A DNA stretch of 28,717 nucleotides, taken from positions 1 to 28,717 of the IMG/VR virus record IMGVR_UViG_3300042544_001325; one strand, 5' to 3'. Below, piece after piece: positions 1-28,717 of this stretch. The DNA comes from a virus. Position numbers and translations under genes: made by a program. The first letter of the stretch is position 1; every line of letters starts with the position of its first letter. The notes under the pieces were generated by a model that saw nothing but the letters and a program-made list of their open reading frames with translations, was not told the origin of the DNA and did not search any database.

Positions 1-329
1 CTGACAACAAATTTTCCTTCAAGAACTCTAGTCACAACACTTGTGCTAGTTTGAGTTAATTCCAAATCATAAGTATGACGACCAGCAATTATATCTGTTG
101 TATTTGCTGCAGTTAAAGACAAAGTAACAGTACCACCTGCAGAGAAAGATATTCTACTATTAGCAGTGGTCAATTCAATAAGAACAGTATCAGCATTAAG
201 AAAAGAACGAACTTGCATTTTGGCTGTATAGTTGCCAACTAAATCCCAAGCAACACCATCAGTTTTAATTGTAAAAACTAAACTAAAAGTAGAACCCTGG
301 TCACAGACCATATTATATCTACCAGCCAT
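1..329 (-). CDS. Partial phage structural protein (N-terminal 109 aa)
   Basis: Minus-strand reading frame that starts at an ATG at 329 and stays open to the left edge, so the C-terminus is missing. The protein begins MAGRYNMVCDQGSTFS and continues with alternating polar/hydrophobic segments (VFTIKTDGVAWDL, then GGTVTLSLTAANT), a pattern typical of beta-sandwich virion proteins. It lies downstream of the capsid gene and the small basic ORFs, in the same late transcript; its ATG overlaps the upstream stop in a TAATG junction. I infer a structural role (neck, fibre or decoration) from fold pattern and context only; the family is not recognised. Confidence 0.75.
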   Translation of the reverse strand, partial: MAGRYNMVCDQGSTFSLVFTIKTDGVAWDLVGNYTAKMQVRSFLNADTVLIELTTANSRISFSAGGTVTLSLTAANTTDIIAGRHTYDLELTQTSTSVVTRVLEGKFVV

Positions 330-487
330 TATTTCTTCTTTCTTGCTACAGCAGCGTTATCTACTAGGTTTGGATACTTTCTACCAGCAGCCTTAGCACG
401 AGCCTTAGCACTGTTAATCTGTGAAGGTGTTAATTTTTTAGAAGTTTTCTTAGGGTTCTTCTTATCCCAAAATGCTTTCTTTTTCAC
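329..487 (-). CDS. Small lysine-rich basic protein (52 aa)
   Basis: A 52-aa minus-strand ORF starting at a GTG whose GTGA overlaps the TGA of the upstream gene; the frame is closed not far upstream by a TAA. An AAGG lies 8-9 nt before the GTG. The product starts MKKKAFWDKKNPKKTSKKLT and ends VARKKK, with about a quarter of residues Lys and a central short helix-forming stretch (PSQINSAKARAKAAG). Short basic proteins of this style are common next to head genes in environmental phages; I would guess nucleic-acid contact or virion association, but no function is established here. Confidence 0.7.
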   Translation of the reverse strand: MKKKAFWDKKNPKKTSKKLTPSQINSAKARAKAAGRKYPNLVDNAAVARKKK

Positions 488-744
488 CACTTCACCTTGT
501 CTGCCCAATAAGCGGCACTCATCTTACCCTTAGCAATATTCTTAGCATGACGTGCTTTAAAAGATGCTTGACGTTTAGTAGGTTGTCTGTCCCCAGTTAC
601 ACCTTGTTGACCAAAGCGAATTGTCTTAACCTTAGAACCTTCTTTAGCCACAACAACATGTGACTTCTTAGGATGATTAGGAGTTCGCTTTGGCTTATTG
701 TAACCAGCGACTCCAGCCCTTTTAAGGCGTGAGTCTTTAACCAT
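484..744 (-). CDS. Conserved basic phage protein of unknown function (86 aa)
   Basis: Highly basic 86-aa protein starting MVKDSRLKRAGVAGYNKPKR. The middle segment KSHVVVAKEGSKVKTIRFG and the tail HAKNIAKGKMSAAYWADKVKW form a pattern I recognise as recurring in small proteins of cyanophages, pelagiphages and other environmental phages with no assigned function. Strong positive charge with Gly and aromatic residues suggests nucleic-acid binding. It is coupled by a 4-nt GTGA overlap to the next gene and follows the upstream CxxCxC peptide by 2 nt, so all are expected on the late transcript. Confidence 0.85.
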   Translation of the reverse strand: MVKDSRLKRAGVAGYNKPKRTPNHPKKSHVVVAKEGSKVKTIRFGQQGVTGDRQPTKRQASFKARHAKNIAKGKMSAAYWADKVKW

Positions 745-746
745 AA

Positions 747-887
747 TTACTTCTTAGGTTTCTTAGGTACTGCTGTTTGAATGCTAGATGGCTTAGGTGC
801 AATTGGCATACCCATTGGGTTATTACCTTTAGCATTAGCCATAGCGTGTTCTAGGTTAGGATAGTTACATCCACAAGTTGCGCACAT
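747..887 (-). CDS. Tiny cysteine-containing protein (46 aa)
   Basis: 46-aa ORF from an ATG at 887 to TAA at 747-749. The N-terminus reads MCATCGCNYPNLEHAM, giving a C-x2-C-x-C cluster followed by a His, which could bind a metal ion; the C-terminus is Pro/Lys-rich (IAPKPSSIQTAVPKKPKK). It sits between the Met/Lys-rich 36-mer and the 86-aa basic protein with only 1-2 nt gaps. Its place in an unbroken chain of coupled ORFs supports its being real, although it is short. No family recognised. Confidence 0.6.
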   Translation of the reverse strand: MCATCGCNYPNLEHAMANAKGNNPMGMPIAPKPSSIQTAVPKKPKK

Positions 888-888
888 A

Positions 889-999
889 TTATTTCTTCTT
901 TCCCATTTTCTTCATTTTAGCCATAGGTTTTTTCTTCATATCGGCTTTTTTCATGTCCATCATCTTTTTGCCTTTAGGCATTTTTTTACCGTACATCAT
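889..999 (-). CDS. Met/Lys-rich micropeptide (36 aa)
   Basis: 36-aa ORF whose product is almost entirely Met, Lys, Gly and Asp (begins MMYGKKMPKGKKMMDMKK, ends MKKMGKKK). About 22 of 36 residues are Met or Lys. Low-complexity Met/Lys peptides like this occur beside head genes in several marine phage groups. The start could be either of two adjacent ATGs (999 or 996). It lies one nucleotide downstream of the 83-aa gene and one upstream of the Cys peptide, so it is translationally tied to both. Function unknown; a nucleic-acid-condensing or metal-related role would be speculation. Confidence 0.6.
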   Translation of the reverse strand: MMYGKKMPKGKKMMDMKKADMKKKPMAKMKKMGKKK

Positions 1000-1000
1000 A

Positions 1001-1252
1001 TTATGCTCCGTATGCTCTTCCAGTTTTGTTTGATATATCTATTGCCTTACGAATATCCTTCGTCTTAGTCGTATCAGGTTGAATACCCTGAGACCTAGCC
1101 GTACGATATAACGCAAGTTCATTGTCCCACTTCTTTGCAGACATAGTTAGTCTAGTGGATGCTTCCCCAGGATTCAAATCGACTGTGGAAGCCTTACAAC
1201 CAAAACAACCCTCAACATACTCAGGATGTTTTTTAATTCTGTGTAAACTCAT
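1001..1252 (-). CDS. Hypothetical protein (83 aa)
   Basis: Start chosen at ATG 1252 (MSLHRIKKHPEYVEGCFGCK) because a GGGGA motif lies 6 nt upstream and this leaves a short overlap with the previous gene; a longer frame to 1291 would overlap it by about 60 nt. The protein has one C-x2-C pair near residues 16-19 and then a mixed-charge helical segment (KKWDNELALYRTARSQ). It resembles small actinophage proteins found between capsid and tail genes but I cannot assign a function. Last part of a compact late operon. Confidence 0.75.
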   Translation of the reverse strand: MSLHRIKKHPEYVEGCFGCKASTVDLNPGEASTRLTMSAKKWDNELALYRTARSQGIQPDTTKTKDIRKAIDISNKTGRAYGA

Positions 1253-1526
1253 TTGTTGTCCCCAAACGTTTTTCAATTCTATCAATGGCATCCTTTAAAG
1301 AAGTACCACCATTATTACTTAACTCACCATCAAGGCGGTTAAGTCTTTCCATTACACCTGGAACAGAGTCTCTACCTGGACCACCAGGCTCGCCTTCCCA
1401 ATCTCGGCGAAACTTTTCCAACCATTCCATCATAGAACGAGTCTTTCGAACTGTTGGAGCAATCACAAAAAATACAGAAGCAATTGCGCTTGCAGTTGCA
1501 CCCGCTACAAGAATGTTGTTTATCAT
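1233..1526 (-). CDS. Small membrane-anchored phage protein (97 aa)
   Basis: Residues 4-24 (NILVAGATASAIASVFFVIAP) form one hydrophobic segment, followed by a basic stretch (RKTRS) and a soluble tail with Gly/Pro turn and a terminal helix (SLKDAIDRIEKRL). That layout, N-terminal membrane helix plus charged coil, matches small membrane proteins found in actinophage late operons, which include candidate second holins and DUF2746-like proteins. Coupled to the upstream 85-aa gene by an ATGA overlap. Membrane location is well supported; the holin idea is only a possibility. Confidence 0.8.
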   Translation of the reverse strand: MINNILVAGATASAIASVFFVIAPTVRKTRSMMEWLEKFRRDWEGEPGGPGRDSVPGVMERLNRLDGELSNNGGTSLKDAIDRIEKRLGTTNEFTQN

Positions 1527-1780
1527 CCTTCAAAGTTACTTTCAGTAATGCCGATGCCAGCAGCAATGAGCGCAGACTTTTGGTCCGACGTAACATCATG
1601 TTCGTGTCCTCCTGCATAGTATTCACTAGAAGAATCTATTTGGTCAGTTGATGGAACTCTAATTTTATAATATGTATTACCAATTTTTAACACACTAATT
1701 CCTCGGTCTAACTTGTACCGATAAAATAAACCAAACCCTGCTGGTCCTTCAGCAACTGTTGGTGGAAAAAACTTTGGCAA
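1523..1780 (-). CDS. Hypothetical late protein downstream of the capsid gene (85 aa)
   Basis: First gene after the capsid terminator. Product starts MPKFFPPTVAEGPAGFGLFYR and contains aromatic, beta-prone segments (VLKIGNTYYKIRVPS) followed by an acidic loop and an Ala/Ile-rich C-terminus (DQKSALIAAGIGITESNFEG). It could be a minor virion or adaptor protein but no family is recognised. Its position 18 nt downstream of the terminator hairpin means it depends on read-through or an internal promoter; its 3' end overlaps the membrane protein by 4 nt. Confidence 0.75.
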   Translation of the reverse strand: MPKFFPPTVAEGPAGFGLFYRYKLDRGISVLKIGNTYYKIRVPSTDQIDSSSEYYAGGHEHDVTSDQKSALIAAGIGITESNFEG

Positions 1781-1798
1781 TTTAAACTCCTAATAGGT

Positions 1799-1824
1799 AA
1801 AGCCCCCAGTTGCCCAGGGGCTTT
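1799..1824 (-). terminator. Intrinsic terminator after the capsid gene
   Basis: Perfect 8-bp inverted repeat AAAGCCCC / GGGGCTTT separated by about 10 nt, located between the capsid stop (1844) and the next gene (1780). On the minus strand it ends in only three T before ACC, so termination may be partial. That would raise capsid message relative to downstream genes, a common arrangement in phages. Confidence 0.75.
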
Positions 1825-1843
1825 AATCTTGATTTGAATCTAA

Positions 1844-2869
1844 CTATGAAGCGTTAATGCTTGAAGATGATTCAATTCTGTATAAGGCTTCTTCACGGTA
1901 ACGTTTGAATCCTAATACACCGTACCAACCAATTGGGCGCAAGCGCATCAATTTGTCGGTAACGTTTCCGATAACCACATGTGGTTCTTCAGCAACTGCT
2001 TCAGCAAGTGCTTGTTGACCAGCAAGGATTGTACGGAACACGCGTGCACTTGAACCACCATCGGTGGCGTTGTACATACGTGGTGATTCGATGAAGTATG
2101 CACCTTCGAATGTTCCAATTTCTCCTGCCCAGATGGCATCGTTTGATTGGTATTCGTGAGGTAGTCTCCATGAAGCAGAACCTGTTTCAGCACGAAGGTC
2201 GTGTGAAACTTCAGGGTGGATTGCACACCAGTACAATGCACCTTTACGAGCAACTGCTTTGCCTGCACGTAATTTAGCAACTGCTAGACGGATGTCTGCT
2301 GCTTTCAAGGTATGTGCACCAGTAACGTTTGTTGTTGCTGTTGCGCGAGTACCTGAAGCGTTGCTTGCGTAGATTACGTTTGTTCCAGCGCGAAGTTCGG
2401 TTTGAACGATTTCGTCAATGGAATCTGCCATGTTGAATGCAACGATATTTGCAATCGCTGGGTCAACTTCAGCAAGTGACATTAATTGCAGTTTGCGTGT
2501 GGTCAAAACTGCGTTACCGTATTCGTTAAGAGTTACGGTTACAGCAGTTGGAGCACCAATCGCTACTGAATCTGGGTCAACTTGTTCTGATAAAGCAGTT
2601 GTTGCTTTGCTTAGGTCGCTGTAGATTTGGAATACTACAGATGAACCTGGCATTGATTGGCGTGCTGGACGTTTGTCAGCGACTGAACGTAGTAATGGTT
2701 GAGAGCGAAGTGCGAACTCAACTAGACGGTCGTATGCTTTTTGTACGAGACCTGCACCATTGGATGGTGTAAAGGTTCCTACGTTGTCAGCACTTGAATA
2801 TTGACCGCCACCAAGACCACCGTTAGTTGCAGACGTACCACCAGATAACGCGGTATATGCATTTGCCAT
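1844..2869 (-). CDS. Major capsid protein, HK97-fold (N4-gp56-like family)
   Basis: 341-aa protein that forms the icosahedral shell. The N-terminus is Gly/Ser/Thr-rich (MANAYTALSGGTSATNGGLGGG), followed by a helix and the segment RQSMPGSSVVFQIYSDLSK. The signature-like stretch around residues 105-125, VTVTLNEYGNAVLTTRKL, is the pattern I associate with N4-gp56-family capsid proteins of actinophages. The C-terminal half carries the expected Gly/Ala-rich domain and ends RYREEALYRIESSSSINAS. It follows the scaffold gene by about 32 nt and precedes a terminator. Length (341 aa) fits the family. No fused protease or obvious propeptide is visible. Confidence 0.92.
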   Translation of the reverse strand: MANAYTALSGGTSATNGGLGGGQYSSADNVGTFTPSNGAGLVQKAYDRLVEFALRSQPLLRSVADKRPARQSMPGSSVVFQIYSDLSKATTALSEQVDPDSVAIGAPTAVTVTLNEYGNAVLTTRKLQLMSLAEVDPAIANIVAFNMADSIDEIVQTELRAGTNVIYASNASGTRATATTNVTGAHTLKAADIRLAVAKLRAGKAVARKGALYWCAIHPEVSHDLRAETGSASWRLPHEYQSNDAIWAGEIGTFEGAYFIESPRMYNATDGGSSARVFRTILAGQQALAEAVAEEPHVVIGNVTDKLMRLRPIGWYGVLGFKRYREEALYRIESSSSINAS

Positions 2870-2901
2870 TTCGGTTTATTTCCTTAGTTAGTAGTTAGAG
2901 C

Positions 2902-3378
2902 CTAAATCTCTCCACCTTGTTGAAAAATCATATTTGTGATTTCTTCTGCAGATTCTGCATTCTGTAATCTCAAATATAAATCATCAAGTCCAGCAGGAGA
3001 CTGGGCATTAGCAGTAACAGAATCGATTTGTCTGAGTGTAGCCAAATCAGGCTTCACATCATCGGGCGTCTGTACTGTTAAACCAAAGACCTCAGCATTC
3101 TCTGCAATCCAGTTATCGATACTATCTGGATTCGCCTCAATTTCTTGAGGAATGAATTTTGCTATCTTTGGACTTACGCCCTTGCTTTCAAGAACTGATT
3201 TGATAACGTTGTGACGTTGTTCAGTCTTAATCGAAGAAAGTTGTCCTTCCATTTCGGAAAGCATTTTAGATTTAGTTTTTAACTCCTTACGAAGTTGTTT
3301 TAATAAATCGCTTTCTGATTGTTGACTTTGATTAATATCATCATCGTCGTCTTCCCATTCTTGATATGTGTTGCTCAT
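2902..3378 (-). CDS. Capsid scaffolding protein
   Basis: 158-aa acidic protein immediately upstream of the capsid gene. After an Asp-rich N-terminus (EWEDDDDDINQ) residues about 18-55 form a predicted coiled coil (LLKQLRKELKTKSKMLSEMEGQL), and the C-terminus is helical (AESAEEITNMIFQQGGEI). Acidic, helical and directly 5' of the capsid gene is the classical description of a scaffold, which directs procapsid assembly and then leaves. A GGGAG motif precedes the ATG. The assignment rests on composition and synteny, not on a sequence motif. Confidence 0.82.
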   Translation of the reverse strand: MSNTYQEWEDDDDDINQSQQSESDLLKQLRKELKTKSKMLSEMEGQLSSIKTEQRHNVIKSVLESKGVSPKIAKFIPQEIEANPDSIDNWIAENAEVFGLTVQTPDDVKPDLATLRQIDSVTANAQSPAGLDDLYLRLQNAESAEEITNMIFQQGGEI

Positions 3379-3497
3379 CGCAACGCTCCCATTCTATTTG
3401 TGTTAGTCGCAAGCCTCATAATAAATCGGGGAAAATACTATGGCTCTTGCTACCAGTCTTGTTACTCTCATAGGGGCTGGTCGGTCCTACTGAGGGT

Positions 3498-4712
3498 TTA
3501 GATTGCGCCTTTTGATTGCTGCGCTAATGAAGCAGTTGAAGTACCTGCTTGTCCACCAAATGTTGCTTTTTCTCTTTCTTGAAGTTTCTTACGGCGTTGT
3601 GAAGCCAAACCAAAGAACGCTTCTTGCTCAAGTTCTTTAGAAAGATTAGTTGTATCTTCACCATAAATGCTTGCAAGTTTTTCAGCAGTTGGTTGAACCT
3701 CAGCAATACTAGAATATGCTTGCTTAGAAAGAGTACCAATTTGTTCAGTTGATAAACCAGCAGTAGTTAACTGTTTCTCAAGTTGACTAATGTTTTCTTC
3801 AGCAACATCAACTTTACTTGTTGCAGCACCAGTACGAATGTATGCTTTACGAAGACTTGTATCTAACTGGTTGATACCTTCAGGTCCTTGCATCAAAGCA
3901 AGAGCAATCTGTGAGCGCTGTTTAGTTGGGTCACCAACACCATAAGCACCCAAGTAATTATTTAACTGTGCTCTTAATTCACTTGGTGCGTTATCAATTT
4001 TACTAAACACATTATCAACACGAGCCTTGGCTTCGTCAATAGAAACAGCACCACCAATTAAAGCAGTGTAAGTATTTTGGTTAGCAAGTTCATTAAGATT
4101 ATATTGGCTAAACAAATCACGATAAGTTTGTTCAGCAGCAAGATATTGACCAGGAGTATAAGTAGATAAGCCTAATTTTTTACGACCTTCGTTACCAGCA
4201 AAACGTGTTTTGTATGCTTCAGTGGTAGGTAAAAGAAGTGATGCTTCTTCAGCACCGTATCCTTCTGTCATGAACCTTTTAATCTCAGGAACTAAAGTTG
4301 TTAAATTGTTGTCTGTAAATTCTTTTTCAAGAAGAGCAAAAGCACTACGACGATTTTGTTCTTGTATTGCAGCATTAGGGTCAGGTAAAGTTCTATTGCC
4401 GCCACCTAAAGTTTCACTTGTGCCATCACTATAAGTAATAGTTACGCTACCATCAGCGTTAGTAACTCTACCAGTTTCTGTTCTAGCAGCAGGTGTCCCG
4501 CCAGTTGTACTAGTTGTGCTTATACCTGGAACTTTAAAAGTTGTACCAGAAAACAAAACAGTTTTACCTGATGATTGTCTAGCAGCAAGTGTAGGGTTTG
4601 CTTTAATAGCAGCATTAACTTGTGCAACTGAGATGCCTAAATCTTTAGCAATCTTAGTAGGTGTGTCACCTCTTTCAACTGTGACTTTACCTTTGGAATC
4701 TACCTTTGCCAT
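3498..4712 (-). CDS. LysM-containing virion-associated protein
   Basis: 404-aa protein. Residues about 10-62 read as a LysM-like peptidoglycan-binding domain (VTVERGDTPTKIAKDLGISV ... NPTLA ... LFSGTTFKVPG). A Thr/Ser/Gly linker follows (STTSTTGGTPAARTETG), then a long helical region with scattered Tyr and Gln, ending KEREKATFGGQAGTSTASLAQQ. Its ATG abuts the stop of the transglycosylase gene. Its position between portal and scaffold, next to a lysozyme-fold protein, suggests an internal or tail-tip protein ejected with DNA to engage the cell wall. LysM is well supported; ejection is inference. Confidence 0.75.
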   Translation of the reverse strand: MAKVDSKGKVTVERGDTPTKIAKDLGISVAQVNAAIKANPTLAARQSSGKTVLFSGTTFKVPGISTTSTTGGTPAARTETGRVTNADGSVTITYSDGTSETLGGGNRTLPDPNAAIQEQNRRSAFALLEKEFTDNNLTTLVPEIKRFMTEGYGAEEASLLLPTTEAYKTRFAGNEGRKKLGLSTYTPGQYLAAEQTYRDLFSQYNLNELANQNTYTALIGGAVSIDEAKARVDNVFSKIDNAPSELRAQLNNYLGAYGVGDPTKQRSQIALALMQGPEGINQLDTSLRKAYIRTGAATSKVDVAEENISQLEKQLTTAGLSTEQIGTLSKQAYSSIAEVQPTAEKLASIYGEDTTNLSKELEQEAFFGLASQRRKKLQEREKATFGGQAGTSTASLAQQSKGAI

Positions 4713-6242
4713 TTATCTTAACCCAAAATCTTGAAGAATTTTATTTGCATAACCTGCTGCCTCTTCACGAGCATTAGTTGTATATTCCCATTGTGGACTA
4801 CTGCGTAACGTTTTATTGAAATCAGTAAAGTTAGGAAGAGTTGATAAAGCATTATCAATATATCTATCGTCAAGTTTAATTGTATCAGGATTAATTTCCA
4901 ACACATTAGCCATCTTATTAATATATTGTGAAGCAATATCTTTAACAGTTAAACCTTGGTCAAGATACTGTCCAAGATTTTGATATCTAACTTTAGCAGT
5001 GTTTTGTATCTTAGTCTTAGCAATCTCTAAACTATTCTTATTTGACAAACCCTCAATAGCATACTTGCGTACATCAGCATCAGATAAAGAAACATTATAA
5101 TCTGAAGCAAGTTTACGAATAGTAGCAAGATTAGAACCAACAATACCACCAACATTTTTAACACCAGCAGTATCAATATATCTATCAACAAACTTTGCTG
5201 CCAACAATTCACGGTCTTCTTTAGTGACACCAGCAGTTGCTGTTTGAGTGGTAGTTGAACCACTTCTAGTAGTTACCTGTTTAGCAACTTTACTTTTCTC
5301 AAGTTTATTTAACTCTTTATAGTACTGTGCAGCATCAGCAGGATTAGCAGCAGCACCAGTAGCATCAAGAATAAAAGTATTAAAATCTTCTAACGCTTGT
5401 TCTTTAGGAGTAATAGATGGTTGCAAGAAAACACTTGTACCATCACCCATTCCTGATATTTCTTTATTGTATTCAACCTCACTAACAAGCCAAGTAGTGA
5501 AAGGTTTTTTTGTTACACTATTAGAAACAGAATAGTTTTGAACAAGTTTATTCCAAGCAGTATTAGCAGAGTCTGCTGTTCTATAATTACTATTAGGATT
5601 ATACTGTTGAAGTATTGTTAAGATTTCATTCTTAGTTGCTTTGTCGCCCTTAACAAATAAGTCTTGTGCTGCACCTAAAGTATATTCTTTACCTGCAACA
5701 GGAATCTTTGCAATGTCATTCAAATCAGTAGGAAGTCTTTTAGTTACAGGTCTACTCATACCACCGCCACCACTTAAAATATTAGTTTCCATTCTACTTC
5801 TACTAGGAATCATAGTAGGTTTTGTTCTATTTACTAACAATGTTGCTTCAGGTAAAAACTGATTATATCTATCTTTTTTGTATGTAGACCAAGCAGTGAA
5901 CCCATCTTCAGTTCCTTGCTTTCTTCTTTTTCTTTCTTCATAAATAGCAAGTGCTGCTTTAGCGTTAGTTAAAGGGTCAAGCAATTCTTCATTAGATTGA
6001 ATGCCTAACATCTCACGACGAGCAGCACCCAAATCACCAATCATATTGATTTGAAAAATGCCATAAGATAAGTCCCCTGTTTCAGGGGTATTTCTTATCT
6101 TGTTAGCATCAAGTGGTTCATTCTCTGCTAAAGCAATAGCAACCATTCTTGGCAAAACTTCTTCAGGAAAACCAACTTCTCTTAAAAGAAAAAGAACTTC
6201 ATCAAGATTTAATTGTCCTGTTGCTATCGCTTTACTCGGCAT
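4713..6242 (-). CDS. Virion lytic transglycosylase (SLT/lysozyme fold)
   Basis: 509-aa protein with an N-terminal lysozyme-like domain (residues about 12-130). Expected landmarks are visible: MVAIALAEN with probable catalytic Glu40, LSYGIFQINM (59-67) matching the G-[IL]-x-Q-[IV] motif, an ALAIYEERK helix and FTAWSTYKKDRY. This domain would cleave peptidoglycan glycan strands during DNA entry. The remaining 380 residues are helical with coiled-coil character and no recognised domain. It overlaps the giant virion gene by 11 nt and abuts the LysM gene, making a likely ejection module. No signal peptide, in keeping with a virion component rather than an endolysin. Confidence 0.85.
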   Translation of the reverse strand: MPSKAIATGQLNLDEVLFLLREVGFPEEVLPRMVAIALAENEPLDANKIRNTPETGDLSYGIFQINMIGDLGAARREMLGIQSNEELLDPLTNAKAALAIYEERKRRKQGTEDGFTAWSTYKKDRYNQFLPEATLLVNRTKPTMIPSRSRMETNILSGGGGMSRPVTKRLPTDLNDIAKIPVAGKEYTLGAAQDLFVKGDKATKNEILTILQQYNPNSNYRTADSANTAWNKLVQNYSVSNSVTKKPFTTWLVSEVEYNKEISGMGDGTSVFLQPSITPKEQALEDFNTFILDATGAAANPADAAQYYKELNKLEKSKVAKQVTTRSGSTTTQTATAGVTKEDRELLAAKFVDRYIDTAGVKNVGGIVGSNLATIRKLASDYNVSLSDADVRKYAIEGLSNKNSLEIAKTKIQNTAKVRYQNLGQYLDQGLTVKDIASQYINKMANVLEINPDTIKLDDRYIDNALSTLPNFTDFNKTLRSSPQWEYTTNAREEAAGYANKILQDFGLR

Positions 6243-9200
6243 TTAAATCTCCAAATTTATCTCTATCAAGAAATCTGTCATACCAAAGACCAAACTTTGG
6301 TGAACTATTCTTTAACTCACGAACCTTTTTATCAACTTCATCTTTAACAAACTGATTACTTTGAGCATCAATATTTTGTGAAGGCATATCTTTAAGATAG
6401 TCAACAACTTCTTCCCTGAAAAGCATATACTCTTCAAGTGCTTTAAAGGTAGGGTCAGATTTATACCAGTCTGATTCAGTGAACTTTTTATCACTTAACA
6501 CAGTATCAATTGCTCTTAAAGTACCTTTATATTTATTTGCTTGAATACCTAAATCATACTCATTAAACCAAGTAGGGTTAACAGTTTTTTGTTCTTTAAT
6601 CCAAGCATCTCTTTCATCCTTAAGGAATCCAGCACCACGAGAATTGTAAGAATCAAAACCGTTCTGTTGCACTTTAATATCAAAGCCTTGCATAAACTTA
6701 TTGTACGCCATCCAGCCTAAATCTATCTTAGCATTCTTGCTTGATTCTTCTAAAGAAATTGTTTCTCTGTAAAAATCTCCACCAGTACCTGGTTTGTTTT
6801 TTAACTGGAAATTATATGCTGCCCTATCAAACGTATTGTTTTCTCTGTCAACACCCCAAGCGTTAGTGATAAGGGTTGTTACATAAGGGTCTTCAGTTTG
6901 AATCTTAGCAACAAGGTCACGGTGTTTAACTAATTGTTCAGCAGAAACTGCTGTGGCTTCAGCACCTGTGGTATTCTTTGTTGGGCTAGTAATAATCATT
7001 TCATAATAGTCTGGATAGTTTTCATAAAATAAAGCATCTGCTTTTTCTATGCCATACTTTTCTGTGTAAGTTCTGTATATGTCAAAGTATGGTTTGTAAT
7101 CAAGGCTAAGATTTGGAATAACAGCCATTACTTGGTTTATTCCAAGACGTAACATGAAATGCCAAACTGTTCTGTTTACAATTTCATCAGGTGTTGCTTC
7201 ATTGATTCTTGTGCCGTCTCTAAACTTTTGATTCTCAACGGCTAAGATTTTATTAGCAGTTGTTAAAAATACACCGTCATCAAGTTTTCTTGTTGCAGAA
7301 ACACCACGTTTAGTCCACGCTGGAAGTAACATATCGTAAGATACAAACTCTTTAGATGGACCATATGGAAGAACATATGTGTCAACAAATCTTCTAATTG
7401 GTAAATTCTTACCAGTTGTTTCTTTATACTTTGCATCAAGATAAGGGACAGCATTAACTAAGTTAGATGCGCTTACTTGAATAACTGGACCAGCACCAGC
7501 GTTCCACCAAGGTTCGCCAGCAAAAGGAATATTTAAACGAGTAACAGGGAAAGATACACTTGCTAACGCATTGAAAAGTTTAGTGTTTCTCCAAGAGTTA
7601 GGTACTTGCATTGTGATTAAAGGCTCACCTGTTTGTGGGTCTTTATCTATAGCCTCTTTGTTCCAATCATCTTCCCATATTAAAGTTGGTCTGATAATTG
7701 GTGTAGGATTATTTGCTACTAAGTTGCTGTATACACGTAAAGAGTTTAATTGTGCTTGAATAAATGGGGAAGCAAATGCAACAATTGAAGCAATGTTTGA
7801 ATATCTATCAATTGTGTACAGTACACGTTTAGTTTCTTTTAATGCTTCACGATGCGCTGCTTTTTCAACACCTTGAATTTCTAATTCAGTTGCTGGTTTA
7901 CCTGTGCGTTGTGTCTTTAACTGTAAAGCCTTTGCGCCACTATCAATAGTTTTTTCATAAATGTTGCCATAGAAAGGAACACGAGTGAAAGCATCTTCAG
8001 GCATGGTACCAAGATATTTAAATAAAGTATCTACAAGTGTGCCGTAAAGTTTTCCAATGTCTTGAAAGTTATCAATACGAAAGTTTGTTTTACCTATTGC
8101 TTCACCAGGAATAGGGCTCAGTTTACCTTCTAATTGAAGATTACCTAGACGTGCTTCTAGTTCATAAGGTGTAGGTATTTGTTCGTAAGGTTTATTTGCT
8201 ATATCAAATCTAACACTTTGGTCAGGAAAATAAGTTTGAACTTCGTTCCATCTTGTAGCAATATAGTTATCTATATCGTACTTTGATTTACTTCTTTTCT
8301 CTTGTTTGATAGCAAGTTGTTTTTGTTCTTTTTTAGTTAACTTCTTAGTTGTATCAACTACAATTGGTCGTTGAACTTTAGTGTTACGAAACTCTATTTG
8401 GGCTTGACGGTCATCAGATAAAAACCATTTTTTAATTTTGTTTAACTGACTTGCTACGTGTCTTTTACCAAGAGTAGTGTCAATTTGTAACATTCTTCTT
8501 GTTACTTCTGCTTCACGGAACTGTCTAGCCTGAACATAAAGGGAAGCAAAGTAGTTAGGGTTATCTGGGTTTAATGTTTTCCAGCCGTAAGAAGTATATC
8601 TTTCGCTTTGCATTAAAGGGTTACGTATTTCTTTTTTCTGTTTTTGTGCAGCAGATACTAACTTTGGTCCTATTGAACCTAGTGCGCCAGACTTGTAACC
8701 TTTAAAAATTAAATCGCCAACAATGATATCTTCTTTACCTTGAGTATATTTGTTAGTTTTGCCACCAAGTTTTTGTTGTGCTTTATTAACAGCAGTTAAT
8801 ACTTCACCATAAAATTCTTGTTGTTTAGTTAGTTGTTCTGTTAAAGGTTGTAGTTCTTTTCTTAACTCTTTAACTTCTGTTTCTAAAACTTTAATACTGT
8901 CAAGAGTTTTTTGTTTACGGTTAGCCTTATTGTTAAAAGCAATTATCTTATTTTCTAAATCAATTCTTTCTTGAAGTAGAGCATTATACTTTTTAACATT
9001 AATTGCTTTATCGCCTGTTCGTATTTCATAAAGTTCTTCATTGATTTTTTTTACTTTATCAACTACAGGTTTTAATGTTTTTCGTTCTTCACGTAATGTT
9101 ATTTTAGTATCTATTATTTCAGAAAGTTTACTTTGTGCTGTGTTTAACTTTTTTTCAACGTTAGAGTGTTGTGCTCTAACAATCTCTAAATCACTTTTTT

Positions 9201-11325
9201 GCCATTTAACAATAGACTTCCAAGAACCTAATGTTGTTTTAGGTGCAGGTAAATCTAACTCTTTGGCTAAAAGAAACTTCTCTACACGATTACCAACAAC
9301 ACCATGATAAAAGTTATTAGCAAAATTCTTAGAACCTTTGGCTAATCCCATACCAATTTCTAAAAGACTATTGTTGTAAAGTGCTGTACGGATTTCACCT
9401 TCAATTACGTTACGTTGTGGGTAAGCAAAACGTAGTAATGTTGCTGGTCTCCATACTGCATCAAATGCAAAGTATGCTCCTTGAAGGAAACTTTTTGCTT
9501 TGTAAAGCCCAGAAGTAAATGTGGCTAATTCGCTTTTAGCAAACTGTTGATACAGTTTAATATCCAACATTGGCATTGCATCGCCTAGTTGTGAACTTAG
9601 TGTTGGGTCAGTGAATATCCATTCACCATCACTGTATGCAAAAAGTTTTGTACGATAGTGTTCTAAAACACTGTTTCTTCTTTGGTCTAGTTCCCATTTA
9701 ATTATGTCTGACAAAGTTGTTGCAGGACCTGAACCGTCTGGTTTCTTTATACCTTTAGCAAATACTTCGTTTGCTTCGTCAGGTGTTAGTTTTCTGTCAA
9801 GACCAAGTTCTTTGTTGATTGCTTTAACTGCTTGGTTTTCAATCTTGGTAATGATAACAATTCTGTCAGCATCTGTTTGTGCTCTAAGGTATTGGTTAAG
9901 TAAGTTTCTTTTAACTTGTGTACCTTTAGCGTTTCTCCAAGGTTGCACTTTGTCCATGAATGCTATTAGTTCATCTGATGAACCTGATGAGCCGATACCT
10001 TTGAATGGTATCCAACCTGAAGGTTGTTGTAAACCTGACCAACCTAATACTCTTACAGGGTAATCGAAGGTTGTTGATTTGAAAACTTTGTTAGTCCATT
10101 CAAGACCATCAATTTTTTCTGTGAATCTGTCGTTGAGGAATGTTTTAGTTTTTGTTTCAACAATTTTTGCTCGAACGTTTTCAACTAAAGAAGAAGGTGA
10201 TGGGGTTATTGCCCTGGTTCCAAGGAACGGTGATTCAATGATGTTATCTTGTACACGGTTAAGTACGCTTCTTAAACTAGCGTTACGTGTTTTAACATCT
10301 TTAAGAATGTCGTCGTATTTTAAACCTAGTTCTTTGTCTTGTAAAAGCATTTTGTTAACGTCACCGTCATAACGTAAATCTGCTAATGCTTGTATACCAA
10401 ACTTTGTTTTATCTTTTGAACTTTTAAATGCTGGTTTTGAAACTCTGTCAATAATATCACTGATTGATGCTGCTTCTTTTTCTAAAAACTTTAATGCAGT
10501 AGGGTCACCAAACATTGCTTTCATAGTGTTTTCAGCAATTGGTCTGGCTTTGATACCATAGTTTTCTACGTTGATATCACCAAAGATTCCAGCAACAGCG
10601 TCAGGGTTAGATGACTTTTGTGCAAATGGGTGTTTTAATATTCCTGTTGCATCTGTGTTTAAAGCAAAGTCAATGAATGCTGAAGCACCTTTAGTTGATG
10701 TTGCTTTTGCAATATCTTCAACATCACCTACTTTTACTTTAGGTGTAAGGTATTTACCTTTAGCAAGTAGTCCTGCTTCGGCACCAACAACGAATGGGTC
10801 AGCATACCATGAGACCATGAAGTCTGATGCACCTGTTGAAAATTTTCCTATTAGTTCTTCATCAAATGCTTTACGGCGTTGTTCTTCGTTATAGATATCA
10901 AAGTCTCTACGTCCACCTGTTGGAACATTGAAACCTAAATCTTCTGCAACATTTAATGCTTGTCTTGGTAGATTAAATGGTGCAATATCTGATGCACCGA
11001 ATAGTGCTTGTGATGGGGAAATTTTTTGTGCAGGTCCACGATATGTTTCTGCAATGTCAGATATTTGAAACCCATCTTTGTATGCAGGGTTATCTTTATC
11101 TGTAAGAAGTGCTGCTGTTGATAGACCAGCACCTGCGGCTTGTGAGACTTGAGCCATTTTGTTTAATACGCTGCGTCTTCTTGTACCTTCTGGTGCTGCG
11201 TATTCTAAAGTTTCACCAAGTAATGCTTTGCCTGTTTCAATTCTTTTATCGATTTGTTGGGCAACTTCGGCTGGGGTATTAAAGTTTCTTTCAATAAAGT
11301 CAGTGAAGTCATTAAGCAAACTCAT
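6232..11325 (-). CDS. Giant internal virion / ejection protein (1697 aa)
   Basis: The largest gene in the window, 1697 aa, predicted mostly helical. The N-terminus (MSLLNDFTDFIERNFNTPAEVA) leads into an Ala/Gly-rich stretch. Residues about 615-680 include FDAVWRPATLLRFAYPQRNV, a motif also seen in very large virion proteins of other actinophages. A long Lys/Glu coiled coil spans about 725-850 (LSEIIDTKITLREERKTLKP and onward). Lying between portal and scaffold and followed by transglycosylase and LysM genes, it fits an inner core or ejected protein like those of podoviruses. A tape measure is less likely since no tail assembly chaperones adjoin it. Function inferred. Confidence 0.7.
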   Translation of the reverse strand: MSLLNDFTDFIERNFNTPAEVAQQIDKRIETGKALLGETLEYAAPEGTRRRSVLNKMAQVSQAAGAGLSTAALLTDKDNPAYKDGFQISDIAETYRGPAQKISPSQALFGASDIAPFNLPRQALNVAEDLGFNVPTGGRRDFDIYNEEQRRKAFDEELIGKFSTGASDFMVSWYADPFVVGAEAGLLAKGKYLTPKVKVGDVEDIAKATSTKGASAFIDFALNTDATGILKHPFAQKSSNPDAVAGIFGDINVENYGIKARPIAENTMKAMFGDPTALKFLEKEAASISDIIDRVSKPAFKSSKDKTKFGIQALADLRYDGDVNKMLLQDKELGLKYDDILKDVKTRNASLRSVLNRVQDNIIESPFLGTRAITPSPSSLVENVRAKIVETKTKTFLNDRFTEKIDGLEWTNKVFKSTTFDYPVRVLGWSGLQQPSGWIPFKGIGSSGSSDELIAFMDKVQPWRNAKGTQVKRNLLNQYLRAQTDADRIVIITKIENQAVKAINKELGLDRKLTPDEANEVFAKGIKKPDGSGPATTLSDIIKWELDQRRNSVLEHYRTKLFAYSDGEWIFTDPTLSSQLGDAMPMLDIKLYQQFAKSELATFTSGLYKAKSFLQGAYFAFDAVWRPATLLRFAYPQRNVIEGEIRTALYNNSLLEIGMGLAKGSKNFANNFYHGVVGNRVEKFLLAKELDLPAPKTTLGSWKSIVKWQKSDLEIVRAQHSNVEKKLNTAQSKLSEIIDTKITLREERKTLKPVVDKVKKINEELYEIRTGDKAINVKKYNALLQERIDLENKIIAFNNKANRKQKTLDSIKVLETEVKELRKELQPLTEQLTKQQEFYGEVLTAVNKAQQKLGGKTNKYTQGKEDIIVGDLIFKGYKSGALGSIGPKLVSAAQKQKKEIRNPLMQSERYTSYGWKTLNPDNPNYFASLYVQARQFREAEVTRRMLQIDTTLGKRHVASQLNKIKKWFLSDDRQAQIEFRNTKVQRPIVVDTTKKLTKKEQKQLAIKQEKRSKSKYDIDNYIATRWNEVQTYFPDQSVRFDIANKPYEQIPTPYELEARLGNLQLEGKLSPIPGEAIGKTNFRIDNFQDIGKLYGTLVDTLFKYLGTMPEDAFTRVPFYGNIYEKTIDSGAKALQLKTQRTGKPATELEIQGVEKAAHREALKETKRVLYTIDRYSNIASIVAFASPFIQAQLNSLRVYSNLVANNPTPIIRPTLIWEDDWNKEAIDKDPQTGEPLITMQVPNSWRNTKLFNALASVSFPVTRLNIPFAGEPWWNAGAGPVIQVSASNLVNAVPYLDAKYKETTGKNLPIRRFVDTYVLPYGPSKEFVSYDMLLPAWTKRGVSATRKLDDGVFLTTANKILAVENQKFRDGTRINEATPDEIVNRTVWHFMLRLGINQVMAVIPNLSLDYKPYFDIYRTYTEKYGIEKADALFYENYPDYYEMIITSPTKNTTGAEATAVSAEQLVKHRDLVAKIQTEDPYVTTLITNAWGVDRENNTFDRAAYNFQLKNKPGTGGDFYRETISLEESSKNAKIDLGWMAYNKFMQGFDIKVQQNGFDSYNSRGAGFLKDERDAWIKEQKTVNPTWFNEYDLGIQANKYKGTLRAIDTVLSDKKFTESDWYKSDPTFKALEEYMLFREEVVDYLKDMPSQNIDAQSNQFVKDEVDKKVRELKNSSPKFGLWYDRFLDRDKFGDLNAE

Positions 11326-11489
11326 TGAAAGGAATCTTCTTTCGTTAAAATATCTATAATGTTTTTGTGGTCGTCAGGTGTTAAACCATCTGCGTGTGAT
11401 AATCCCCATGCAAGACCTGCGTTATCGTAACCGAATGCGTCAAGATAGTTTGAAAAGTTTAATGCCCAATTTGATACTTCACCAGCCAT
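11322..11489 (-). CDS. Small acidic hypothetical protein (55 aa)
   Basis: 55-aa ORF bridging the 147-aa gene and the giant gene: its ATG overlaps the upstream TAA (TAATG) and its TGA overlaps the giant gene's ATG (ATGA). The product starts MAGEVSNWALNFSNYLDAFG and includes GLAWGLSHADGLTPDDHKNI. No family is recognised. Complete coupling on both sides and the absence of any other frame in the interval support translation. Confidence 0.75.
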   Translation of the reverse strand: MAGEVSNWALNFSNYLDAFGYDNAGLAWGLSHADGLTPDDHKNIIDILTKEDSFQ

Positions 11490-11932
11490 TATAAACTCCG
11501 TAAATATTTTACAAAGTTATTTAACGTTATTGGTGCGCCTTCTTGGTTTGCTGCATATTCAATCATTGGTAAGTATTGTGTTAATCTTTGTAAGTCTTGT
11601 TTACGTGGGCTGTCAGGTCTACCTGATGCAATGTTTAAACCAACTTCTGTTGGTCCTGGTCCTTCACCGAAAGGCATTCCAACTTCTGGTGCTTCGTTTG
11701 GTCTTTCAGTTGGTGCTGTGATTGGTGTTAGTTGTGAAAAGATTGATGGTTTAGATTGTTGTGGTGTGGCTTGTTTAACTTTACCTGCCATAGGAGCAGC
11801 CTGTTGTTGTTCTAAATTTGCTTTACCTTCACCATATTTTCCACCAGCATAGTAACGCATTGCTTGTTTGGAAGGGTTTTGGTCTGTTCTTTTAGATTGA
11901 TTGCCAACACCTGATACAACTTCTTTAGCCAT
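11489..11932 (-). CDS. Hypothetical head-associated protein after the portal (147 aa)
   Basis: 147-aa protein rich in Gln, Pro, Gly and Lys in its first two thirds (QQQAAPMAGKVKQATPQQSK), suggesting disorder, with a helical C-terminus (LQRLTQYLPMIEYAANQEGAP then LNNFVKYLRSL). The ATG directly abuts the portal stop codon. Position right after the portal suggests a virion or assembly-accessory role; no family recognised. Confidence 0.75.
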   Translation of the reverse strand: MAKEVVSGVGNQSKRTDQNPSKQAMRYYAGGKYGEGKANLEQQQAAPMAGKVKQATPQQSKPSIFSQLTPITAPTERPNEAPEVGMPFGEGPGPTEVGLNIASGRPDSPRKQDLQRLTQYLPMIEYAANQEGAPITLNNFVKYLRSL

Positions 11933-13672
11933 TTATTGTCCTAGTTGTGAAAGTAGTTCTTGTAATCCTGCTGGTGCTTGCTGTGGTTGAGGGGCCTCTG
12001 AGGCGGCTTGACCAGGAGCAGGAGGGACGGCTTGCTCAACTGGCGCCATTGGAGGTACCTCAGAGGCAACTTGTGGGGTAGGTGCTGGAGCAGGAGCAGG
12101 CGCAAATACTTCGCTTACTGCTGTTTCTATTGCAGTACCTTTTTGGCGTGCTTTAATAACTGCAGCCATCTTCATTGCTAACTCTGAAGGGTCTTGACCC
12201 TGTGCTGTCATTTGAGGTATTGCTTGAGCAAGTTGAGACATTGCTGTGTTTAAGTTATCGCGCATACGTTGAACATCTATTTGTTGTTGTTCACCTGTTA
12301 CGTTCATTGACCAAGGTAATTCGCGCATAACAAAATCTCTTGATACTAGGTCTGCACCTAATGCTTGTAGTGAAAATATTAGGGCACGAGATGGGTCAAG
12401 TCCTGACATTAAACCGTAACGTACTTGAATACCGTAGTCACCGTTAATATCTTTACGTGAATCATAATCTATTTCAAACTTTGCACCACCAGATGTGGCT
12501 GAAATCTTCTTAGTACCAGGGAATAATCTTTCATCCATCTTGAAACATAGTTGCATGATGTCTTCAAATGTGTCTGAAAGGATTTGTTGCCCTGTTTTTA
12601 CTTGTGTATCAAATGCACCAAGTAATGCTTGTACACCTTGACCTGTGATAACAGATGCATCAATGTTTCCTGAGCGTCCTTCAGGGTATCTTGCACCCAT
12701 TCGCATTTCTTGTTGCAATAGTGCTGCTTCAGTGAACGCAGCAGGTGAAACCTCTAAGCCTACACGGCGAATGTTCTGCGGCTGAGCAGTTCTAAGTATT
12801 GCATCAGGTCCAAAAGCAAACTCTTGGACATCATTTGGTACGGCAAGTGGTGCGTTGATTGATTTCTCTGCAGCATCCATTGCCAATTGAGCAAAACGTG
12901 CGCGTGCGATTTGTACCCATAGTACATCATCGAATTGTCCGCGTGGTTCGTCATCAATTCCTGGTCTTCTTGCAATACGCACCATGACTTCACCCATTGG
13001 GTTGTCACTTTTTGCTAAAACAAGGTTACCTCTGTTAGGTAAATATAATAAAATTACGTCTTTGTCTTCATAACGAATCATTTCTAGTTCAGAATATAGG
13101 TCAACTTCGTCTATTCTGTATCCGTTAAGGATTTGTGATTCGTATTCTGGGAATTCTGCTAGCAGTTCTGCTATAACTTTTCTGTAACGTTTAGTGTATG
13201 AGACTACTCTGCCGTATCTGTCGTACTCTGGGTATGAACCTAAAGGGTTTTCCACACGAATACGTGGCATGTTGGCTTCTTGGTCTGCTTCAACAACGAT
13301 TGGAAGGAAACCATAGGTACCGTACCAGTCTGCACCTTGATACATTTGTGTTTGTAGGCGTGAGAATTGTACATAATTGTTTGCAATAAGTGTTTTTGTG
13401 TCAGCAAATTTTTTGGCACGGTCAGTTATGTTGGCTGATGTGCAGTTAAATGATGGTAAAGGTGCGAGTACTTCGGAAACATCGCGTGCTGCGACGTCAA
13501 CAAAGTTGGCAATCATTGCCTTTGTTGCACCTTCAGGGAACATTTCTGGGAACACGTTAACAAGGTTGCCTCGGCGTACTTCTAAAACGTCACCCATGCG
13601 TGCATCGCGTGATGCGTTACGGCGTTTTAATGCCTCAACTTTGTTTGCTATCTGTGTTATATTTAATGACAC
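11933..13672 (-). CDS. Portal protein
   Basis: 579-aa protein that would form the dodecameric channel at the packaging vertex. Features typical of actinophage portals: N-terminal helical segment with RRNASRDARMGDVLEVRRGN, then ENPLGSYPEYDRYGRVVSY (stem/wing region), ARARFAQLAMDAAEKSINAPL, and FDTQVKTGQQILSDTFEDI near the crown. The C-terminus is a low-complexity Pro/Ala/Gln tail (APAPAPAPTPQ ... PAPGQAASEAPQPQQAP). Start is GTG at 13672, overlapping the TAG of the preceding frame by one base. Order terminase-small-portal is standard. Confidence 0.9.
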   Translation of the reverse strand: MSLNITQIANKVEALKRRNASRDARMGDVLEVRRGNLVNVFPEMFPEGATKAMIANFVDVAARDVSEVLAPLPSFNCTSANITDRAKKFADTKTLIANNYVQFSRLQTQMYQGADWYGTYGFLPIVVEADQEANMPRIRVENPLGSYPEYDRYGRVVSYTKRYRKVIAELLAEFPEYESQILNGYRIDEVDLYSELEMIRYEDKDVILLYLPNRGNLVLAKSDNPMGEVMVRIARRPGIDDEPRGQFDDVLWVQIARARFAQLAMDAAEKSINAPLAVPNDVQEFAFGPDAILRTAQPQNIRRVGLEVSPAAFTEAALLQQEMRMGARYPEGRSGNIDASVITGQGVQALLGAFDTQVKTGQQILSDTFEDIMQLCFKMDERLFPGTKKISATSGGAKFEIDYDSRKDINGDYGIQVRYGLMSGLDPSRALIFSLQALGADLVSRDFVMRELPWSMNVTGEQQQIDVQRMRDNLNTAMSQLAQAIPQMTAQGQDPSELAMKMAAVIKARQKGTAIETAVSEVFAPAPAPAPTPQVASEVPPMAPVEQAVPPAPGQAASEAPQPQQAPAGLQELLSQLGQ

Positions 13673-13842
13673 TACTTACCTCTGAATTTTCTTTTTTTAG
13701 GAACATAGAAAAAGTTTAATGTTCCGTCAGGATTAACTCTGTTTTTGCTTCTTTCAATTTTAGCAATACCTTCTTGAACTGTTTTGGTGTTTCTTTTACC
13801 AGGTTCAACAAATTTTAAGAACGGTGAGTCAGGGTTACTTAC
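13672..13842 (-). CDS. Frameshift-dependent C-terminal extension of the upstream small basic protein
   Basis: A 56-codon open frame (VSNPDSPFLKFVEPGKRNTK ... NFFYVPKKRKFRGK) fills the gap between the 109-aa gene and the portal. It has no ATG, GTG or TTG start and no ribosome-binding site; an in-frame TAA closes it at 13861-13863. It begins exactly where the upstream gene ends, in the -1 frame relative to that gene, right after an A9G run. Amino-acid content looks coding. The simplest reading is a fusion with the upstream ORF by -1 frameshifting (165 aa total), or a missing A in the sequence. Its TAG overlaps the portal GTG by one base. Confidence 0.6.
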   Translation of the reverse strand, partial: VSNPDSPFLKFVEPGKRNTKTVQEGIAKIERSKNRVNPDGTLNFFYVPKKRKFRGK

Positions 13843-14168
13843 TTTTTTTTTACAGGTGGGTTATACTTTTCTGGAAACTTTCTTCTTAAGGCTGAAGTTC
13901 TACCAATGTTTCTTTCAAGTTGTGATGTTGGTTTGCTAGCAGGGGTAGTTCTTTTAGGTCCCTTGGAACCACTTAAAGCCTTTTGCATTTTAGAAAGACC
14001 TTTAGCATCTTTGATACCTGTTGCTTTACGTTTAACAATATTTTTTCCTACTTGTTTTGCAGCACCTCGTGCGGCTGCTCTTCCAGCAACACCAGCAACA
14101 GCAGCGACTAGTGGTGGAATAATAGGTACTACCTTTGGTGAAGTTTTCTTTTTAGGTTTCATTGCCAT
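13839..14168 (-). CDS. Small basic head-region protein (109 aa, zero frame)
   Basis: Start placed at ATG 14168 (MAMKPKKKTSPKVVPIIPP), which has AAAGGA 7 nt upstream; an upstream ATG at 14222 would overlap terminase by 44 nt. The product has an Ala/Gly/Arg-rich segment (VAAVAGVAGRAAARGAAKQV) and many Lys/Arg. It ends NPPVKKK at TAA 13839-13841, directly after nine A and one G. The -1 frame then stays open for 56 codons, so this may be only the short form of a longer protein. Family not recognised; position between terminase and portal. Confidence 0.78.
   Translation of the reverse strand: MAMKPKKKTSPKVVPIIPPLVAAVAGVAGRAAARGAAKQVGKNIVKRKATGIKDAKGLSKMQKALSGSKGPKRTTPASKPTSQLERNIGRTSALRRKFPEKYNPPVKKK
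13842..13851 (-). other. Candidate -1 programmed frameshift site (A9G run)
   Basis: On the minus strand the zero-frame codons are GTA AAA AAA AAG TAA, which contains the heptamer A-AAA-AAG, the same slippery sequence used by E. coli dnaX. Slipping back one base here leads straight into the 56-codon open frame that has no start of its own. No obvious downstream hairpin or upstream Shine-Dalgarno stimulator is visible. A one-base homopolymer error is the main alternative. Confidence 0.5.
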
Positions 14169-14178
14169 GTTGTTTCCT

Positions 14179-16080
14179 TTAACTGTAGTATACTTCTTGT
14201 TGTTGTTCAGCGAATGCTTCATCTAAATCTATAACTTGCCTTGTGTTTAATTGTTTCATTGAATGCCATCTGGACTGCATGTACTTTTGACCTGAGTTGT
14301 TTCTTTCAACCCATTCCCTTGTCACAATTTCGCAGAACCATAAAGCCATTATCATGTCAAATGGTTGACCTTTTCTCATATCTGGTTTCCAGACAATGAG
14401 TTGGTTTATTAAAGCCTTGATTCCTTCACTGCTTGCAGTGGAAGGTAAATCTATGAGGTTGGAGTTTCTAACGAATTTGTTTTCGCTAGACGTTCCAAAC
14501 AGAGGAGCCATCGATGCAACGCCAAAATCGACGTCCCATTTGTTGTTACCAGTGAAGTGCTCACGAAATACGATTCCACGAGAAGCAAGAAAATCACGTA
14601 TCGCTTCGTCTTTCGTAAGGAATAACTGAAACGCATTCTTCTCCACAACAATCACGTTAGGTTGATATTTTATTGCCCAGTCTTCAATCAAGTCCCTGAT
14701 TTTGGCTGGGGTTGGTTCGGTCATGTTTACTGCATCAAGGATGAAACGTTGTTTTGTGTCAACATCTACAGCAACTATAACTGCTGCTGTGGCACCAGAC
14801 ATTGCAGGGTCCATGCCCATAACAATTCGGAAGTTTCCTTTATCAGGATGCCCAGGTAAACCAAAACGTATAGCACCTGTTTTACGCATACCGTTAACTG
14901 AACCTTGTACACATACAGGTGGAAAAATAGAGTCTTGTTCAACATCTTGTTGCTGGTATACCATAGCCCATGTTGAGGGTGTGACTTCTGAGCGACGTTG
15001 GTAAAGCGCAGGACCATCCCACTTAGGATACAATCCGTCAGAATCAGGTGTGGTGTCCTCGTCACCGTCCCAAGGACGGTCGCTTCTGGACCAAAGTGTC
15101 ACCCAGTCGTCACACTTATCCGCAATCTCAAGAACTGCTGGCATAGCCAAATAGGTAAAAGGGGTTTTGCCCCCAGACCAATGTTCAGGGTTACGGAGTT
15201 CGCGGTACAAATCGTTTGATGCAATACGTGTTCCTACTATAAGTAGTTTACCGTTTTTTCCAAGACGTGTGATAACTTCTTGTTGCAACCATTTGATTTG
15301 TTTTTCCCACTCGTGCGCGTTGGCACCAGTGATACAGTCATCAAGAATAATAAGGTCGGCGCGTGCACCGTAAATTTGTCCACCCATACCCAAGGCTTGA
15401 ATGGTAGGGTCTTTCTCGGAAGAGTCCCTAGCCTCAGCACCAAGGTACACTGTGTCAGTGCGCCAAGTGTCGGCGTCTTCTTCCCAACCACCATCAGGAC
15501 CGTACATGGCCTGCAGTTTTTGCCAGCGAGGGTGGGACAGTCTTTGCTTAATAGCGTACACAAACTCACGTGCCTTATACAAAGTCTTAGACACAATGAT
15601 GATACGAATATTAGGATTAAGCGCAATCCTGTAAGTTGAATAATTAATTGTTACAGTAGTGGATTTAGCATGCTCAGGGGCAATGTTAATAAGTACCCTA
15701 TTTGGGGAGGCAGGTTCATACACCATAGCCTCATGCAACCAGGCAGGTTCCCCTTTTTCCAGCAAGGAGATAAAGTTTTCTTGATGGGGAAAAACCTTCA
15801 TATCTAAATACTGCTCAGAGAAGTCTTTAAAGTTTATTTCAAATTTTTCGGCAGACTTTTTACCTGACCGTACTTCATCCCTAGAGATACGTGCATCATC
15901 CAAAAGTTCGCGAAATTTTTTGTCAGTCTTAGTCCAATACTTGACCGTGTCAGCCTTAACCCCAGCCACCTTAGATGCATCAGCCACAGTCATACCCGAA
16001 CCCAAAGCCTTAAGGAAATCATCCTTATGCTGGGCACTCAAAGCCTTAGTATGGTGAGCATCACCAAGTCTAGCAGACAT
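14179..16080 (-). CDS. terL: Terminase large subunit with N-terminal HTH
   Basis: 633-aa DNA-packaging motor. Residues about 16-63 form a helix-turn-helix (FLKALGSGMTVADASKVAGV ... YWTKTDKKFRELL) like those of small terminases. The ATPase has a divergent Walker A, APEHAKST (134-141), and Walker B LIILDDC (243-249). A coupling-type motif GTRIASND lies near 283-290. The RNase H-fold nuclease shows MGMDPAMSG (Asp424), VIVVEKNAF (Glu480) and FDMIMALW (Asp575), the three metal-binding acidic positions. First gene of the leftward late operon; a GGTGG precedes the ATG. No separate small terminase is seen nearby, so the fused HTH may supply DNA recognition. Confidence 0.93.
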   Translation of the reverse strand: MSARLGDAHHTKALSAQHKDDFLKALGSGMTVADASKVAGVKADTVKYWTKTDKKFRELLDDARISRDEVRSGKKSAEKFEINFKDFSEQYLDMKVFPHQENFISLLEKGEPAWLHEAMVYEPASPNRVLINIAPEHAKSTTVTINYSTYRIALNPNIRIIIVSKTLYKAREFVYAIKQRLSHPRWQKLQAMYGPDGGWEEDADTWRTDTVYLGAEARDSSEKDPTIQALGMGGQIYGARADLIILDDCITGANAHEWEKQIKWLQQEVITRLGKNGKLLIVGTRIASNDLYRELRNPEHWSGGKTPFTYLAMPAVLEIADKCDDWVTLWSRSDRPWDGDEDTTPDSDGLYPKWDGPALYQRRSEVTPSTWAMVYQQQDVEQDSIFPPVCVQGSVNGMRKTGAIRFGLPGHPDKGNFRIVMGMDPAMSGATAAVIVAVDVDTKQRFILDAVNMTEPTPAKIRDLIEDWAIKYQPNVIVVEKNAFQLFLTKDEAIRDFLASRGIVFREHFTGNNKWDVDFGVASMAPLFGTSSENKFVRNSNLIDLPSTASSEGIKALINQLIVWKPDMRKGQPFDMIMALWFCEIVTREWVERNNSGQKYMQSRWHSMKQLNTRQVIDLDEAFAEQQQEVYYS

Positions 16081-16099
16081 AAACCACCACTAATATAAT

Positions 16100-16131
16100 A
16101 TTATATAAGGAAATTGCAACAAGCAATTTCC
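16100..16131 (-). promoter_or_regulatory. Late promoter -10 box and overlapping dyad upstream of terminase
   Basis: Read on the minus strand, a perfect TATAAT (16105-16100) lies about 20 nt before the terminase ATG. Directly upstream is a perfect 9-bp inverted repeat, GGAAATTGC / GCAATTTCC with a 5-nt loop (16109-16131), covering where the -35 would be. There is no good -35 hexamer. The dyad is well placed as an activator or repressor site for late transcription. Confidence 0.55.
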
Positions 16132-16552
16132 ATTAAACACTACCCCATTCGCCATGAGCCCAGCGAATGTAATATAAAAAAACCCTTACATTATATCTAA
16201 CCTGTTAGCACACCAAAACCTAACACATCAAGGAGTAACAATTTTATAACAAGTACATAACTGCAGGTCAAACAACCACAAAAAGTTAAAGATTGGAGGA
16301 ACAGCCCCCTCGTATCATCGATTATTAACACTCTGGGGTCTTGTGTTTGTATTCGTGGGGCATTAGGGCATCTAAATAAATAACTAAACGACTAGTAGTA
16401 GTGATAGGTCTGCTAATTCCCTGTATTTGTTAAGGGTGCCGATATTAGTTAATTCGTGGGTAATTCGGGGGGTAATCTTAAGCTAATACGATCTACCCCC
16501 TTAGTGGGTGGGTGGGTAGGTGGCGCGTGGTTAGTCGTCATTCGTGGGTCTG

Positions 16553-16567
16553 CTTTCTAATAGAAAG
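16553..16567. promoter_or_regulatory. TTTCTANTAGAAA palindrome, copy 1 (promoter-linked)
   Basis: CTTTCTAATAGAAAG. Ends 7 bp before the -35 hexamer of the rightward promoter at 16575. Same spacing and a shared CTAT just before the -35 as in copy 3. Confidence 0.75.
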
Positions 16568-16574
16568 TGCCCTA

Positions 16575-16604
16575 TCGACTTTAGGGGTGGTCATCGGGTA
16601 TAGT
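16575..16604 (+). promoter_or_regulatory. Rightward early promoter for the HTH regulator
   Basis: -35 TCGACT (16575-16580), 18-bp spacer, -10 TATAGT (16599-16604). Transcription would start near 16611, giving either a leaderless message from ATG 16612 or a 95-nt leader before GTG 16705. A TTTCTANTAGAAA palindrome sits 7 bp upstream. Confidence 0.6.
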
Positions 16605-16704
16605 CGTATCTATGAGTGACCAAGTGTTATGTCGTGCGATAGGTGCCCCATTCGTGGGTCATCTATCGGATGAAACTAGTCATCCATTAAAGAGAGAAGA
16701 TGCA

Positions 16705-17289
16705 GTGAATACAGAAACACAGGCAGTTGAATTAAGTCATGAACTAATTGTGAAATTAGTAAGTGAAATGGAAAATGGTATTGCCTATGTAGCGACAACT
16801 ACAGACGCAACTAAGGCAGATATTAAGAAACTGAAAGACGCTAATCGTCAGGTTTCTAAGTCTGTCTTTGGTCGCGTCCATGAGGTGTCTTATATGGTCA
16901 ATCAGGCATTACAGAAAGGCATTACCACGAATAAGAAAGTCAGTGAAGATAGTGGCGTCTCTATGTCCACGATTAGCCGATACGACTGGATAGGTTCAAC
17001 CCTTTCAGTTGTGGCTATGAGTGAAAGTGGTCTTACTAAGACTGCCGAGAAACTGGCCTCTAAGTCACTGAACCTGCTAATTCAGGGTGTTCTTAAAAAG
17101 GATGACATGTTGAACATCAAAGACATCGAAGGATGGAAACAGGTCATTCAAGATAGAACCTTTAAGTTACCTACTGCACCAAAATTGGACGCAGTTCTTG
17201 AGGCCATCGGTAATGGTTCTTACGATGACTCACTAGGTAAATTAGAGAGTGCCCTAACTACTAGAAGAAAGATGATGGTCAAGGCATAA
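16705..17289 (+). CDS. HTH DNA-binding protein, likely early regulator
   Basis: 194 aa from GTG 16705, which has AGAGAGAAG upstream; an alternative ATG at 16612 would give 225 aa as a leaderless message, but the added segment includes the ATTCGTGGG repeat shared with noncoding DNA. A helix-turn-helix is visible at residues about 75-97 (TTNKKVSEDSGVSMSTISRY), preceded by a helical region (KKLKDANRQVSKSVFGRVHE) and followed by a helical tail. First gene of the rightward block, followed by a strong terminator. A reasonable candidate to bind one of the nearby repeat families, possibly its own promoter; this is inference. Family unrecognised. Confidence 0.85.
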   Translation: MNTETQAVELSHELIVKLVSEMENGIAYVATTTDATKADIKKLKDANRQVSKSVFGRVHEVSYMVNQALQKGITTNKKVSEDSGVSMSTISRYDWIGSTLSVVAMSESGLTKTAEKLASKSLNLLIQGVLKKDDMLNIKDIEGWKQVIQDRTFKLPTAPKLDAVLEAIGNGSYDDSLGKLESALTTRRKMMVKA

Positions 17290-17307
17290 CTGACCATTAT
17301 TACCGAT

Positions 17308-17347
17308 TAGCCCTCACGATTAAGTCGTGGGGGCTATTCTTTTTTGT
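17308..17347 (+). terminator. Strong intrinsic terminator after the HTH gene
   Basis: 12-bp stem with one G-U pair (TAGCCCTCACGA / TCGTGGGGGCTA, loop TTAAG; 17308-17336) followed by TTCTTTTTT. It isolates the regulator as a monocistronic unit from the operon that starts at 17531. Confidence 0.9.
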
Positions 17348-17353
17348 CTCTTA

Positions 17354-17368
17354 CTTTCTATTAGAAAG
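17354..17368. promoter_or_regulatory. TTTCTANTAGAAA palindrome, copy 2
   Basis: CTTTCTATTAGAAAG just after the terminator. It is followed, after the same kind of 7-nt spacer, by CTATCAAAT, resembling the CTAT-plus-minus-35 start seen at copies 1 and 3, but no -10 box follows at the right distance. Confidence 0.7.
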
Positions 17369-17396
17369 TGAACTATCAAATTTTCAATTTTCTGAG

Positions 17397-17446
17397 CCTG
17401 TTGTTGCTCGTTGCTGTTTTTTAATCCTGTTGTTGCTCGTTGCTGT
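17397..17446 (+). repeat. Perfect 21-bp direct repeat, 29-bp period
   Basis: A 21-bp unit beginning CCTGTTGTTGCTCG and ending TTGCTGT occurs at 17397-17417 and 17426-17446. Each unit itself contains two GTTGCT hexamers. It lies in the noncoding stretch between the terminator and the second early promoter, flanked on both sides by TTTCTANTAGAAA palindromes. Confidence 0.85.
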
Positions 17447-17451
17447 AATTA

Positions 17452-17466
17452 CTTTCTAGTAGAAAA
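17452..17466. promoter_or_regulatory. TTTCTANTAGAAA palindrome, copy 3 (promoter-linked)
   Basis: CTTTCTAGTAGAAAA, ending 7 bp upstream of the TTGATT -35 box at 17474. The only copy with G at the central position. Confidence 0.75.
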
Positions 17467-17473
17467 TAGTCTA

Positions 17474-17503
17474 TTGATTTGGGGGTAGACCTCATGGTAT
17501 ACT
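17474..17503 (+). promoter_or_regulatory. Rightward early promoter of the accessory operon
   Basis: -35 TTGATT (17474-17479), 18-bp spacer, -10 TATACT (17498-17503), close to sigma70 consensus. Transcription would begin near 17510, about 20 nt before the GTG at 17531. The upstream palindrome has exactly the spacing seen at the 16575 promoter. Confidence 0.72.
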
Positions 17504-17530
17504 TGAGGTATCAAGTGAAAGGTGGATGTT

Positions 17531-17755
17531 GTGAGGAAAGATATTCCTACAAGTAAAGTTATTCACACACGCTCTGTTGTGTTTGCCCCTAATCGTAGCA
17601 AGTCGCTACGCAATGAGGCGCACGCAACTAAGCCTAAGTGTGGTCGTGCAAAGAAGTCCTACGACCCACAGATACGCATGCAATTTTGGTTAAAGCAAAT
17701 GTCTTTAACTGATGAACTACTTTCTATTAGAAAGGATGCAAGTAGTGCAAAGTAA
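17531..17755 (+). CDS. Small basic hypothetical protein (74 aa)
   Basis: Start chosen at GTG 17531 because AAAGG lies 8 nt upstream and the promoter's expected start point is near 17510; GTG 17522 is the alternative but has no spacing from the AAAGG. Product MRKDIPTSKVIHTRSVVFAP, then Lys/Arg-rich (KCGRAKKSYDPQIRM) and a helical end (LTDELLSIRKDASSAK). No family recognised. Its last codons contain palindrome copy 4, which encodes LSIRK. Overlaps the next gene by about 11 nt. Confidence 0.7.
   Translation: MRKDIPTSKVIHTRSVVFAPNRSKSLRNEAHATKPKCGRAKKSYDPQIRMQFWLKQMSLTDELLSIRKDASSAK
17720..17734. promoter_or_regulatory. TTTCTANTAGAAA palindrome, copy 4 (intragenic)
   Basis: CTTTCTATTAGAAAG within the 3' end of the 74-aa gene, immediately before the next gene's start. 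Its right arm supplies an AAAGG that can act as ribosome-binding site for GTG 17745. Confidence 0.7.
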
Positions 17756-18089
17756 TAAACGGAATGTCGCTCGCAAGAGGGCTTTCTACCAGTTAAGAGA
17801 CAAGTACCCAAAGCAGTACCATAAATTGTATTTGGGTGAGTTAGAGAAACTTGGCTTGGAACCTAGAAAGTTAGTCAAGAAGTCTGTTAAGGATAAAGAT
17901 ATGGCACCTGAGCAGGTCGAGAAGATTGTCGCTGATGGCATGATGACCACAGAATATCTGGGGGCACTTATGCAAGAGGGCATAGTTTCTAATAGAAAGT
18001 CGGATATCAACATTGAACCTGTTGATGTCACACTGGACAGAAACTACAATCCTCAATGGGATGAAAGTTCTTGGCAGATTGAAAAGTGA
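17745..18089 (+). CDS. Hypothetical basic protein (114 aa)
   Basis: Start set at GTG 17745 with AAAGG 9 nt upstream; ATG 17736 (too close to that AAAGG) and ATG 17712 (poor site, longer overlap) are alternatives. The N-terminal half is strongly basic and helical (NKRNVARKRAFYQLRDKYPK ... YHKLYLGELEKLG), then a segment PEQVEKIVADGMMTTEYLG and an acidic/aromatic end (NYNPQWDESSWQIEK). Not recognised. Palindrome copy 5 lies inside and encodes VSNRK. Confidence 0.72.
   Translation: MQSNKRNVARKRAFYQLRDKYPKQYHKLYLGELEKLGLEPRKLVKKSVKDKDMAPEQVEKIVADGMMTTEYLGALMQEGIVSNRKSDINIEPVDVTLDRNYNPQWDESSWQIEK
17985..17999. promoter_or_regulatory. TTTCTANTAGAAA palindrome, copy 5 (intragenic)
   Basis: GTTTCTAATAGAAAG inside the 114-aa gene, about 90 bp before its stop. 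No promoter elements follow, so if it is a protein site it acts within the transcribed region. Confidence 0.65.
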
Positions 18090-18146
18090 GTGAGTTAAGT
18101 TGGCACGACTGGTATGGATACACCAAACCAGAAACAAGGAAGGAAA

Positions 18147-18374
18147 ATGATGGAAAGCAAGACGCTCGAAATGACGATAACTGATGACGGCTATCGTTAT
18201 GTTGCTGGAATGTTAGTTGTTAATGTTCTGGAGAATGTTAGGACGCGCAAGGATTGGACAATAGAAGATGCTTCATTCTTGATTATGGGTGCGATGAGAA
18301 TTGCACGCAATCTGTCAGATGAGGAATTTAATCTATTGATTTCATCCCTTGAGGACAGGTATGCTAGTAAGTAA
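18147..18374 (+). CDS. Small hypothetical protein (75 aa)
   Basis: Start at ATG 18147, preceded by AAGGAAGG; an ATG at 18114 in frame lacks such a site. Product MMESKTLEMTITDDGYRYVA, with a hydrophobic/helical centre (GMLVVNVLENVRT) and an acidic C-terminal helix (LSDEEFNLLISSLEDRYAS). Fold looks like a small compact alpha/beta domain; not recognised. Separated from neighbours by 57 and 36 bp. Confidence 0.75.
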   Translation: MMESKTLEMTITDDGYRYVAGMLVVNVLENVRTRKDWTIEDASFLIMGAMRIARNLSDEEFNLLISSLEDRYASK

Positions 18375-18386
18375 TAAGTCAAACCA

Positions 18387-18401
18387 GTTTCTATTAGAAA
18401 G
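18387..18401. promoter_or_regulatory. TTTCTANTAGAAA palindrome, copy 6
   Basis: GTTTCTATTAGAAAG in the 36-bp gap before the amidoligase gene. Its right arm contributes an AAAGG 8 nt before the GTG start at 18411. Confidence 0.75.
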
Positions 18402-18410
18402 GTAGAAAAG

Positions 18411-19538
18411 GTGGACACAGAAGAAGAAACCACTTGCGAAAGTTGTGGTAACACTGCTGACGCTAGTGGTTGTGACATAGTTGAACTGGATGATAGCAAA
18501 CATTGCACATCTTGTTTAAATAGTTGTGACTCATGTGGTGAATGGTATCTATATAGGTCAAGCGTGCATTATTACGCTGATATATGTGGTGATTGTCAAG
18601 ATGACCATTTTGCTTGCATGAATTGCAATAATGTGCATCACAATGACGATGGCATCACGTCAGTAGATAGTGGAGAATTTCAGTGTTCTCGCTGTGCTGA
18701 CAGGTATTGGACATATTGTGGTGAGTGTAGTGAATGGTATGCAGATAGCAGTAATGATGAGTGCGATGACGCTTATCGTTATGGTATCAACGACTATTCA
18801 TTCAAGCCCACACCGATATTTCATTACACACCAGAGAAACAAAGCACCACATTCTTTGGCTTCGAGTTAGAAGTTGAGGCTGTTCACGAAACCATCAGCA
18901 CTGGAGTAGATATTGTACGCAACTATGTGACTGATGATTTAGTGTATCTCAAAGGTGATAGCAGTCTTAATGATGGCTTCGAGATTGTCACCCATCCTAT
19001 GACCCATGACTGGGCTATGGAGAAGTTCCCTTGGGAGATGATAGAGAAACTACGCAGAGCAGGTTACAGGTCTTGGGATACCGACACTTGTGGTTTACAT
19101 GTGCATGCTTCTCGCACCTCGTTTATTGACAGGTCACACTTATGGAAGTGGACATATCTTATCAACAAGAATAACCGAGAGTGTATCGAGTTGGCTGGTC
19201 GCAATAGTCACTACGCACAATTCTATGGTGTTAAACCCACCAGTGACATTGTGTTACGCAAAGAGATGCCACGAGAAAGATATGTGGCTATCAACCTGAA
19301 CCCTGCACACACAGTGGAAGTGCGTATATTCAGGGGTTCGTTACGCGTACCAAGAGTGAAGACTGCACTAGATTTTATGCAGTCCACGATTGAGTTCGCT
19401 AACAAGTTAACAATAAAAGATGCCAGTGCTGGTAACACTTGGGGCATGTACCGAGATTATGTCGGCGAGCATAGCCACAGGTTCGAGAACCTACACTTGC
19501 GTCTCAACGCAGATAAACTAACTGATAGTGCTAGTTAG
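18411..19538 (+). CDS. Amidoligase-family enzyme with N-terminal zinc-ribbon array
   Basis: 375 aa. Residues 9-105 hold a series of Cys pairs (CESCG, CTSC, CDSCG, CGDC, CMNC, CSRC, CGEC), likely zinc ribbons. The catalytic domain matches the glutamine-synthetase-like amidoligase family: FFGFELEVE (148-156), GDSSLNDGFEIVTHP (182-196), CGLHVHAS (227-234), Arg264-Asn265, RYVAINLN (290-297) and TVEVRIFRGS (301-310). These enzymes use ATP to join a carboxylate to an amine. The next gene is a class II glutamine amidotransferase, a pairing described in comparative genomics of this family; together they could release ammonia and make an amide on an unknown substrate (peptide, cell-wall or other). GTG start. 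Confidence 0.82.
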   Translation: MDTEEETTCESCGNTADASGCDIVELDDSKHCTSCLNSCDSCGEWYLYRSSVHYYADICGDCQDDHFACMNCNNVHHNDDGITSVDSGEFQCSRCADRYWTYCGECSEWYADSSNDECDDAYRYGINDYSFKPTPIFHYTPEKQSTTFFGFELEVEAVHETISTGVDIVRNYVTDDLVYLKGDSSLNDGFEIVTHPMTHDWAMEKFPWEMIEKLRRAGYRSWDTDTCGLHVHASRTSFIDRSHLWKWTYLINKNNRECIELAGRNSHYAQFYGVKPTSDIVLRKEMPRERYVAINLNPAHTVEVRIFRGSLRVPRVKTALDFMQSTIEFANKLTIKDASAGNTWGMYRDYVGEHSHRFENLHLRLNADKLTDSAS

Positions 19539-19552
19539 TTTCTAATAGAAAA
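19538..19552. promoter_or_regulatory. TTTCTANTAGAAA palindrome, copy 7
   Basis: GTTTCTAATAGAAAA; its first base is the last base of the amidoligase TAG stop. It lies 20 bp before the ATG of the amidotransferase gene. Confidence 0.75.
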
Positions 19553-19572
19553 CACAACAAAAAGGAGAGAGT

Positions 19573-20433
19573 ATGTGTTTATTAATGGTTGCAAAGCCAA
19601 ACGCAATGCCAAGCGATGACGCTCTGGTGTGTGCTTGTGCTAACAACCCAGATGGGTTCGGTTATGCCGTTCACACTGGTAAAACAATCATCACAGGTCG
19701 TGGTATGAACCATGACGATGTGATAGATAGGTTCCTCACAACTCGCGAGAAACATATGAATGGGTGGGCTATGTTTCATGCTCGCTTCACTACACATGGT
19801 GAGACAGTAAAAGAGAACTGTCATCCGTTTCGTGTAGGTGGTAGCACAGAAACTATCCTCGCACATAACGGCATCTTAAGTAATGTGAAGATACCAACAG
19901 GTGACAAGCGTTCAGACACGCGTGTGTTTGCCGAAGACCTGTTGCCTGCACGCCTCAACATCTTAGACCACAAGAAAAAGTTTAAGAAGTTAGAGAAGTG
20001 GGCTGGTGGTTCTAAGGTTGCTGTGTTCACAACAGACAGACGACTGAACAAGGCTGTGTATATCATCAACGAGAAGTTAGGTAACTGGGATAGCAATGGT
20101 CTGTGGTGGTCTAACAATTCGTATCAACAATCGTATTACACATATCCTAAAGCACCACCAAATGTTTGGACATCATCAAAAGATATAGCACAAATTAATG
20201 GTAAGTATTATGTCCTTAATGGTGATGATATAACCGAGTTCGTTGAAGAGGGTATGGCATGTAGTTTTTGTGGTCACTTCTTCGGTGAAACAGATTACCA
20301 TCATGGTTACTGTCAGACATGCTGGACTTGTTTGGAATGTCAGGACTTCGAAGAAAGTTGTATGTGTTACAGACCTGCATACAAGATGGGTCAACGACAT
20401 CCGTATGACCTAGCATACGATGATAGTTTCTAA
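19573..20433 (+). CDS. Class II glutamine amidotransferase (Ntn-type) with C-terminal zinc ribbon
   Basis: 286 aa starting MCLLMVAKP, so Cys2 becomes the N-terminal nucleophile after Met removal, as in GATase II enzymes. Matching motifs: NNPDGFGYA (24-32), FHARFTTHG (68-76), HPF (84-86), LAHNGIL (96-102) and RSDTRVFAEDL (113-123). This domain hydrolyses glutamine to ammonia. The C-terminus (about 226-270) has a Cys-rich zinc-binding tail (CSFCG ... CQTCWTCLEC ... CMC) echoing the zinc ribbons of the amidoligase upstream. AAAGGAG precedes the ATG. It probably feeds ammonia to the amidoligase or acts as an amide-processing partner; substrate unknown. Confidence 0.85.
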   Translation: MCLLMVAKPNAMPSDDALVCACANNPDGFGYAVHTGKTIITGRGMNHDDVIDRFLTTREKHMNGWAMFHARFTTHGETVKENCHPFRVGGSTETILAHNGILSNVKIPTGDKRSDTRVFAEDLLPARLNILDHKKKFKKLEKWAGGSKVAVFTTDRRLNKAVYIINEKLGNWDSNGLWWSNNSYQQSYYTYPKAPPNVWTSSKDIAQINGKYYVLNGDDITEFVEEGMACSFCGHFFGETDYHHGYCQTCWTCLECQDFEESCMCYRPAYKMGQRHPYDLAYDDSF

Positions 20434-20440
20434 TAGAAAA
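20426..20440. promoter_or_regulatory. TTTCTANTAGAAA palindrome, copy 8
   Basis: GTTTCTAATAGAAAA; the TAA stop of the amidotransferase gene (20431-20433) lies inside the palindrome. The next gene's Shine-Dalgarno GAGGAGGTGA follows directly. Confidence 0.75.
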
Positions 20441-20456
20441 CGAGGAGGTGAACAAG

Positions 20457-20624
20457 ATGATAGACGAAAACATAGACCCACGCATGGCAATAGCACAAGT
20501 CATACGTGAACTAAAGAGAAACAATGGGGATGTTGATGCTTTTATGGCAAAAGTATTCTCTGCTGAAAGTAATGTTGACGCATACAGAATATGTATGGAC
20601 ACACTAATGGAGGTAAGTGCATGA
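20457..20624 (+). CDS. Small hypothetical protein (55 aa)
   Basis: Starts at ATG 20457 after a near-ideal Shine-Dalgarno (GAGGAGGTGA, 5 nt spacing). Product MIDENIDPRMAIAQVIRELK, then DVDAFMAKVFSAESNVDAYR, all helical and acidic. Its TGA overlaps the next ATG (ATGA). Not recognised; the ribosome-binding site makes expression likely. Confidence 0.78.
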   Translation: MIDENIDPRMAIAQVIRELKRNNGDVDAFMAKVFSAESNVDAYRICMDTLMEVSA

Positions 20625-20773
20625 GCATAGACAATGCTATCTTATGTCATGGCAGAAGTTGGGGCAGTGAGTGTCAGATATGTGAGGAAGAAGCATATCG
20701 TGCTTACATTCAAGAGATGCGTGACGAGTGGGATTGGGATAAAGATACAGATGATGAAGGAGGTGACGAGTAA
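20621..20773 (+). CDS. Small acidic protein with C-x2-C motif (50 aa)
   Basis: ATG 20621 within the upstream ATGA junction, ending at TAA that overlaps the next ATG. Product MSIDNAILCHGRSWGSECQIC has Cys9, His10, Cys18 and Cys21, a possible small metal site, and ends in a strongly acidic tail (WDWDKDTDDEGGDE). Upstream in-frame codons exist from 20591 but overlap the previous gene. Short zinc-finger-like phage proteins of this type are common; function unknown. Confidence 0.72.
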   Translation: MSIDNAILCHGRSWGSECQICEEEAYRAYIQEMRDEWDWDKDTDDEGGDE

Positions 20774-20979
20774 TGGAATTACTAGAAAAGATTAACGCGT
20801 TCGCTTCTAGTATGCTAACAGAATTTTCTGCTGTTGAAAATGACAGCGAGTTTATTCTAGCATTACAAGAACACGACCTATACTATGATTTAGATAGAGC
20901 AAGTCGTTACCTTGAACACATTAAAGAATACACATCAGCGTACCTGTACGCTTATGAGAAAGAGATGAGCAATGCTTGA
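20773..20979 (+). CDS. Small helical hypothetical protein (68 aa)
   Basis: ATG 20773 in a TAATG overlap with the previous stop; GGAGGTGA lies upstream. The product is acidic and helical (MELLEKINAFASSMLTEFSA ... LDRASRYLEHIKEYTSAYLY). Its last 8 nt overlap the whiB-family gene, so the two are probably co-translated. Not recognised. Confidence 0.75.
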   Translation: MELLEKINAFASSMLTEFSAVENDSEFILALQEHDLYYDLDRASRYLEHIKEYTSAYLYAYEKEMSNA

Positions 20980-21253
20980 TATCATTCTGGGTGATAAGGC
21001 AACAGAGGGGAAGTGCTACAATCACCCAGACCCTGACTGGTTTCACATTCCAGGAAATACTATAGTTAACAAGGCTCAAAAAGAATTTTGTCAAGACTGC
21101 AAAATTATTACTGAGTGTTTAGATTATGCTATAAGGAATGATGTGTCAGGTGTATGGGGTGGAACAACAGCAGGTGAAAGAGAAACAATAAGAAAAAGTA
21201 TAGGTCTCAAGGTGATACCTATATCAATAAGGGAGGCTGGTAGTGTCTCGTAA
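20972..21253 (+). CDS. whiB: WhiB-family iron-sulfur transcription factor
   Basis: 93 aa with the four-Cys WhiB pattern: CYNHPDPDWF (Cys15), then CQDCKIITECL (Cys40-x2-Cys43-x5-Cys49), followed by the G-[VI]-W-G-G turn SGVWGGTTAGER. WhiB-like proteins bind a [4Fe-4S] cluster and contact the primary sigma factor to alter transcription; they occur only in Actinobacteria and their phages, which is the main host clue here. The C-terminus (LKVIPISIREAGSVS) lacks the basic or AT-hook tail of many host members. A known phage copy (mycobacteriophage TM4) represses host whiB genes. Likely an early regulator of host or phage transcription. Confidence 0.93.
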   Translation: MLDIILGDKATEGKCYNHPDPDWFHIPGNTIVNKAQKEFCQDCKIITECLDYAIRNDVSGVWGGTTAGERETIRKSIGLKVIPISIREAGSVS

Positions 21254-21536
21254 AAAGAAAGATGATGACAACATTGAGAAGTTAGTTGATGAAGTGTTTC
21301 CAAAAGACAGTGAAGAGATTATGAAATCAATGGAAGCAACTGAACAAATAACTGATGAAGCGTCAAGGTTCCTACACTTTGATGAGATATGGGAAGCAGC
21401 AGCGACACAGATAGAAGCACGAGTTGCTATCTTAAGTATGTCTGGTATGCTGGCGTTTGCTGTATCAGAACATGGTGGTAAGTATCTTGACCATCTGATA
21501 AGACAAGAAGAAGAAGATGGAAATCAGGAAGGCTGA
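21243..21536 (+). CDS. Hypothetical acidic protein (97 aa)
   Basis: Starts at GTG 21243, overlapping whiB by 11 nt; GGGAGG lies just upstream. Product MSRKKKDDDNIEKLVDEVFP, strongly charged, with a helical centre (DEIWEAAATQIEARVAILSM) and an acidic tail (IRQEEEDGNQEG). Not recognised. Coupled to whiB and to the following zinc-ribbon gene (20-nt overlap). Confidence 0.75.
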   Translation: MSRKKKDDDNIEKLVDEVFPKDSEEIMKSMEATEQITDEASRFLHFDEIWEAAATQIEARVAILSMSGMLAFAVSEHGGKYLDHLIRQEEEDGNQEG

Positions 21537-21729
21537 TTGGAGTGGGATACCTACTTCTGTTTGCCCTAACTGTGATTGTACTTGGTTTAATGTTCCAATA
21601 ACATTTGACCCAGAGACATACGAAATATCAGCATATGGTCTTGACGGTGTAACGTGTTGGTCTTGTGACCAACCCATTACTCCACCAATACCAATCGACT
21701 CGAGGTTAGAAGAGATAGAGGAAGAATAA
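21517..21729 (+). CDS. Zinc-ribbon-like small protein (70 aa)
   Basis: Product MEIRKADWSGIPTSVCPNCD has Cys16-x2-Cys19 and later CWSC, spaced as in a zinc ribbon of about 35 residues, then an acidic tail (SRLEEIEEE). Similar one-ribbon proteins are frequent in actinophage early operons. ATG 21517 overlaps the upstream gene by 20 nt and the TAA overlaps the next ATG. Specific role unknown. Confidence 0.78.
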   Translation: MEIRKADWSGIPTSVCPNCDCTWFNVPITFDPETYEISAYGLDGVTCWSCDQPITPPIPIDSRLEEIEEE

Positions 21730-21839
21730 TGGGATGGCTTCTTACAGGTGTTTTCGTAACAACAACTTTATTTTATGGTGTAAGTTACCATAAACAAGTT
21801 GAGTTAACTATTAAGGAACGCATGCGACCTTATCAATAA
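21729..21839 (+). CDS. Membrane micropeptide (36 aa)
   Basis: 36-aa ORF in a TAATG overlap with the zinc-ribbon gene. Residues 3-20 (WLLTGVFVTTTLFYGVSY) are hydrophobic enough for one membrane helix, with a charged C-terminus (KQVELTIKERMRPYQ). It ends 7 nt into the 3' end of the convergent transglycosylase gene. Last gene of the rightward early block. Small size keeps confidence moderate. Confidence 0.6.
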   Translation: MGWLLTGVFVTTTLFYGVSYHKQVELTIKERMRPYQ

Positions 21840-22171
21840 AACCCACGCCTATCGTGGTGGGATAAAGCATTACAAGGCGTATCATAACGCTTCTTAATGT
21901 ACTTTATTCCACGAGTTGTTTGTTCTTCGATACCTAAACCTTTAGGGGTTTTAAGTATCTGGAACAAACCATAGGCTGATGAGTTAGGATTGTCTGCAAC
22001 GTTCGACCAATTAGACTCGCGACTAATTAGTTCATCAAGACAAACCCATTCATCTCCTGTCCATCGTTCGTGTTTAACTTTTAGTTTAACATACGAACGA
22101 GATACCTTTGATGGTAATTGTCTTTCAACAATTATTTCAACGGCAACAGGTGGTGGTATTGGGATTTGCAT
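21833..22171 (-). CDS. Short lytic transglycosylase-like protein (candidate endolysin)
   Basis: 112 aa on the opposite strand to its neighbours. Residues about 42-112 match the compact actinobacterial SLT-type domain: CLDELISRESNW with probable catalytic Glu52, SSAYGLFQIL (65-73), GIKYIKKRYDTPCNALSHHD and terminal GFY. Cys44 and Cys100 may pair. There is no signal peptide; the first 35 residues are Pro-rich then basic beta-like. A GGAGG site lies 3-4 nt before the ATG and a TATAAT further upstream. It would cleave host peptidoglycan at lysis or act as a virion accessory. No cell-wall-binding domain is visible, unusual for an endolysin. Confidence 0.82.
   Translation of the reverse strand: MQIPIPPPVAVEIIVERQLPSKVSRSYVKLKVKHERWTGDEWVCLDELISRESNWSNVADNPNSSAYGLFQILKTPKGLGIEEQTTRGIKYIKKRYDTPCNALSHHDRRGFY
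21836..21861 (-). terminator. Terminator-like hairpin at the end of the transglycosylase gene
   Basis: Minus-strand CCCAC...GTGGG (also CCACG/CGTGG) followed by TTTTATT. It lies inside the last codons (HHDRRGFY and stop). Stem is short, so strength is uncertain. Confidence 0.5.
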
Positions 22172-22185
22172 TAGCCTCCAACCAG

Positions 22186-22268
22186 TATTATAATGTTATA
22201 TAATATAATATAACATTATATAATCTATATAATATAACTAATGTTATATTATATAATATAATATAACT
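22186..22268. repeat. AT-rich inverted-repeat block
   Basis: Over 80 bp of nearly pure A/T. It contains a 9-bp stem ATGTTATAT/ATATAACAT (22193-22216) and a perfect 11-bp stem GTTATATTATA/TATAATATAAC with a 3-nt loop (22243-22267). The two share an 18-bp direct repeat (TATATAATATAATATAAC); a shorter related copy lies between them. Candidate duplex-unwinding element or origin, next to the replication operon. Confidence 0.75.
22187..22192 (-). promoter_or_regulatory. -10 box of the transglycosylase promoter
   Basis: TATAAT on the minus strand, about 15 nt before the ATG with GGAGG between. A -35 is not clear because the upstream DNA is almost pure A/T. Confidence 0.5.
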
Positions 22269-22269
22269 A

Positions 22270-22284
22270 CTTTCTAATAGAAAG
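22270..22284. promoter_or_regulatory. TTTCTANTAGAAA palindrome, copy 9
   Basis: CTTTCTAATAGAAAG, the rightmost copy, between the AT-rich block and the replication operon. No -35/-10 pair follows with the spacing seen at copies 1 and 3. Confidence 0.75.
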
Positions 22285-22301
22285 TAGATTATATTACTAA
22301 C

Positions 22302-22322
22302 CCTAATGCTTAACGCATTAGG
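22302..22322 (+). other. 8-bp stem hairpin in the replication-operon leader
   Basis: Perfect CCTAATGC/GCATTAGG with loop TTAAC, 18 bp after palindrome copy 9. No T-run follows, so it is not a simple terminator; possibly an operator or part of the leader structure. Confidence 0.55.
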
Positions 22323-22343
22323 ATAAACCTAGACTAGAGTGAG

Positions 22344-22386
22344 GATAGTGAGTGGGTTTTCTTCTCTCTTTAACCTACTCACTATC
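22344..22386 (+). other. 15-bp stem-loop in the 5' leader of the replication operon
   Basis: GATAGTGAGTGGGTT pairs with AACCTACTCACTATC (14 Watson-Crick pairs plus one G-U) around a pyrimidine loop TTCTTCTCTCTTT. It ends 30 nt before the GTG at 22417 and is followed by a strong AAAGGAGG. Without a trailing T-run it looks like a stable RNA leader structure or a small RNA, not a terminator. Confidence 0.65.
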
Positions 22387-22416
22387 GAACCCTAACGGTA
22401 ATCAAAGGAGGATTAA

Positions 22417-22623
22417 GTGTTAAAGATAAACGGATACGATGTCCCTGAACATGTTTCCTATTCAAGTATTACCACTTGGTTGTCCTGTGGGTATCGTTAT
22501 TACTTAACTCGTATTCAAAAAGTTGAGGAACAACCTGCTGCTTGGACTCTTGGTGGTTCTGCTGTGCATAGGGCAACAGAGATTTATGATTTAGAATTAT
22601 GGAAAACAAATCATGACAGTTAA
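22417..22623 (+). CDS. Cas4/RecB-type nuclease, N-terminal fragment (68 aa)
   Basis: GTG start with AAAGGAGG 7 nt upstream. Residues 14-57 match the N-terminal part of actinophage Cas4/RecB-like exonucleases: YSSITTWLSCGYRYYL with Cys24 (first Fe-S ligand in that family) and TLGGSAVHRATEIYD with His51 (motif I). The frame then stops at TAA 22621-22623 in LWKTNHDS. The expected continuation (metal motifs and three more Cys) is encoded 500 bp downstream in the same frame, after a different ORF. Intact relatives are single proteins of roughly 250-320 aa, so this is a split or interrupted gene. Translation overlaps the next ORF by 11 nt. Confidence 0.82.
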   Translation: MLKINGYDVPEHVSYSSITTWLSCGYRYYLTRIQKVEEQPAAWTLGGSAVHRATEIYDLELWKTNHDS

Positions 22624-23128
22624 GTTAATTAAAACTGAGCATGCATTGTTACCTTGGGAAGAAGCAATCTGTGCAAGGATAGGTTACGAAAGACAACTAC
22701 CTTACCTTGGTAAACCTAAAGCAAACAGGAACTATTCTGAGGGTGATGTGTGGGAAATTTGGCAACACTCTATCGCAGTTGGTAGTGAGTTAGCCTTTGC
22801 TCGCATGATAGGGCTTGAAGATTTTGTTCCTCATGTTAACAAGTGGAAGACACAAGAAGATGTTCCAGGTTTTGAGATAAGATATTCGTTTAAAAAAACT
22901 GGTATCAGACTTTCAAGTTGGGATGATGAGAACGCAACATACATTCTTATCGGTGATGGTCTGAATGTTAAGACCAGAAGAAACGAGTACAACAACTGGG
23001 CTAGTGAACCTTATCGTGCACTTGGGTGGGCGACAGGAAAAGAAATCAAAGAGCGTGGTGTGTTAGATACCAAGTACAACTATTGGATGCTACCATTAGA
23101 GAACACAAACAAGATGGAGCAACTATGA
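22613..23128 (+). CDS. Inserted ORF, possible PD-(D/E)XK-like phage nuclease (171 aa)
   Basis: Lies precisely between the two pieces of the Cas4/RecB-like gene, in another frame, and overlaps both (11 nt and ATGA). The fold pattern is like a widespread small phage family: IAVGSELAFARMIGL (Glu59), then DVPGFEIRYS (Asp83, Glu88, Arg90), TGIRLSSWDDENATYILIGD and YRALGWATGKEIKERG. The spaced Glu...Asp-x4-Glu-x-Arg resembles a PD-(D/E)XK core, with Arg in place of Lys. No HNH, GIY-YIG or LAGLIDADG motif is visible. It could be a free-standing homing-type insertion or a cargo gene; the nuclease call is tentative. Confidence 0.65.
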   Translation: MTVKLIKTEHALLPWEEAICARIGYERQLPYLGKPKANRNYSEGDVWEIWQHSIAVGSELAFARMIGLEDFVPHVNKWKTQEDVPGFEIRYSFKKTGIRLSSWDDENATYILIGDGLNVKTRRNEYNNWASEPYRALGWATGKEIKERGVLDTKYNYWMLPLENTNKMEQL

Positions 23129-23787
23129 ACGTAGATAGTATTTGGACACAAGCATGGAACGCAGAAGTTGAAGAGATAAAAAGATATCAGAAACCAAACT
23201 TTGATATTGCTGACCTAAGACAATCTGTTCGCAGAACTAAGGCTATCCCTGATGGTGAGAACGCTGAGTGGTGGTTTGAGAATGGTAAAAAGTTTTTGAA
23301 CTCTTGGATTCAATGGCGTGCTAACTGTGGTTGGGAAATATGGGAAACACCACAAGGTGTACCTGCCATAGAGTTAATGCTTGAGATTGAAACAGGTGGT
23401 GTCAATATCAAAGGTGCAATAGACCGAGTGTTTGTTACACCTCAAGGTGAAATTATTATTGTTGATTTGAAAACAGGTATGCGTACACCACAGTCAGACT
23501 TACAGTTACAGGTGTATGCTTGCATGTTAGAACGTGCCACTGGCGTGCGACCACAATATGGTGCATATTGGATGGCAAGACAAGGTGGCACAAGTGTGCC
23601 CACTGAGTTAAATAAGTTTACATTACAAAAGTTAGATGAAATGATTGGTCTCTTCCAGATTGCACGAGAGAACAATCTTTATCTACCTAACTTTGAGTCA
23701 TGTAAAATGTGCTCCGTCATGGAGTACTGTTACTGGGTAGACGGTGAAAAGTCTAACAAGTTGGGAGAAATAAATGGCAACAAATGA
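23125..23787 (+). CDS. Cas4/RecB-type nuclease, C-terminal catalytic fragment (220 aa)
   Basis: Starts at ATG 23125 inside the stop of the inserted ORF (ATGA). The catalytic motifs are here: IKGAIDRVFV (Asp100), EIIIVDLKTG (Asp114, Lys116), DLQLQVYACML (Q-x-x-x-Y type motif), and CKMCSVMEYC (Cys193, 196, 202), the three C-terminal Fe-S ligands of Cas4/AddB-type enzymes. The first half (WTQAWNAEVEEIKRYQKPNF ... WFENGKKFLNSWIQWR) corresponds to the helical middle of intact relatives. Motif I His and the fourth Cys are missing; both are in the 22417-22623 fragment. Likely an exonuclease for recombination or end processing if the parts assemble. Confidence 0.85.
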   Translation: MNVDSIWTQAWNAEVEEIKRYQKPNFDIADLRQSVRRTKAIPDGENAEWWFENGKKFLNSWIQWRANCGWEIWETPQGVPAIELMLEIETGGVNIKGAIDRVFVTPQGEIIIVDLKTGMRTPQSDLQLQVYACMLERATGVRPQYGAYWMARQGGTSVPTELNKFTLQKLDEMIGLFQIARENNLYLPNFESCKMCSVMEYCYWVDGEKSNKLGEINGNK

Positions 23788-24205
23788 AGCACTGTTTTCT
23801 GTTAGCATGAAAACAAAGAACGGAACCATTCTCACATTACGTGCTGATGATTTCGAAACATTCTCTACACACATCGCTGATGCTGTTGGTGGAAACATCC
23901 AGTTAATTGTTGGTGCGTTAGAAGATGTTGTTCATGGACAGCAAGACCCTGTTGCTTACGCTGCGCAAGCGTTAGGTGCAACAAGTGTGGTCACTGAACC
24001 TAACATTGGTAGTGGTCCTGTGGCACCACCATCAACACTTGGTTCATTTCCTGCACCAACATGTCATCACGGTCCAAAGAAACACAAGAGTGGGCAAGGT
24101 GCTAAAGGTCCTTGGCAAGCATGGATGTGTCCATCTGCTAAAGGAACACCAGACCAATGTCAACCAATGTGGATTAAACGTGGCGAAGTTGGTTGGGTTG
24201 CGTAA
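23774..24205 (+). CDS. Hypothetical protein with C-terminal zinc-binding segment (143 aa)
   Basis: Overlaps the nuclease gene by 14 nt. The N-terminal half is alpha/beta (ALFSVSMKTKNGTILTLRAD ... GGNIQLIVGALEDVVHG), followed by a Pro/Ser linker and a Cys/His module: CHHGPKKHKSGQGAKGPWQA, then MCPSAKGTPDQCQPMWIKRG. This CxHG ... GPW..W.C ... QC arrangement is familiar from actinophage replication regions, sometimes in proteins thought to bind DNA. I infer a zinc-stabilised nucleic-acid-binding role, perhaps SSB-like; not proven. Confidence 0.75.
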   Translation: MATNEALFSVSMKTKNGTILTLRADDFETFSTHIADAVGGNIQLIVGALEDVVHGQQDPVAYAAQALGATSVVTEPNIGSGPVAPPSTLGSFPAPTCHHGPKKHKSGQGAKGPWQAWMCPSAKGTPDQCQPMWIKRGEVGWVA

Positions 24206-24994
24206 GTGAGAACACTCACTAGAACAATTGGTAAAACTGAATCAGGTGGCGAACCATTGCCACCTGTGTTCAGGACATTTGAGTATGCCCAAATTGTTTT
24301 ACGTCGCAGTGAAGTGAGTATGTTTGCTGGTGCCCCTGGTGCTGGTAAATCAACACTTGCTTTAGCGTTAGCAACTTGGATGAAAGTTCCTACCTTATAC
24401 ATTTCAGCAGACACAGGCGCACACACAATGAGTATGCGTTTGTTCTCAATGCTTACAGGTAAGAGCCAAGATGAGTCAGAGAAACTTCTATCATCAGATG
24501 CACAGTTCGCTAGAGAAGCAATCAATAAAGGTTCAAGCCACATCTTCTGGTCATTCGATGCAGCACCATCGTTATCTGATTTAGATGAAGAGGTACTTTC
24601 ATTTGAAGAAGTACATGGTGAGAACCCACACTTGATTGTGTTAGATAACTTGATTGACATCACCGATGGTGGTGGCGAAGAGTGGTCTAGTATGCGTCAA
24701 ACTATGAAAGAGATAAAGTTTCTTGCAAGAGATACTAACGCTGCTGTTCTTATCCTTCATCACACAAGTGAAGCCTTTGATAGTAACCCTTGTCCACCAA
24801 GGTCAGCAATTCAAGGTAAAGTTTCACAACTACCAGCACTGATTTGTACCATAGGTCAAACACCTAACGGTATGATGGGTGTTGCACCAGTGAAGAATCG
24901 TTACGGCAAGGCTAACGCTTCTGGCAATGAACCAGTTTATCTGTCATTCAATCCAGAGTTCATGTATCTGGCTGACCCAAGAGAATCTTTATGA
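24206..24994 (+). CDS. RecA/DnaB-fold ATPase (helicase or recombinase)
   Basis: 262 aa from a GTG that directly follows the upstream stop. Walker A GAPGAGKST is at 42-50, Walker B HLIVLDNL at 142-149 (Asp147), and a sensor-like VLILHHTSEA at 181-190. The layout (AAA_25/KaiC-like core, no N-terminal DnaB domain) fits phage replicative-helicase-like or Sak4/RecA-like ATPases; I cannot choose between them. Neighbours (nuclease, resolvase, primase) support DNA replication and recombination. It overlaps the 31-aa Cys peptide by ATGA. Confidence 0.85.
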   Translation: MRTLTRTIGKTESGGEPLPPVFRTFEYAQIVLRRSEVSMFAGAPGAGKSTLALALATWMKVPTLYISADTGAHTMSMRLFSMLTGKSQDESEKLLSSDAQFAREAINKGSSHIFWSFDAAPSLSDLDEEVLSFEEVHGENPHLIVLDNLIDITDGGGEEWSSMRQTMKEIKFLARDTNAAVLILHHTSEAFDSNPCPPRSAIQGKVSQLPALICTIGQTPNGMMGVAPVKNRYGKANASGNEPVYLSFNPEFMYLADPRESL

Positions 24995-25086
24995 GAAACA
25001 TGGATGGCAGATGTTATATCTGTTCATCCATTTGGTACTGCACATGCAATAACGAATCGAATATAGGTGAAGATGAGCAAGTCTAA
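24991..25086 (+). CDS. Cysteine-rich micropeptide (31 aa)
   Basis: 31-aa ORF starting in the ATGA junction after the ATPase gene. The product MRNMDGRCYICSSIWYCTCN carries C-x2-C and C-x-C, enough for one metal site, and an acidic end (NIGEDEQV). It overlaps the resolvase start by about 14 nt. Coupling on both sides favours translation; no family recognised. Confidence 0.55.
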   Translation: MRNMDGRCYICSSIWYCTCNNESNIGEDEQV

Positions 25087-25408
25087 ACAAAAAGGTACTG
25101 CTGCAGAAACTGCTGTTGTCAAATACCTTAAAGCAAACGGCTTCCCTAAAGCAGAGCGTCGTGCATTACAAGGTAGTTTAGATAAGGGTGACATCTCAGG
25201 TATTGATGATGTGGTATTTGAAGTTAAAGACCACAAGAAGATGGAACTATCTGGTTGGGTTAAAGAGTTAGTAGTAGAAGTAGATAATGCTGATGCTGTA
25301 ACAGGTGCAGTTATACATAAAAGAAAAGGAACATTAGATGTTGGTGAATGGTACGCAACCATGCCAGTGTATATGTTTCTATCTTTGATAAGGGAACTTG
25401 ATGTCTGA
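25073..25408 (+). CDS. Holliday junction resolvase-like endonuclease (PD-(D/E)XK)
   Basis: About 111 aa starting MSKSKQKGTAAETAVVKYLK (ATG 25073, AGG 5 nt upstream; GTG 25067 also possible). The core reads GTAAETAVV (Glu of motif I), RRALQGSLDKGDISGI (motif II Asp), VVFEVKDHKK (E-x-K), the arrangement of Hjc/Hjr-type archaeal and phage resolvases. It would cut four-way junctions during recombination or before packaging. Sits between the ATPase and primase genes, overlapping the primase start by 8 nt. Confidence 0.85.
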   Translation: MSKSKQKGTAAETAVVKYLKANGFPKAERRALQGSLDKGDISGIDDVVFEVKDHKKMELSGWVKELVVEVDNADAVTGAVIHKRKGTLDVGEWYATMPVYMFLSLIRELDV

Positions 25409-25817
25409 TTCACCTATCGCAAAAGTGTTGATGTTATATGGGGCAAACAAAGTCCCATCTGGCAGAGGATGGCGCAGTATGAAGTGTCCTTTTCATTCTG
25501 ACCGTCACGCCTCAGCAACAGTTAACACTGAGGTGAATGCGTTCTCATGTTTTGCGTGTAGTATTAAGGGAGATTTGTACAAGATTATTATGGAGCAGGA
25601 AGGGATTGGTTTTCGTGAAGCAAAATCAAGAGCAGAAGAGATTACTGGAACAAGCAACATCACATTACCAAAAGTCAATCAACTTGGCAGAAGAGTACCT
25701 CGGCAAGAGGGGAATATCATTAGTAGACGCAGAGAGGTTTCGTCTGGGAGTAGTGAGCCAACCACTCGTAGGTCACGAAGTGTATCAGAACAGACTGGCG
25801 ATACCTTACATAACTAG
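25401..25817 (+). CDS. DNA primase, zinc-binding domain (upstream frame)
   Basis: Starts MSDSPIAKVLMLYGANKVPS (ATG 25401). The CHC2-type zinc finger is clear: MKCPFHSDRHASATV (Cys29, His32), then FSCFACSIKGD (Cys50, Cys53), followed by a helix (IIMEQEGIGFREAKSRAEEI). After about residue 90 (ITLPK) the frame becomes non-homologous Arg/Ser-rich sequence up to TGDTLHN. The TOPRIM part of the enzyme continues in the +1 frame. The real product is probably a zinc domain joined to the TOPRIM by frameshift, or a separate short protein; an assembly indel is also possible. Confidence 0.75.
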   Translation: MSDSPIAKVLMLYGANKVPSGRGWRSMKCPFHSDRHASATVNTEVNAFSCFACSIKGDLYKIIMEQEGIGFREAKSRAEEITGTSNITLPKVNQLGRRVPRQEGNIISRRREVSSGSSEPTTRRSRSVSEQTGDTLHN

Positions 25818-26229
25818 AGCAGGTGTTGTTGATATAAGATTCAGAGCAATAGATTATTCTGAACCAAAGTATCTTGGTCTTCCAGGTTCAGAGACAAGGT
25901 TATACAATGTTGAAGCATACTTTCAGGCAACTGATTGGATATGTTTATGTGAAGGTGAGATAGATACTATGACACTTTCTAAACTAGGTTACCCTGCTAT
26001 CGGTATTCCTGGTGTAAAAAACATTAAGTCACATCATTACAAAATATTGTCAGACTTTGACAGAATATATGTGTTCGCTGATGGTGACACAGCAGGACGT
26101 GACTTTGCTAAAGACTTAGCAAGAAGAGTAGCAGGTGTTATACCTATCACTATTCCCGATGGTGAAGATGTTAACAGTTTGTTTATTAAAGATGGTTCCG
26201 ATTGGTTCAAAGGAAAGGTCGCTGCTTAA
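25615..26229 (+). CDS. dnaG: DNA primase, TOPRIM catalytic part (downstream frame)
   Basis: Homology begins near SINLAEEYLGKRGISLVDAE (25675 on), continuous with the zinc-domain frame if one base is skipped near 25670. GTG 25615 is the nearest alternative start (GGAAGGGA upstream), but its first 20 residues do not look native. The catalytic TOPRIM shows ICLCEGEIDTMTLSKLG (E of EGxxD) and VFADGDTAGRDFAKDLARR (DxD). It would make RNA primers. Ends at a TAATG overlap with the next gene. Split primase ORFs have been noted in some mycobacteriophages, so the frameshift may be biological. Confidence 0.82.
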   Translation: MKQNQEQKRLLEQATSHYQKSINLAEEYLGKRGISLVDAERFRLGVVSQPLVGHEVYQNRLAIPYITRAGVVDIRFRAIDYSEPKYLGLPGSETRLYNVEAYFQATDWICLCEGEIDTMTLSKLGYPAIGIPGVKNIKSHHYKILSDFDRIYVFADGDTAGRDFAKDLARRVAGVIPITIPDGEDVNSLFIKDGSDWFKGKVAA

Positions 26230-26522
26230 TGTATAACGAAGTAAGATTTGGTGAACTAACCTATGTGTACACAGATGGTTTAGCAGAACTGTTGATTAGA
26301 AAACAAAAAGATTATGGACCAAAAAATATTTCTGATTCACCTGGTGGTCCACTTAATGGGTTGCGTGTGAGAATGTTTGACAAACTCGCTCGCATTAATA
26401 ACCTTGTTGAAACAGGTGCAACACCAGAGAACGAATCTTTACGTGATTCGTTTATGGATATAGCAAACTATGCAATCATCGCAATGATGGTGCTAGATAA
26501 ACAATGGGAAGGCGTTGAATGA
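26229..26522 (+). CDS. DUF1599-like protein (nucleotide-modification-associated domain 1)
   Basis: 97 aa starting MYNEVRFGELTYVYTDGLAE at the TAATG junction. The body KQKDYGPKNI ... LRVRMFDKLARINNL ... RDSFMDIANYAIIAM matches the short helical domain known as DUF1599 or Nmad1, which resembles MazG-type all-helical proteins and is often found beside nucleotide-metabolism genes in phages. It may act on nucleotides or modified bases; the exact reaction is not established. Overlaps the phosphoesterase gene by 4 nt. Confidence 0.78.
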   Translation: MYNEVRFGELTYVYTDGLAELLIRKQKDYGPKNISDSPGGPLNGLRVRMFDKLARINNLVETGATPENESLRDSFMDIANYAIIAMMVLDKQWEGVE

Positions 26523-27274
26523 AACGCATTGTAGTCTTATCGGATATGCAAATACCATTGCATAATAAGCCAGCAATAAACGCAGTGATAAAGTTTGTTA
26601 AAGACTACCAACCAGATGAACTCTTTTGTGTAGGAGATGAAGCAGATTGTTTAGCACCAGCACGCTGGTCTAAAGGGTATGTTGCTGAGCATTCTAATCT
26701 GCAACGAGACCTTGATGAAACCACTACCATTATGGGTAAGTTTCGTAAAGCAATAGGAAGTAAACCTTTTCATTTGATGAGAAGTAATCATGGCGACAGG
26801 ATACAACGTTACATTGAACGTGATGCGCCAGCGTTAGCAACACTTAGAGATTTGAAGTATGAGAAACTATTAGGTTATCGTGAACTAGATATCACATACC
26901 ATAATAAACTGTGGAACTTTGCCCCAGGTTGGGTGATGGGTCATGGTGATGAAGGTGCAACCAGTCGTTATGCAGGTGGCACAGCAGTATCATTGGCAAG
27001 AAAGATTGGCATGTCAGTGGTGTGTGGTCACACACATAAGCAAGGAATAATCCATCACAACACATCATTCAATGGTAAACAAACATCATCATTGTATGGG
27101 TTTGAAGTTGGAAACATTATGGATTTGAAACAAGCCACATATCTCAAAGGTGGAAGTGCCAACTGGCAAAGTGGGTTTGGTATCTTATACATTGATAAAG
27201 GTAAGGTAACACCTGTACCTGTACCAATGGTAGGTAACTCATTTGTAGTAGAAGGAAAAAGTTACAGATGGTAG
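26519..27274 (+). CDS. Calcineurin-like metallophosphoesterase
   Basis: 251 aa with the metallophosphoesterase motif series: VVLSDMQIPLHN (Asp9, with Gln11 in place of the usual His), FCVGDEADC (Asp40, Asp43), RSNHGDR (Asn90, His91), WVMGHGDE (His142) and VCGHTHKQG (170-173). The fold binds two metal ions and cleaves phosphoester bonds. Substrate unknown; family members in phages have been linked to nucleotide or nucleic-acid processing. The Gln at motif I is also seen in related phage proteins, so activity is not excluded. Start overlaps the previous stop. Confidence 0.88.
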   Translation: MKRIVVLSDMQIPLHNKPAINAVIKFVKDYQPDELFCVGDEADCLAPARWSKGYVAEHSNLQRDLDETTTIMGKFRKAIGSKPFHLMRSNHGDRIQRYIERDAPALATLRDLKYEKLLGYRELDITYHNKLWNFAPGWVMGHGDEGATSRYAGGTAVSLARKIGMSVVCGHTHKQGIIHHNTSFNGKQTSSLYGFEVGNIMDLKQATYLKGGSANWQSGFGILYIDKGKVTPVPVPMVGNSFVVEGKSYRW

Positions 27275-27936
27275 ATTACATTACAGAATATAATGACCTA
27301 GTTAAGAATGTTTCATACTCTAAACACAAGGATTATCCTATGGTTCCAAGAGAAGATATTATTCAAGAGTTATGGTTGTGGTTCATTGAACACCCTAACA
27401 AGGTGGACGAGTGGTCAAAGATTGATGACCAAAAAGTTGCAACCAAACTTATCAACAGGTCTTTACATAATCGTGCACACGATTTTTGTCAGAAAGAAAA
27501 AGCAAGAACAGTTGGGTACGAGTTAACAGACCTGTCCTACTATCATCGTGATGTGGTTGAGGAAATACTTCCATCAATCCTAACCGATGACTGGTCACAA
27601 CCAGTGTTCTCAGATGTTAACGGTGACAGGAAAACCTTTGCACCCAGTGAAGGTGGAAACCTTATGGTCATGCAAGCAGATGTGTCTGATGCTTTTAAGA
27701 AGATAGGTATACATCATCAAGAAATATTGTTACAATGGTATGTGAACAAACGTAACTCTAAAGATTTAGGTATCGCTTTAGGTTTAAGTAGTGAGAACGC
27801 TAGGATGAAAGTTACTAGAGCCATTGATGCTATCATCAAAAAATTGGGTGGAAGACCACCTAAATATGATAGTGATTATAAAACAAAAAAAGGCAGGTCG
27901 GATATTCCTACCCAACCTGCCGATAAAACTGCCTAA
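27268..27936 (+). CDS. Sigma-70-like (ECF-type) transcription factor
   Basis: 222 aa. The N-terminal region has an ECF-like sigma2 character (REDIIQELWLWFIEHPNKVD and a helix with RSLHNRAHDF), and the C-terminal HTH fits sigma4: DLGIALGLSSENARMKVTRA then IDAIIKKLGG. Such factors occur in many actinophages and probably direct host polymerase to late phage promoters. The terminal tail (GRPPKYDSDYKTKKGRSDIP) is Lys-rich, and its coding DNA doubles as a terminator for the opposite strand. Overlaps the phosphoesterase gene by 7 nt. Confidence 0.75.
   Translation: MVDYITEYNDLVKNVSYSKHKDYPMVPREDIIQELWLWFIEHPNKVDEWSKIDDQKVATKLINRSLHNRAHDFCQKEKARTVGYELTDLSYYHRDVVEEILPSILTDDWSQPVFSDVNGDRKTFAPSEGGNLMVMQADVSDAFKKIGIHHQEILLQWYVNKRNSKDLGIALGLSSENARMKVTRAIDAIIKKLGGRPPKYDSDYKTKKGRSDIPTQPADKTA
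27880..27921 (-). terminator. Leftward terminator inside the sigma gene's 3' end
   Basis: On the minus strand GGCAGGT/ACCTGCC (27921-27892, 7-bp stem) is followed by seven T, then GTTTT. It would end transcripts of the holin operon running leftward, and prevent them from entering the early region antisense. It lies within the last 15 codons of the sigma-like gene. Confidence 0.75.
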
Positions 27937-27944
27937 TTTTGCCC

Positions 27945-28145
27945 TTATTTGTCCTCAGAATCTGTGTTAAGGGTGACCTTAAACAGAGTCCAAACGGCAA
28001 ATGCCCCAAGGCAAATGATACCTACAACGTTACGTGATTCCCCAGGAGGTAATACTATCCAAGCGATAGCCAAACCAACTAGAGTGAAGGCTTCTCCAGC
28101 CCATGCATCAAGATGTTTCCAGATGAATGGTAAAACTTTTCTCAC
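27945..28145 (-). CDS. Holin-like small membrane protein
   Basis: 66 aa from GTG 28145 (AAGGAG 7 nt upstream; GTGA overlap with the gene before). Two hydrophobic segments are visible: AFTLVGLAIAWIVLPPG and VVGIICLGAFAVWTLFKV, separated by ESRN, with a basic N-terminus (MRKVLPFIWKHLDAW) and acidic end (NTDSEDK). Two-helix proteins of this size are typical class II holins, which open the membrane at lysis. No lysin adjoins within the window, so holin is likely but not certain. Confidence 0.75.
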   Translation of the reverse strand: MRKVLPFIWKHLDAWAGEAFTLVGLAIAWIVLPPGESRNVVGIICLGAFAVWTLFKVTLNTDSEDK

Positions 28146-28717
28146 TTTATTCTCCTTGTAGCAGTGGATAGTTGTGTTACAATTACAGCACCAAGAACTA
28201 CCTGCTGAGCCTCTTCACGCTCTTCAGGTGTAAACTCGGTACCAAGATTGGTAGCAAATTCTGCAGCAGCAGTGATTTGTTCACCAGCAAAATCAATGGT
28301 GGCAAGAACGGCTTCTCCACCAGGAATGGATTCAAATGCAGCAGTTATGGTTTCAGATATTTGTTGGAACGTTTCTTGCAGGTTCTCTATTGAAAGTTCT
28401 GGAAGAAATGAAAGCAAGTCTAGAGTTTCATCTATGGAAACGCTCTCTTGAGGCTCGTCTTCAATCGAAGGTAACTCGTTCTCCAAAGAAGAAGGGAAAT
28501 CGTTAAATGACGAATCAACAACTTCTTCTAAAGTATCTTGAACATCTGGAGTCGGAAGTTCAAAGGGCACTATCAACTCTACAAAAGGTTCAAGGTCTGG
28601 CTCGTCTGGCTCTTGAGTTGGAACAACTGGAACCTCTGGAGATTCTGATGGCAGCAGAGTATCAGACGGTGACGGAGAAGGAGAAGAAGGCTCAGGTGTT
28701 GGCTCAGGAGTTGGCGA
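28142..28717 (-). CDS. C-terminal part of a Pro/Glu-rich phage protein (partial)
   Basis: Frame is open to the right edge, so the N-terminus is missing; 191 residues are visible. The first visible part is low complexity with Pro, Glu, Ser and Thr (TPEPTPEPSSPSPSPSD), then acidic segments (NELPSIEDEPQESVSI), and a helical C-terminus (VLATIDFAGEQITAAAEFAT ... VVLGAVIVTQLSTATRRIK). The Pro/Glu linker resembles those of structural or cell-wall-facing proteins. The last 25 residues could form a membrane helix. Overlaps the holin by 4 nt; function unknown. Confidence 0.72.
   Translation of the reverse strand, partial: SPTPEPTPEPSSPSPSPSDTLLPSESPEVPVVPTQEPDEPDLEPFVELIVPFELPTPDVQDTLEEVVDSSFNDFPSSLENELPSIEDEPQESVSIDETLDLLSFLPELSIENLQETFQQISETITAAFESIPGGEAVLATIDFAGEQITAAAEFATNLGTEFTPEEREEAQQVVLGAVIVTQLSTATRRIK

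Follow-up and report, generated by a model that had tools for sequence, protein, structure and literature searches.

A stretch of viral DNA very probably encodes a stable two-chain enzyme of the Cas4/RecB family, with the junction between its two half-genes serving as a slot in which cargo genes are exchanged. The window (the whole 28,717-nucleotide stretch analysed, a 28.7-kb virus record) carries at positions 22417-23787 three overlapping open reading frames, termed here N, M and C. Comparison with related phage sequences reveals the two half-genes, the slot, turnover of its cargo, conservation of the key residues and selection on the reading frames. New here are the Cas4-type Fe-S nuclease as the enzyme that is split and the slot with its many cargos. 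Cluster ligands and active site divided between chains of 68 and 220 amino acids would make the nuclease unusual among natural split enzymes. The relatives comprise intact, split-empty and split-with-cargo forms, which makes the origin of genes in pieces and of insertion slots directly testable.

Layout of the locus

The features of the locus, all on the plus strand, are as follows.

22406..22411, +, AGGAGG, Shine-Dalgarno-like sequence 5′ of N, read off the sequence
22417..22623, +, N chain, Cas4-like nuclease, 68 aa, GTG start
22486-22488, +, codon of Cys24 of N
22567-22569, +, codon of His51 of N
22613..23128, +, M, cargo reading frame of family A, 171 aa
23116..23119, +, GGAG within the 3′ end of M, possible ribosome-binding site of C, read off the sequence
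23125..23128, +, ATGA overlap of the C start and the M stop, read off the sequence
23125..23787, +, C chain, 220 aa, likely start ATG at 23125
23422-23424, +, codon of D100 of C
23464-23472, +, codons of D114-x-K116 of C, followed by Q127 and Y131
23701-23703, 23710-23712 and 23728-23730, +, codons of Cys193, Cys196 and Cys202 of C

An open reading frame lying exactly between the two fragments and overlapping both had been described before, and this is what is found: the start of M and the end of N share 11 nt, and the stop of M lies in the ATGA together with the start of C, whose frame is open from 23026 to 23787. Upstream of N an AT-rich repeat tract (22189-22290) and then a 9-bp hairpin (22267-22287) form a possible terminator or promoter region. 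Shortly downstream of the N-C locus lie genes for an ATPase (DnaB/RecA-like) and for a primase. The latter occupies two overlapping reading frames in different frames, one with a CHC2 zinc ribbon (PF01807) and one with a TOPRIM domain (PF13155), at 25398-26229 of the window. The same two-frame arrangement occurs in L006, L031, L199, L204, L140 and L158 and can be read as a split primase or as a programmed frameshift. A WhiB gene upstream of the locus and the range of phages that carry relatives of the nuclease (phages of mycobacteria, Cutibacterium, Rhodococcus and Planktophila) point to an actinobacterial host for the window phage.

Two halves of one Cas4-like nuclease

In Pfam, N matches PF12705 at profile positions 1-48 (E 1e-5) and C matches the same profile at positions 98-246 (E 2e-12), with a further match of C to Cas4 PF01930 (5e-7). 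In PHROGs, N covers positions 11-67 of phrog_1870 (5e-11) and C positions 75-293 (2.5e-46). By these matches N and C are consecutive, non-overlapping, collinear parts of one predicted Cas4-like exonuclease, an agreement far beyond chance, which bears out the original suggestion of one nuclease in two pieces. The motifs named at the time (Cys24 and His51 in N; D100, D114-x-K116, C193, C196 and C202 in C) are all present. Together the chains have the profile match, the catalytic His, D, (D/E)xK, Q and Y and the four cysteines of the PF12705/phrog_1870 family, in which four conserved cysteines hold the Fe-S cluster (PMC5704561). The proteins annotated as Cas4 exonuclease in mycobacteriophages and Propionibacterium phages agree with N plus C in profile positions, catalytic residues and the four cysteines. 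They are annotated as single proteins, whereas the enzyme here is encoded as two polypeptides, often with other genes between them; two reading frames are found in the window as well as in each of the 59 split relatives that have both halves. As the preliminary description had argued, the active site and the Fe-S cluster would have to be rebuilt from two chains, the key residues being divided between N and C. No split Cas4 was found in the literature searched, and the word 'split' is absent from PMC5704561. A search of bacterial genomes with the C chain found none.

The divided residues are strictly kept. All sequences examined, split or of the intact clade, have Cys24, His51, Gly46 and Gly47 in N (59/59 split sequences for N) and D100, D114, K116, Q127, Y131, C193, C196 and C202 in C (67/67 split and 14/14 intact-clade sequences), and the split sequences that share them differ by up to ~60% in sequence. 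The ratio dN/dS is ~0.1-0.3 for N and C and lower for M, all well below 1; by this measure N, M and C evolve under purifying selection. The distance from the His to the DxK motif, summed over both chains, has a median of 125-130, as compared with 123 in intact relatives. Pairwise distances of N and of C are correlated (Spearman 0.73, for pairs that are non-independent, which deprives the p-value of meaning). The reading frame is disrupted relative to intact relatives, as it would be if N and C were the decaying remnants of a pseudogene, but purifying selection on both halves and the invariance of the catalytic and Fe-S positions across 59 and 67 sequences make decay highly unlikely. The N-C pair could be inactive, and selection argues against this as well.

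Split and intact relatives

A search of viral contigs with C returned 38 loci and a search with a profile 80; most of the data are metagenomic contigs. Close relatives invariably have N and C apart, with differing reading frames between them. The split form without any insert is represented by 21 distinct sequences, including those of two cultured Planktophila phages (empty split: L080-L092, L095-L100, L102, L103, L198-L201, L213 and L040, the last from a cultured Planktophila phage). At these empty junctions the ends of N and C overlap or abut in differing frames, for example through ATGA, TAATG or ATGAATAA. The cultured-phage records are OX376640, which is Planktophila phage LanE43AprE7, and its companion OX376641, taken to be AprF5 (PMC10202952). 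N and C are one base out of frame in both, and the empty split is therefore no metagenome artefact.

A check for intact relatives had been proposed and yields single reading frames in L094, in the clade L101/L104-L107/L214-L229 and in mycobacteriophage Phlei; these are outgroups only, and the insert-free relatives are split. Many phages that infect mycobacteria or skin bacteria make the nuclease as one protein, and a large group of aquatic phages, whose hosts are probably actinobacterial, make it as two. One contig of the intact clade (IMGVR_UViG_3300011268_000117, the source of both L108 and L230) has a frame-shifted nuclease gene, by sequencing error or by fresh fission.

N and C share a frame in the window, as had been pointed out, and a common frame is what an intron or an intein-like element restoring one protein by splicing would leave. 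The shared frame stands as an observation and is incidental, because relatives show phases 0, 1 and 2. Splicing is further contradicted by M, whose frame differs from that of N and C and which spans the entire gap, leaving no room for an intron outside the reading frame, by the lack of any Rfam match at E up to 1, by insert-free relatives that are nonetheless split and by unrelated cargos at the same site. The splicing element once entertained for this locus is thus extremely unlikely. Programmed frameshifting or ribosomal bypass was rejected on the varying N-C phase (0, 1, 2), the differing junction sequences and gaps of up to ~860 nt.

Cargo at the N-C junction

The cargo of the window belongs to family A, which is also found at the junction in L002, L003, L006-L012 and L024. 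Family B occupies it in L013, L029-L032, L037, L067-L074, L191 and L194, the related family D in L027, family C in L015-L020, L025, L033, L036, L057, L058, L062 and L063, and family E (DUF7004) in L035. Tandems occur as C+B in L022 and L023 and as E+C in L034, and L004 has a 41-aa zinc-ribbon reading frame in this place. In a tree of C chains with 78 rows, cargo-bearing rows form one clade of 37 rows (SH-aLRT 98) with four unrelated cargo families (A/B/D, C, E and the zinc ribbon). A fifth, family F, is separate: a reading frame of ~80 aa that the distant L123-L128 carry between N and C.

Turnover is seen most directly among the window (M), L004 (zinc ribbon) and L005 (empty), whose C chains are 96% identical despite differing cargo. 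L005 is cargo-free yet split; its N ends in ...LWKNKMEQL*, a scar of the M tail, its N and C overlap by ATGA, and the GGAG before C is still present despite the loss of M. The N-C junction exceeds 150 nt in 32/33 sequences of the cargo clade, the exception being L004 with its short reading frame. Among seven other junctions checked, six (C-p143, p143-ATPase, VRR-CHC2, TOPRIM-26229, 26229-26519 and 26519-27268) have zero inserts across cargo-clade sequences. The seventh, from the ATPase to a VRR-NUC-like gene (24994-25067 of the window), is a second variable junction, with gaps of -7 to 1122 nt in the cargo clade. A handful of loci (L004, L034, L013/L037) show suggestive target-site duplications at the cargo borders, and there is no systematic pattern.

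Members of families B and C are found at other sites as well, in some cases a few kilobases downstream in phages with an empty N-C junction, which marks them as ordinary accessory phage genes able to land in the slot.

Order of fission and insertion

On the tree, split versus intact requires 2 changes and the cargo labels require ~15. The split is old and stable. Fission followed by insertion and insertion followed by loss in the empty branch have about equal parsimony cost. The sequences favour fission first, by a small frameshift-type change, with cargo arriving later, because no scar marks the empty junctions and the two chains add up to the length of the intact enzyme. Insertion as the cause of the split is the less likely order. 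The proposal that insertion of M itself had made the split finds no support in view of the 21 split relatives without insert, the unrelated reading frames at the same junction and L005, split without M.

A mobile endonuclease (M or an earlier cargo) could have split an intact gene, as mobE did in the nrdA gene of phage Aeh1, with the empty splits arising by later loss. T4-like phages offer precedent for genes split by endonucleases (PMC2988022), L005 demonstrates that loss of cargo can leave the gene split, and a PD-(D/E)XK fold is present in one of the cargo families, C. This history nevertheless appears improbable in view of the 21 insert-free split sequences with scarless overlaps and a summed length equal to that of the intact enzyme. 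The cargos are moreover unrelated (DUF7004, the zinc ribbon and the 80-aa reading frame among them), so that a single element cannot explain the site; M has no Pfam match to a homing endonuclease family, and relatives of cargos B and C are ordinary genes elsewhere in other genomes.

The Aeh1 nrdA/mobE and T4 gene 60/mobA loci likewise encode an enzyme in two pieces with a reading frame between them, and the Aeh1 nrdA halves reassemble into an active enzyme (PMC2988022). The mobE and mobA inserts are HNH homing endonucleases found in one or a few phages, whereas the nuclease junction has insert-free splits and unrelated reading frames. M, which matches nothing in Pfam or PHROGs, is not a recognised homing endonuclease, and the insert-free relatives are not intact. 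The closest analogue is gene 43, the DNA polymerase gene of Aeromonas phages 25 (with seg43 as insert) and 44RR (with IC-UTS), whose halves co-purify and are active; the review suggests that the gene may have been in two pieces before an endonuclease invaded it (PMC2988022). The gene 43 case was inferred from two phages, and here many cargo states lie on one tree. The present locus also differs in enzyme family and in a predicted Fe-S cluster divided between chains.

Proposed assembly and exchange

In the preferred explanation, fission followed by cargo exchange, one operon would encode the Fe-S exonuclease as two polypeptides. N would supply motif I (His51) and the first Fe-S cysteine, and C the catalytic D, DxK, Q and Y with the other three cysteines. 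We infer that the chains assemble non-covalently into one active enzyme; the split phage enzymes NrdA (Aeh1) and gp43 (phage 25) reassemble and work (PMC2988022). The adjoining ATPase and primase genes suggest that the assembled nuclease probably serves phage recombination or replication. Since the frames of N and C would need no adjacency, the junction would tolerate cargo. Small accessory reading frames would enter the slot, be coupled at both ends through short stop/start overlaps and so be co-translated; M (22613-23128) would be the cargo of the window phage. Related phages would probably exchange cargo through recombination within the conserved N and C sequences on either side. A start codon for C is present in most phages, and a clear ATG, GTG or TTG at the expected place is missing in a few C chains (e.g., L024). 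A strong Shine-Dalgarno sequence, AAGGAGG, lies directly 5′ of C in the phages with family F cargo. The empty split form is available in two cultured Planktophila phages.

The cargo proteins

All 10 relatives found for M in viral contigs sit at the N-C junction. M has no Pfam match, no PHROG match and no match in phage records. Cargos B and D match phrog_18407 (E 5e-6 to 9e-18), and M, which does not match that profile directly, shows a weak but significant alignment with families B and D (with the D insert, hhalign probability 90, E 1.4e-6). M thus appears to be a distant relative of the phage family around phrog_18407. A possible PD-(D/E)XK core had been proposed for M, in which E59, D83 and E88-x-R90 are conserved. 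The structural model of M is of middling quality (pLDDT 67) and matches many uncharacterised viral proteins; among solved structures it has no confident match (PDB matches at probability <0.3). Recent lateral transfer of M between lineages was considered for L024, in which M is 89% identical and C 66%, and was rejected: dS is as high for M (1.46) as for C (1.24), and M may simply be more constrained.

Cargo C, which is absent from the window, is by its residues and its model a PD-(D/E)XK protein with an Hjc-like fold and a D...ExK core: 29 sequences share D28, E39 and K41 without exception, and the model (pLDDT 91) matches the archaeal Holliday junction resolvase Hjc (probability 1.00, E 8.5e-4). 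The slot itself could be functional, with cargo proteins that serve as an interchangeable third subunit or modulate the assembled nuclease, an Hjc-like resolvase partner being one example. This reading draws on presumed co-translation of the cargo between the chains and its occurrence in almost every member of one clade, and seems on the whole unlikely. In L131, L133 and L137 cargos C and B are adjacent in the order of the L022/L023 tandem; no nuclease was found near them, and families C and B may travel as a pair.
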